Source of the DNA: an uncultured Verrucomicrobiota bacterium
GTDB taxonomy: Bacteria > Verrucomicrobiota > Verrucomicrobiia > Opitutales > Seribacteraceae
Length of the DNA stretch: 43,596 nt
Assembly: GCA_902612125.1 (NCBI GenBank)
Contig: CACMBV010000018.1
Span: forward strand, 1 to 43,596
Direction of reading: 5' to 3'
The notes beneath the pieces were generated by a model. That model was not told the origin of the DNA and searched no databases. It worked only from the letters and a program-made list of their open reading frames with translations. Numbering within the stretch: position 1 is the stretch's first letter; each line of letters starts with the position of its first letter. Positions 1 to 43,596 of the stretch are shown here, piece by piece. Both the position numbers and the translations under genes were made by a program.

Positions 1-150
1 CCATCTGAAATTCTTTTTCTTCCACTCGGAGGGGATTTGGCAGTCCGCTGTGCCGTCCCCATTATTTCCGCGAAAGCGCGGCCAGTTTTCCTTTGCCGAG
101 GCCACAGCCTGAGCAAAAAGCAGACCGGTGAGTACAAAAATTGCCTTCAC
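1..150 (-). CDS. PQQ-like beta-propeller protein, N-terminal fragment
   Basis: Only the first 50 codons lie in the window; the gene runs off the left edge. A GTG start at 150 sits one base beyond the DUF1080 stop, so the two are probably co-translated. The translation shows a short signal peptide (VKAIFVLTGLLFAQAVASA) followed by WPRFRGNNGDGTA. The W-P-x-F-R-G-x-N/G-D-G motif is typical of the first blade of exported PQQ-like (BamB-type) propellers that are abundant in Planctomycetes and Verrucomicrobia. It is the last visible gene of a sulfatase-DUF1080-propeller operon. The substrate or electron partner cannot be told from this fragment. Confidence 0.7.
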   Translation of the reverse strand, partial: MKAIFVLTGLLFAQAVASAKENWPRFRGNNGDGTADCQIPSEWKKKNFRW

Positions 151-151
151 C

Positions 152-838
152 TCAAAGCTCGTTGATGCGGATATTTCTGAACCAAACCACTTGCCCATGA
201 TTTTGGAAACCGATCCGCCCGGTTCTTGGTAAGTCTCCCAGGGCGGTCTTGAATTTGTTTTCGGTTCCGTCGGGATTCTTACCCGCTTCCTTCCAATCGT
301 TGAGGTTGACTGAAAAAGCGGACTGACCGTTGAGGGAAAAGGAAACCCTGGGTCCTTTGCAGACAAGTTTTGCCCGGTTCCATTGACCGACCGGTTTGGC
401 ATAATCGCCCTTGGGTGCGACTCCGTCATAAAAGGAGGCGTTCAACTTGCGCGGAGGGAGAGCCTTCTTCGCCTTTTTCTGAAAGCCCTCGTCGTCCATC
501 AATTGAATTTCGAACCCGCCCTGAACCGGATCGTTTTTGTCGGTCCGGTAGAAGATTCCCGAATTGGCTCCTTCGGACAATTTGTACTCCAGCGAAAGGG
601 AGAAATCACCGAATTCGCGTTTGGTCCAAAGGAAGCCCATCCCCTTTAAGCGTTCGACTCCCTTCTTATCCGTCGTTCTCTCCATGCGGCAAACCACGGA
701 TTTATCGGACTCGATTTCCCAGGATCCCGGTCTTAGTTCAAAGGCATCAAGATCCTTTCCGGAAAAGAGTATTTCGTTTTTGCAGAAACCCGGAAGGGCA
801 AGAAGAATTGTAAAGAGAAAAAAGGGCAGGATTCTCAC
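152..838 (-). CDS. DUF1080 (3-keto-disaccharide hydrolase-like) exported protein
   Basis: A 228-residue protein with a signal peptide (about residues 1-19, cut after GFCK) and one DUF1080 domain. Recognisable pieces are [10 protein letters not shown] near the N terminus, then [31 protein letters not shown] and the C-terminal GRIGFQNHG...VWFRNIRI, which form the concanavalin-like jelly roll of this family. Some family members are reported to cleave 3-keto-glycosides; the activity here is inferred from family only. It starts with GTG at 838, and its first bases overlap the stop of the upstream sulfatase (GTGA, four bases), so translational coupling is likely. It probably works in the periplasm on sugars released by the co-encoded sulfatase. 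Confidence 0.85.
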
Positions 839-2403
839 TTCGGAGCGGTTGGTTTGCGGGTACGGGGAGGCATGCGTTTGACCACGGATTGTGGCGGGTC
901 CTCTTTGGGAACTTCAAGCTCCTGCCGGTGAAGGGCAAGCTGACGGGTAAGCCGGTTCTGCACCACGGCATACTCTGCGGTTCCGTACACGCTGGTCATT
1001 TCGTTTGGATCGGACTGCAGATCGAAGAGTTCCCACTGGTTGACATCCTTTTCATAAAAGCGGATTAATTTGTAGCGGCCATCCGCCACCCCGTAATGTC
1101 GGCGGACCCAGTGGTATCCGGGGTATTCATAGTAATGATAATAAAAGCTTTTGCGCCAGTCCTCGGGCGTCTTTCCTTTTAGGATGGAAGCCATGGAGCA
1201 ACCATGCAAATCGGCTGGGGCATCAATTCCGGCGATTTCGCAAAAGGTGCCCGCAAAATCAATTGGAGACACGATATCCCCGTTCCGACTACCTGGCTTG
1301 ATCACGCCGGGCCAGCGGATGAGCAGAGGGGTACGCAGGGATTCCTCATACATCCAGCGTTTATCGAACCACCCGTGCTCTCCTAGATAAAAGCCCTGGT
1401 CGGAGCAGTAGATCACGATGGTGTTCTTTTCGAGGCCTGCCTCTTTGAGATAAGCGAGCATTCGTCCCACTCCATCATCTACTGAAGCAATGCAGCGTAG
1501 GTAATCTTTGACATAGCGCTGGTATTTCCAGCGCACCAGGTTCTTTCCACTTAGGTTGGCTTTTTTCAGTGCCTCATTCTTGGGGTTGTACGCGGCGTCC
1601 CAAAGTTGTCTCTGTTCCGGAGTCAGGTTTCCCGGGGCGTCGAGTTTCAGATCCCCCCGGTTCATGGTCTCGGCAATGGTCATGTCCTGCTGGTAAGCGG
1701 CCAGGGTTCGCCCCTTGTAGTCGTCGAATAGAGTATCCGGTTCGGGCAGGGTGACATCATCGTATTTATTGAGGTACTTGGGACCGGGTTGCCAGTTTCG
1801 ATGGGGTGCTTTGTGCTGATACATCAGCATAAAGGGCTTATCCTTATCCCTTCTGGTTTTCATCCAGTTAAGGGCGAGGTCAGTGATCACATCGGTGGTA
1901 TACCCGACATGCTTGATGACCTCATCGTGCTTACCGTCGCCATCCGCATCCAAACGCATTGGTGGGTTGTAGTAGGGACCCTGGCCGATGAGAACTTCCG
2001 AGTAGTCGTATCCTTGCGGGGACATGTGCGTGCCGAGATGCCATTTGCCCACCACTGCGGTGGTGTAGCCAGCTTTACGCAGAAGCTTGGGGAAGGTTTG
2101 CTGGGTTCCGTCGAACTTGTTTCCATTAACCAGAAACCCGTTGGTGTGAGAATACTTACCGGTCTGGATGGCGGCCCGCATGGGTCCGCAGATCGAGTTG
2201 GTGACATAGCACTGTTCGAAAAGCATGCCATCCCGGGCGAGGGAATCAATGTTCGGGGTGGGGCAATTATCCTTCAGCCATGAGTTGTAGGCACCGACCG
2301 CCTGGTAGGCATGGTCATCCGTAAAAATGAACAAAATATTCGGGCGTTTGGCCGCACTGAGGGAAAGGGCTGCCAAGGATAGAACCATGGGGATAAGTTT
2401 CAT
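835..2403 (-). CDS. Formylglycine-dependent sulfatase
   Basis: A 522-residue type I sulfatase with signal peptide (residues 1-18). [10 protein letters not shown] (about 21-30) provides the metal-binding Asp pair, and the sulfatase signature is C72-G-P-M-R, the C-x-P-x-R site whose Cys is converted to formylglycine by FGE. The usual fourth position Ser/Ala is Met here. Further landmarks are [44 protein letters not shown] and a C-terminal block with YKLIRFYE and [11 protein letters not shown], all standard for sulfatases acting on polysaccharides. ATG start at 2403. It is the first gene of a tight trio with DUF1080 and a propeller protein. Likely role: desulfating a marine polysaccharide in the periplasm; the exact substrate is not readable. 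Confidence 0.93.
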
Positions 2404-2492
2404 GGTTTCGAACCTACTGAACGCATCTGCTTGGTCAAGCGCTCAAGCACAGCAAACCATGGTTTTTCTTTACAGGGCTGTGAAGGGGCGGT

Positions 2493-3119
2493 TCAGGGCT
2501 TGGTCAGGTCACGGAGGAATTCCCGCTTTTCCCCGGCCTTTTCCAAAATCCGCTCCAACACTTCCTCAATCTCCAGGATTTGGTTCCAATCGAGGGTGAG
2601 GACGCGGGTGTATTGGCTCATTTCTTCAATGAAGCTCTCATAACCATGATGAAGCTTTTGCATGTAGTCGAGCGTGATGCCTGCTTCCGCTTTTCGTCCC
2701 CTTTCGGCAATTCTTTGCAGGCTGGTTTCCGGATTGACCCTGAGGTAAAGAAGCAAATCCGGATAAACGAGGTAGCGCTTCATCAGGTTGAAGTGACCGA
2801 GGTAGGTGTCATAGTCCCGTTGGTCGATGAAACCCGCATTATGAAGCATGCGGGCGAAAATGGTATCTTCATAAATGGTGCGATCCTGTACCGCACCCTT
2901 TTTTGAGTTCCAGACGATTTGCTGGTGTTGTTCGAACCTTCGGAAAAGCAGATGGATTTGCATCATCGCCCCCCAGCGGTTCATATCGGCATAAAAGTCC
3001 TGTAAATATGGATTGTCCCTGACCGGTTCGTTGTACGCCTCGTATCCTAGATGTTGGGCAATTTTTTGAGTCAGGGTGGATTTTCCTGCCCCGATGATTC
3101 CTGATATCCCTATGAACAT
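2493..3119 (-). CDS. Deoxynucleoside kinase family protein
   Basis: A 208-residue P-loop kinase of the dNK/dGK-dAK family (deoxyadenosine, deoxyguanosine or deoxycytidine kinase), which phosphorylates salvaged deoxynucleosides with ATP. The Walker A loop G7-I-I-G-A-G-K-S14 is at the very N terminus, followed by NEPVRDNPYL, the substrate-pocket segment RWGAMMQIHLLFRRF, and QDRTIYED, the DR[ST] motif carrying the catalytic acid region. The lid Arg-rich stretch is RIAERGRKAEAGI. Length matches the bacterial family (about 200-220). It lies 53 bases after selO on the same strand and 89 bases before the sulfatase. Base specificity cannot be assigned from sequence alone. Confidence 0.88.
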   Translation of the reverse strand: MFIGISGIIGAGKSTLTQKIAQHLGYEAYNEPVRDNPYLQDFYADMNRWGAMMQIHLLFRRFEQHQQIVWNSKKGAVQDRTIYEDTIFARMLHNAGFIDQRDYDTYLGHFNLMKRYLVYPDLLLYLRVNPETSLQRIAERGRKAEAGITLDYMQKLHHGYESFIEEMSQYTRVLTLDWNQILEIEEVLERILEKAGEKREFLRDLTKP

Positions 3120-3172
3120 GATAATAAAATCCTATGTTGAGGGAGCAATCGGTCAAGCTTCCGAAAATACAT

Positions 3173-4627
3173 TCAGGTACCACAGAAGGTCCGATAGACT
3201 TTTTCCGTCGGTTCCGGAGGGGATTGATAGGGGATGAGATGATCTCCTTCCTGATAGGGGTTCTCGAGTGCCTTTACTAGATCATGTAAGAGTTTGAGAT
3301 CGCCTTCTTCACCTGCTTGCAGGGCCTCCTCCACTTTGTGATTGCGGGGAATGACTGCGGGGTTGACCGAGGCCATGAGGGTGACAGAGGAGTCCCAACC
3401 TTGCTCTTCTTCTCCCAGTCGGTTTTGCCAACGGTTGTGCCAGGCCTCGAAGCTTTCAGTGGCGTAGGGTGCTTCTTGGGGAAGCTCCGGTTTGGACAAG
3501 TTGCGAAAGGTGTTGGTGTAATCAGTTCTGTTTTGATGCATCCAGTCGAGTAGGTCGGTGACCAATTTTTCATCCTCCTTGCGGATCACCACAAGTCCGA
3601 GTTTGGACCGCATCATGGACAGCCATTTGCTTTTGTAAATATCCTCAAATGCATTCAAGGCCTCTTCGGCCATTTCGATTGCGTTTTCCCTGTCAGCGTC
3701 CATCAGGGGCAGGAGGCTTTCGGCCAAACGGGCAAGGTTCCATTGGGCAATATAGGGCTGATTGGCGTAAGCGTAGCGTCCCTGGTGATCGATGGAGCTG
3801 AAGACGGTGTCGGGTGCGAAAATATCCATGAAGGCACAGGGGCCGTAATCGATGGTTTCTCCGGATAGGGCCATGTTGTCTGTGTTCATCACTCCATGGA
3901 TAAAGCCCACCCTCATCCAATGAGTGATCAGATCGGCCTGTTGCTCGATGACCGCTTCCAGCAAAGCGAGGGGTTGGTTTTCCTTTTCTTTTAGGGATGG
4001 AAAGTGCCGGTCGATCAGGTGCTCGAGGAGGGCTTGCGTAATGGTCTTGTCCTCATGGAGCGAGGCAAATTCAAAGGTTCCCACACGGATGTGGGAGCCG
4101 GCGATACGGGTCAGGATCGCTCCGGATAACTCATTTTCGCGTTGTACGGTTTCCCCGGTCGCAACCACCGCCAGGCTTCGGGTTGTGGGTATGCCAAGAG
4201 AATGCATGGCTTCACTGATGAGGTATTCCCTAAGCATCGGCCCAAGGGCGGCCCGTCCATCGCCACCCCTTGAATAAGGAGTTCTCCCTGAGCCTTTGTA
4301 TTGAATATCAAATCGTTTGCCGCTCGATGTAATATGTTCGCCCAAAACAATTGCCCGCCCATCTCCGAGCATGGTGAAATTTCCAAACTGATGTCCGGCA
4401 TAAGCCTGAGCGAAGGGGGTACACCCATCTGGAATGAGATTTCCTGCCAGAAATTCGGCCTCTTGTTGTTCACTGAATTGACTTAGGTCGATACCCATTT
4501 CTTTGGCTAATGCGTGATTGAAAATTACAACTTCTGGCTTTTGAACTGGAATTGGCGAAGTCTTGCTAAAAAAGATGTGAGGCAAATTCGTGTAGGTACT
4601 TTCAAGCCTAAGACATGACTCGCTCAT
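3173..4627 (-). CDS. selO: Protein adenylyltransferase SelO (YdiU family)
   Basis: A 484-residue pseudokinase-fold enzyme of the SelO/YdiU family, which transfers AMP from ATP to protein hydroxyl groups. Family landmarks are AYAGHQFGNF (about 75-84), MLGDGRA, DIQYKGSGRTPYSRGGDGRA (Lys111 region), MLREYLISEAMHSLGIPTTR, and GVMNTDNM followed by DYGPCAFMD, the Asn and DFG-equivalent Asp that hold Mg-ATP. The protein ends Y-R-T-F-C-G-T: the antepenultimate residue is Cys482, the position where vertebrate SelO carries selenocysteine and the E. coli protein carries Cys, consistent with the redox disulfide of the family. ATG start at 4627. It follows the PVC cytochrome gene by 28 bases. Confidence 0.94.
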   Translation of the reverse strand: MSESCLRLESTYTNLPHIFFSKTSPIPVQKPEVVIFNHALAKEMGIDLSQFSEQQEAEFLAGNLIPDGCTPFAQAYAGHQFGNFTMLGDGRAIVLGEHITSSGKRFDIQYKGSGRTPYSRGGDGRAALGPMLREYLISEAMHSLGIPTTRSLAVVATGETVQRENELSGAILTRIAGSHIRVGTFEFASLHEDKTITQALLEHLIDRHFPSLKEKENQPLALLEAVIEQQADLITHWMRVGFIHGVMNTDNMALSGETIDYGPCAFMDIFAPDTVFSSIDHQGRYAYANQPYIAQWNLARLAESLLPLMDADRENAIEMAEEALNAFEDIYKSKWLSMMRSKLGLVVIRKEDEKLVTDLLDWMHQNRTDYTNTFRNLSKPELPQEAPYATESFEAWHNRWQNRLGEEEQGWDSSVTLMASVNPAVIPRNHKVEEALQAGEEGDLKLLHDLVKALENPYQEGDHLIPYQSPPEPTEKVYRTFCGT

Positions 4628-4655
4628 TGCATAGATTGATTTGGGCTCATGATCT

Positions 4656-7600
4656 TTAGTTGAGTTTTAAATATTCCACGAGATCGCGGAGTTGCTGGGC
4701 GTCAAGCCCGAGTTGGGAGGCGGGTGCCATCAGGGAGGAACCCATCTTTTTGCGGGATTGGACATCCTTGGCCGCGATGACCATATCCTCACCGCCGAAT
4801 ACCCGGATGATCAGAGGATCGCCCTCGGCCTGAACGAATCCTTGAATTCGTTTTCCTCCTTTTACCAGCAATTCCGTACCTTCATATCCGTGTGCCAAGT
4901 CGGCGGATGGATCAAGGATTGCCTTGAGGATGGTCTCACGGTCCTGTCCGCTGCCCCAACCCGCAAGGGTGGGGCCAAATTCCACACCGACGGACCCAAC
5001 CTTATGGCAAATGTAGCAGCGTCCCACCTGTTGCTTACCGTTTTGGACATCTCCTTTGAGGGCAAGAATTTCCGCTGGATTTGGAAGCTTGGTTTCCGCA
5101 CCGAAGGAGGTGGGAGCAAGCCGGTCGACATAGGCGGTTTCATTCGCTTTCTTCCCATTCAGTATGTCCTTAGCTTTATAAGTGTTCCAAATTCCCTGAT
5201 CCCGTTTGTCGATGAACACCCTGGCGAGGGAGGCGGTTTGATCGGTGCCCGAACGGGCGACTTCGACCATGGCCTGTGCCGCCTGAGGAGCATCGATTAG
5301 GCTGAGGGCAAAAAGCATAGAGCGACGGATGTAATCTTCGAGTTGGTCATCCAGCGCCCATTCCTTGAGTTCGCGGATGGAGGAAGCGGGGTGCAGTCGC
5401 CAGACAAGCCCACTGTAGACTGGGTCATAGCCCGAGCTTTGGCGTCGTTGTTTCAGGACTTGATAGGTCTTGGCTTCCTTGTCGGTGCATCCGATCCCGA
5501 AGGCTTCGAGGTAGTAGCGGTCTTTGCCATCAAAGCGATCCGCGATTTTAAGAAGTATATCCCGGGAGGTTTCGAAGGGCTGGTAACGCATCGCCAGGGC
5601 AACCTCACGCCGTACCAAGGGAGAAGGGTCCGAGGCCAGTTTATGGGCGTGTTCGAGCATCCGATGTTCCTCGTGCCGGAGTGCACGGAAGGCACAGATT
5701 CGGATTTGGGGATTTGGGTTATTCAGTTGCCTCTCTACGATCCTGAGACCTTTGGGCCCTAATTTGGCAAGAACCCAAATAGCCCGTCCCCGGATGAAGC
5801 GGTTGGGATGCTGAAGAAGAGTTTTTATGGCTGGTATAACTTTCTCTCCGGAGGCCACCAGACGGGAACGTCCCAATTCCCGGACATTGGGGGAGGGGTT
5901 CTTCAGGGCCTTGATTTGACCTTCGGTGGTGGAGAGGTCGAAGATGGGAATGGAAAGCTTGGCACCTTTCGGAGAAATCCGGTAAATCGCTCCGGTCTGC
6001 CCGACATCCCGGGTTCCGTGTCCGCCCACACGGGCATCGAACCAATCGGCTACATAAATGGCACCGTCCGGCCCGATGGTTACATCACTGGGCCGAAACA
6101 AATTCATCCGACCGTTGATCGAGCTTCCCCGGGCGAAGTCGGCCCCCGCAAAGTTCTTCTTCGGGTTACTGGTCAGAAAGGTATCTCTTTGAGGAAGGGC
6201 CCAACCTGCACCCTCGGCCTGGGGATGGTATCCAAAAAGAACATTCCGGGCTGGTTCGCAACTGATGACATATCCCCCGAACCGCTCTTCCATGATACCG
6301 TTTTCATAAAAGGCGATGCCAGTGGGCGAGCCGCCTCCGTAGACATCACCGGCTGGAATCACCCCGGGATCCTCCTGTCTCCATTCGGCGACCACGGTGG
6401 TCTGATCGGGCATTTGATCCACCCGCCAATTTCGCAACCCGTTTTTGGAGGTGTAACCGAGGTTCCCGTATTCCATCAGCCAGGTCGTCCGGCAAGCCTG
6501 AGGGTCATCATTATCGTTTTGAAAGACATCTCCGAGGGAACTGATTACCTGTTCGTAGGAATTTCTGAAATTGTGTCCGATGGGGCGCATGCCCGTTCCA
6601 TCGGGGTTGACCCGCAGAGCCACGCCCCCCGTGTAGGTCTTTCCGTCTGAACTTGGTTTTCCGGAAACCTGTTTCATCCCGTAAAAGCTTCCTGCATTCA
6701 GTTGCCACCCCTCCTTATCCGTGACTTGAGAGCCTTTATTGCCGTGATTGAAATAATATTGTCCATTGGGTCCGACAGTTACGGAATGCAGACTATGGTC
6801 GTGGTTGGCTCCACTGAATCCGGTGAGCAAAACTTCTCTTCGGTCAATCTCTTCCTCAAAGCGGGCATTCCGGTTAACATCGGTGTAGACAAGGAGATCG
6901 GGCGGTTGGGATACAATGATTTTGTTATCGACCACCGCTATGCCGAGCGGAGACAAGAAGGTTTTCTCCTGAACGAAGACATGCGAACTCTCGGCGATTC
7001 CGTCTCCATTTTTGTCCTCGACCACCACTATACGGTCCCCGTCCGGTTGGGTACGGTTTCTTCGGTAGTTCCTACCTTCCGCGACCCAGATGCGTCCCTT
7101 GTAGTCGATGTCCATGTTGGTGGGGTTGTAAAAAAGAGGAGACTTGGCCCAAAGCTTGACTTCCAATCCTTCCGGAAGCACGAATTCATTGGCTGGATAA
7201 TGGTCGACATCCGGTAAGTTTTGCTGGGCTTTGGCAAGTTTTGGGGTGTCGATTGGTCGATCGGATACGATGAAGATCATGCTGCTGGCTTTTCCTGCTT
7301 TTTGGTCGCTTCCTCCCTTGTCAATTCCTGCGAGAGTCCGGAATTCGATGAATTGATGATCTTTTGCTAGTTCGTAGTGAATCACACTGTTCGCATGCGT
7401 TCCAATCCCATAGTGGATGGACTTATCGTTTATTGTTAACGAGCCACCGCCGCAATTCTTATGGAGATTCACCTTGCCCCAAGCGGTTTTGGCGAATTTC
7501 CATTTCAAATCCGTCAATTTAGTTTCCTCGCCGTTGACCTCGATTAATCGGGGGTAAGCCCAGTTGGCCCAGTCGCAGGCATAGGAGTCTCCCGCGTCCG

Positions 7601-7832
7601 AAACGGTCAGGTAGAGATTTTGTACACCCTTGATCTTTGCTTTGACTTCCACTGCATGGCCTTTGGTTTGGGTGGTAATGAGTTTGCTTTGAAAAAGGGT
7701 CTTCCCGTTGGCTGGTAAGATTGCCAATAGGAAACACCAAATGAACCAAAAGCTAATTCCATTAAATTTAGAATATTCAGGCATGCCTGCTTTTATTAAT
7801 TTCAATGACCTATGGAACAATCGAAAAAGCAT
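4656..7832 (-). CDS. PVC-type propeller, HEAT and cytochrome c protein
   Basis: A very large exported protein of the PVC 'membrane-bound dehydrogenase/heme-binding' class. With the start used here it has 1058 residues. Order: signal anchor (FWFIWCFLLAILPANGKT), an NPCBM-like carbohydrate-binding region (IHYGIGTHANSVIHYEL), a six-bladed propeller-like region starting FVLPEGLEVKLWAKSP with MDIDYKGRIWVAEGRNYRR, HEAT-like helical repeats (GRAIWVLAKLG, AFRALRHEEH), and a C-terminal cytochrome c domain with C939-Y-I-C-H and a probable distal Met in SSLMAP. Three in-frame ATGs compete at 7868, 7832 and 7784; 7832 is chosen because AAAGGAAAGA precedes it at good spacing. It may be a periplasmic sugar dehydrogenase or electron-transfer protein; the substrate is unknown. 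Confidence 0.9.
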   Translation of the reverse strand: MLFRLFHRSLKLIKAGMPEYSKFNGISFWFIWCFLLAILPANGKTLFQSKLITTQTKGHAVEVKAKIKGVQNLYLTVSDAGDSYACDWANWAYPRLIEVNGEETKLTDLKWKFAKTAWGKVNLHKNCGGGSLTINDKSIHYGIGTHANSVIHYELAKDHQFIEFRTLAGIDKGGSDQKAGKASSMIFIVSDRPIDTPKLAKAQQNLPDVDHYPANEFVLPEGLEVKLWAKSPLFYNPTNMDIDYKGRIWVAEGRNYRRNRTQPDGDRIVVVEDKNGDGIAESSHVFVQEKTFLSPLGIAVVDNKIIVSQPPDLLVYTDVNRNARFEEEIDRREVLLTGFSGANHDHSLHSVTVGPNGQYYFNHGNKGSQVTDKEGWQLNAGSFYGMKQVSGKPSSDGKTYTGGVALRVNPDGTGMRPIGHNFRNSYEQVISSLGDVFQNDNDDPQACRTTWLMEYGNLGYTSKNGLRNWRVDQMPDQTTVVAEWRQEDPGVIPAGDVYGGGSPTGIAFYENGIMEERFGGYVISCEPARNVLFGYHPQAEGAGWALPQRDTFLTSNPKKNFAGADFARGSSINGRMNLFRPSDVTIGPDGAIYVADWFDARVGGHGTRDVGQTGAIYRISPKGAKLSIPIFDLSTTEGQIKALKNPSPNVRELGRSRLVASGEKVIPAIKTLLQHPNRFIRGRAIWVLAKLGPKGLRIVERQLNNPNPQIRICAFRALRHEEHRMLEHAHKLASDPSPLVRREVALAMRYQPFETSRDILLKIADRFDGKDRYYLEAFGIGCTDKEAKTYQVLKQRRQSSGYDPVYSGLVWRLHPASSIRELKEWALDDQLEDYIRRSMLFALSLIDAPQAAQAMVEVARSGTDQTASLARVFIDKRDQGIWNTYKAKDILNGKKANETAYVDRLAPTSFGAETKLPNPAEILALKGDVQNGKQQVGRCYICHKVGSVGVEFGPTLAGWGSGQDRETILKAILDPSADLAHGYEGTELLVKGGKRIQGFVQAEGDPLIIRVFGGEDMVIAAKDVQSRKKMGSSLMAPASQLGLDAQQLRDLVEYLKLN

Positions 7833-7934
7833 TCTTTCCTTTGATTTTTTTAAAGAAGATAAGATCATGGGTTCAAAAGTTTACTCAAACATTAGGTTTG
7901 TAACTTTGGGGTAAGGACGATTTTCTGCCAGAAT

Positions 7935-9227
7935 ATGCAGTCGGTCCTCGAGTTTGAATCCTTTCTTGTACGTTTCATTTCGGAACAATTTGGTTTGGCG
8001 GAAGATTATTCGGAATACATTTATGTCTTTTTCGCCCTCATTCTGATTTCTGTAGCAGCCTTGCTGGGGAATCTCGTGGTTAAAAAATTTATCCTTGAGG
8101 TTTTGCGTTCCCTGGCCAGCAAAACCAAAACAAAAGTTGCCGAATATTTATTGGAAGAAAGTTTTTTCCTGAGGTTATCGCATTTGGCTCCCGCTTTTAT
8201 CATCAGTTCCATCAGCCAGGTAGTATTTTCAGGGTATCCGATTTTGAACGATTTGATTGAAGTTCTGATTAATTTGTATCTGGTTGCAATTGGACTGTGG
8301 GTCTTTGATTCTTTGATCGATACCTTCTACAAGGTTTACGAAGAGAGCAGGTTTTCAACTAAACTGCCTCTTAAAGGTATTTGTCAGGCAATCAAAATAG
8401 TGGTCAATGGAACCGGGATTATTTTTATTCTTTCGATCCTCCTTGATAAATCACCCCTCTATTTCTTTTCTGGTCTGGGAGCACTGACTGCAGTATTACT
8501 TTTGGTCTTTAAGGATGTGATTTTGGGTTTGGTGGCAGGCGTACAATTGACTGCCAATAATATGGTTCGCAAGGGTGATTGGGTGGAAATGCCCAAGTAT
8601 GGGGCGGACGGAGATGTGATCGATGTTGCTTTGACCACAGTTAAAATTCAGAATTGGGATAAGACCATTACCACGATACCTGCGCACGCCTTGGTAAGTG
8701 ACGCTTTTAAAAATTGGCGGGGCATGTCGGACTCGGGTGGAAGAAGGATCAAGAGGAGTATATATTTGGATCTTTCAAGTGTCAGATTTCTGAAAGAAAG
8801 TGAAATCGAGGAATTGGAAAAAATTGATCTGCTCAGGGATTATTTTTCTGGGAAACGGGAAGAAATTGGGGAGCATGGATTTAAGGTGGAGCAACATGGA
8901 GTGGCCGCTCCATTGCTCAATGGAAGAAACCTTACTAATTCCGGAACTTTTCGCGCTTATTGTTTGAAATACCTCCGCAATCATTCTTCGATTCATCAGC
9001 AGGGAATGACTTTTTTGGTTCGTCAACTTGCTCCGACAGAGAAAGGACTCCCCCTTGAAATCTATGTTTTCGCAAATGATGTAAGATGGGTTCATTATGA
9101 AGCCATACAGTCTGATATTTTTGACCATTTGCTCGCTTCTCTTCCCATTTTTGGCTTACGGGCTTTTCAGTTTCCATCTGACATGAGCTTGCTTGATTTG
9201 AAGTCCAAGTCCTCAATTTTGGAATGA
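7935..9227 (+). CDS. ybdG: YbdG-type MscS family mechanosensitive channel
   Basis: A 430-residue inner-membrane channel of the MscS superfamily, closest in layout to the miniconductance channel YbdG (415 residues in E. coli). About five hydrophobic helices are visible (near residues 27-48, 75-95, 98-122, 148-168 and 172-200). The last is the pore-lining helix, GLGALTAVLLLVFKDVILGL, ending in AGVQLTANNMVRKGDWVEM, the hallmark junction to the cytoplasmic beta domain. It continues with GDVIDVALTTVKIQNWDKT and IPAHALVSDAFKNWRGM, typical of YbdG rather than MscS proper. It would release osmolytes or sense osmotic stress. ATG start at 7935, divergent from the PVC gene with about 100 bases between starts. 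Confidence 0.93.
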   Translation: MQSVLEFESFLVRFISEQFGLAEDYSEYIYVFFALILISVAALLGNLVVKKFILEVLRSLASKTKTKVAEYLLEESFFLRLSHLAPAFIISSISQVVFSGYPILNDLIEVLINLYLVAIGLWVFDSLIDTFYKVYEESRFSTKLPLKGICQAIKIVVNGTGIIFILSILLDKSPLYFFSGLGALTAVLLLVFKDVILGLVAGVQLTANNMVRKGDWVEMPKYGADGDVIDVALTTVKIQNWDKTITTIPAHALVSDAFKNWRGMSDSGGRRIKRSIYLDLSSVRFLKESEIEELEKIDLLRDYFSGKREEIGEHGFKVEQHGVAAPLLNGRNLTNSGTFRAYCLKYLRNHSSIHQQGMTFLVRQLAPTEKGLPLEIYVFANDVRWVHYEAIQSDIFDHLLASLPIFGLRAFQFPSDMSLLDLKSKSSILE

Positions 9228-9268
9228 AGAGAGGACTGACTGGGTCTCTTCTCGATACTATCTTTTTT
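9226..9268 (+). terminator. Weak terminator-like hairpin after ybdG
   Basis: GAAGAGA (9226-9232) can pair with TCTCTTC (9245-9251) around a 12-base loop, and a run of seven T follows at 9262-9268. The ten-base gap between stem and T run and the AU-rich stem make this a poor intrinsic terminator. It overlaps the ybdG stop codon. It may simply be chance. Confidence 0.25.
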
Positions 9269-9771
9269 TGGCTACAAGAACCAAGATTCAATTCAGTTGT
9301 CCGACATCATCTGGGATCAATGTAGTCTGTTTATCGATGGCACTAATTAAAATTCTGAACTTTGGTAGGATTGTGACTGTGAAGATGACATTAGCCTCTG
9401 GCAGGGCGGCAAGAAAGAGAATCGATCAGAAGCTGACCCTCCGTTTAAATTGTGTTTGATATAAAAGGACAGGTAATTCAAATTTTGCAGATTTTACCTA
9501 TCAAACAGTACAAATGGGTGGGGATCTTATTTTCCAACTGTGCATCGCAGGAACTAGGTTTGGCCCATCGGGAGAGGTTATAATGAACTGATAGCGGTAG
9601 AAAAAGAATTGGCTCAAAGAAAGATTGAAGTTTATTATTCCTTGATGAAACTAAATCAATCTTTGTTATGTTTGTTTTTTGTCACAGTATCAAGCCGGTT
9701 GAGCTTAGTGTTGGTAAAAATTTGTCTTTGAGGGTTGATTTATCTTTTTTAAATCGTAGGAAAATTTAATT
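9228..9771. other. 544-base region without an intact gene
   Basis: Between ybdG and the first cNMP-like gene there is no convincing open reading frame. The longest ATG frame (9268-9459, plus) has no recognisable motif and an unnatural composition. The right half contains two short open frames that together look like the debris of an exported or lipoprotein gene (separate entry). The last 100 bases are AT-rich and probably hold the promoter of the gene at 9772, but no clear -35/-10 pair stands out. Confidence 0.6.
9503..9731 (+). pseudogene. Possible remnant of a lipoprotein or TolC-like gene
   Basis: One frame (9503-9583) reads KQYKWVGILFSNCASQELG, resembling a lipoprotein signal with a lipobox ending in Cys, and then stops. 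An overlapping frame (9558-9731) continues as YNELIAVEKELAQRKIEVYY, an amphipathic helix reminiscent of the coiled-coil barrel helices of TolC-type outer-membrane factors, and stops. No ATG/GTG/TTG start with ribosome site is apparent for either. The reading as a frameshifted relic is a guess from these two short patches. Confidence 0.2.
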
Positions 9772-10908
9772 GTGATTTACGAAGTTCAAACTTTCGAGCC
9801 TGGGGAATTGATTCTGAAGGAAGGAGAGATTGGCAAAGGTTTTTGTATTTTAGAAGAAGGAGAGCTTCAAGTCATTCGTGGAGATAAAATCCTGAATGAG
9901 ATTACTTCCCGTGGTTCCATGTTTGGTGAGTTGAGTGAGTTGCTAATGTATAAGCGGGATGCCTCGATTCGTGCGAAAACCAAGGCCTCAGTCAAATTTT
10001 TCAATATCAGCCTGCCGGAATTTGTGGAACAAAATCCCAAATTTGCAGTTAAGATTATCCGAAATCTTGGACGTAGACTAATACGCATGAATGAAATAGC
10101 GATGGAGGGAGATGCCCGGAATAACATCCTTAAATCTGTCAATGATTCCGGAGAATCCTCGGTCAAAGATCAGGTCACTCGGTTACTGATAGTGGAAGAA
10201 AAGCAGGCAATTTTTGAGCAACTAAGGGAGAGTTTATCTAAGACAGGGTGGGTTCTCGATTGGGTCTCTTCGGAAGATGAGGCGGTCACAATCTGTGATA
10301 AGGAGTACTTTTCTGCAATCATTGTTAGTTGTTCCCTTCCCGACAATGGAGCGATTGATTTGAAGAGGAAACTGAAAACAAATCCCATGTCTGCCAAAAC
10401 CCCGGTTGCCGGCCTTTTGACCAAAGGGGATGATCGAGCCAAGAATGACGCAACTGCTGTTGGATACTCCGCTTTTATCTCCAAGCCAATTGAGAAAAAT
10501 AAAGCACTTAACACTTTATATGAGATGCTTAACTTGGATTTCTCTGATCAATATTTTAATCTTCTCGAAGGTGCCCTTTACTTTAGGGTTCCAGCCACCT
10601 TGAATGAAGAGCTTTTAGCTCAGATTAATCGTAGTTTTCCACGAAGAATAAGTGCGGCAATTAACGATGGTGTCGATAAAATGGTAGTGGATGTATCCCA
10701 ACTATCCGAAGTTTGGGCAGAGTCCATTCAATTGGTAACAGATTTGGCCGAGCATTTGGAACAAATTGAAAATCCTTTTAAAACCGCGTTTGTAGCCGAG
10801 GGGGAAGACTCCTCTAATTGGAACAAGTTGGATGGCTGTGAGAATTGGGTAGTTTGTGAGTCGGTAAAGTTAGCAGTCGAAAATTTAACCAAGTCTGAAT
10901 CAAGCTAA
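9772..10908 (+). CDS. cNMP-binding-like, pseudo-receiver and STAS-like signalling protein (copy 1)
   Basis: A 378-residue cytoplasmic protein with three domains. Residues 1-112 are a cyclic-nucleotide-binding fold (FEPGELILKEGE, IGKGFCILEEGEL, FGELSEL, then R62-D-A-S-I). The conserved Arg of the phosphate cassette is kept, but the following Ser/Thr is Asp. Residues 136-256 are a receiver fold (LLIVEEKQ; ISKPI with K238) whose phospho-acceptor position is Ser186 in IIVSCSLPD. Residues 257-378 resemble a STAS domain (MVVDVSQLSEVWAESIQLV and a C-terminal helix). GTG start at 9772 with GTAGGAAAA about 12 bases upstream. Its paralogue follows after 77 bases. Probably a ligand-sensing adaptor acting by protein contacts; no DNA-binding domain is seen, so it is not a CRP-type regulator. 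Confidence 0.8.
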   Translation: MIYEVQTFEPGELILKEGEIGKGFCILEEGELQVIRGDKILNEITSRGSMFGELSELLMYKRDASIRAKTKASVKFFNISLPEFVEQNPKFAVKIIRNLGRRLIRMNEIAMEGDARNNILKSVNDSGESSVKDQVTRLLIVEEKQAIFEQLRESLSKTGWVLDWVSSEDEAVTICDKEYFSAIIVSCSLPDNGAIDLKRKLKTNPMSAKTPVAGLLTKGDDRAKNDATAVGYSAFISKPIEKNKALNTLYEMLNLDFSDQYFNLLEGALYFRVPATLNEELLAQINRSFPRRISAAINDGVDKMVVDVSQLSEVWAESIQLVTDLAEHLEQIENPFKTAFVAEGEDSSNWNKLDGCENWVVCESVKLAVENLTKSESS

Positions 10909-10985
10909 ATATCTCTTTTGGTAATATGTTTTGAATCGACTTTTGGTTTCAGAACAGATCAGCTCAATATCTACAATTATTTTTT

Positions 10986-12107
10986 ATGATATTCGAAACA
11001 CTACATTACAATCCCGGTGATTTTATTCTTCGAGAGGGAGATATTGGCAAAGGATTTTATATTCTGGAACAGGGAGAATTGGAAGTTACTCGAGAAGAAA
11101 GGGTGATTAATGAGATCACTTTACCGGGAGCCATGTTTGGGGAGTTGAGTGAGTTGCTTTGTCACAAGAGGGATGCCTCAATCCGTGCAAAGACAGGGGT
11201 AGTAGTGAAGTACTTTGATATGGAGCTTAGTCAGTTTGTTGAGGAAAATCCCAAGTTTGCCGTCAAAATTATTAGGAACTTAGGCCGGCGTTTATGCCGC
11301 ATGAATGCGGTCGCGATTCAGGGTAATACCCGTAATGATTTTCTAAAAAATATTTCAAGTTTAAATGACGCAGAGGAGTCTGATAGAAAGATTCGGATTT
11401 TAGTTGTGGATGATAAGCCGATGATCATTGAGCAGATCAAAGACTTCGCGAAAGATCCAGGCTGGATCATTGAAGGTGCGGCTGATATTGATTCAGCGAT
11501 CTCTCTTTCCGAGTCCTATGATTTTAACACTTACATCATTAGCTGTTCTTTGTCTGATGATGGTGCTGTGGAGTTGAGGCGTAAGCTCAAGACCAATCCA
11601 AAGTCATCAACGGCTCCAGTTGTGGGTATGCTGGTTAAAGGAGATGACTTAGCGATGAGAAAAGCCACCGAAGCCGGGTTTTCTCATTTTATTTCAAAAC
11701 CTTTTGAAAGGAACAAAGTAACATCCACGATGTATGAAGTCCTAAATCTTGATGCTTCCGATCAATATTTTGATCTTGAGGAAAATATCCTCTTTTTTAG
11801 AGTTCCTAAAATTATTACTCAGGAACTTTTTGAGGATATTAAAAGCAGTTACTCCTCCCGTATTCGCACTACCATTAATGATGGGATTGAAAATGTGGTG
11901 ATGGATCTATCAGCAATTGAAGAAGTCGGGGAGGATTCGGTTGAATTGGTCGGTGAGTTTGCTGAGTTAATTGAGGAAATGGGAAGTCCATTCAAGTTGG
12001 GATTTGTGATAACGGGGGAAGATTCAGAAATGTGGCGTAACCTTGACGGCTGTGAAGAGGCGGAGATTTTTGAATCTGTCGCGGAAGCTCAGCAAAAGCT
12101 CTCCTAG
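10986..12107 (+). CDS. cNMP-binding-like, pseudo-receiver and STAS-like signalling protein (copy 2)
   Basis: A 373-residue paralogue of the preceding protein that aligns with it almost without gaps, so all domain boundaries are the same. The cNMP-like cassette reads FGELSELLCHKRDASIRAKT. The receiver has the acidic pair (VVDDKP, D142-D143) and the Lys (ISKPF, K238), but again Ser186 at the Asp position (YIISCSLSDDG). The STAS-like part reads NVVMDLSAIEEVGEDSVELV and ends in an amphipathic helix IFESVAEAQQKL. Copy 1 has EE where copy 2 keeps DD, so copy 1 is further from a working receiver. ATG start at 10986 without a clear ribosome site. It ends two bases before the convergent gene at 12110. 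Confidence 0.8.
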   Translation: MIFETLHYNPGDFILREGDIGKGFYILEQGELEVTREERVINEITLPGAMFGELSELLCHKRDASIRAKTGVVVKYFDMELSQFVEENPKFAVKIIRNLGRRLCRMNAVAIQGNTRNDFLKNISSLNDAEESDRKIRILVVDDKPMIIEQIKDFAKDPGWIIEGAADIDSAISLSESYDFNTYIISCSLSDDGAVELRRKLKTNPKSSTAPVVGMLVKGDDLAMRKATEAGFSHFISKPFERNKVTSTMYEVLNLDASDQYFDLEENILFFRVPKIITQELFEDIKSSYSSRIRTTINDGIENVVMDLSAIEEVGEDSVELVGEFAELIEEMGSPFKLGFVITGEDSEMWRNLDGCEEAEIFESVAEAQQKLS

Positions 12108-12109
12108 TT

Positions 12110-14932
12110 TTACTGCTCATTGCTCCTATTGAGTTCAGCCTTGATTCTCAGGCCATCAGTTTCAAATATAATTCCAAGATCTATCGATTCCCACTTTCCC
12201 AATAAACTTAACTTGGCTGGGGTTTTAGGCTCTGCGGGATGACCGTAGGCTGAAGATTCATAAGTTTGGAATTTTTGATTCCATTCATATTCGCCTCCAC
12301 CCGGGCAAAGTAGTTCAGTCTGCCAGACTCTTTTATGATAGGCGAGGGGATTTTCCTTTTTTAAATTAATTCTCCATTCGTTAAGTGCATGTATGTTTTT
12401 CCATGATTTTCGTTGTAAACCATTCATTACATTTCCACTCATGATAAAATCCAAAATAGAAGTGACTGGATTTGTAGCGATAAATGCAGAACTCATACCT
12501 CCCCAATTCGCTTTTGGAAGAGTTGCAGTTTTGTCTCTGTGAATGAGATTACGCTCTATCGCTTGCTTGATAATTTGCTCACTCAAACTTACGGTAAGAA
12601 GCTTGGGTGACGGCACATAATACAAGGCAATTGCCGTCGATCCCTCCTTAATTAAGTCACTTTCGAGCCTTTGACCCGGAGCAATCTTAACATAGCCCTG
12701 TCCTTTATGGGAATGATTACTCCACAGCGTCATTCCTGGAGCAGTCTGTTCGATCCATGCCCGCAATCCTGCTAAGAATGCTGTAAGTTTAAACGGGTTA
12801 TTTACTTCCACATTCATGGCTAGAGGAATCCGTCCCAGGTTTTTTTCAGAAAAATTCTCCAATCCCTTTATGCCACCATCACGAAAAGCTTTTTGCATAT
12901 CCTCGAAAAAAGGAGATTCGTCCATGTAGAAGGAAAGCGATTCTCCCACCCAACTGAATGCCCCAACGCCCAATGAGGGAGCCAAAATCGCTGCAAAATT
13001 ACTTGCCTGCTTGAAACGGGGTGAATCCATGTCGAGTGCACTTATCCAATGAAATACGGTTTCAGCATGAGGGTCTCCTGATTCAGGTTTTAATTTCACT
13101 TCTCCGACCATTTGAATCATTTGTCTGTAGTCGGTGCCCCCTATCAAAGGCAGGATGGATAAATCGGCCTTAATGATATCATTTTCAATGCTCAGCTTTG
13201 CAGAAATGGGATCAAAGTATTTAGACCAATGACTTTGGTAGCGATCCCGAAAGAATTCATAGGCTTTTTTTTCAGCAGGAGTGACTTTTTCTATGTTAAG
13301 TTCATTGACGGATTTAAGAAAGGCGAGATTTCCGAAATTTGAGCTTTGGATGAGTCCATTAATCACTGATATTTTACCCAGTTCAGGGAATTGCGTGGTA
13401 TTTAGTGGATTTCCGCTTTCTTTTCTCGCTTGTAATTCGGCAAGGGAGGAGGCGGCACGAGTCCGTCTCGACGCACCGATCCGCCATTCCGGACCGCACC
13501 ACCTGCGGATGGTGGCATCAGTAATCATGAGGAATGCATCTTCCTTGGTAGTGGGGGTTATGGGATATCGTTGACGAAAAAAATGGTACTCCTCCAGCGA
13601 GGCTAAATTGGTTTCCTTTTTGTCAAATACCCGGGCTAGGAGGGTAAGTTGTTCTAATGTATTGGTTACGACAATAAAGTTTTCAAACGAACAAACAAAA
13701 CTTTGGATTGAACAATCTTCGGTCTTGATTCCTCTATATTTATACTTCTGAGCGCGAGGAATCGTTCCGGCAACAGCCTCTGCTTTGGGGAATTTTTTTT
13801 GTATTTCCATTCTTTGCAAAGCGAGGGCAGCAAGCAGAGCCTGCTTTTGCTTGGCTTCAAAAACAAGGGTTAGGGAAGTGCCGGTGCGAAAAAATGGATC
13901 ACTGCCCGTGATCGCGACGGATGAAATCAATTTTGTTCCAAGGACTCGCGAAAATTCGTCAACTGGTAGGCAGAGCTGCTGGGAATATTTTTCTTTTGAA
14001 CGGGCACTTTCTGATCGGTCTTCGCTTAAGCGGAGTAATGGAGTCCCTCGAGCGGTTGCTTCGTCCATAACTTCGAGCATGCTCGAATAAGATGAGAAAA
14101 TGATGGCGTGTTGGTCGTGAGGGAGGATGGAGGCAATTGAATCCAGTTTTGGTTTTTCATCTTCCATCCACTCCTTCCACGATATCTCATCGATTGTAAT
14201 TCCGGTAACCGATGAGACCGGGATGGTTCGGTTTTGTTCATCGCTGGAAAGGCGTAACTCTCGGTCGAGTTGAAGATTTTCACTGATGGCTCGTCCTCCG
14301 GAAAATAAATCCATCATAGCTTCCAGTCCCACCTTTCGGCTTGGACGGGTTGCATTCGATCCCAGACTGTTTGATTTTAAAATGACTTCACCTTGTAGGA
14401 TAGCTAACTTCGCTTGGTCTGTGCTTAGTTGATGCCTGAACCAAGCTGTACCTGGAACCTGCAAATCCTGAAGCCATTGATAGCGAGTGATCCGATGTTT
14501 GAGATATTCTTCCTCGCTTCTTTGCTCGGTTAACAGATTGTTTATGTTTTGGAGTTCAAATGTGAATGGGAATGGTTTCCAACCGTCTTGTTTGTCGTAT
14601 AAAATAAGCGATCCTTGAATCTTTGACTTGGGTTCGTGAAAACACAGAATGAGGTCATCGCAAGAAAAACCAGGGTGCCTTCGGGAAGAAATGATTTCTT
14701 TTCGAAAAGAAAGAAAAGCTTCGGAAGCGTCCTTAGTTCTCAGATAAGGTAGATTGCTTGGGAGATACATTCGCAGGTTTCGAGAAAACTGCAAAGCGTA
14801 AGCCTGGCTGGAGTCGATCCGTTTGGATGGGCTTTCTCCATTTTCGAATGATAAGTCCGAGACCTGGAGGGAGAGAAAATTCTCAGCGTCTAAGCAAAAC
14901 GGCAGGAGGAGAAAAAGTAAATGTTGTTTCAT
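12110..14932 (-). CDS. Large exported protein of unknown function
   Basis: A 940-residue protein, not recognised. It begins with a short signal peptide (MKQHLLFLLLPFCLDAEN, probable cut after LDA). No transmembrane segment is evident afterwards, so it is likely periplasmic or surface-exposed. Visible landmarks are ARGTPLLRLSEDRSESARSK, a middle block with EDAFLMITDATIRRWCGPEW followed by RTRAASSLAELQARKE, and a C-terminal half with GVGAFSWVGESLSFYMDESP and IALYYVPSPKLLTVSLSE. The family appears to be shared among PVC bacteria, but no enzymatic motif can be named. ATG start at 14932. It stands alone on the minus strand, convergent with the cNMP-like gene pair and divergent from the repeat protein at 15102. 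Confidence 0.75.
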   Translation of the reverse strand: MKQHLLFLLLPFCLDAENFLSLQVSDLSFENGESPSKRIDSSQAYALQFSRNLRMYLPSNLPYLRTKDASEAFLSFRKEIISSRRHPGFSCDDLILCFHEPKSKIQGSLILYDKQDGWKPFPFTFELQNINNLLTEQRSEEEYLKHRITRYQWLQDLQVPGTAWFRHQLSTDQAKLAILQGEVILKSNSLGSNATRPSRKVGLEAMMDLFSGGRAISENLQLDRELRLSSDEQNRTIPVSSVTGITIDEISWKEWMEDEKPKLDSIASILPHDQHAIIFSSYSSMLEVMDEATARGTPLLRLSEDRSESARSKEKYSQQLCLPVDEFSRVLGTKLISSVAITGSDPFFRTGTSLTLVFEAKQKQALLAALALQRMEIQKKFPKAEAVAGTIPRAQKYKYRGIKTEDCSIQSFVCSFENFIVVTNTLEQLTLLARVFDKKETNLASLEEYHFFRQRYPITPTTKEDAFLMITDATIRRWCGPEWRIGASRRTRAASSLAELQARKESGNPLNTTQFPELGKISVINGLIQSSNFGNLAFLKSVNELNIEKVTPAEKKAYEFFRDRYQSHWSKYFDPISAKLSIENDIIKADLSILPLIGGTDYRQMIQMVGEVKLKPESGDPHAETVFHWISALDMDSPRFKQASNFAAILAPSLGVGAFSWVGESLSFYMDESPFFEDMQKAFRDGGIKGLENFSEKNLGRIPLAMNVEVNNPFKLTAFLAGLRAWIEQTAPGMTLWSNHSHKGQGYVKIAPGQRLESDLIKEGSTAIALYYVPSPKLLTVSLSEQIIKQAIERNLIHRDKTATLPKANWGGMSSAFIATNPVTSILDFIMSGNVMNGLQRKSWKNIHALNEWRINLKKENPLAYHKRVWQTELLCPGGGEYEWNQKFQTYESSAYGHPAEPKTPAKLSLLGKWESIDLGIIFETDGLRIKAELNRSNEQ

Positions 14933-15101
14933 CTGTGATCTGGGAGCTCAGTACCTCTCCATGGATAATCGAGAGGAAGAAATTACCCGATACTTTGCTT
15001 CTATTTTTTACTGAGGTCGAGCCTGTTCATTGAAAAAAATACTTTCCCGATTCTCTTTCTTCCTGCTTGTTCGTTACCTAATCTTTTCCTAGCTTCGTCT
15101 A

Positions 15102-16646
15102 GTGAATAGAAAGATCATCTACGGCGTGCTTTGGACGCTGACCATAAGCTTATCCTTTTATTTCGGCTCTCTTTCGAGGAATCCCTTCGATCCCATTGAG
15201 AAGAAAGTTCTGGAAGACAGCCTGCGACGCGAAATTCAGGACGAGGAACTGGATGCTCTTTTGGAAAAGCTCAGTGAAGGCCCACGGAAGCAAAGGCCAG
15301 AAGTAGAGGATATGGTAATTGTTGGGGAAGTGGAAGCCCAACCGATTGAACTTAATTTTCTGCCAGCTGAATTGGAGCGAGTTGGCAAAGAGCCCCTTAC
15401 AGGCGACCGTATTCGCGAGGTGCTGGCTCCCGCTTTGGTCAGCGACGATCTGGTAGGCAGAAATGCGGTCATTGCCGACATGCTTGCCCGGCTCACTCCG
15501 GAAAATGCCGGCGATGCTTTACGGGTCTTTGAAGAAATGCCATCCTCTTATCACACCGATAATAATTACCGTCTTTTCCTTCATGCTTGGGCTAAAGTCG
15601 ATGGAGCTTCGGCCCTCAACTACCTGATGGATAATCCCAATGCCCATCGTGTTGAGGGCGGGCACATCTGGGCCATGTCAGGTTGGACCGCAACCGATCC
15701 GCAGGCTGCTTATGACTTTGTTATGTCCAGGGACAGGGTGGATCCTGGACTTTATCACGGCCTGGTCCGCGGATGGGGGAGAATCGATCTTGAGGGAGCT
15801 CATCAATTTGTATCCTCGATTAAGGAACCTAGGTTACGGGCAAGGATGACCGATGTAGTGGGGGAGTCAGTGGTCGAGCAACGCGGCATTCAGGGAGCCA
15901 TTGACTGGCTGGGGCGGCTCGATAGGAGTCAGGGTTATGTTCAGTCCGCCTACAATGCAGTGATCAAGCGTGCGATTCCCAGGAGTTCAAGCTTTTTGGC
16001 TGAGTGGATCAACCGCAATCCGGGCGACAACCATATCCAGCCTTGGATGTACAGTGAAACCGCAAAAAGGATTGCATCCAAAGACCCCGGACTGGCAGCG
16101 AGTTGGCTGGAATCGCACCTTACCAACAAGAAGGTCAACGGCCAGGTGGTTGGAGAGGTGGCTTCGAGATGGGTGGAGTCGGACCCTCAGGCTGCTTCTG
16201 CCTGGGTGGATAGTTTGAAGGGTACCCGGGTTTATGATAAGGAATTAGTCAAAAGGCTTGGTGGTGCATGGGCCAGGAAAGATCCTGAGGCGGCTTTTGA
16301 GTGGGCCAAAGGATTGGAAACTGATCTTTGGCGTCCTGCCGCTGCGAGCATCGTCGGAAACATGTCGAGAGAGCAGCTGCTGCAAAACGCATCCTGGATC
16401 AAGGAAAGCCCCGCTGAAAGTGCCAATGATGGGGTTCGTGCTGCCTACGCAATGCGGATGGCGGAGGTTGACCCCTATGATGCCATCGAGCAAGCCCTAC
16501 TCATGACGGATGCTTTGGGAAGAGAAAAGGTTGCGGTGCATGTGGCCAAGAAAATCTACAAGAAGAACCCCGAAAGTATTCGGGATTGGCTTCCACAAAG
16601 TGGGCTGAGCGAAGCCTCCCAACAAAGAATCCTTCGTAATCAGTAA
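15102..16646 (+). CDS. Membrane-anchored helical-repeat protein
   Basis: A 514-residue protein with one N-terminal hydrophobic segment (residues 3-25, IIYGVLWTLTISLSFYFGSL), then an acidic linker (about 30-110) and about ten degenerate helical repeats of 30-45 residues. The repeats carry a recurring D-P-x-A-A-x-x-[FW] motif: TDPQAAYDFV, KDPGLAASWL, SDPQAASAWV, KDPEAAFEWA, VDPYDAIEQA. This resembles TPR/Sel1-like alpha-solenoids found in many copies in Verrucomicrobia and suggests a protein-binding scaffold outside the cytoplasmic membrane. GTG start at 15102; no better ATG precedes the hydrophobic segment. No operon partner on the same strand. Confidence 0.75.
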   Translation: MNRKIIYGVLWTLTISLSFYFGSLSRNPFDPIEKKVLEDSLRREIQDEELDALLEKLSEGPRKQRPEVEDMVIVGEVEAQPIELNFLPAELERVGKEPLTGDRIREVLAPALVSDDLVGRNAVIADMLARLTPENAGDALRVFEEMPSSYHTDNNYRLFLHAWAKVDGASALNYLMDNPNAHRVEGGHIWAMSGWTATDPQAAYDFVMSRDRVDPGLYHGLVRGWGRIDLEGAHQFVSSIKEPRLRARMTDVVGESVVEQRGIQGAIDWLGRLDRSQGYVQSAYNAVIKRAIPRSSSFLAEWINRNPGDNHIQPWMYSETAKRIASKDPGLAASWLESHLTNKKVNGQVVGEVASRWVESDPQAASAWVDSLKGTRVYDKELVKRLGGAWARKDPEAAFEWAKGLETDLWRPAAASIVGNMSREQLLQNASWIKESPAESANDGVRAAYAMRMAEVDPYDAIEQALLMTDALGREKVAVHVAKKIYKKNPESIRDWLPQSGLSEASQQRILRNQ

Positions 16647-16668
16647 GTTGGGTTTCACCGGGTGGAGG

Positions 16669-18060
16669 TTATTCCCGTTTCGAGAGGAAATCTTCGAGAA
16701 ACATAAAGCCGTCCGGTTCGGATTCGAAGACGCCGTCGAGTTGTGCTTCGAAGCATTGTTCAAGGATGGGACCGAATTCGGGGCCCGGTTGGAGTCCGCG
16801 TTTAATGAGGTGGCGACCCAGAATAATCGGTTTAGGTTCCGAATCTTTTACCTGTAATTCTTCTGCACGCGCAAGTAACCACGGACCTTCCGGGAAATCG
16901 TCTTTTCTGGGCGGTCTACCGGCTATGTCCGCAGCAGCAACCCGGACAAGCCGATCAATTCGCCCCACTTTTCCGGCCAAGCGGCGAACGGCGCCATCAC
17001 TTGCCTGATCTTTATAGAATGTCCGTGGAGTTAGATGTCTTTTAACCAAAGGCACTACTTGCTCATGCAAGTCAACTTGATTGGTTAGGCGCGAAAGGAA
17101 AGATCGGGTAGGGTTTTCACCCCGTGATTCATGCATCGGTGAGCGAATCCTGCCATCATTGTCGATTTTGGTGGTTAGGGGCTTTCCTAAATCATGGCAA
17201 AGAACAGCCAATCCGACGATCAGATCTTCCCAGTCATCTCCGATTCTATCACGGGCAAAAGCATTCATGCAGTGCAAAGTGTGAACCCAAACATCTCCTT
17301 CAGGATGCCATTCAGGTTCCTGTTTACACCCGATTAATGCGGAAAGCTCAGGGAAATATTTAACCCATCCTGTATTTTTTAAAAAACCTAGGCCTTCCGA
17401 AAGATGAATTCCCTTTAGAATAAATTTCTTCCACTCCTCGAAAATTCTTTCCGGTGCCAAATTTTCCATATTCATGGATTTACAAAGCTCTGTAGTTTCC
17501 GGTTGGGGGGTGAGTTCAAACCTGGCAATGAACTGCATTCCGCGGAGCACCCGAAGGGGGTCTTCGCAGAATGCAGGGCCGATATGACGAAGTATTTTCG
17601 AATTTATGTCAGAGCATCCGTCGCATGGATCAAAAAATTGGCCCGTTAGTGGGCATAAGCCTAGCGCATTGATGGTAAAGTCTCGACGCTGTACGGCTTT
17701 CTCAAAAGGAAGGTTCGGGGCTATCTGGACCTCAAAGCCTTTGTGTCCGGTTCCCGACTTGGTTTCGGTACGAGGAAGGGCAATTTCAATCGGTTGGCCT
17801 TTGATGCGGAGAACCCCAAATGCTTTTCCCACTTCATCACATTTAAAATCCTTGGCCAGCCATACTTTGATCTCTTCCAGATTCGTGCCTCTCGCTTCGA
17901 AATCGAGTTCATTGGGAGATTGATTTAAAATCAAATCACGTACTGAACCACCAACTAGGAGCAAGCCACCCCCTTTCTGTTTAAAAATAGTAGCAAGTTT
18001 CACCGCGGTTTCCAATAGCTTGGAATCCAGTTTATCAAGCAGATCAGATCGATCTGTCAT
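16669..18060 (-). CDS. cca: CCA tRNA nucleotidyltransferase / poly(A) polymerase family with HD domain
   Basis: A 463-residue class II nucleotidyltransferase that adds or repairs the 3' CCA end of tRNAs. Motif A is present as VGGSVRD (36-42) with the metal-binding acidic pair in D53-F-E55. Motif C is RRDFTINAL (124-132), motif D follows as EDPLRVLRGMQFIARF (165-180), and ERI is at 203-205. A C-terminal HD domain shows LCHDLGKP (286-293) and RHLTPRTFY, giving possible phosphatase/phosphodiesterase activity as in E. coli Cca. ATG start at 18060, six bases after the gmhA stop, so the two genes are probably co-transcribed. Whether it adds CCA or only A residues cannot be told here. Confidence 0.92.
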   Translation of the reverse strand: MTDRSDLLDKLDSKLLETAVKLATIFKQKGGGLLLVGGSVRDLILNQSPNELDFEARGTNLEEIKVWLAKDFKCDEVGKAFGVLRIKGQPIEIALPRTETKSGTGHKGFEVQIAPNLPFEKAVQRRDFTINALGLCPLTGQFFDPCDGCSDINSKILRHIGPAFCEDPLRVLRGMQFIARFELTPQPETTELCKSMNMENLAPERIFEEWKKFILKGIHLSEGLGFLKNTGWVKYFPELSALIGCKQEPEWHPEGDVWVHTLHCMNAFARDRIGDDWEDLIVGLAVLCHDLGKPLTTKIDNDGRIRSPMHESRGENPTRSFLSRLTNQVDLHEQVVPLVKRHLTPRTFYKDQASDGAVRRLAGKVGRIDRLVRVAAADIAGRPPRKDDFPEGPWLLARAEELQVKDSEPKPIILGRHLIKRGLQPGPEFGPILEQCFEAQLDGVFESEPDGFMFLEDFLSKRE

Positions 18061-18066
18061 TACTAT

Positions 18067-18693
18067 TCAGGGAAAAATTTGGTCTTCAACGAATGCACAA
18101 ATGGCATGATATATGGGTAGGTGTAATTCCTGAATCCTTGCAACATTCCCTGCCGGGGCATGGATGGCGGTGTGTACAATTTTGGATAAGGTTCCACCAT
18201 CTTCACCGGTCAGACCAATCGTATGTAAGCCAAGCGCCTTGGCAGTTTTGACTGCATTAATTACATTTTTAGAGTTCCCTGAGGTACTGATGCCCCAGAG
18301 TGTATCCTCGGGATTCCCAAAGGCAATTACCTGCTGGGCATACCCAAACTCAGGATTGTCGTCATTATTGAATGCGGTGTGGAATCCAATCATGGATGGA
18401 AGAGAGAGGGCAGGTAATCCCCCATGAAGTTCAGCAGTAAGTTCAGGGCCAAGTTTGGCCATTATATCTGATTCCAAGGGCCTGTCCTTGGCAAACTGTT
18501 TGACCATTTCACCAGATATGTGCTCACAGTCAGCGCAACTCCCTCCGTTTCCACAAAGAAGGAGCTTGCCTCCTGATTTGAAACAATCAGTTATAATTCG
18601 TGCGGCAGTTCTTACATCATTTTCTAAGTTCTCAAGTTTCGGATAATTTAAAATGAGCTGGTTAATTGAATCCATTCGTTCTTTGTAGTTCAA
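18067..18693 (-). CDS. gmhA: Phosphoheptose isomerase-type SIS domain protein
   Basis: A 208-residue SIS-domain isomerase similar to GmhA, which converts sedoheptulose 7-phosphate to D-glycero-D-manno-heptose 7-phosphate for lipopolysaccharide core synthesis. It has the phosphosugar loop LLLCGNGGSCADCEHISGE, the second loop WGISTSGNSKNVINAVKTA, LHTIGLTGEDGG and the C-terminal histidine helix RIQELHLPIYHAIC. The long insert with HGGLPALSLPS is seen in many GmhA-like proteins. It starts with TTG at 18693; an internal ATG at 18675 is the alternative. It is divergent from the cysH region and upstream of cca. Some SIS proteins of this type act on other phosphosugars, so the heptose assignment is probable rather than certain. 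Confidence 0.85.
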   Translation of the reverse strand: MNYKERMDSINQLILNYPKLENLENDVRTAARIITDCFKSGGKLLLCGNGGSCADCEHISGEMVKQFAKDRPLESDIMAKLGPELTAELHGGLPALSLPSMIGFHTAFNNDDNPEFGYAQQVIAFGNPEDTLWGISTSGNSKNVINAVKTAKALGLHTIGLTGEDGGTLSKIVHTAIHAPAGNVARIQELHLPIYHAICAFVEDQIFP

Positions 18694-18726
18694 TTCTTTG
18701 AAGAAACCAACTTCATTTCAAGTTGT

Positions 18727-18795
18727 ATGTCAAAGGTTCAGGCAAACTCTTTACTCATGAAGAATTTTCTGACAAAGTATTTATATTATCCTTGA
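18727..18795 (+). other. Possible 22-codon leader ORF coupled to cysH
   Basis: An ATG at 18727 opens a 22-codon frame (begins MSKVQANSLL, ends KYLYYP) whose TGA stop overlaps the TTG at 18792 of the cysH frame (TTGA). Such an overlap would allow translational coupling. The peptide has no known function and the frame may be accidental. Confidence 0.25.
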
Positions 18796-19514
18796 AAGCA
18801 GAAATAAAAAAAATTGATTTGTGGAACCACGAACTAGCCCCACTGGACGCTTCCGCTCGAATAGAATGGGCGGTTGAAAAATTCGGCAATGGGGTGGTTG
18901 CATCCACGAGCTTTGGTTTACAAAGTGCGGTCATGATTCACTTGTTGAAGCAGGCTTCTTCCGAAATTCCGATTATCTTTGTAGACACAGGCTATTTGTT
19001 CCCAGCCACTTACGAATATGCTGGTAACCTCCAAGAGCATCTTACTTTTCAGGTGAAGACATATTCTGCAAATATGACGCCTGCCTTTCAGGAGGCTGCC
19101 TTTGGCAAACTTTGGGAGCAGGGAAAGGAAGGGATGTCAAAATATAACTATATCAATAAAAGGGAACCGATGGATCGTGCACTTCAAGAGCATGATACAA
19201 CCCTTTGGTTGGCCGGGCTGCGCAAATCGCAGGCGGAGTCACGATCTCATTTATCCTTTATTGAAAATCAAAACGGAATTTATAAGTTATACCCGATTCT
19301 TGACTGGACGGACCGGGAAACCTATCAGTATCTTCCAAATCACAACCTGCCTTATCATCCATTGGATGGGATGGGCTATGATTCGGTTGGTGATTGGCAC
19401 AGTACGAGGAAATTATCCGAAGTTGAAAGCCCTGAAGAAGCTCGACATGGTGGCCATGGTCGAGAATGCGGACTACATACAGACCCCCCTGAAAACTTGG
19501 ATTTTACAATTTAA
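18792..19514 (+). CDS. cysH: Phosphoadenylyl-sulfate (PAPS) reductase
   Basis: A thioredoxin-dependent PAPS reductase that makes sulfite in assimilatory sulfate reduction. From TTG 18792 it has 240 residues (E. coli CysH 244). Landmarks are ASTSFGLQSAVMIHLL (the PP-loop-like site), IIFVDTGYLFPATYEYA, LAGLRKSQAESRSHL, LYPILDWTDRETYQYL, and the catalytic C-terminal RECGLH with its Cys. The two Cys-Cys pairs that bind the iron-sulfur cluster of APS reductases are missing, so the PAPS-using type is favoured. The frame is open from a TTG at 18723, but the residues before LKAEIKKIDLW do not look conserved, hence the later start. Neither start has a good ribosome site. It ends three bases before prfB. 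Confidence 0.88.
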   Translation: MKAEIKKIDLWNHELAPLDASARIEWAVEKFGNGVVASTSFGLQSAVMIHLLKQASSEIPIIFVDTGYLFPATYEYAGNLQEHLTFQVKTYSANMTPAFQEAAFGKLWEQGKEGMSKYNYINKREPMDRALQEHDTTLWLAGLRKSQAESRSHLSFIENQNGIYKLYPILDWTDRETYQYLPNHNLPYHPLDGMGYDSVGDWHSTRKLSEVESPEEARHGGHGRECGLHTDPPENLDFTI

Positions 19515-19517
19515 TTT

Positions 19518-20657
19518 ATGATATTGCCCGATGATAAAAGCAGCCTACAAGAATTGATCAAACGGACCCGGCATCTCTGGAAGTTTTTGGAATGCGAGGA
19601 TAAAAAAAATAAAATTGCTAACTTGGAGCTTGAGATGTCGGCTCCAGCCTTTTGGGATGATCAGGCCAACGCGAGAAAAGTGGGTTCTGAGAGTAATCGT
19701 TTAAAGCAAACGGTTTCAAGGATCGAAGATTTTAAATCAGAAGTTGATGATCTTGAAGCCCTCTGCGAGTTGTGCGAAGAGGATGAGGATGATCAGGAAA
19801 TGGCCCAAGAGTTTGTCTCTACCCTGAATCATTTAATTTCCCGGATTGATGACCTAGAAGTAGCCAGTTTCTTGAATGAACCGTTCGATGTCCGGCCCGC
19901 TCTGCTTAGTATTCATGCAGGAGCGGGAGGTACCGAGTCATGTGACTGGGCAGATATGCTGATGCGGATGTATGTTCGCTGGGCGGAACGAAGAGGCTTT
20001 GAAGTGGAAATGCAGGATTTGCAACCGGGAGAAGAGGCGGGGATTAGCAGGTGTTCGATCCGAATCGATGGTCTGAATGCCTATGGTTATGCCAAAGCCG
20101 AAAGAGGCGTTCACCGTTTAGTACGAATTAGCCCCTTTGATTCAAATAAACGCCGTCATACTTCCTTTTGCTCGGTTGATGTCATCGCTGAGATTGAAGA
20201 TGGTGACATTGAAATGGATATTCCTGATGATGATCTTCGAATTGACACTTACCGTTCAAGTGGTAAAGGCGGACAGCATGTGAACAAAACGGACTCGGCA
20301 GTACGGTTGACCCATCTTCCCACCAACATTGTGGTGCAATGTCAGAATCAGCGTTCCCAGTTGAAAAATAAACAAACAGCCATGAAAGTCTTGAAGTCCA
20401 GGCTCTATGAAAAACAACAGGATGAAAAGCGGGCGGAGATGGAAAAGTTTTACGGTGAGAAAGGAGAAATGGGCTGGGGTAATCAAATCCGAAGTTATGT
20501 CTTTCAACCCTATCAAATGGTGAAAGACTTACGAACCGGAGTGGAAACTTCCGGAGTGCAGGCGGTGATGGACGGAGAATTAGACCCCTTCGTGAATGGC
20601 TGGCTTCGAGCCGGTTGTCCCCGGCAGAGAAATAAAGAGATTCAAGTCGACGATTAA
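19518..20657 (+). CDS. prfB: Peptide chain release factor 2
   Basis: A 379-residue class I release factor that reads UAA and UGA. It carries the anticodon-like tripeptide S-P-F (205-207, in [15 protein letters not shown]), which marks RF2, and the universal G-G-Q (251-253, in [14 protein letters not shown]) for peptidyl-tRNA hydrolysis. The N-terminal helical domain is complete and continuous: the codons for [10 protein letters not shown], where many prfB genes have the CUUUGA programmed +1 frameshift, contain no in-frame stop. This copy therefore lacks the usual autoregulatory frameshift. ATG start at 19518, three bases after the cysH stop. Confidence 0.97.
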
Positions 20658-20668
20658 CCCTCCTTGGA

Positions 20669-22039
20669 ATGAGTCCCGGATTAACTGCAGCAAAAGCCAG
20701 GCAGTATTCAAAAAAATCTTTGTTTGCTGATAAAACATGGCGTTGGTCGCCAAGCCCTTGGCCTTTGCCAGGTCATGTTTACCAATGGATTGATAAACTG
20801 GGGAAGGCGGCGGTTGCTTATTACCAGGGAATTGATCTTCTTTACAGAAGATCGTGGAAGGGGGATTCACTGATCCGGAACGCAAGTCTCTTTGCACCTT
20901 GGATTGCCGAATATTATGACGAAGGAAAACCTGCCTGGTTGATCGAACACGGACGTTCCGATGCGGTCCAAAAGCAAATCCCTTTGGTTCTCCGGCCTGA
21001 TCTCATCCCTCATGCAGAAGGGATTGCACTGACGGAATGGGATTCGGTTCCGGGGGGAATTGGACTGACGGCCCATTTGGAAGTTACTTTTGAAATGATG
21101 AAGGAACCAAGAATGGTTGTTTCCTTTAGGGATGCGCTGGTCTGGGCTGCCCGCCATCTGGGTGGAGAAAAAGCCCATATGGTGATAGCAGTGAGTGAAG
21201 AGGCAAATACTTACCTCCCGGAAATGGAATGGATTTGCCATGAGTTAGGTAAACTGGGTCTTTCCATACAAGCCTGTTCTCCGGATGATTTGAGTATGAA
21301 GAATGGTTCCGTCTTTTTTCACCATAAAAAAATTAGTCTAATCTATCGGTTTTGGGAGTTGTTCGATTATAAAAATGTAAAGATCATGCCCGCTCTTGCC
21401 AGGTTAGTGGAAGAGGGAGGAGTGGTGGTGACACCACCCATGAAGCATAATCAGGAGGAAAAATTATCTCTCGCCCTTTTTCACCATCATCGATTGCATT
21501 CTTTTTGGGAAGAGAACATAAGTAAACAAGATTTACAAATACTACGGTCTGCGATTCCGGAATCTTGGGTGATGGATCCACGCGAAGTTCCTCCCGGAGC
21601 GTTTCTGGATGGACCGTTAGTCCAGGGGCAGAGAATAACAAGCTGGTCAGATTTATCCAAGGCTTCCAAAAAAGAAAGGAAGCTGGTTCTCAAAGCAAGT
21701 GGTTTTCACGAAACAGCCTGGGGGGCAAGGAGTGTGATAATTGGAGACGATGTTTCTGCAAACGAATGGTCGGCTGCTCTGGCTCAGGCAATAAGGGATT
21801 ACCCAAATCCCGTCTTCATATTACAGGAATTTAAGAAACCACGCAGTTTTACGCATAAATTGATTTCGGCCCAGGGCGAATCCATTGATGAGCGGGGACG
21901 AGTACGGCTGTCACCTTATTTTTTTATTACTGACAAAACCGCCAAATGGTCTGGGACGCTCGCCAGCTTTTGTCCGCTAGACAAGAAAATTATCCATGGG
22001 ATGAAGGATGGTAGCCTGATTCCTTGTATAGAAACCTAA
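20669..22039 (+). CDS. Putative ATP-grasp-like protein
   Basis: A 456-residue cytoplasmic protein not firmly recognised. Residues 108-135 (RPDLIP, then EGIALTEWDSVPGGIGLTA) and 255-270 (TPPMKHNQEEKLSLALF) resemble the segments of circularly permuted ATP-grasp proteins that bind substrate and hold the start of the next domain. Residues 338-388 (KLVLKASGFHETAWGARSV, then an EW..AL..A helix and VFILQEF) match the ATP-grasp beta-strand, glycine loop and the strand with the ligand-binding Gln-Glu. An ATP-dependent carboxylate-amine ligase role is therefore plausible, but neither substrate nor partner is visible. ATG start at 20669, 11 bases after prfB, so it is probably co-transcribed with it. Confidence 0.6.
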   Translation: MSPGLTAAKARQYSKKSLFADKTWRWSPSPWPLPGHVYQWIDKLGKAAVAYYQGIDLLYRRSWKGDSLIRNASLFAPWIAEYYDEGKPAWLIEHGRSDAVQKQIPLVLRPDLIPHAEGIALTEWDSVPGGIGLTAHLEVTFEMMKEPRMVVSFRDALVWAARHLGGEKAHMVIAVSEEANTYLPEMEWICHELGKLGLSIQACSPDDLSMKNGSVFFHHKKISLIYRFWELFDYKNVKIMPALARLVEEGGVVVTPPMKHNQEEKLSLALFHHHRLHSFWEENISKQDLQILRSAIPESWVMDPREVPPGAFLDGPLVQGQRITSWSDLSKASKKERKLVLKASGFHETAWGARSVIIGDDVSANEWSAALAQAIRDYPNPVFILQEFKKPRSFTHKLISAQGESIDERGRVRLSPYFFITDKTAKWSGTLASFCPLDKKIIHGMKDGSLIPCIET

Positions 22040-22047
22040 GCAAAGTA

Positions 22048-23469
22048 CTATTTTTTACTTCCGGGCGTAGGCCAGTTGGGGTGAGGGGAATGGGCTGTTT
22101 CCATGTAACTGAGCATTCGTTGAGCGACTGCAAGTTGCTCTTGGATTAGATTCGAATTTTCGTGGATATCGTTTTTCAAATCATAGAGCTCAAGTCTCTG
22201 ATTATCCATGTCTGCCCGGATCAGCTTCCAGTTTTCCATGACAACTGCCTGTCGGAATGTTCTTTCGTAAAATTCCCAGTAGAGAAATTTATGTCTTTTT
22301 TGTTTAGCAGTATTCCCTTTAAGCGAGGGAAGAAATGACAGGCTGTCAGTTTCAGCGGGAAGATTGATTCCGCTCATTTCACAGGCGGTGGCCATTAAGT
22401 CTCCGAAATAGAGGGGTTGATCAGAAATAGAATTGGGCTTAATTGTTTGGGGCCACCAAGCGAGGGTGGGTACCCGAATGCCCCCTTCGGTGAGTGTTCT
22501 TTTCATTCCCCGAAGCGGACCAGCGGGGGTGAAGAGTTTTGGGTTGTGCCCGGCCTCGTTGTGGGGGCCATTGTCAGAGGTAAACATGACCAGGGTGTTT
22601 TCCTCAATTTTCAATTCCACAAGCAAATCGAGAATTTTTCCGACATCGCGATCCATCCTGGTGATCATCGCAGCCTGTCCTTTGTCCTGTTTAGTCCAAT
22701 CCTCTTTTTCGTAAATACCATAATCAGGCACCTCCGCACCGTCCCCAAACATTCGGGTACCTTCGTTGTTGGCATGGGGAATAGTCAGGGGAAGATATAG
22801 AAAGAACGGATTCTCTTTATTTGTTTTAATCCAGGTAAGGGCTTCCTGGGTAAATAGATCGTGACTGTATTCAACCCGCTTGGTTGCAGCGCCTCCCATA
22901 AACCCGGCTCTTGGCTTATCTGATATAGGCTTAACCACATTTTTCAGTATATGCTTTTTTTGGTTTCGCCATAAGAATTCAGGATAAAAGTTATGGGCAT
23001 GTACCTGATTTAGATAGCCATAAAAAAAATCGAAGCCCTGTTTTAAAGGATGCCCCTCCTGTCCGATTTCCCCCAATCCCCACTTTCCAATCAGGGCAGT
23101 TGCATATCCTGCATCCTTTAGTTTTTCGGCTACTGTAATATCAATTTCCCGAAGACTTTGACGGGACATATCGCCACCTGCGTTGCCCCTGACATGTGTG
23201 CGTCCCATATGCTGGCCGGTCATAAGCACGCTTCTTGAGGGAGCACAAACTGTGGAGCCGGAATAAAAGCGGGTGAATTTCATTCCCTCCTTCGCCATTT
23301 GGTCGAGCCTGGGCGTCTTGATTAATTTCTGACCAAAACAGCCCAAGTCACCGTAGCCAAGATCATCAGCCATGATGAAAATTAGGTTCGGTTTAGCCTG
23401 TAAAGCGAAACAGAAGAAGAGTATCAAGAAGCTAAAGAAGCCGAATTTTGGGCTGAGATATCTGGTCAT
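22048..23469 (-). CDS. Arylsulfatase-type sulfatase
   Basis: A 473-residue type I sulfatase with N-terminal signal peptide (hydrophobic residues 10-25, cut near LQA). Metal site PNLIFIMADDLGYGDLGCFG (27-46); formylglycine signature C75-A-P-S-R followed by SVLMTGQHMGRTHVRGN; further GKWGLGEIGQEGHP, FFLYLPLTIPHANN, LVMFTSDNGPHNEAGHN and ELYDLKNDIHE near the C terminus. All catalytic blocks are present, so it should be active once matured by FGE. Its ATG at 23469 shares the A of the preceding stop codon (TAATG), showing strong coupling to the sulfatase upstream. Third of three polysaccharide-related exported enzymes in this operon. Confidence 0.94.
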   Translation of the reverse strand: MTRYLSPKFGFFSFLILFFCFALQAKPNLIFIMADDLGYGDLGCFGQKLIKTPRLDQMAKEGMKFTRFYSGSTVCAPSRSVLMTGQHMGRTHVRGNAGGDMSRQSLREIDITVAEKLKDAGYATALIGKWGLGEIGQEGHPLKQGFDFFYGYLNQVHAHNFYPEFLWRNQKKHILKNVVKPISDKPRAGFMGGAATKRVEYSHDLFTQEALTWIKTNKENPFFLYLPLTIPHANNEGTRMFGDGAEVPDYGIYEKEDWTKQDKGQAAMITRMDRDVGKILDLLVELKIEENTLVMFTSDNGPHNEAGHNPKLFTPAGPLRGMKRTLTEGGIRVPTLAWWPQTIKPNSISDQPLYFGDLMATACEMSGINLPAETDSLSFLPSLKGNTAKQKRHKFLYWEFYERTFRQAVVMENWKLIRADMDNQRLELYDLKNDIHENSNLIQEQLAVAQRMLSYMETAHSPHPNWPTPGSKK

Positions 23470-25316
23470 TACTTGTTTTTTAATTCTTCGGTTGTAGTTT
23501 TTACCAAGCGACCCACATAACCCTGAAACCTCTTATCCACCCCTTCGGGAACCTGAGGCATGGTTTCAATTATGGGTAATAAAGACTTCGCTTTTTCATC
23601 GAGATGATCAATTGCATTCATTGCCAGCATCGATGGAAAGCATCCATTTTTGACCGGGTCGGCGATTTGACCCAGGGTATTCACCGCCTGGGTAACCTGA
23701 TCTTGATTTCCGAATTTCCCCAAAGCCTCGGCTGCCACCACCCGCACATAAGGAGAATCATCATGCAATGCCTTTTCAAGATATTTTCCTGTTATGGAAA
23801 GACCTTTTTTACCTCTCATCAATAACCCCATGGCCCCCCAATATCGTATCGCAGAATCCTTGTCCCTAAGATAGTTAATTAGGGTTTTGGTTGCCCAGGG
23901 CGATAGGCCCGATGCCATGTCCGCTGCCAGGAAGATTCTTTTATAAGGATACTTGTCTGTTCTGGCCATGTCGTATGGATTGGACCCTGCGGAGCGGGAG
24001 TGAATTTCGCCTTCAGGAAGAAAACCAACATCGATGATTTGATTGATGTGATCAAGGTGGGCCCTTCTCATACTCATTAGGATGTCAGCATGTTTTTTGG
24101 ATTTGGCCAAGTTATTCACTTCATCGGGGTCATTATCCAAATCATACAATTCTTCCGGGGGTTTCGTTTTCCAGAAATAACTTTGTGATTCGTTTAATTT
24201 TCCTTCATCAAACATTTTTTTCCAAACCTGTGTGGTGGGTGTTTGGAACATGTATGAAACATGCTGACCGTAAGATTTGTGTGGCATGTAGTTGCGGATG
24301 TAGATGAATTTTTTTCCCACTACTGATCGAACCATATCATATCTCTCATCCATACGTCCGCGGAACCCATATCCGAATTCCTGAGCGGGAGCTTCCTCTG
24401 TTCCCATGAAGGCATGTCCTTGCATATGCTGAGGAGGCTTTTGGCCAGCGATACTAAGCAGGGTGGGGGCTAGGTCGATGAATCCCACCCGTCGGTCTGA
24501 ACTTCCACCTACCTTATACTCGGAAGAGGCAAGATGTTTCCATTTTGCTGGAACATGAACAATCAGAGGAACATTGATTCCGGAAAAATAAGGCCATCGC
24601 TTGCTTCTGGGCATTCCGGAACCATGGTCTCCGTAATAGAAAATAATGGTATCTTCGGCCAGTCCCTGCTTCTCCAGTAATTGGAGTTTTTCACCCACCA
24701 TCTTATCCATCTCGCTAAGCTTGTCATAATATTGTGCCCAGTCCTGCCGAACCTCCGGGGTATCTGGATGATATGCAGGGATCCGAACCTTTCTCGGGTC
24801 GTGTACTTGTTGATGCGGACGCTTGCGAATCTGACTTTCATGAGAAATCGTAAAGTTGTGAATGGCAAAAAATGGCTGGTCTTTATCCGGACGGTTTGCC
24901 CAGGTCGCTTTTCGTCCCCCTTCGTTCCAAACCTGCCCGTCTTTTGCTAAGTTATAATCTTCTTTTGAATTATTGGTGCAATAGTAACCCAGTTCACGAA
25001 GATAGACCGGATACATTTTGAAACTTTTGGGCAGGTTGGTCATACTACGCATATGCTCGGCACCTGTTGAGGTTGGATACATTCCGGAAATGATGGTGGT
25101 TCTGGCAGGAGCGCATACGGGGGCATTGGAAATAGCTCTGGTGTAGATCATGCCTCTGGCAGCAAGACCATCCAGGTTGGGGGTATCAGCATATTTATCA
25201 CCATAGCAACCGAGGTGTGGTCCGTTATCCTCACTGGTTAACCACAGAATGTTTGGAAGTTTGCCGGCCAGGAGAGAGGCATAGCTTGCAAAAAAAATAA
25301 AGAGGATTGTTTTCAT
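23469..25316 (-). CDS. Sulfatase with C-terminal HEAT-like region
   Basis: A 615-residue sulfatase with signal peptide (1-18). PNILWLTSEDNGPHLGCYGD (21-40) provides the metal site, and C68-A-P-A-R with TTIISGMYPTSTG is the formylglycine motif (Ala at the fourth position). TIIFYYGDHGSGMPRSKRWP holds the second metal block, and LYDLDNDPDEVNNLAKS closes the catalytic part (to about 425). The C-terminal 150 residues are HEAT-like repeats (IRYWGAMGLLMRGKKGL, SPYVRVVAAEALGKFGN), an arrangement common in Verrucomicrobia and Planctomycetes, perhaps for binding substrate or partners. It follows the esterase by 14 bases and overlaps the next sulfatase by one base. Confidence 0.94.
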   Translation of the reverse strand: MKTILFIFFASYASLLAGKLPNILWLTSEDNGPHLGCYGDKYADTPNLDGLAARGMIYTRAISNAPVCAPARTTIISGMYPTSTGAEHMRSMTNLPKSFKMYPVYLRELGYYCTNNSKEDYNLAKDGQVWNEGGRKATWANRPDKDQPFFAIHNFTISHESQIRKRPHQQVHDPRKVRIPAYHPDTPEVRQDWAQYYDKLSEMDKMVGEKLQLLEKQGLAEDTIIFYYGDHGSGMPRSKRWPYFSGINVPLIVHVPAKWKHLASSEYKVGGSSDRRVGFIDLAPTLLSIAGQKPPQHMQGHAFMGTEEAPAQEFGYGFRGRMDERYDMVRSVVGKKFIYIRNYMPHKSYGQHVSYMFQTPTTQVWKKMFDEGKLNESQSYFWKTKPPEELYDLDNDPDEVNNLAKSKKHADILMSMRRAHLDHINQIIDVGFLPEGEIHSRSAGSNPYDMARTDKYPYKRIFLAADMASGLSPWATKTLINYLRDKDSAIRYWGAMGLLMRGKKGLSITGKYLEKALHDDSPYVRVVAAEALGKFGNQDQVTQAVNTLGQIADPVKNGCFPSMLAMNAIDHLDEKAKSLLPIIETMPQVPEGVDKRFQGYVGRLVKTTTEELKNK

Positions 25317-25330
25317 GGGTGTATAATTAG

Positions 25331-26899
25331 TCAGTTACCTTCCGTGATCATGGGGAAGTCATCGGTTCTGAATGGAGTAACGGGTAAGGTTACGGAGCCA
25401 TCCTTGCGGTAAAGATTACAAACTGGATTACTCATCCAGGCGTAGCGAACGGCAACGGGCTCCTTGATTTTATCTGACCAGACTTGGACTTTATCTTTGC
25501 CAATTAATTTCGCATCGGCCCACACAAACTTTTGGTCTCTCCCACTGATCGCAAACCCAACAGGCTCCCTTGTGTCAAAGCAATATAGTCCTTCCCCAGC
25601 ATGATCGAAAGTCACATATACTTTGCTTCCCTTGATTTCGCAGTCTCTGTAGCGGGGGCTCCGGTGTGGAAGATCATAACCATAATCCCTCGCCAATGCG
25701 TTACGAAGCAAACGATTGGCTGCGGTCTGCTTGTTGCGGGGATGAATGTCACGGCCTTCCCCCAAATCGATGATCACGGCCTCCCCAACATTTTTGAGCT
25801 TATCAAGGGTGAAAGTTTGGGCCTCCCTGAGTTCGGGCCAGTTTTCACTTACAGGTTCCTTCTGCTCGATTTGATAATCTGCCAATTGTACCCAGTAAAA
25901 AGAAAAATCACCCTGCTTCCAGGCATCTCTCCAGGATTGAATCATCAAGGGGAAAACTTCACGGTAGGCATGAGCCCGGTTTGAATTACTCTCACCCTGA
26001 TACCAGATAGCCCCTTTGATTCCATAGCCGATAATTGGATTGAGTACACCGTTGTATAAGTTAGCCGGACGGTGCTGACTGGTCATTTGATTTCTGGGAA
26101 CACTTGGGCGACCGCCGGGAGTGGGTTTTCCAGCTATTTTGGCGGCATCGGCCTTTTCCTGCCATATTTTCATTTTTTGATCATATGTCTTTTGAAGTTT
26201 GGAAAAATCGAAGGTTTTCTCCTTCTCTCTCCATTGATCCATGTAGGGCTTGGCTATTGCTAATTTACTCAGTCGATCTCGGGGAATCCAAGCTTCACAT
26301 GCGGATCCACCCCATGCATTATCAATCAGTCCAACCGGCACTTCGAGAATTTGATGAAGCTTCCTTCCGAAAAAATAACCGACTGCGGAAAAATTTATCG
26401 CGGTTTTTGGGGTGGTTGCTTCCCATTTTCCATTGAAATCATTTTGAGGTTCCTGGGTTCCCACTTGTGGTACACTGATAAGACGAAGGTTGGGAAACTT
26501 GGCACTCATGGATTCAAGATCTTTATCATCAGACTGACCCACGCTCCAACCCATGTTTGATTGCCCGGAGCATAACCATACCTCTCCAATAAGAATATTT
26601 TCGTATTTGAGTGATGAGCTGCCTTGGATGGTAATCGTTTTTGGGGCAGTGGATGCTTCCATGGGATTGAGGGTAATCTTCCAGTATCCGTTTTGATCAG
26701 CTCTACCCTGGTGAGATTGGTCTGAGATCAGAACCTCGACCTTTTGGCCTGGGTTATCCCAGCCCCAGATGGGATTCAGGTGATTTTGCTGCAAAACCAT
26801 GTTATTTCCTATAATCGCAGGCGTTTTGGTCTCGCCTGCTAAAAAGTGGGTAAAGATGGCATTATTTAATAAAAAAAAGATTACTTTTATTAGAACCAT
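25331..26899 (-). CDS. Sialate O-acetylesterase-like SGNH esterase
   Basis: A 522-residue exported esterase. A signal peptide (1-22, ending LAGE) leads into an N-terminal beta domain (PAIIGNNMVLQQ, IWGWDNPGQKVEV). The SGNH hydrolase core then starts with GEVWLCSGQSNM (nucleophile Ser114), contains GIKGAIWYQGESN and ends with DLGEGRDIHPRNKQTAANRL, holding the catalytic Asp and His. A C-terminal beta domain follows. The family removes O-acetyl groups from sialic acids or, in PVC and Bacteroidetes, from plant and algal polysaccharides; here the sulfatase neighbours favour the latter. ATG start at 26899, 10 bases after the Dabb gene, and the first of the three exported enzymes. Confidence 0.92.
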   Translation of the reverse strand: MVLIKVIFFLLNNAIFTHFLAGETKTPAIIGNNMVLQQNHLNPIWGWDNPGQKVEVLISDQSHQGRADQNGYWKITLNPMEASTAPKTITIQGSSSLKYENILIGEVWLCSGQSNMGWSVGQSDDKDLESMSAKFPNLRLISVPQVGTQEPQNDFNGKWEATTPKTAINFSAVGYFFGRKLHQILEVPVGLIDNAWGGSACEAWIPRDRLSKLAIAKPYMDQWREKEKTFDFSKLQKTYDQKMKIWQEKADAAKIAGKPTPGGRPSVPRNQMTSQHRPANLYNGVLNPIIGYGIKGAIWYQGESNSNRAHAYREVFPLMIQSWRDAWKQGDFSFYWVQLADYQIEQKEPVSENWPELREAQTFTLDKLKNVGEAVIIDLGEGRDIHPRNKQTAANRLLRNALARDYGYDLPHRSPRYRDCEIKGSKVYVTFDHAGEGLYCFDTREPVGFAISGRDQKFVWADAKLIGKDKVQVWSDKIKEPVAVRYAWMSNPVCNLYRKDGSVTLPVTPFRTDDFPMITEGN

Positions 26900-26909
26900 G
26901 GGAAAAGCA

Positions 26910-27242
26910 CTAAGGGTTGAAATCGATCACAAATACATCTTCAAGGATTGGTTTTAAGATGGATACAAAGGCAAGATGTTGAGGGTGAGGAAGATAAACT
27001 TTTCTTGCTTGTTTGCTTTCGAAGGAAACAATAAAGCAATGGGTAAATTCTTTGTTTAAGTTTTCGGGGCTATTATTTTTCCCCCATTCCAGGGAAAGGA
27101 TACCCGAAATTTTTTCCCTCAAGGCAGTAAATTCATTCTCGATCCTCTCAATTTCAGATTTTTTCGCACAATCTTTAAATTTGAAACAGACCACATGTCG
27201 TATGATTTCATTTGTTGTCTTCGAAAAAGTTTCTGGCATCAC
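26910..27242 (-). CDS. Dabb-family stress-responsive alpha/beta barrel protein
   Basis: A 110-residue single Dabb domain: IIRHVVCFKFKD at the N terminus, a helix (IERIENEFTALREKI), ILSLEWGKNNSPENLNKEFTH in pieces, FIVSFESKQARKVYLPHPQH and the closing strand VFVIDFNP. These dimeric ferredoxin-like proteins occur in stress operons and next to carbohydrate enzymes in PVC bacteria; their reactions are mostly unknown. It starts GTG-ATG (27242 or 27239) without a ribosome site. The open frame continues upstream into a hydrophobic stretch but has no start codon there, so a signal peptide is not supported. It appears to lead the esterase-sulfatase operon. Confidence 0.88.
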   Translation of the reverse strand: MMPETFSKTTNEIIRHVVCFKFKDCAKKSEIERIENEFTALREKISGILSLEWGKNNSPENLNKEFTHCFIVSFESKQARKVYLPHPQHLAFVSILKPILEDVFVIDFNP

Positions 27243-27395
27243 AAAGAAAGTTGGAACGAGTAAGAAAAGGTAAAATAAGTAAGTAAAGGCATAGCTGGCT
27301 CTATTTGATTACAATCCAATTCGGAAAAGTAAAGACAACTTGAAAAGGTAATTTTAAATGACAATTTCAGATTATCTTTCGATGGACACGGTATC

Positions 27396-27425
27396 TTGAC
27401 TTCGAGAAATTCTATGGCATAAATA
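27396..27425 (+). promoter_or_regulatory. Possible promoter of the small membrane protein gene
   Basis: TTGACT (27396-27401) and TAAATA (27420-27425) are 18 bases apart. The expected transcription start falls about at the ATG at 27431, which would make a leaderless message. The -10 box is a weak match. Confidence 0.35.
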
Positions 27426-27430
27426 TAGAT

Positions 27431-27655
27431 ATGAGTTCTGAATTTGATTGGTTTATGGTTACGATGCCTATTTTTGCGATCGCTGTTTATTTGATCGTTA
27501 TGGTTGGGGCGATGGAAAAACAACCCAAGTTTTTGGAAGGACCGGGAGTTAAGAAATTTGTCGAGTGGGCTTTTGTGGGACTTTTTGGCGGGGGAGTTCT
27601 GTATTCCTTTTTCTACATGATCAAATGGTTTTTTTATTTGGTGGGAAATTATTAA
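27431..27655 (+). CDS. Small two-helix membrane protein, unknown
   Basis: A 74-residue protein with two predicted membrane helices: residues 8-27 (FMVTMPIFAIAVYLIVMVGA) and about 45-70 (FVEWAFVGLFGGGVLYSFFY). A charged loop EKQPKFLEGPGVKKF lies between them. It is not recognised. It is followed after 10 bases by the FmdB-like small gene and then a DoxX-like membrane protein, so the three could form one transcript. The absence of frame breaks and the helix-loop-helix pattern support a real gene. Confidence 0.6.
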   Translation: MSSEFDWFMVTMPIFAIAVYLIVMVGAMEKQPKFLEGPGVKKFVEWAFVGLFGGGVLYSFFYMIKWFFYLVGNY

Positions 27656-27665
27656 CTTACGCTCC

Positions 27666-27896
27666 ATGCCCATCTACGAAATTACTTGCGTAGATTGTAA
27701 CCATGAGGCTGGATTGATGTTTCGAACAAGAATCCTGCGAGAACATTCCGAATACCTATCCTGCGGATCGAGGAAATTAGAAAAGGAACTTTCAGTATTC
27801 GCGGCCGCGGCCACAGTGGGTGCGTATTCAGTCAGGGAATTGGCTCTTTGTTTGGGGATTCCAGGCAATCACGATCGTTGTCACATCGTTAATTGA
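27666..27896 (+). CDS. Degenerate FmdB-like zinc ribbon protein
   Basis: A 76-residue protein starting MPIYEITCVDCNHEAGLMF, the usual FmdB-type zinc-ribbon opening with its first Cys pair (C8, C11). The second half of the ribbon normally reads CPxCGS, but here it is Y-L-S-C-G-S: the first Cys is Tyr (TAC, one base from TGC) and the Pro is Leu (CTA, one base from CCA). SRKLEKELSVFAAAA is typical of PVC FmdB proteins. The C-terminal end (LCLGIPGNHDRCH) looks like a decayed Cys-rich tail. With only three of four ligands it may not bind zinc properly. Its stop overlaps the alternative TTG start of the next gene. Confidence 0.6.
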   Translation: MPIYEITCVDCNHEAGLMFRTRILREHSEYLSCGSRKLEKELSVFAAAATVGAYSVRELALCLGIPGNHDRCHIVN

Positions 27897-27931
27897 TCGC
27901 TCTAGCCATTTACGATTTTCGTCCTGACCCG

Positions 27932-28300
27932 ATGGATGCATTGGTGGGACCTATTTTTCATGTATCGATTATATTGGGAATTTTCTATGCATGGACGATA
28001 GGTTTCAACCGAAGTAGTAAATTTCGACCAGGGAAAGCCCGTAACATGAAAGAAGAATTCATTGTCTATGGCTTGCCCTTATGGTCGATGTACCTTATTG
28101 GAGCGATCAAACTCATTTCATCAGCTCTATTAATAATTGGATTTTTCTATCCCGTTTTACTTAAACCCGTTGCTGCAGTGCTTTGTCTGGTGATGGCAGG
28201 AGCCGTGCTGATGCATTTGAAAATCAGGGAAGATAAACTGATTAAAGCCCTTCCGTCCTACTATATTTTCTGTTGCAGTTTCTTTTTATTAATTGATTAA
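27932..28300 (+). CDS. DoxX-like small membrane protein
   Basis: A 122-residue membrane protein from ATG 27932, with four hydrophobic helices: VGPIFHVSIILGIFYAW, then a polar loop (SKFRPGKARNMKEEF), LWSMYLIGAIKLISSALLII, LLKPVAAVLCLVMAGAVLMH and YYIFCCSFFLLI. The spacing and the polar segment before helix two fit the DoxX-like family (PF13564 type), whose function is unclear and sometimes linked to redox proteins. A TTG at 27893 would add 13 residues and overlap the previous stop by four bases (TTGA). Its TAA stop lies inside a TTAA that also supplies the stop of convergent recD2. Confidence 0.7.
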   Translation: MDALVGPIFHVSIILGIFYAWTIGFNRSSKFRPGKARNMKEEFIVYGLPLWSMYLIGAIKLISSALLIIGFFYPVLLKPVAAVLCLVMAGAVLMHLKIREDKLIKALPSYYIFCCSFFLLID

Positions 28301-30483
28301 CCGCTGGTTAATTTTCGAATTAAATCAGTCTGACGCACCAAGGTCTTATCGTTACGGATTGCCATTGCGTAGGCAGCAGGGTCCCCCACAAAAACCACCT
28401 TTTTCTTCGCTCGGGTAAGTCCGGTGTAGACCAGGTTTCGTTGTAGCATCATGAAATGCTGCTTGAGAAGGGGGAAGATTACCACTGGATACTCACTACC
28501 CTGACTCTTATGCACCGATATGGCATAGGCAGGTTGTAAATCGGTGATTTCCATCCTTTGGTAACTCACCTTCTTCCCCTCAAAATCGATATCCACTTTC
28601 CCGTTGAGTGTGTCCACGGCCTCGATAATACCCATATCGCCGTTAAACACATCCTTGTCATAATTGTTTCGGGTCTGAATGACTTTATCGCCCTCCCTGA
28701 ATAGCATGGCTCCCATTACCTGGGTGGCACCATTGGGATTAAGGGCGTCCCGCAACTGATCATTGAGGTTGCCGATCCCGCCAATACCACGATGCAGGGG
28801 GGCCAATATCTGTAGATCATTTTTTGGGTCGATGGAAAATTTTTTGGGTAAAATCTCCTTACTTAACTTGGTCACCGCGGTCACGCATTCCTCGGGGGTA
28901 ACGGCCCTGATAAAATGGACATCATGTTGCGGTTTGATCTCAGTAAGTGTGTCAACGGGCGGGGGAGGGCTACCTTTTCCGGCAAGGATTCCGTGTGCCA
29001 ATCCCACGATTCCACTATTTTCCGCCTGCCTGAAAGTCACGGCGAGGCGGGTAACCTGGAAAAGTTTACACTGGATAAGATCTTTGAGCACATTACCCGA
29101 ACCCACTGATGGTAATTGATCCGCATCTCCCACTAGAAGGAGGTGAGCCTTGGGCGGGATGCTCCGGATCAAGGCAGCGGCTAGTTTAAGGTCAAGCATA
29201 CTGGCCTCATCCATGATCACAAAATCGCAGGTCAGGGGATTCTGTTCGTTCATGGTGAAACCTCCCTGACTGGGGTCAAATTTCAGTAACCGATGAACAG
29301 TCTGGGCAAAATGAGAGCAACTTTCGGCCATTCTATGTGCAGCCCGCCCGGTGGGTGCTGCCAATAGTATTTTGGTCTTCTTTGCCCGAAGGATGGAAAC
29401 CAATGCCCGTAGGATAGTAGTTTTTCCGGTTCCCGGTCCCCCGGTCAGAATCGAGATCTTTGATTGGAGGGCCTGCCTGACCGCTTCTGCCTGTTGGTCC
29501 GCAAAAGAGAAACCTGCTTTCTCCTGTGCCCAGATAATCGCTTTTTCCACTTGAATTGGAGGAAGGGAGGATGCCGCTTGAGATTGATTTTTCAGGCATC
29601 TAACCAGTGTCTCTTCGGCTCTCGCAGCATTGGGATGCTGCACCCAGTCAGGTTTGGAGGTAACCAGTTCGCCTTCATTCATTAAGGCATCAATACGGTT
29701 TTCTACATCCTGGGCATCCGCTTCCAGTAAATTGGCCGCATTCAGGGCCAATTCTCGTCTTTCCACATGAGAATGACCTTCATCTTCCGATTCCTGCAGG
29801 GTGTGGAGCACTCCTGCATCGATCCGGGCCGGTCCATTACTGGCAAGCCCTAGATTTAAAGCGATTTTATCAGCTGTTTTAAACCCAATTCCTTTAACCT
29901 CACGAATGATTCGATAGGGTTCAGTCTCGAGTATGGTTTTTGCTGAATTCCCATATTTACGCACGAGCCTTAGGCATAGGGCATCGGTTACTCCATAAGT
30001 CTGCAGGAACATCATAACCTCCCGTACAGTCTTCTGTTCTTCCCATGCTTCCTTAATACTTTTGGCACGCAGTTTTCCAATCCCCTCGATTTCTTTGAGT
30101 CGCCCCGATTCTTCGGAAATTACCCGTAGGGTATCGGTGCCAAAATGATCAACAATTTTATTGGCGTAGGTTTTTCCGATCCCATGGATCAGTCCGCTGG
30201 CGAGATATTTACGAATACCATAAGCGGAGGCAGGTAATTTACTTTTTAGGGATGTGAATGAAAATTGCCGGCCGTGCTTGGGATGATTGAACCACTTCCC
30301 GGTCAGGGCGAGGGTCTCTCCACACTGCACCTTGGGAGCTTTCCCGACCACTGCAATCTCTGCGGTCTTATCATTCCCCATGAGCTTGCCGATAAGGAAT
30401 CCATTTTCCTCGTTGTAAAAAGTGATACGTTCAAGCACCCCTTCGAGGCTAATGCTGGTGGCATTCGGGTTGCTATTAGACAA
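28297..30483 (-). CDS. recD2: RecD2-type ATP-dependent DNA helicase
   Basis: A 728-residue superfamily 1B 5'-3' helicase of the RecD2 (RecD-like without RecBC) class. The N-terminal domain shows the OB-like LEGVLERITFYNEENGF and helix-hairpin-helix repeats (LKEIEGIGKLRAKSIKEAW; IREVKGIGFKTADKIALNLG). The motor has Walker A LTGGPGTGKTTILRAL, Walker B FVIMDEASMLDL, VGDADQLPSVGSGNVLKDL, VTFRQAENS, and AISVHKSQGSEYPVVIFPL with YTGLTRAKKKVVFVG. These cover all helicase motifs. RecD2 proteins help fork stability and mismatch or recombination repair. It starts with TTG at 30483, two bases after leuA stops, so it is probably translated from the leuA message. Confidence 0.94.
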   Translation of the reverse strand: MSNSNPNATSISLEGVLERITFYNEENGFLIGKLMGNDKTAEIAVVGKAPKVQCGETLALTGKWFNHPKHGRQFSFTSLKSKLPASAYGIRKYLASGLIHGIGKTYANKIVDHFGTDTLRVISEESGRLKEIEGIGKLRAKSIKEAWEEQKTVREVMMFLQTYGVTDALCLRLVRKYGNSAKTILETEPYRIIREVKGIGFKTADKIALNLGLASNGPARIDAGVLHTLQESEDEGHSHVERRELALNAANLLEADAQDVENRIDALMNEGELVTSKPDWVQHPNAARAEETLVRCLKNQSQAASSLPPIQVEKAIIWAQEKAGFSFADQQAEAVRQALQSKISILTGGPGTGKTTILRALVSILRAKKTKILLAAPTGRAAHRMAESCSHFAQTVHRLLKFDPSQGGFTMNEQNPLTCDFVIMDEASMLDLKLAAALIRSIPPKAHLLLVGDADQLPSVGSGNVLKDLIQCKLFQVTRLAVTFRQAENSGIVGLAHGILAGKGSPPPPVDTLTEIKPQHDVHFIRAVTPEECVTAVTKLSKEILPKKFSIDPKNDLQILAPLHRGIGGIGNLNDQLRDALNPNGATQVMGAMLFREGDKVIQTRNNYDKDVFNGDMGIIEAVDTLNGKVDIDFEGKKVSYQRMEITDLQPAYAISVHKSQGSEYPVVIFPLLKQHFMMLQRNLVYTGLTRAKKKVVFVGDPAAYAMAIRNDKTLVRQTDLIRKLTSG

Positions 30484-30485
30484 GA

Positions 30486-32159
30486 TTACCTCGTTCGGTT
30501 GTAGGCACTTACAAGTGCCATTAGTCCGCTTTTTTCAATGCTTGAATTGATTCCGCACCCATAAGCCACACGACCCACTTTTGTCTGCAATTGAACATAG
30601 GCTGCGGATTCCGTGGCCGAGCCCTCGCCGATTGAATGCTGTCGGTAATCGAGCAGTTTGAAATCCTTCAGCCCTTCCTGCTCAAGAGCATGCACAAAGG
30701 CATTGATCGGTCCGTTACCCCGTCCGGACACTTCCTTCTCCTCTCCGCTTACCCGTATTTTTGCAGAACAGGAAACCTCCTCCTGGCCCGATTCCTTCCC
30801 CGTATCGTAGCAGAGGAGTTCCAGCGGATCATTCTTTTCCAAGTACTCCGCCTTGAAGGTCGCATAAATTTCATCGCCAGCCAATTCGCGTGATTCCGAG
30901 TCCGCCTTTTCATTGACTAGCAGACCCACTTCAGGATGCATCGCCTTGGGCAGATCGAGTCCAAATTCACGGGATAATACATAGGCAACCCCACCTTTTC
31001 CACTTTGGCTGTTGATCCGGATAATTTCCTCATAGGTCCGGCCAATATCACGGGGATCGATTGAAAGATAGGGCACCTGCCAGCGGGTATCATCTGAATC
31101 CCCCTCCTTTTTACGCAAGTCCATACCTTTCTTGATCGCATCCTGATGGGAGCCGGAAAAGGCGGTGAAAACAAGATCGCCCCCGTAGGGGTGACGGTCG
31201 TGCACGGACATCCCCGTGGTCCTTTCATAGACCTCGCGAATATGGTCGAGGTTTTCGAAATTCAAATTCGGATGCAGCCCCTGGGCGTACATGTTCAAGG
31301 CAACGGTCACGATGTCCAGGTTTCCGGTACGTTCCCCATTCCCGAACAAGGTACCCTCCACCCGATCAGCTCCGGCCAGGAGCCCCAGTTCGGTGGCTGC
31401 AGTGCCGGTCCCACGGTCATTGTGCGTATGCAGACTGATAATCGCCTTGTTACGCTCCTGCATATTCCGGCAGAACCATTCGATCTGATCGGCATGCACA
31501 TTGGGGGTGAACAGTTCGACGGTGGCAGGCAGGTTCAGAATGATCGGATTTTGTTCGGTCGGTTCCCACACTTCCATCACCGCCTCGCAAACCTCCAGGG
31601 CATAATCCACTTCGGTATCGGAAAAACTCTCAGGTGAATATTCAAGCTGTACCTCGGTGTCGGGAAGTTCGGGTAAAAGTTTTTTGACCAGGCGTACGCC
31701 TTCCACCGCAATGTTTTTGATCTCCTCCTTACTCATTCCAAATGTCACCCGTCTTTGCAGGGGAGAGGTGGAATTATAAAGGTGTACAATTGCCTTCTGG
31801 GCACCCTGTAGGCTCTCAAAACTTCGCTTGATTAAGTGCTCCCGTGCCTGGGTCAAGACCTGCAGGGCTACCCCATCCGGTACCAATTGGTCATCGATTA
31901 ATTTCCGGGCAAAATCAAATTCGGTCTGGGCGGCGGATGGAAACCCAATCTCGATCTGCTTGAATCCAATGTCACAGAGAAGTTGGAAGAGTTCCAGTTT
32001 TTCCTTCACCCCCATGGGAATGGGGAGGGCCTGATTTCCATCCCGTAAATCCACACTGCACCAGTAAGGGACACGATCAATAGTACGGCTTGGCCATTGC
32101 CGGTCGGGTAAATCAATTGTTCCCCACGGTTGGTATTTGGTAATCGGGCTGTTTTGCAT
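30486..32159 (-). CDS. leuA: 2-isopropylmalate synthase
   Basis: A 557-residue 2-isopropylmalate synthase that condenses acetyl-CoA with 2-oxoisovalerate, the first step of leucine synthesis. Landmarks are VDLRDGNQALPIPM (catalytic Arg-Asp and metal Asp), the metal His pair in SLHTHNDRGTG, GADRVEGTLFGNGERTGN, and a C-terminal LeuA dimer domain (RGNGPINAFVHALEQ, SIGEGSATESAAYVQLQ) where leucine binds for feedback inhibition. DLRDGNQAL and the total length mark the long LeuA form (about 560 residues). The frame stays open to 32297, but ATG 32159 is chosen because it gives the family length and starts MQNSPITKYQPW, as in relatives. Divergent from coaC. Confidence 0.94.
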   Translation of the reverse strand: MQNSPITKYQPWGTIDLPDRQWPSRTIDRVPYWCSVDLRDGNQALPIPMGVKEKLELFQLLCDIGFKQIEIGFPSAAQTEFDFARKLIDDQLVPDGVALQVLTQAREHLIKRSFESLQGAQKAIVHLYNSTSPLQRRVTFGMSKEEIKNIAVEGVRLVKKLLPELPDTEVQLEYSPESFSDTEVDYALEVCEAVMEVWEPTEQNPIILNLPATVELFTPNVHADQIEWFCRNMQERNKAIISLHTHNDRGTGTAATELGLLAGADRVEGTLFGNGERTGNLDIVTVALNMYAQGLHPNLNFENLDHIREVYERTTGMSVHDRHPYGGDLVFTAFSGSHQDAIKKGMDLRKKEGDSDDTRWQVPYLSIDPRDIGRTYEEIIRINSQSGKGGVAYVLSREFGLDLPKAMHPEVGLLVNEKADSESRELAGDEIYATFKAEYLEKNDPLELLCYDTGKESGQEEVSCSAKIRVSGEEKEVSGRGNGPINAFVHALEQEGLKDFKLLDYRQHSIGEGSATESAAYVQLQTKVGRVAYGCGINSSIEKSGLMALVSAYNRTR

Positions 32160-32253
32160 AAGGGTCGTGATCTTACTCTTTTCGATCGGGTATGAAAAGC
32201 GGAAAGCCTTGGGTTGCGGTAACGCTAAGATTTTATTATGAATGTAGACATTC

Positions 32254-32823
32254 ATGACGGAATTCACCCCATCTTCTTCCGGTCCACTTGCGGGCAAAAC
32301 GATTGCCCTTGGCGTTTCCGGATCGATCGCTGCTTACAAGGCCGCGGATTTAACTAGTGAATTACGCAATGCAGGGGCGGATGTTCATGTGGTGATGACG
32401 GAATCCGCCACAAAGTTCATTTCTGCTCTCACCCTGGGTACGCTTTCCCGCAATCCGGTCCTTACTTCTTTTTGGGAGGAAGAAGGCTGGCAACCCGGTC
32501 ATATTGAATTGGCGGATAAGATTGATCTCTTTCTGGTCGCTCCCGCCACCGCCCAACAAGTGGGAAACTATGCCAACGGCCTGGCCCCTGATTTATTGGG
32601 TGCGATTTATTTGGCGACCAAAGCTCCGGTTCTGCTCGCACCGGCAATGAATGGAAAAATGTACGAGCATGAAGCCGTGCAACAGAATCTGGAAACTCTA
32701 AAGGGCAGGGGAGTGGAAATCATCGAACCAGTGGTGGGTGAGCTTGCCTGTGGCTACGAAGGAATTGGGAAATTGGCATCCATAGAGACAATCGCCGAGT
32801 GCGTAGTTTCTAAACTTAGGTAA
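32254..32823 (+). CDS. coaC: Phosphopantothenoylcysteine decarboxylase (stand-alone CoaC)
   Basis: A 189-residue flavoprotein of the HFCD family that decarboxylates 4'-phosphopantothenoylcysteine in coenzyme A synthesis. The key residues are visible: H83 in the GHIELA motif, the P-A-M-N loop (130-133, N133) followed by GKMYEHEAVQQN, and C166 in GELACGYEGIGK. FMN binding fits LGVSGSIAAYKAADL. Most bacteria fuse CoaC to CoaB (synthetase, about 400 residues in total); here the frame ends cleanly after the CoaC part and a toxin-antitoxin module follows, so CoaB must be encoded elsewhere. ATG start at 32254. Flavin prenyltransferase UbiX is excluded by the PAMN and ACG motifs. Confidence 0.92.
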   Translation: MTEFTPSSSGPLAGKTIALGVSGSIAAYKAADLTSELRNAGADVHVVMTESATKFISALTLGTLSRNPVLTSFWEEEGWQPGHIELADKIDLFLVAPATAQQVGNYANGLAPDLLGAIYLATKAPVLLAPAMNGKMYEHEAVQQNLETLKGRGVEIIEPVVGELACGYEGIGKLASIETIAECVVSKLR

Positions 32824-32829
32824 TCAAAT

Positions 32830-32858
32830 TTGACAATGCGTGCGTAAATGCGTACGCT
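32830..32858 (+). promoter_or_regulatory. Promoter and operator of the toxin-antitoxin operon
   Basis: TTGACA (32830-32835) and TACGCT (32853-32858) are separated by 17 bases. A perfect palindrome GCGTACGC (32850-32857) covers the -10 box, and related TGCGT half-sites repeat at 32837, 32841, 32848 and 32861. This fits autorepression by the antitoxin. The expected start site is about 32865, almost at the ATG at 32867, so the message may be leaderless. Confidence 0.6.
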
Positions 32859-32866
32859 TTTGCGTT

Positions 32867-33109
32867 ATGACTACGATTTCCGCAACTCAGGCTAGAAAGA
32901 TTTTATATTCCTTAATTGATGAGGCCAATGATTCCCACCAACCTATTCAAATCACCGGGAAGCGTTCCAATGCGGTTCTACTCTCGGAGAGTGATTGGCG
33001 GGCGATCCAGGAGACCCTTAATCTTCAAGCCATTCCCGGCATGGTCGACTCGATTAAGCAGGCAAGTGAGGAAGGGATTGAACAAGCCAGTGATGAGCTT
33101 GAGTGGTGA
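32867..33109 (+). CDS. YefM/Phd-type antitoxin
   Basis: An 80-residue antitoxin of the Phd/YefM family. The N-terminal half (MTTISATQARKILYSLIDEA, then HQPIQITGKRSNAVLLSESD) forms the dimeric DNA-binding fold with the conserved SATQAR, ITGKR and VLLSE segments. The acidic C-terminal tail (SIKQASEEGIEQASDELEW) would wrap and block the toxin. ATG 32867 is chosen over an in-frame start at 32840 because the earlier start lies inside the promoter. It is expected to bind the palindrome just upstream and repress its own operon. Its stop overlaps the toxin start (GTGA). Confidence 0.9.
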   Translation: MTTISATQARKILYSLIDEANDSHQPIQITGKRSNAVLLSESDWRAIQETLNLQAIPGMVDSIKQASEEGIEQASDELEW

Positions 33110-33372
33110 GTACTTACAGGGTTGTTTTTTCCCGACATGCTCAGCGTGATGCCAAGAAATTGGCCAAGAGTAATTTAAAGGAATCCGCCCTGAAACTGAT
33201 TGCTATTCTAGGAGTGGATCCTTTTCAAAATCCCCCTCCTTTTGAAAGTCTGAAAGGTGACCTGCAGGGGTTTTATTCGAGACGAATTAATATTCAGCAC
33301 CGCCTGGTTTACAAAGTGGATAAAGAAAGAAAGACCGTACTGGTTCTGCGGATGTGGACCCATTACGAATAG
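33106..33372 (+). CDS. yoeB: YoeB/Txe-type mRNA interferase toxin
   Basis: An 88-residue RelE-superfamily toxin that cleaves mRNA at the ribosomal A site. Compared with E. coli YoeB (catalytic E46, R65, H83), matching residues are visible as E47 (PFESLKGDLQGFYSRRI), R66 (NIQHRLVYKV) and H86 in the C-terminal WTHYE, so it should be active. N-terminal YRVVFSRHAQRDAKKLAKSN fits the first strand and helix. GTG starts occur at 33103 and 33106; the latter overlaps the antitoxin stop by four bases and is preferred, giving tight coupling in antitoxin-first order. The gene ends 36 bases before the convergent LamG protein gene. Confidence 0.92.
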   Translation: MSTYRVVFSRHAQRDAKKLAKSNLKESALKLIAILGVDPFQNPPPFESLKGDLQGFYSRRINIQHRLVYKVDKERKTVLVLRMWTHYE

Positions 33373-33408
33373 ATCGTTGAGTCCAAGATAAAAGGACACA
33401 CTTAAATC

Positions 33409-36400
33409 TTAAAATCCAAGGTTGTAGACAGCCTGAACCTCGGAATCGGTAAGCGTACGGTTGTAAATTCTTAAGTCATCCATCAAGCCATTGAAGTAGG
33501 CCGTGCCATCTGGGGTTCTTCCGATATGAAGAATCGAACCAGTGTTATTGTTTGTACCATCTATGAAATTGCTTTGATCGCGATTTCCATTGATGAAGAT
33601 TTTCATATAACCCCAGCTGTTATTACTATGTTGTCTCGCAGCACTAAGATGAGTCCAGGATCCATAGTTGACGCTAGTATTCGAGGTTCTTCTACAGCGA
33701 TTGGACGTACCTGACCAAAGTCTGAATTTGCCCGTTGCGAGCATCAAGGCATGAGTATCCAATGGACCAGCGACCAAGCCAATGGGGCCATTCCAATTTG
33801 TGGCAGTAGCATTTCCATCGTTGCTGGTGGTCTTGATCCAAAGACAAACCGTAAAGTTGGAACCTAGAGTAGCCGGAACAGTTGAATAGTCATTGACCCC
33901 GTCGAACCTAATAGCATTACCGATCTTGCCAGGTTCCCAACTACTTTGATTACCCTCAAAGCTAAGAAGAGTGGCGTAACGACCATTACCTGATACATCC
34001 ATGGCATATTGAGTACCGTTGGTTTCATCGAACGGGATGTGAGTAACAAGGGCATCCTGAAATGATAAGGTGGCGTTTGAATCGGAGGTATTATGTTCAA
34101 ACCCGTAGCTACTGAAGGTAGAGCTTTTCAATCCGCGGTCATAAATAGATTTAATTTCTTTGCCACCTAATATTCGGTTGTAAATATATAATTCATCCAT
34201 CAAGCCATTGAAGTAGGCCGTGCCATCTGGGGTTCTTCCGATATGAAGAATCGAACCAGTGTTATTGTTTGTACCATCTATGAAATTGCTTTGATCGCGA
34301 TTTCCATTGATGAAGATTTTCATATAACCCCAACTGTTATTACTATGTTCTCTCGCAGCACTAAGATGAGTCCAGGATCCATAGTTGACGCTAGTATTCG
34401 AGGTTCTTCTACAGCGATTGGACGTACCTGACCAAAGTCTGAATTTGCCCGTTGCGAGCATCAAGGCATGAGTATCCAATGGACCAGCGACCAAGCCAAT
34501 GGGGCCATTCCAATTTGTGGCAGTAGCATTTCCATCGTTGCTGGTGGTCTTGATCCAAAGACAAACCGTAAAGTTGGAACCTAGAGTAGCCGGAACAGTT
34601 GAATAGTCATTGACCCCGTCGAACCTAATAGCATTACCGATCTTGCCAGGTTCCCAAATACTTTGATTACCCTCAAAGCCAAGAAGAGTGGCGTAACGAC
34701 CATTACCTGATACGTCCATGGCATACTGAGTACCATTGGTTTCATCGAACGGAATATAAGCAAGTAAACCATTTTGAAGGGCAAGGGTCATGGCCGTTTC
34801 GTTAACATCCTGAGGGGAAGAACCGGATATGATTTCCTCGAGGTCTGTTTCCCCATCTCCGTCCGAATCGGGATTGTTTAAGTTTGTTCCAGCAAATAAT
34901 TCCCGAGGGTCATTAAGTCCGTCCCCGTCCTGATCACATAACACTTGGATTTCAGAAGTTGTAAGCGAGCGTGAGTAAATCCGCAAGTCGTCCATTTTGC
35001 CGGCGTATCTGGACCCATTATCATCAGAAACGAAAAGATTTACACCTTGTCGCAAGGTAACATGGCTAGTCGAACCAGCAGTTGCAGGCTTGGCCACACC
35101 GTCAACAAGAATCTGATAGGAATTGGTTCCGCCATTCCAGCGAAATGCTAAATGTACCCAATCACTCGAGACCAAGTTTCCGGTGCTGGAGGATTGAGCG
35201 AAAGTGGAGGTATTTTGATCAACCATTAGACCAACGGACCCGAGAGGATCATTCAGTCTAATGCGGCTCATGGTGCCCACATTAATAAACGGACGCACGC
35301 CAGTTCCAGGATCCGGTTGCAACCATACAGCAAGAGTTTTCACCTCTCCATCGATTACAGGTGTCATAATTTGATCATTGGTTCCATCAAAGTGAAGAGC
35401 TGTCCCTATGGCTCCAGGCACCCATGCTGCGGACTCATCCATATTGAATAGGGTGGCATGCCTGCGGTTTCCAGAAACATCATGGGCTAGTGTGCCTACG
35501 CCTTCGTCAAAAGTCCAATGCCCGATAAGTCCCAACTCTGGCATCTCGGCAGGAGGAACTCCAACCGCTTGTCGAAGCGTGAGAGGATTGCTGGTTGCTT
35601 GACCCATAGAATTACTGACCAATAAGGCATAAGTGGCGTTGTCATCAAAAACCGGATTGCTAAGCTCAAGTACAGGAGCATTTGTGCCTGCAATAGGCTG
35701 TCCATTCTTGAGCCATTGATAGATAAGGTTGTGCCCTCTAGCGAGTGCCTCAATTCGAGCGGTTTGAGTAAGAGGGTCGTAACGGGCAAAGGTCTGGGTA
35801 GAAATTGCAGGGGAAATTTGCAGGGCAGATAGGACTTCTGGCGATAGGCGATCCAAAGTGATCGAGGCGTTGAGGTCACTTAAAATATCGTTTCCAAGGT
35901 TGCTCTTGGTAATCGTCCTGTTCAGATCGGAAAGCACGGAATCTGGAAGCATGTCTCGGGTGATATTTTTAAGCGAAGAATTAAGATCCGAGCGGAGGGC
36001 ATTGCTGAGCAAGGAGTGATCAATCGATCCTGGAGCAATGGGTGCACTTCCTGCGGAAAAGGCATAGGGCACTGATGCAAAGGGACGATCGGGGCTGAAT
36101 TGTTCGAAACCATTCACTCCGTCATTGAACCAGACCCGAAGCCGAAGGTTGGGGTGTTGTTGAAAGATCGAGGGATCTATCGCACCCATGCCCGGTATTG
36201 CGGAATTGCCCAGCAAGATGGAATACAAACCACCATTAACCGGAACCTGAATTGACCCTTCTGGTTCCAGACCGCCTACGCTTGTTCCGTCATTACTCCA
36301 GTAGGTGACTTTGCCATTAGCATCGACGAGGGCGAATTTGAACTGTCCAGTGCCTTCAAAGGATTCCCCGTTGACTGCGACCTGTCCGGCATAATTCAGG

Positions 36401-36471
36401 ACAGGCGGTACGGCTTTCGCCCCTTGAATGAGCATAGCAAATAGGCAAAAGAATATCGATAAAGAACGCAT
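33409..36471 (-). CDS. Large exported LamG-domain protein with internal duplication
   Basis: A 1020-residue secreted protein. From ATG 36471 it has a signal peptide (MRSLSIFFCLFAMLIQGAKA), then a conserved N-terminal module found in Verrucomicrobia (VLNYAGQVAVNG...YAFSAG), a low-complexity helical stretch (about 150-235), one Ig-like domain (YQWLKNGQPIAGTNAP), a first LamG/concanavalin-like domain (GLIGHWTFDEGVGTLAHDVS to DDLRIYSRSL), thrombospondin-3-like Ca loops (DQDGDGLNDP; DSDGDGETDLEE), and two further, nearly identical LamG domains. The repeated LamG pattern suggests binding of surface carbohydrates or proteins. An upstream in-frame ATG at 36492 would put residues before the signal peptide and is less likely. 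Single-gene unit; no sorting tail is seen. Confidence 0.85.
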   Translation of the reverse strand: MRSLSIFFCLFAMLIQGAKAVPPVLNYAGQVAVNGESFEGTGQFKFALVDANGKVTYWSNDGTSVGGLEPEGSIQVPVNGGLYSILLGNSAIPGMGAIDPSIFQQHPNLRLRVWFNDGVNGFEQFSPDRPFASVPYAFSAGSAPIAPGSIDHSLLSNALRSDLNSSLKNITRDMLPDSVLSDLNRTITKSNLGNDILSDLNASITLDRLSPEVLSALQISPAISTQTFARYDPLTQTARIEALARGHNLIYQWLKNGQPIAGTNAPVLELSNPVFDDNATYALLVSNSMGQATSNPLTLRQAVGVPPAEMPELGLIGHWTFDEGVGTLAHDVSGNRRHATLFNMDESAAWVPGAIGTALHFDGTNDQIMTPVIDGEVKTLAVWLQPDPGTGVRPFINVGTMSRIRLNDPLGSVGLMVDQNTSTFAQSSSTGNLVSSDWVHLAFRWNGGTNSYQILVDGVAKPATAGSTSHVTLRQGVNLFVSDDNGSRYAGKMDDLRIYSRSLTTSEIQVLCDQDGDGLNDPRELFAGTNLNNPDSDGDGETDLEEIISGSSPQDVNETAMTLALQNGLLAYIPFDETNGTQYAMDVSGNGRYATLLGFEGNQSIWEPGKIGNAIRFDGVNDYSTVPATLGSNFTVCLWIKTTSNDGNATATNWNGPIGLVAGPLDTHALMLATGKFRLWSGTSNRCRRTSNTSVNYGSWTHLSAAREHSNNSWGYMKIFINGNRDQSNFIDGTNNNTGSILHIGRTPDGTAYFNGLMDELYIYNRILGGKEIKSIYDRGLKSSTFSSYGFEHNTSDSNATLSFQDALVTHIPFDETNGTQYAMDVSGNGRYATLLSFEGNQSSWEPGKIGNAIRFDGVNDYSTVPATLGSNFTVCLWIKTTSNDGNATATNWNGPIGLVAGPLDTHALMLATGKFRLWSGTSNRCRRTSNTSVNYGSWTHLSAARQHSNNSWGYMKIFINGNRDQSNFIDGTNNNTGSILHIGRTPDGTAYFNGLMDDLRIYNRTLTDSEVQAVYNLGF
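33476..34035 (-). repeat. Near-identical LamG-coding repeat, copy A (3' copy)
   Basis: This 560-base block matches 34193-34752 with 7 mismatches and no gaps by direct reading (about 98.7% identity). The offset is 717 bases (239 codons). It encodes the last LamG domain of the surface protein. Flanking bases diverge quickly. Confidence 0.95.
34193..34752 (-). repeat. Near-identical LamG-coding repeat, copy B (5' copy)
   Basis: Partner of 33476-34035. The differences include three that alter residues (Glu/Gln, Ile/Ser, Gly/Ser), and several are third-position changes. The low divergence points to recent duplication or gene conversion inside the gene. Confidence 0.95.
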
Positions 36472-36547
36472 GAATATACGAACATTGTACAATGATGTGG
36501 GGCTGTCAATTATTCAGGAAGAAGAGGCTTGAATTATATTTGGGCCT

Positions 36548-36581
36548 AAAAAAAAACGCCCGATCTCGAAAGACCGGACGT
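36548..36581 (-). terminator. Intrinsic terminator of hpf
   Basis: On the minus strand an 11-base stem (ACGTCCGGTCT pairing with AGATCGGGCGT, two G-U pairs) encloses a TTCG tetraloop and is followed by nine T. It lies 26 bases beyond the hpf stop. This is a textbook rho-independent terminator. Confidence 0.9.
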
Positions 36582-36606
36582 TTGCAGGGTAGAAAATTTT
36601 TTAGTG

Positions 36607-36957
36607 TTAAGCAGCCTGGGGTAGATCCTGAAGGCTGGTTTGTTTGCGTTTTACTCGACGAAGGCGGGAACGGCGACGGAGACCGCGGTCGAGTTTTTCC
36701 ACCAGATCGTCCACGGCTTTATAAATGTTTTCACTGAGTACGGAGATGGTGATGGACTTACCTTTCAATTCCAGGTGTCCTTTAGCTACATATTCAGCTT
36801 CGTGCGATGAAGATTTTGAATCGTGTTCCAGTTCAATCCTTGCACGAATAATCCTCTCTTCGTGCTTAAATATTTTTTCCATCTTTTCATAAACAATATC
36901 CTTGAGGGAGTCAGTTAAGTTAAGATGAAGGCCGGAGAGAATCAGATTGTTCTTCAT
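36607..36957 (-). CDS. hpf: Ribosome hibernation promoting factor, short form
   Basis: A 116-residue HPF/RaiA-type protein that binds the 30S decoding site when growth slows. The beta-alpha-beta-beta-beta-alpha fold is visible: LILSGLHLNLTDSLKDIVYEKMEKIFKHEE, then ARIELEHDS, EYVAKGHLELKGKSITISV, ENIYKAVDDLVEKLDRGL, with the basic tail RRRSRLRRVKRKQ. It lacks the C-terminal dimerisation domain of long HPF, so it is the short type. ATG start at 36957 without a clear ribosome site. It is divergent from the pseudouridine synthase gene and has its own terminator. Confidence 0.93.
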   Translation of the reverse strand: MKNNLILSGLHLNLTDSLKDIVYEKMEKIFKHEERIIRARIELEHDSKSSSHEAEYVAKGHLELKGKSITISVLSENIYKAVDDLVEKLDRGLRRRSRLRRVKRKQTSLQDLPQAA

Positions 36958-36993
36958 ATGCGTTTTCTATTTGTGTTAGTATTTAGTTTGTGA

Positions 36994-37012
36994 TGCCTGC
37001 AATATGCGGGCA
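36994..37012. repeat. Short inverted repeat upstream of hpf
   Basis: TGCCTGCA (36994-37001) and TGCGGGCA (37005-37012) form an 8-base inverted repeat with one mismatch and a 3-base spacer. It lies about 37 bases upstream of the hpf start in the divergent intergenic region. It might be an operator; nothing else supports that. Confidence 0.25.
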
Positions 37013-37110
37013 GATAAATAAACTTCGCGCCTTAAAAGTAAGAATGCCAATAAAGTTTACATTTTTTTTTCTGAAAGTAGGTAAGTCCCTAAAAGTGAGT
37101 GTTTTAAATA

Positions 37111-37953
37111 ATGAATGAGGGAAAAAATTCTCCCCTGATTGATCCAAATAGTTTTCCCAATTGGATTATTTATGAGGATGAGCACATTCTGGTACTGGAT
37201 AAACCGGGTTGGCTGGTCTGTCATCCATCGAAGAATGGGCCATGGTCCAGTCTGGTGGGAGTGGCAAAAGAGTATCTTGGGGTGAAATCGATTCATTTGG
37301 TCAGTCGTTTAGACCGGGAAACAAGCGGGGTCGTTCTGTTGGCCAAACACCGTGGGGCAGCCAGTCGATGGCAAAAGGGTATTGAGAAAAAGACGGTTAG
37401 GCGCAGCTACCTGACCATCCTGGAGGGAGAAATGGATGATTCCCGGGTAGTTTCCGCTTTCTTGGGTAAAGATCCGACGAGCGATGTCTTTGTGAAACAG
37501 AGGATAACTAAAAACTCCCATAAATCTCAACGGGCAGAGACAGGATTCATACCCTTGGAGGTGAGGGATGGATATACCTTTGCCCTGGTGCTAACAAAAA
37601 CGGGTCGTAAGCATCAAATCCGGGTGCATGCCCAATCGATTGGTTATCCGTTGGTCGGTGAAAAATTGTATGGGCGGGATGAGACTTATTATCTCCGTTT
37701 CTGTGAAGGAGGATGGAAAAATGAGTGGATCGAAGCTCTGGGTATGAGCAGGCAGGCACTCCATGGCAGGAGTCTTGGCTTTATTGCTGAGGATGCCAAG
37801 TATAGAGCTGATTTAGCGGTGGATATGAGAGATTTTCTTATCAAAAAAATGGAGCTTTCGGAAGTGGACATAAATGCGATTCAAGTGAAGGGCGATGAAA
37901 CGGCCCAAAAGCAATGGATGGAGGAATTGAGTTGTGCGGATGCAGGAGAGTAA
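37111..37953 (+). CDS. RluA-family pseudouridine synthase
   Basis: A 280-residue RluA-type enzyme that isomerises uridine in rRNA or tRNA. It has the opening strand IYEDEHILVLDKPGWLVCHP, the catalytic motif S-R-L-D-R-E-T-S-G (Asp in LVSRLDRETSGVVLLAKH), KTVRRSYLTILEGEM, and the C-terminal RKHQIRVHAQSIGYPLVG followed by KLYGRDE. No S4 domain is seen N-terminally, unlike RluD. The target base cannot be assigned. ATG start at 37111, divergent from hpf; two further plus-strand genes follow with gaps of 24 and 92 bases. Confidence 0.92.
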   Translation: MNEGKNSPLIDPNSFPNWIIYEDEHILVLDKPGWLVCHPSKNGPWSSLVGVAKEYLGVKSIHLVSRLDRETSGVVLLAKHRGAASRWQKGIEKKTVRRSYLTILEGEMDDSRVVSAFLGKDPTSDVFVKQRITKNSHKSQRAETGFIPLEVRDGYTFALVLTKTGRKHQIRVHAQSIGYPLVGEKLYGRDETYYLRFCEGGWKNEWIEALGMSRQALHGRSLGFIAEDAKYRADLAVDMRDFLIKKMELSEVDINAIQVKGDETAQKQWMEELSCADAGE

Positions 37954-37977
37954 GTATTTCCAAGATAGTACCCCGAA

Positions 37978-38484
37978 ATGAGTCCCCCAAGTACACCTGT
38001 TTCTCCCTTAGAGGCACTGAAGGCCGGATTTCGCCGTGCCTGTGTGCGTCGTTTGGTGGGAGACGAGGATGGGGCGATCGATGTTCTTAAGAATGAGATT
38101 CCCAAGTTGGTGGTGGGCTGGGCTAAGACCACGAGCCTCGATGCAGCTGAGAAGAAAGGAAAGCTTAAGGAGATGTTCGATGATGAGTCGGGCAGGGCGG
38201 ATGAGCTGGCGACTGCTTTCGATTTATTTGCCGGCCGTTTTGAGGCGAGGGTGGCCGAATTGGTGCGGAATGAATTGGGAGATGTCACAAACAGGCTTGA
38301 GCAGATTGTGGAAGCGATGACTGGAGGTAAACCTGTAGAGCCCCAAGCTCAGGAGTCTGAGGATGGGACGGAAGGGAAGCCCGAGAAAGCACAAGTGGCA
38401 GCGGAACTGGACCCTCCCAAAGGAATCGGTTTGCGCTTTGATGAGATTGAGGAAATGATCGACAAAGTGCTCTCAGACGACTGA
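37978..38484 (+). CDS. Acidic helical protein upstream of MamK-like actin, unknown
   Basis: A 168-residue soluble protein, not recognised. Residues 10-110 are predicted helical (LEALKAGFRRACVRRLVGDE; LATAFDLFAGRFEARVAELV; NELGDVTNRLEQIVEAM). Residues 115-148 form an acidic, Pro/Glu-rich flexible linker. The C terminus ends in a separate amphipathic helix (GLRFDEIEEMIDKVLSDD). Such a layout (folded core, tether, short terminal helix) is typical of adaptors that bind a polymer or partner. ATG start at 37978, 24 bases after the pseudouridine synthase and 92 before the actin-like gene. A role with the actin is inferred from gene order only. Confidence 0.65.
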   Translation: MSPPSTPVSPLEALKAGFRRACVRRLVGDEDGAIDVLKNEIPKLVVGWAKTTSLDAAEKKGKLKEMFDDESGRADELATAFDLFAGRFEARVAELVRNELGDVTNRLEQIVEAMTGGKPVEPQAQESEDGTEGKPEKAQVAAELDPPKGIGLRFDEIEEMIDKVLSDD

Positions 38485-38576
38485 TTTGCAGAAGTCTTTT
38501 TTTCACATTTACATTCTTGGTTTGACTTGCTGGTTTTTTTCTCAAATTTCAGGTTTTGCTTAAACCAAATTTGACT

Positions 38577-39701
38577 ATGTCCTCAGACCCTGCACAAGCT
38601 AGCCTTGATAATCCAGAAGAGATTTCTTCCAATGATGATAAAAAGAGGAAGATGTATATTGGGCTTGATTTAGGTACCCTCAATTCGTGCATCCTTCCCA
38701 AACTTAGTAAGCCAGGAACGGAAGAGCATCATGGAATATGGGTTCCAACGGTGGTTGGCTACCCGGAGGATGGAATCCTTGCAGGTATCCTACCAGGAAA
38801 TTCCTCCATGCTTCATGGTGATGAAGCTTTGGCAAATGAATTGCATTTACGTTTGGTAAATCCCCTCAATGACGGCGTAATTGCTGATCAGGAGGCTGCC
38901 CAGTCTTTTCTGAAATACCTACGCGGCAAAGTGGATCCTGAGTTCAAGCGGGAAGTATATTGCGTAATTGGGATTCCGGCGGTCGCGGATGCCGAAGCCA
39001 AGGAAAATTTAAAAAATGCTGCCAAGGATGCCTTTGATGGAATTCTTTTTATCCCCGAACCCTTTTTGGCCGCACTTGGGATGCGTGATGAGGAAAGACT
39101 GACGGACTCATCTTACAGCGATCCAGTGGCTAATTCTCTTTTTGTTGATATTGGAGCCGGTACCACTGACTTTTGTATCGTGCAGGGTTATTTCCCCAAG
39201 CCCGAAGACTTATTAAGCATTCCATTCGCAGGGAACGAAGTGGATGTGGTTCTCGATAAGGGGATTCGGGAAGAATATCCGGAAGTTGATGTTCCCATAT
39301 CCATGATTCGTAAGTTCAAGGAGAGCTATTCCTATGTGGGTGAAAGTGAATCTGGGGCCCGGGTTAAAGTTCCAGTAGATGGCAAACCGCGTAAAATTGA
39401 AATTGGCAAGCAGGTGGGTCTTGCTTGCAATCAATTACTTGGTGAAATTTTCGACTCCATCAAAGAAGTTATTTCAAAAGCTTCTCCGCAGTCTGTCTTT
39501 GATATGCTTCAAAATATTGTGCTTACGGGTGGAGGAAGCCGGATACGTAATATCGATCAGGAATTACAGCGTTTATTAGTGGATGATGGCTATGAAGAGC
39601 CCGATGTAAGGATTTCATCCCGGGAAGTGATGCCTTTTGTGGGAATTGGTGCCCTGAAGGTAGCCAAGGCTGCTCGGGAAGATCAGTGGATAAAACCCTA
39701 G
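38577..39701 (+). CDS. MamK-like bacterial actin
   Basis: A 374-residue actin-superfamily ATPase (ATG 38577; an in-frame TTG at 38556 would add seven residues). After a 25-residue acidic disordered tail come phosphate-1 loop YIGLDLGTLNS (27-37), VVGYPED, GDEAL, NPLNDGVI, IGIPA (131-135), the catalytic-Glu strand IPEPFLAALG (E161), phosphate-2 loop DIGAGTTDF (191-199), KESYSYVG and the adenosine loop NIVLTGGGSRI (313-323). Order and spacing of VVGxP, GDEAL, P-x-x-DGVI, SEPF-like and N-I-V-x-x-GGGSRI match MamK of magnetotactic bacteria better than MreB or DnaK as I remember them. Likely forms cytoplasmic filaments. No other magnetosome genes are in the window. Confidence 0.8.
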   Translation: MSSDPAQASLDNPEEISSNDDKKRKMYIGLDLGTLNSCILPKLSKPGTEEHHGIWVPTVVGYPEDGILAGILPGNSSMLHGDEALANELHLRLVNPLNDGVIADQEAAQSFLKYLRGKVDPEFKREVYCVIGIPAVADAEAKENLKNAAKDAFDGILFIPEPFLAALGMRDEERLTDSSYSDPVANSLFVDIGAGTTDFCIVQGYFPKPEDLLSIPFAGNEVDVVLDKGIREEYPEVDVPISMIRKFKESYSYVGESESGARVKVPVDGKPRKIEIGKQVGLACNQLLGEIFDSIKEVISKASPQSVFDMLQNIVLTGGGSRIRNIDQELQRLLVDDGYEEPDVRISSREVMPFVGIGALKVAKAAREDQWIKP

Positions 39702-39734
39702 TCTACCAAATTTAGTCGTTCCGCCAACAATCCT

Positions 39735-40631
39735 TTAAATAATTGTCTGAAGGGTTTGGCTTAATCGTTCAACTGAGGAAATGATCCGATTATTAATTTC
39801 TTCGATATTTTCTTGATCAATATCACCAAAAAGAATCTTCCACCCTTCGATAGATTTTAAGTCCTCTTCATGAATATGGGGAAGTTTTTCTATTCCTTTA
39901 ATGTTTAAGGTGCGTACAAGAAATTCGGCCACTTGGACGGAGGCGGAAAGAGCAGGGTTATGACTCGCTTTCTCTGGATGATGATGGCAATGGACTGCTT
40001 CCACAATTTCTTCAGAAATATGGTGATTCCATAAATAATAGGCTCCGATTTTAGCGTGATCCCATCCGACTAGGTTCTTTTCTTTACTAGTTAGTTCCTG
40101 CAGGGAATGATGGGAGCTTCCATAAACTTGATGAAAGTTTTCAGGGAAAGTGATGGCTAAGATTAGTATGCCCAGATTATGTAGTAAGCCTGAAACATAG
40201 TCCGCTTCCTGTTCTACTTTATTTTCCGAGATAGATAAGATTTCACGGGTGAGAATGGCCGTCCCAATGCTGTGTCTCCAGAAACTTTCCCATGAAAAAT
40301 GGGTATTCTTTTTTCCGAGCTCTGAAATTTCTTCAATAATCGGGGTTGCGGCAAGGAGTTCACGTATACGATTAAGTCCAAGAAAAATCGAAGCTTCTTC
40401 GACTCCTGTAATATGATGTTCTTCCTTACTCCCAAAAAAAATTGAATTAACTAGATCCAACACGCGGGTGGTGAGGGATGGGTCGAGGCGGATTACTTCA
40501 GCAATCTGTCCTACAAAACTATCCTCCGAATCCAGTAAATTTGCCAATGTATCGTTAATACTTTGCAGCGATGCAAGTTTTGGGCATTGGTTGATCCTCT
40601 CGATTAGTAAAAAATCAGAAGGAGGATTCAT
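39735..40631 (-). CDS. HDOD domain signalling protein
   Basis: A 298-residue HDOD protein, a degenerate relative of HD-GYP phosphodiesterases used in bacterial signalling. Typical parts are EVIRLDPSLTTRVLDLVNSIFFG, EEASIFLGLNRIRELL, WESFWRHSIGTAILTREIL, DYVSGLLHNLGILILA, DHAKIGAYYLWNHHI and EAVHCHHHPEKA. Where active HD enzymes have H-D, it reads H-N (GLLHNLG), so catalysis is unlikely and a protein-binding role is expected. No other output domain is attached. ATG start at 40631, 55 bases after the small unknown gene; a 20-base palindrome lies 70-90 bases upstream. Confidence 0.9.
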   Translation of the reverse strand: MNPPSDFLLIERINQCPKLASLQSINDTLANLLDSEDSFVGQIAEVIRLDPSLTTRVLDLVNSIFFGSKEEHHITGVEEASIFLGLNRIRELLAATPIIEEISELGKKNTHFSWESFWRHSIGTAILTREILSISENKVEQEADYVSGLLHNLGILILAITFPENFHQVYGSSHHSLQELTSKEKNLVGWDHAKIGAYYLWNHHISEEIVEAVHCHHHPEKASHNPALSASVQVAEFLVRTLNIKGIEKLPHIHEEDLKSIEGWKILFGDIDQENIEEINNRIISSVERLSQTLQTII

Positions 40632-40686
40632 GGGAACTTGGAGGTTTTGGCGAAAGGTAAAAATCCTCCTCCCATTAATTGCTGGA

Positions 40687-41091
40687 TTACACCTTTAATT
40701 CAACCGTGTTGACACGGTTGGTGGAAAGATGCACTTGGTCTTGGATACAAAGTTCAAAGAATTTTTTGGCAGTGGCGTAAGCCACTGATCCATGACTAAG
40801 AATCAGGCTTTGACCATTTGAAGAGAGTATTTTCATGGAACCATCGGCTCTCTCTTCCAAATAGAGTGTATCCCCTGAGTTCTTGTCAATGAATGACTTG
40901 ACGGCAGGTGATGTTATGAATTCTTTCTTTAATTCATCTCGGGAAAGAGACTTTTCGGCAGTTGAGACTTGCATTAATTCCTTGGAGAAAGATGTGGAAC
41001 TGGGTGAGGAAAGATTGGGACTTGATGTGATCACTCGGTTCAAAAGATTACTACCCATAGAAATTAAACTACTCGCAACGACTGGATTCAT
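40687..41091 (-). CDS. Small hypothetical protein between asd and HDOD gene
   Basis: A 134-residue protein, not recognised. The N-terminal 60 residues are Ser-rich and probably flexible (SSLISMGSNLLNRVITSSPN); the C-terminal half (SFIDKNSGDTLYLEERADGS, then MKILSSNGQSLILSHGSVAY and AKKFFELCIQDQVHL) looks like a small beta sheet with one helix. No signal peptide or membrane segment. ATG start at 41091, 39 bases after asd on the same strand, suggesting an asd, unknown, HDOD transcript. The palindrome at 40701-40720 lies in its last codons. Confidence 0.6.
   Translation of the reverse strand: MNPVVASSLISMGSNLLNRVITSSPNLSSPSSTSFSKELMQVSTAEKSLSRDELKKEFITSPAVKSFIDKNSGDTLYLEERADGSMKILSSNGQSLILSHGSVAYATAKKFFELCIQDQVHLSTNRVNTVELKV
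40701..40720. repeat. Perfect 20-base palindrome upstream of the HDOD gene
   Basis: CAACCGTGT (40701-40709) and ACACGGTTG (40712-40720) form a perfect 9-base inverted repeat with a 2-base spacer. It overlaps the end of the small hypothetical gene and sits 70-90 bases before the HDOD start. No T run follows on either strand, so it is more like a protein-binding site than a terminator. Confidence 0.7.
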
Positions 41092-41130
41092 GGGAGAAGT
41101 AGAGCATTTTCTTTGCCAATTATATTTGGC

Positions 41131-42168
41131 TTACATCCATTTTAGGTACTTTTTCTCGATCAGGGATTCCGCGATTTGAACAGCATTGAGGGCGGCACCC
41201 TTCCAAAGCTGGTCTCCAACCACCCAGAGGGCAAGACCATTTTCAAAGGCTTGATCAATTCGAATTCTTCCAACTCCACAGTCCTCTTTCTCCGCATACC
41301 GCAAAGGAGTGGGGTACCGGTTTGCATTGGGTAGATCCCATAATTCTGCCCCTTCAAATTCTTCGATCGCTGCTTTCGCATCGGGTACATTTACGGGTTC
41401 GGAAAACTCGGCACTTAAACTGATTGAATGGGCCCGGAAGACAGGCACTCTCACACAGGTGCAAGAAACCTTAAGAGATGGGATACCAAGAATTTTACGA
41501 CTCTCATTTTTCATTTTGAGTTCTTCCTTAGTGTAGCCGTCCTCCCTAAAATCGTCGATATGCGGCAACAGGTTATGGGCAATCGGGTGGGGGAATGGAG
41601 AATCAGTGTTTGGTGCGGGGGAATTTTCGCTCGGTGCAAACTGTGCCTTTAATTCATTCTCAAGTGCTTGGAAGCCGGCAGCACCAGCACCCGAGACTGC
41701 CTGATATGTTGAGGCAATAAAACCTTTAAGACCGAATCTTTTATGAAGCGGGTATAATCCCATAAGTGCCACTGCTGTCGAGCAGTTAGGATTGGCGATG
41801 ATGCCTAGGTGTTTCTCTATATCCTCAAGATTGATTTCGGGTACAACAAGCGGGACTTGGGGATCCATCCTGAAGGCGGAACTGTTATCGATCACAACAC
41901 ATCCGTGTTGGCGGGAAGACTCAGCTAATTCGAGAGACTGTTTAGACCCCGCACTAAAGATGGCGATATCTAAATCTCTGAAGCAATCAGGGGTGGCTTC
42001 CTGTATGGTTTCAAGGTTTCCGCATGCTTGAATTTTCCTGCCCGCAGATTTGGCGGACGCAAGTAATCTTGCTTCGGATACCGGAAATTCTCTTTTTTCG
42101 AGGAGGCTAATTATTTCTTGGCCAACAGCACCGGTTGCACCTACGATTCCTATACGATATTTTTTCAA
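41131..42168 (-). CDS. asd: Aspartate-semialdehyde dehydrogenase
   Basis: A 345-residue NADP-dependent enzyme that reduces aspartyl phosphate to aspartate semialdehyde, a branch point for lysine/diaminopimelate, threonine and methionine. It has the N-terminal dinucleotide fold RIGIVGATGAVGQEIISLLE, SAGSKQS, VIDNSSAFRMD, VPEIN, the catalytic C129 in NPNCSTAVALM, and STYQAVSGAGAAG. The C-terminal part with RVPVFRAHS holds the active-site His. It starts with TTG at 42168; no ATG exists upstream in frame and the glycine loop is already at residue 7, so the start is well fixed. The first base of this start is shared with the divergent L,D-transpeptidase ATG. Confidence 0.94.
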   Translation of the reverse strand: MKKYRIGIVGATGAVGQEIISLLEKREFPVSEARLLASAKSAGRKIQACGNLETIQEATPDCFRDLDIAIFSAGSKQSLELAESSRQHGCVVIDNSSAFRMDPQVPLVVPEINLEDIEKHLGIIANPNCSTAVALMGLYPLHKRFGLKGFIASTYQAVSGAGAAGFQALENELKAQFAPSENSPAPNTDSPFPHPIAHNLLPHIDDFREDGYTKEELKMKNESRKILGIPSLKVSCTCVRVPVFRAHSISLSAEFSEPVNVPDAKAAIEEFEGAELWDLPNANRYPTPLRYAEKEDCGVGRIRIDQAFENGLALWVVGDQLWKGAALNAVQIAESLIEKKYLKWM

Positions 42169-42746
42169 TGAATCTGGAAGTTTTATATTCGAGCTATCTG
42201 AATGCGATAAAGTCTGAGGGTTTTATTGAAACTAAGATGATATTGTGTGCTTCAATTATGAGTCAAAGACTTTATCTTATGCAAAAAGGTAAAACTGTGA
42301 AAGAGTATACCATGTCAAGTTCGTCAAAACCTCCTTCCTGTGTGGAAAATTCTTTGGGCACTCCATGGGGTTTGCATCAGGTTTGCGAGAAGATTGGAGA
42401 CGGAGAAGAAATCGGCATGGTATTTGTTGGGCGAAGACCCACTGGTAACACTTATTTTACTTGCGACAAAGAAAGGCAGCTAAAAAATCTAATTACAACT
42501 CGGATCCTCAGGCTCAAAGGATTACAACAGGGAGTCAATAAGGGTAATAATGTTGATAGTTACAATCGATATATTTATATCCACGGTACAAACCATGAGG
42601 ACAGGTTGGGCCAGCCAGCAAGTTCCGGTTGCCTACAACTTGCGAATAAGGATGTTCTCGAACTCTATGATTCAGTGCAAACAGGGATACACTTATGGAT
42701 TGATTGCCCCCGGGTAGATGCGGGTAATAAAGTATCTTTCCCATAA
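42168..42746 (+). CDS. L,D-transpeptidase (YkuD)-like protein without signal peptide
   Basis: A 192-residue YkuD-fold protein. The core begins MSQRLYLMQKGKTVKEYTMS and contains GTPWGLHQVCEKIGDG and YIYIHGTNHEDRLGQPASSG followed by C155-L-Q-L-AN, which is the HGT...S-x-G-C catalytic block (H139, C155). The residue after the Cys-aliphatic pair is usually Arg (S-x-G-C-[IV]-R); here it is Gln157. No signal peptide or membrane helix precedes the domain, although this family acts on peptidoglycan. ATG 42168 is used; an in-frame ATG at 42135 would lie inside asd, and ATG 42237 is a later option. Activity is plausible but unproven because of the Gln. Confidence 0.8.
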   Translation: MNLEVLYSSYLNAIKSEGFIETKMILCASIMSQRLYLMQKGKTVKEYTMSSSSKPPSCVENSLGTPWGLHQVCEKIGDGEEIGMVFVGRRPTGNTYFTCDKERQLKNLITTRILRLKGLQQGVNKGNNVDSYNRYIYIHGTNHEDRLGQPASSGCLQLANKDVLELYDSVQTGIHLWIDCPRVDAGNKVSFP

Positions 42747-42947
42747 GCGTATGATTTTATGTCAAATGTAATAAGCATGCGATGACGATCCCTACTTTTT
42801 TTGTTGGAGAGGGCAGGGCGAGGGATGGAGTAATTTATCTCGTGTCAAGGAATGAGTGTGGGTTTGTGAGATCAGTTACTTGTGGTAGTTGTATAGACAT
42901 TTCAATTGAGGTTTGCGGCTACCCAATTTTGAAGCAGGGGCTAGCGG

Positions 42948-43596
42948 TTAAATTAAATACTTGGAGTAATGCCTAGATTGGATTCTTGAAATGACTAAAG
43001 CAGGCGATTCATCCTCATTGATGGTAATAAAATGGGATTCTGATTTAGCAACTTTTAGGGTGTTTTCAATACGATCTTGTTCGATGCCAGGGGAATCTTC
43101 GTCAACGATTACATAGTTGTAATTAATCTGTCTCAATTTGATGAGAGCTTGATCAAATTTCGTTACTGAATCTATGGATAAACACTCCTTTTTTAATTCT
43201 TCGGTCACATTTTGAAGAAGCTCTTCATTTTCAAGAAATACCAAGACTGATTTTCGTGATTTGGATCGAATGAGATCAATGACTCTTTCTACCCGTATGG
43301 GCTTCTGCAGGAAGGCCATACACCCGAGTTCATATGCTTCATTTTCAAGTTCAGGGGCTGTAAAAGCACTAATAAAGACAAAGTTTACCTGCTTCCGTTT
43401 AAGTTTTAGCATCTTGCGATACACATCAACCCCTTTCATGTCTTTCATTTGCATATCCATCAAAACAAAATTGAATGTATCCTCTGAATATAATTCAATT
43501 GCCTGTTTTCCGCATTCCGCTGCCTGCACTTCAAACCCCTCGTTGACCAATACATCGGCCATGGTAGTGCGAATAGCGGGATGATCATCAACGATC
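42948..43596 (-). CDS. Response regulator with two receiver-like domains, 5' end outside window
   Basis: The gene enters from the right edge; the frame before the first Met at 43562 reads IVDDHPAIRTT, the start of a receiver, so the true start is beyond the window. The visible 215 codons hold a canonical receiver (acidic pair VDD, phospho-acceptor Asp in FVLMDMQMKDMKG, Thr/Ser in FISAFTAP, Lys in FLQKPI) and a second, diverged receiver-like domain (SVLVFLENEELLQNVTEELK, then NYNYVIVDEDSPGIEQD) ending at the C terminus. No DNA-binding domain follows. It may act by protein contacts or feed another signalling protein. Confidence 0.88.
   Translation of the reverse strand, partial: IVDDHPAIRTTMADVLVNEGFEVQAAECGKQAIELYSEDTFNFVLMDMQMKDMKGVDVYRKMLKLKRKQVNFVFISAFTAPELENEAYELGCMAFLQKPIRVERVIDLIRSKSRKSVLVFLENEELLQNVTEELKKECLSIDSVTKFDQALIKLRQINYNYVIVDEDSPGIEQDRIENTLKVAKSESHFITINEDESPALVISRIQSRHYSKYLI

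Follow-up and report, generated by a model that had tools for sequence, protein, structure and literature searches.

A BeeR-type actin of an uncultured Opitutales bacterium is encoded beside a conserved small gene, its putative filament partner

BeeR is a bacterial actin described in 2025 from Opitutus terrae (UniProt B1ZZL4, PDB 8r2n; Bergeron et al. 2025, PNAS, PMC11929497). With ATP it forms a three-stranded tube, which was suggested to be a property of the whole BeeR family; it polymerises alone in vitro, carries a disordered N-terminal extension of 30-50 aa, and its function was given as unknown (PMC11929497). The paper also names a patent, and its main text makes no mention of a neighbouring or partner gene. 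Literature searches, with bioRxiv and patents outside their scope, found no further BeeR paper. For the crenactin system, the available sections of PMC5173319 describe arcadin-2, encoded in the crenactin cluster, as a core, a non-conserved linker and a conserved C-terminal helix, and report that this helix alone binds a hydrophobic groove of crenactin and depolymerises it; the same sections cite ParR as binding the hydrophobic groove of ParM. For the magnetosome actin MamK, mamJ lies immediately upstream of mamK and encodes an acidic connector whose ends interact and whose hypervariable, acidic middle is non-essential, according to the available part of PMC10653835; the connector role is also given in PMC9512821.

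The window analysed here is the whole of a 43,596-nucleotide contig (CACMBV010000018.1), one contig of a 2.4 Mb assembly that is 64% complete. A first-pass annotation, made from the letters alone, had proposed a 374-residue MamK-like actin directly preceded by a small helical, acidic protein. Both open reading frames were recovered at this position (Table 1); a program-made list begins the actin 21 bases earlier, at a TTG. A scan of the 92-base gap between the two genes on the + strand returned no promoter-like or terminator-like match. Seven other window proteins were scanned against Pfam and the rest of the window was read by eye. The seven comprise an RluA-type pseudouridine synthase, an S30AE protein, an HDOD protein, a receiver protein, a LamG-type protein, a YkuD protein and a 134-aa protein without a match; none belongs to a magnetosome family, as had been claimed of the surroundings. 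The LamG-type protein (33409-36492, 1027 aa) has three LamG-type stretches and also two segments, each some 200 residues long, that look almost the same. The 134-aa protein (40687-41091) adjoins the HDOD gene, and its ORF cluster spans 28 loci of the window's own clade. Elsewhere in the window, two adjoining paralogues (9772-10908 and 10986-12107) look, from their translations, like proteins with cyclic-nucleotide-binding and receiver domains.

Table 1. Features of the actin locus in the window
Feature	Coordinates	Strand	Basis or remark
RluA-type pseudouridine synthase, 24 bases upstream of partner	37111..37953	+	Pfam
Partner gene, 168 aa, ATG start	37978..38484	+	without Pfam or NCBIfam family; directly upstream of BeeR in 66/70 loci
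Partner N-terminal domain, ~aa 1-112, three predicted helices, the third of ~60 residues	37978..38313	+	alignment and L114 model
Partner linker, ~aa 113-150, of varying sequence and length, acidic in own clade	38314..38427	+	0 invariant columns; low pLDDT
Partner C-terminal tail GLRFDEIEEMIDKVLSDD, aa 151-168, conserved putative amphipathic helix motif	38428..38481	+	9/56 invariant columns
Intergenic gap between partner and actin, 92 bases	38485..38576	+	sequence scan
BeeR-type actin, 374 aa from ATG	38577..39701	+	Pfam, NCBIfam, PDB sequence, tree, fold
Actin N-terminal extension, aa 1-26, before first strand	38577..38654	+	predicted disordered in relative L114, pLDDT <50 over most
HDOD-domain protein, convergent, downstream of actin	39735..40631	-	Pfam

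The actin translation contains all five motifs on which the MamK assignment had been based (VVGYPED, GDEAL, NPLNDGVI, DIGAGTTD and NIVLTGGGSRI). Pfam assigned it to MreB_Mbl (7.6e-25) and Actin (3.3e-9). Among NCBIfam models, BeeR came first (1e-152, 508 bits against a cut-off of 530, NF053558), followed by MamK (4.4e-69, 233 bits against a cut-off of 400, NF040964) and MreB (1.9e-21, 76 bits), with FtsA and Hsp70 models far lower, at 27 bits or less. A search of PDB sequences gave the BeeR filament 8r2n as best match (E 2.8e-104, 352 bits), then MamK (1.8e-42, 149 bits) and MreB (7.6e-18, 68 bits). The order was the same by fold: in Foldseek, the model of a close relative (L114) matched 8r2n best, with a TM score of 0.91 normalised to the target and 47% identity, then MamK, then MreB. 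In a tree of 86 rows, from which FtsA and Hsp70 groups were left out, 13 MreB-type rows split from the other 73, the window and BeeR-type rows included, with support of 100/100. MamK is represented there by a single fragment row on a very long branch, and its placement is unsure. When the tree was reduced to 44 rows, a constraint keeping all 30 BeeR-type rows in one group came at no cost (p-AU 0.50), and a grouping of MamK with 12 rows of the window's clade was likewise not rejected (p-AU 0.20). The closest named relative, from AG-919-G08, is 98% identical, and the records of the nearest named relatives are titled Verrucomicrobia or Opitutia; two phage records, annotated as MreB, match at 26% identity. 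The genome also encodes a separate MreB-type copy (L002).

The BeeR cut-off of 530 bits is passed by 32 of the 74 BeeR genomes of the order, and by 3 of the 35 in the window's family. Since the window actin scores 508 bits and so few of its own family reach the threshold, we place it by sequence as a known kind of protein, BeeR-type, in a sister clade just below the equivalog as curated. Identity with MreB is ruled out by the position of the 13 MreB-type rows, and orthology with MamK by 233 bits against the cut-off of 400 together with the lack of magnetosome context among the scanned neighbours. The earlier reading as MamK-like rather than MreB holds: the protein stands apart from MreB in the tree and in the scores (233 against 76 bits). 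The nearest family, however, is BeeR. Its expectation that phylogeny would keep the protein out of the MreB, FtsA and Hsp70 groups was borne out by the tree for MreB and, for the two groups outside the tree, by the low model scores. A separate filament system in Verrucomicrobiota, as had been proposed, is not new in itself, because the filament family has already been published as BeeR.

We mapped the published cross-strand residues of the BeeR tube onto 72 BeeR-type proteins, 34 of them from the window's clade and 17 from the O. terrae clade. R242 and N246 are kept in no row of the window's clade, where they are replaced by E in 32 and 33 of 34 rows, whereas 16 of the 17 O. terrae-clade rows retain them. 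The C-terminal leucine, L385, is present in all 17 of the latter but lacks a counterpart in 33 of the 34 rows of the window's clade, and T307 has changed to K, E or Q in 32 of the 34. Q310 is kept in none of the listed rows of the window's clade, and the O. terrae clade, too, retains it in only 4 rows out of 17. In the 34 rows E149 is kept in 8 and R157 has become K in 17; E153 stays acidic (E or D) in 24, and positions 277/284 are still V/I and I/L. At two of the 12 published positions (252 and 380) the O. terrae translation used lacks the stated residue, so the numbering may be off there. The window actin has 26 aa before its first strand, compared with the published 30-50, and the corresponding stretch of the L114 model is of low confidence. 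In this alignment most published tube-interface residues are replaced in the window's clade, and the filament formed there may differ from the published tube. These substitutions question the three-stranded tube as a property of the whole family.

The gene upstream of the actin was followed across 372 genomes of the order, 74 of which have BeeR at E <= 1e-60. We compared 73 BeeR loci, 72 fetched and the window (G606, a contig-end fragment, was left out); three (L118, L140, L143) are cut at a contig end, leaving 70 with upstream DNA. A partner-family gene lies directly upstream of BeeR on the same strand in 66 of the 70, so that linkage of the pair in other genomes, on which the first-pass reading depended, was found; no partner-family gene precedes BeeR in L080, L145, L147 and the masked L148. 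The 66 linked loci come from five families of the order, coded f1, f2, f3, f5 and f93. Two of the partners are incomplete: only the C-terminal part of L109 is on its contig, and the end of L146 is broken by Ns. One linked BeeR (L077, genome G099) is identical to 8r2n over 349 of 349 compared residues, and this locus is therefore that of O. terrae or a near twin. In a GTDB-based scan of 25 actin relatives, three of which (L015, L021, L027) lie on contigs too short to reach the partner position, the partner was directly upstream in 22 of 22 loci with sufficient contig; many records are the same, so the 22-locus and 70-locus counts are not independent.

Three clade profiles pick the 66 partners (46 of them profile seeds, 20 not) out of 3274 ORFs, with one other hit at E 0.02. 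The profiles detect each other's members, that of the window's clade matching nine f3b members at 5e-5 to 5e-7, and hhalign between clade profiles gave probabilities of 91 and 77 for two pairs and a weak value (9) for the third. Values of dN/dS for the window's partner were 0.19 against L128, 0.075 against L129 and 0.045 against L142, the last rough because dS is 2.4. The partner is a real coding gene under purifying selection. Its pI is 4.6 in the window but ranges from 4.2 to 10.2 in the family (64 partners, the incomplete L109 and L146 left out). The description of a small, helical, acidic protein therefore fits the window's clade, and acidity as a family trait is ruled out.

No Pfam or NCBIfam family was found in 51 partners: with a limit of E 0.1, any one model hit involves one or two members, the best (0.001) on members other than the first. 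Among the NCBIfam hits listed for these 51 at the same threshold there is no MamJ model, and none of the 51 has a DNA-binding or membrane family. With limits of E 1 for NCBIfam models and E 0.01 for plasmids, the window's own partner gave no match. Searches of PDB gave no match for the partner by sequence (best E 0.24) and none better than E 1.0 by fold. As far as the literature was searched, both the conserved BeeR partner and the interface difference between clades appear undescribed.

At thresholds of E <= 1e-60 for BeeR and E <= 1e-4 for the partner, 70 of the 372 genomes have both genes, 4 BeeR alone, 5 the partner alone and 293 neither. Fisher's exact test on the table before one genome (G143) was rescued (69/5/5/293) gave p 1.5e-62, with related genomes counted as independent. 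The broad partner profile, A2, missed G143, which was found when all candidates were scored; the first-look filter may have missed others, so absence is not proven in each of the 293 double negatives. BeeR occurs without a detectable partner in G632 (a single contig, 99% complete), G395 and G397, and in G482, where it is cut at a contig end; the partner occurs alone in G445 (at a contig end), G470, G481, G310 and G646. Eight genera (g3, g7, g8, g10, g12, g15, g24 and g36) contain some sampled genomes with both genes and others in which neither passes these thresholds. Within genus g27, both genes are present in G223 and G289; G310 lacks BeeR and retains only a decayed partner, and G646 combines an intact partner with an internally deleted BeeR. 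The latter (L161, 5480-6265) reads as a single uninterrupted frame of about 262 aa without model positions 106-268, and may be a genuine short form or an assembly error. The pair is split between contigs in G394. The unlinked partner of L164 (4977-5495) lies downstream of a tRNA-dihydrouridine synthase-like gene, and BeeR in that genome follows an ffh-like gene (both names by reading).

In a sample of 387 genomes from across the phylum, A2 finds 20, of which 18 are members of the order and two (G195, G353) are weak partial matches outside it. The profile of the window's clade, A1, finds its own genome only, a failure of sensitivity since the broader A2 found 20 of the 387. BeeR-grade matches (E <1e-100) occur in 18 genomes of this sample, all within the order.

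Partner proteins are built of a conserved N-terminal domain, a variable linker and a conserved tail. An alignment of 22 partners from the window's clade has 56 invariant columns, 47 of them in aa 10-93, none in the linker and 9 in the tail, for which the consensus of the 22 rows is GLRFDEIEEMIDEVL. Across clades, the tail follows the pattern [IVL]xx[MLF][IL][DE]x.. near the C-terminus and starts anywhere from residue 103 to residue 254. Of the 66 partners, 61 have a strict form of the motif and 65 a loose form; among the 3208 other ORFs at these loci, the strict form occurs in 3 and the loose form in 110. The pattern was derived from the same partners, so 61 of 66 holds by construction and it is the control that is informative. 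One degenerate DNA pattern of the motif occurs once in the window's whole assembly. Treated as helices, 65 tails have a median hydrophobic moment of 0.49, against 0.23 for shuffled sequences, and 35 of the 65 are individually more amphipathic than their shuffles at p <= 0.05. For the L114 partner, AlphaFold2 predicts helices at 10-26, 30-51 and 56-116 and a tail helix, with pLDDT >90 over most of the N-terminal domain and low values in the linker. When the L114 partner and BeeR were modelled as one read-through chain, the tail reached about 83, compared with about 87 for the partner alone (from a different alignment); being no more confident with BeeR in the chain, the tail receives no support for docking from AlphaFold2.

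The N-terminal domain persists without BeeR in G470 and G481, which belong to one genus and have actin matches of MreB grade only. Their partner copies end without any tail motif. From these tail-less copies it is suggestive only that the tail follows BeeR, since the two genomes, from one genus, amount to one evolutionary event. N-domain-only relatives of the partner in genomes without BeeR (L159, 4956-5354; L160, 4932-5360) lie beside a coaBC-like gene.

Other neighbours of the pair differ between clades. The RluA-type gene adjoins the pair in 30 of 34 loci of the window's clade and elsewhere, among the loci searched, only in L162, from the same family; the HDOD gene adjoins it in 34 of 34 and at no other searched locus. 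Among the 52 ORF clusters that recur in five or more loci, no third gene keeps a constant place across clades. Five of the 52 join loci of the window's clade with others: BeeR, two clusters antisense to BeeR, a kinase-like cluster and a leuA/citramalate-synthase-like cluster. The kinase-like gene lies on the - strand about 5.4 kb downstream in 19 loci of the window's clade and mostly on the + strand at about 3.4 kb in 10 others, and the leuA/citramalate-synthase-like gene is found at differing distances in 14 and 2 loci. In one clade, the pair lies near pseudopilin-like genes and a response regulator in 8 to 9 loci (names by reading).

That the small gene belongs with the filament gene is well supported by these comparisons, and BeeR and its partner very probably work together. 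Co-transcription can preserve gene pairs, and the loci of the window's clade are close kin, but a pair of mere neighbours that persists through shared expression, with no working link, seems very unlikely: other neighbours change between clades while the pair stays, both genes are absent together within eight genera, and the unlinked partner still co-occurs with BeeR in G394. The BeeR-type actin and its dedicated partner probably form one conserved module, in which the partner would regulate the filament or couple it to something else. In our proposal the tail helix docks on BeeR, the likeliest site being the IA/IIA subdomain groove that arcadin-2 occupies on crenactin, and the N-terminal domain would dimerise or bind a second ligand, possibly by way of its long third helix; the partner would thereby control BeeR assembly and turnover, or couple the filament to something else. 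The inference that the tail is what holds BeeR, and that the partner regulates or connects it, draws on the tail following BeeR and on the parallels with arcadin-2, ParR and MamJ, and on these grounds we lean towards the tail as the BeeR-binding part. The partner is not needed for BeeR assembly, since O. terrae BeeR polymerises alone in vitro. It is a tentative further reading that BeeR is one half of a two-gene module whose partner grips the filament by its C-terminal helix, and that in the window's clade, where most published tube contacts are lost, the same module builds a different filament.

The regulator and adaptor roles are not separated here, and both are kept in our main reading; where the first-pass annotation had suggested the positioning of a cargo, control of depolymerisation or turnover is an equally open role. 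The partner could conceivably be an adaptor that tethers cargo, membrane or DNA to BeeR filaments, like MamJ on MamK or ParR on ParM. Like the partner, mamJ lies directly upstream of its actin gene, and the available part of PMC10653835 describes its product as acidic, with interacting ends and a variable acidic middle. A linker variable enough to move the start of the tail by so many residues would also suit a tether, but no neighbour holds a constant place beside the pair across clades, the 51 partners searched have no DNA-binding or membrane family, and acidity is not common to the partner family. With equal reserve, the partner can be pictured as a depolymeriser or sequesterer, its tail filling the groove needed by the D-loop of the next subunit and so setting the monomer pool, as for arcadin-2. 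The partner has the layout of arcadin-2, with a core, a non-conserved linker and a conserved helix at the C-terminus, and arcadin-2 likewise shares a cluster with its actin in the available sections of PMC5173319; a pure sequesterer, on the other hand, would not need so strongly conserved an N-terminal domain.

Conservation of that domain in the window's clade, and its retention in G470 and G481 without BeeR or tail, would also fit an older job of its own, to which a BeeR-binding tail was added and BeeR recruited. We consider this unlikely: it draws on one genus, in which loss of the tail is as compatible as gain, and the phylum sample gives members of the order and only two weak partial matches outside it. 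The C-terminal peptide of FtsZ is bound by FtsA, itself an actin homologue, and the partner tail might mimic that peptide and bind FtsA rather than BeeR. There is a loose likeness between the end of the genome's own FtsZ (..DLDVPAYLRRGVKIAI) and tails such as IADFIDDML (L086), but we hold this idea to be scarcely credible, as the FtsZ peptide is basic where the partner tail is acidic and the tail tracks BeeR; to our knowledge FtsA and FtsZ are not restricted to BeeR genomes and would be expected beyond them. The FtsZ in question, on contig 25 of the same assembly (L165), scores 230 bits, under the TIGR00065 cut-off of 295. Our preferred reading, a BeeR-type actin with a dedicated partner that regulates or couples it, bears on a solved filament that has no known function: a partner at 66 of 70 loci, that of the solved protein included, gives a direct test.

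Set against known systems, the window actin shares with MreB a Pfam MreB_Mbl match, but its own genome has a separate MreB-type copy and the tree splits the two at 100/100. ParR is a plasmid-partition adaptor that binds DNA, whereas the present pair lies on long chromosomal contigs and the window's partner has no plasmid match or DNA-binding family. The proposed likeness to ParM and ParR is that of an adaptor on the hydrophobic groove of an actin, a feature of ParR cited in the available sections of PMC5173319. MamK (PDB 5ljv/5jyg) is the second-best family and fold for the window actin, and mamJ, in the available account, parallels the partner in lying upstream; unlike in that system, the actin falls short of the MamK cut-off (233 bits, with 400 required), the scanned neighbours include no magnetosome family, and the partner is without an NCBIfam model. 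Crenactin and arcadin-2 are archaeal and involve another actin family, and the likeness is one of layout, taken from the available description of arcadin-2: a partner in the actin's cluster with a core, a variable linker and a conserved C-terminal helix. BeeR itself differs from the window actin in the score of 508 bits against 530, in the changes at R242, N246 and L385 and in the 26-aa length of the N-terminal stretch. It is alike in being closest in sequence, in its actin fold, in its phylum and in having an extra N-terminal stretch, and the gene identical to 8r2n also has a partner-family gene upstream.
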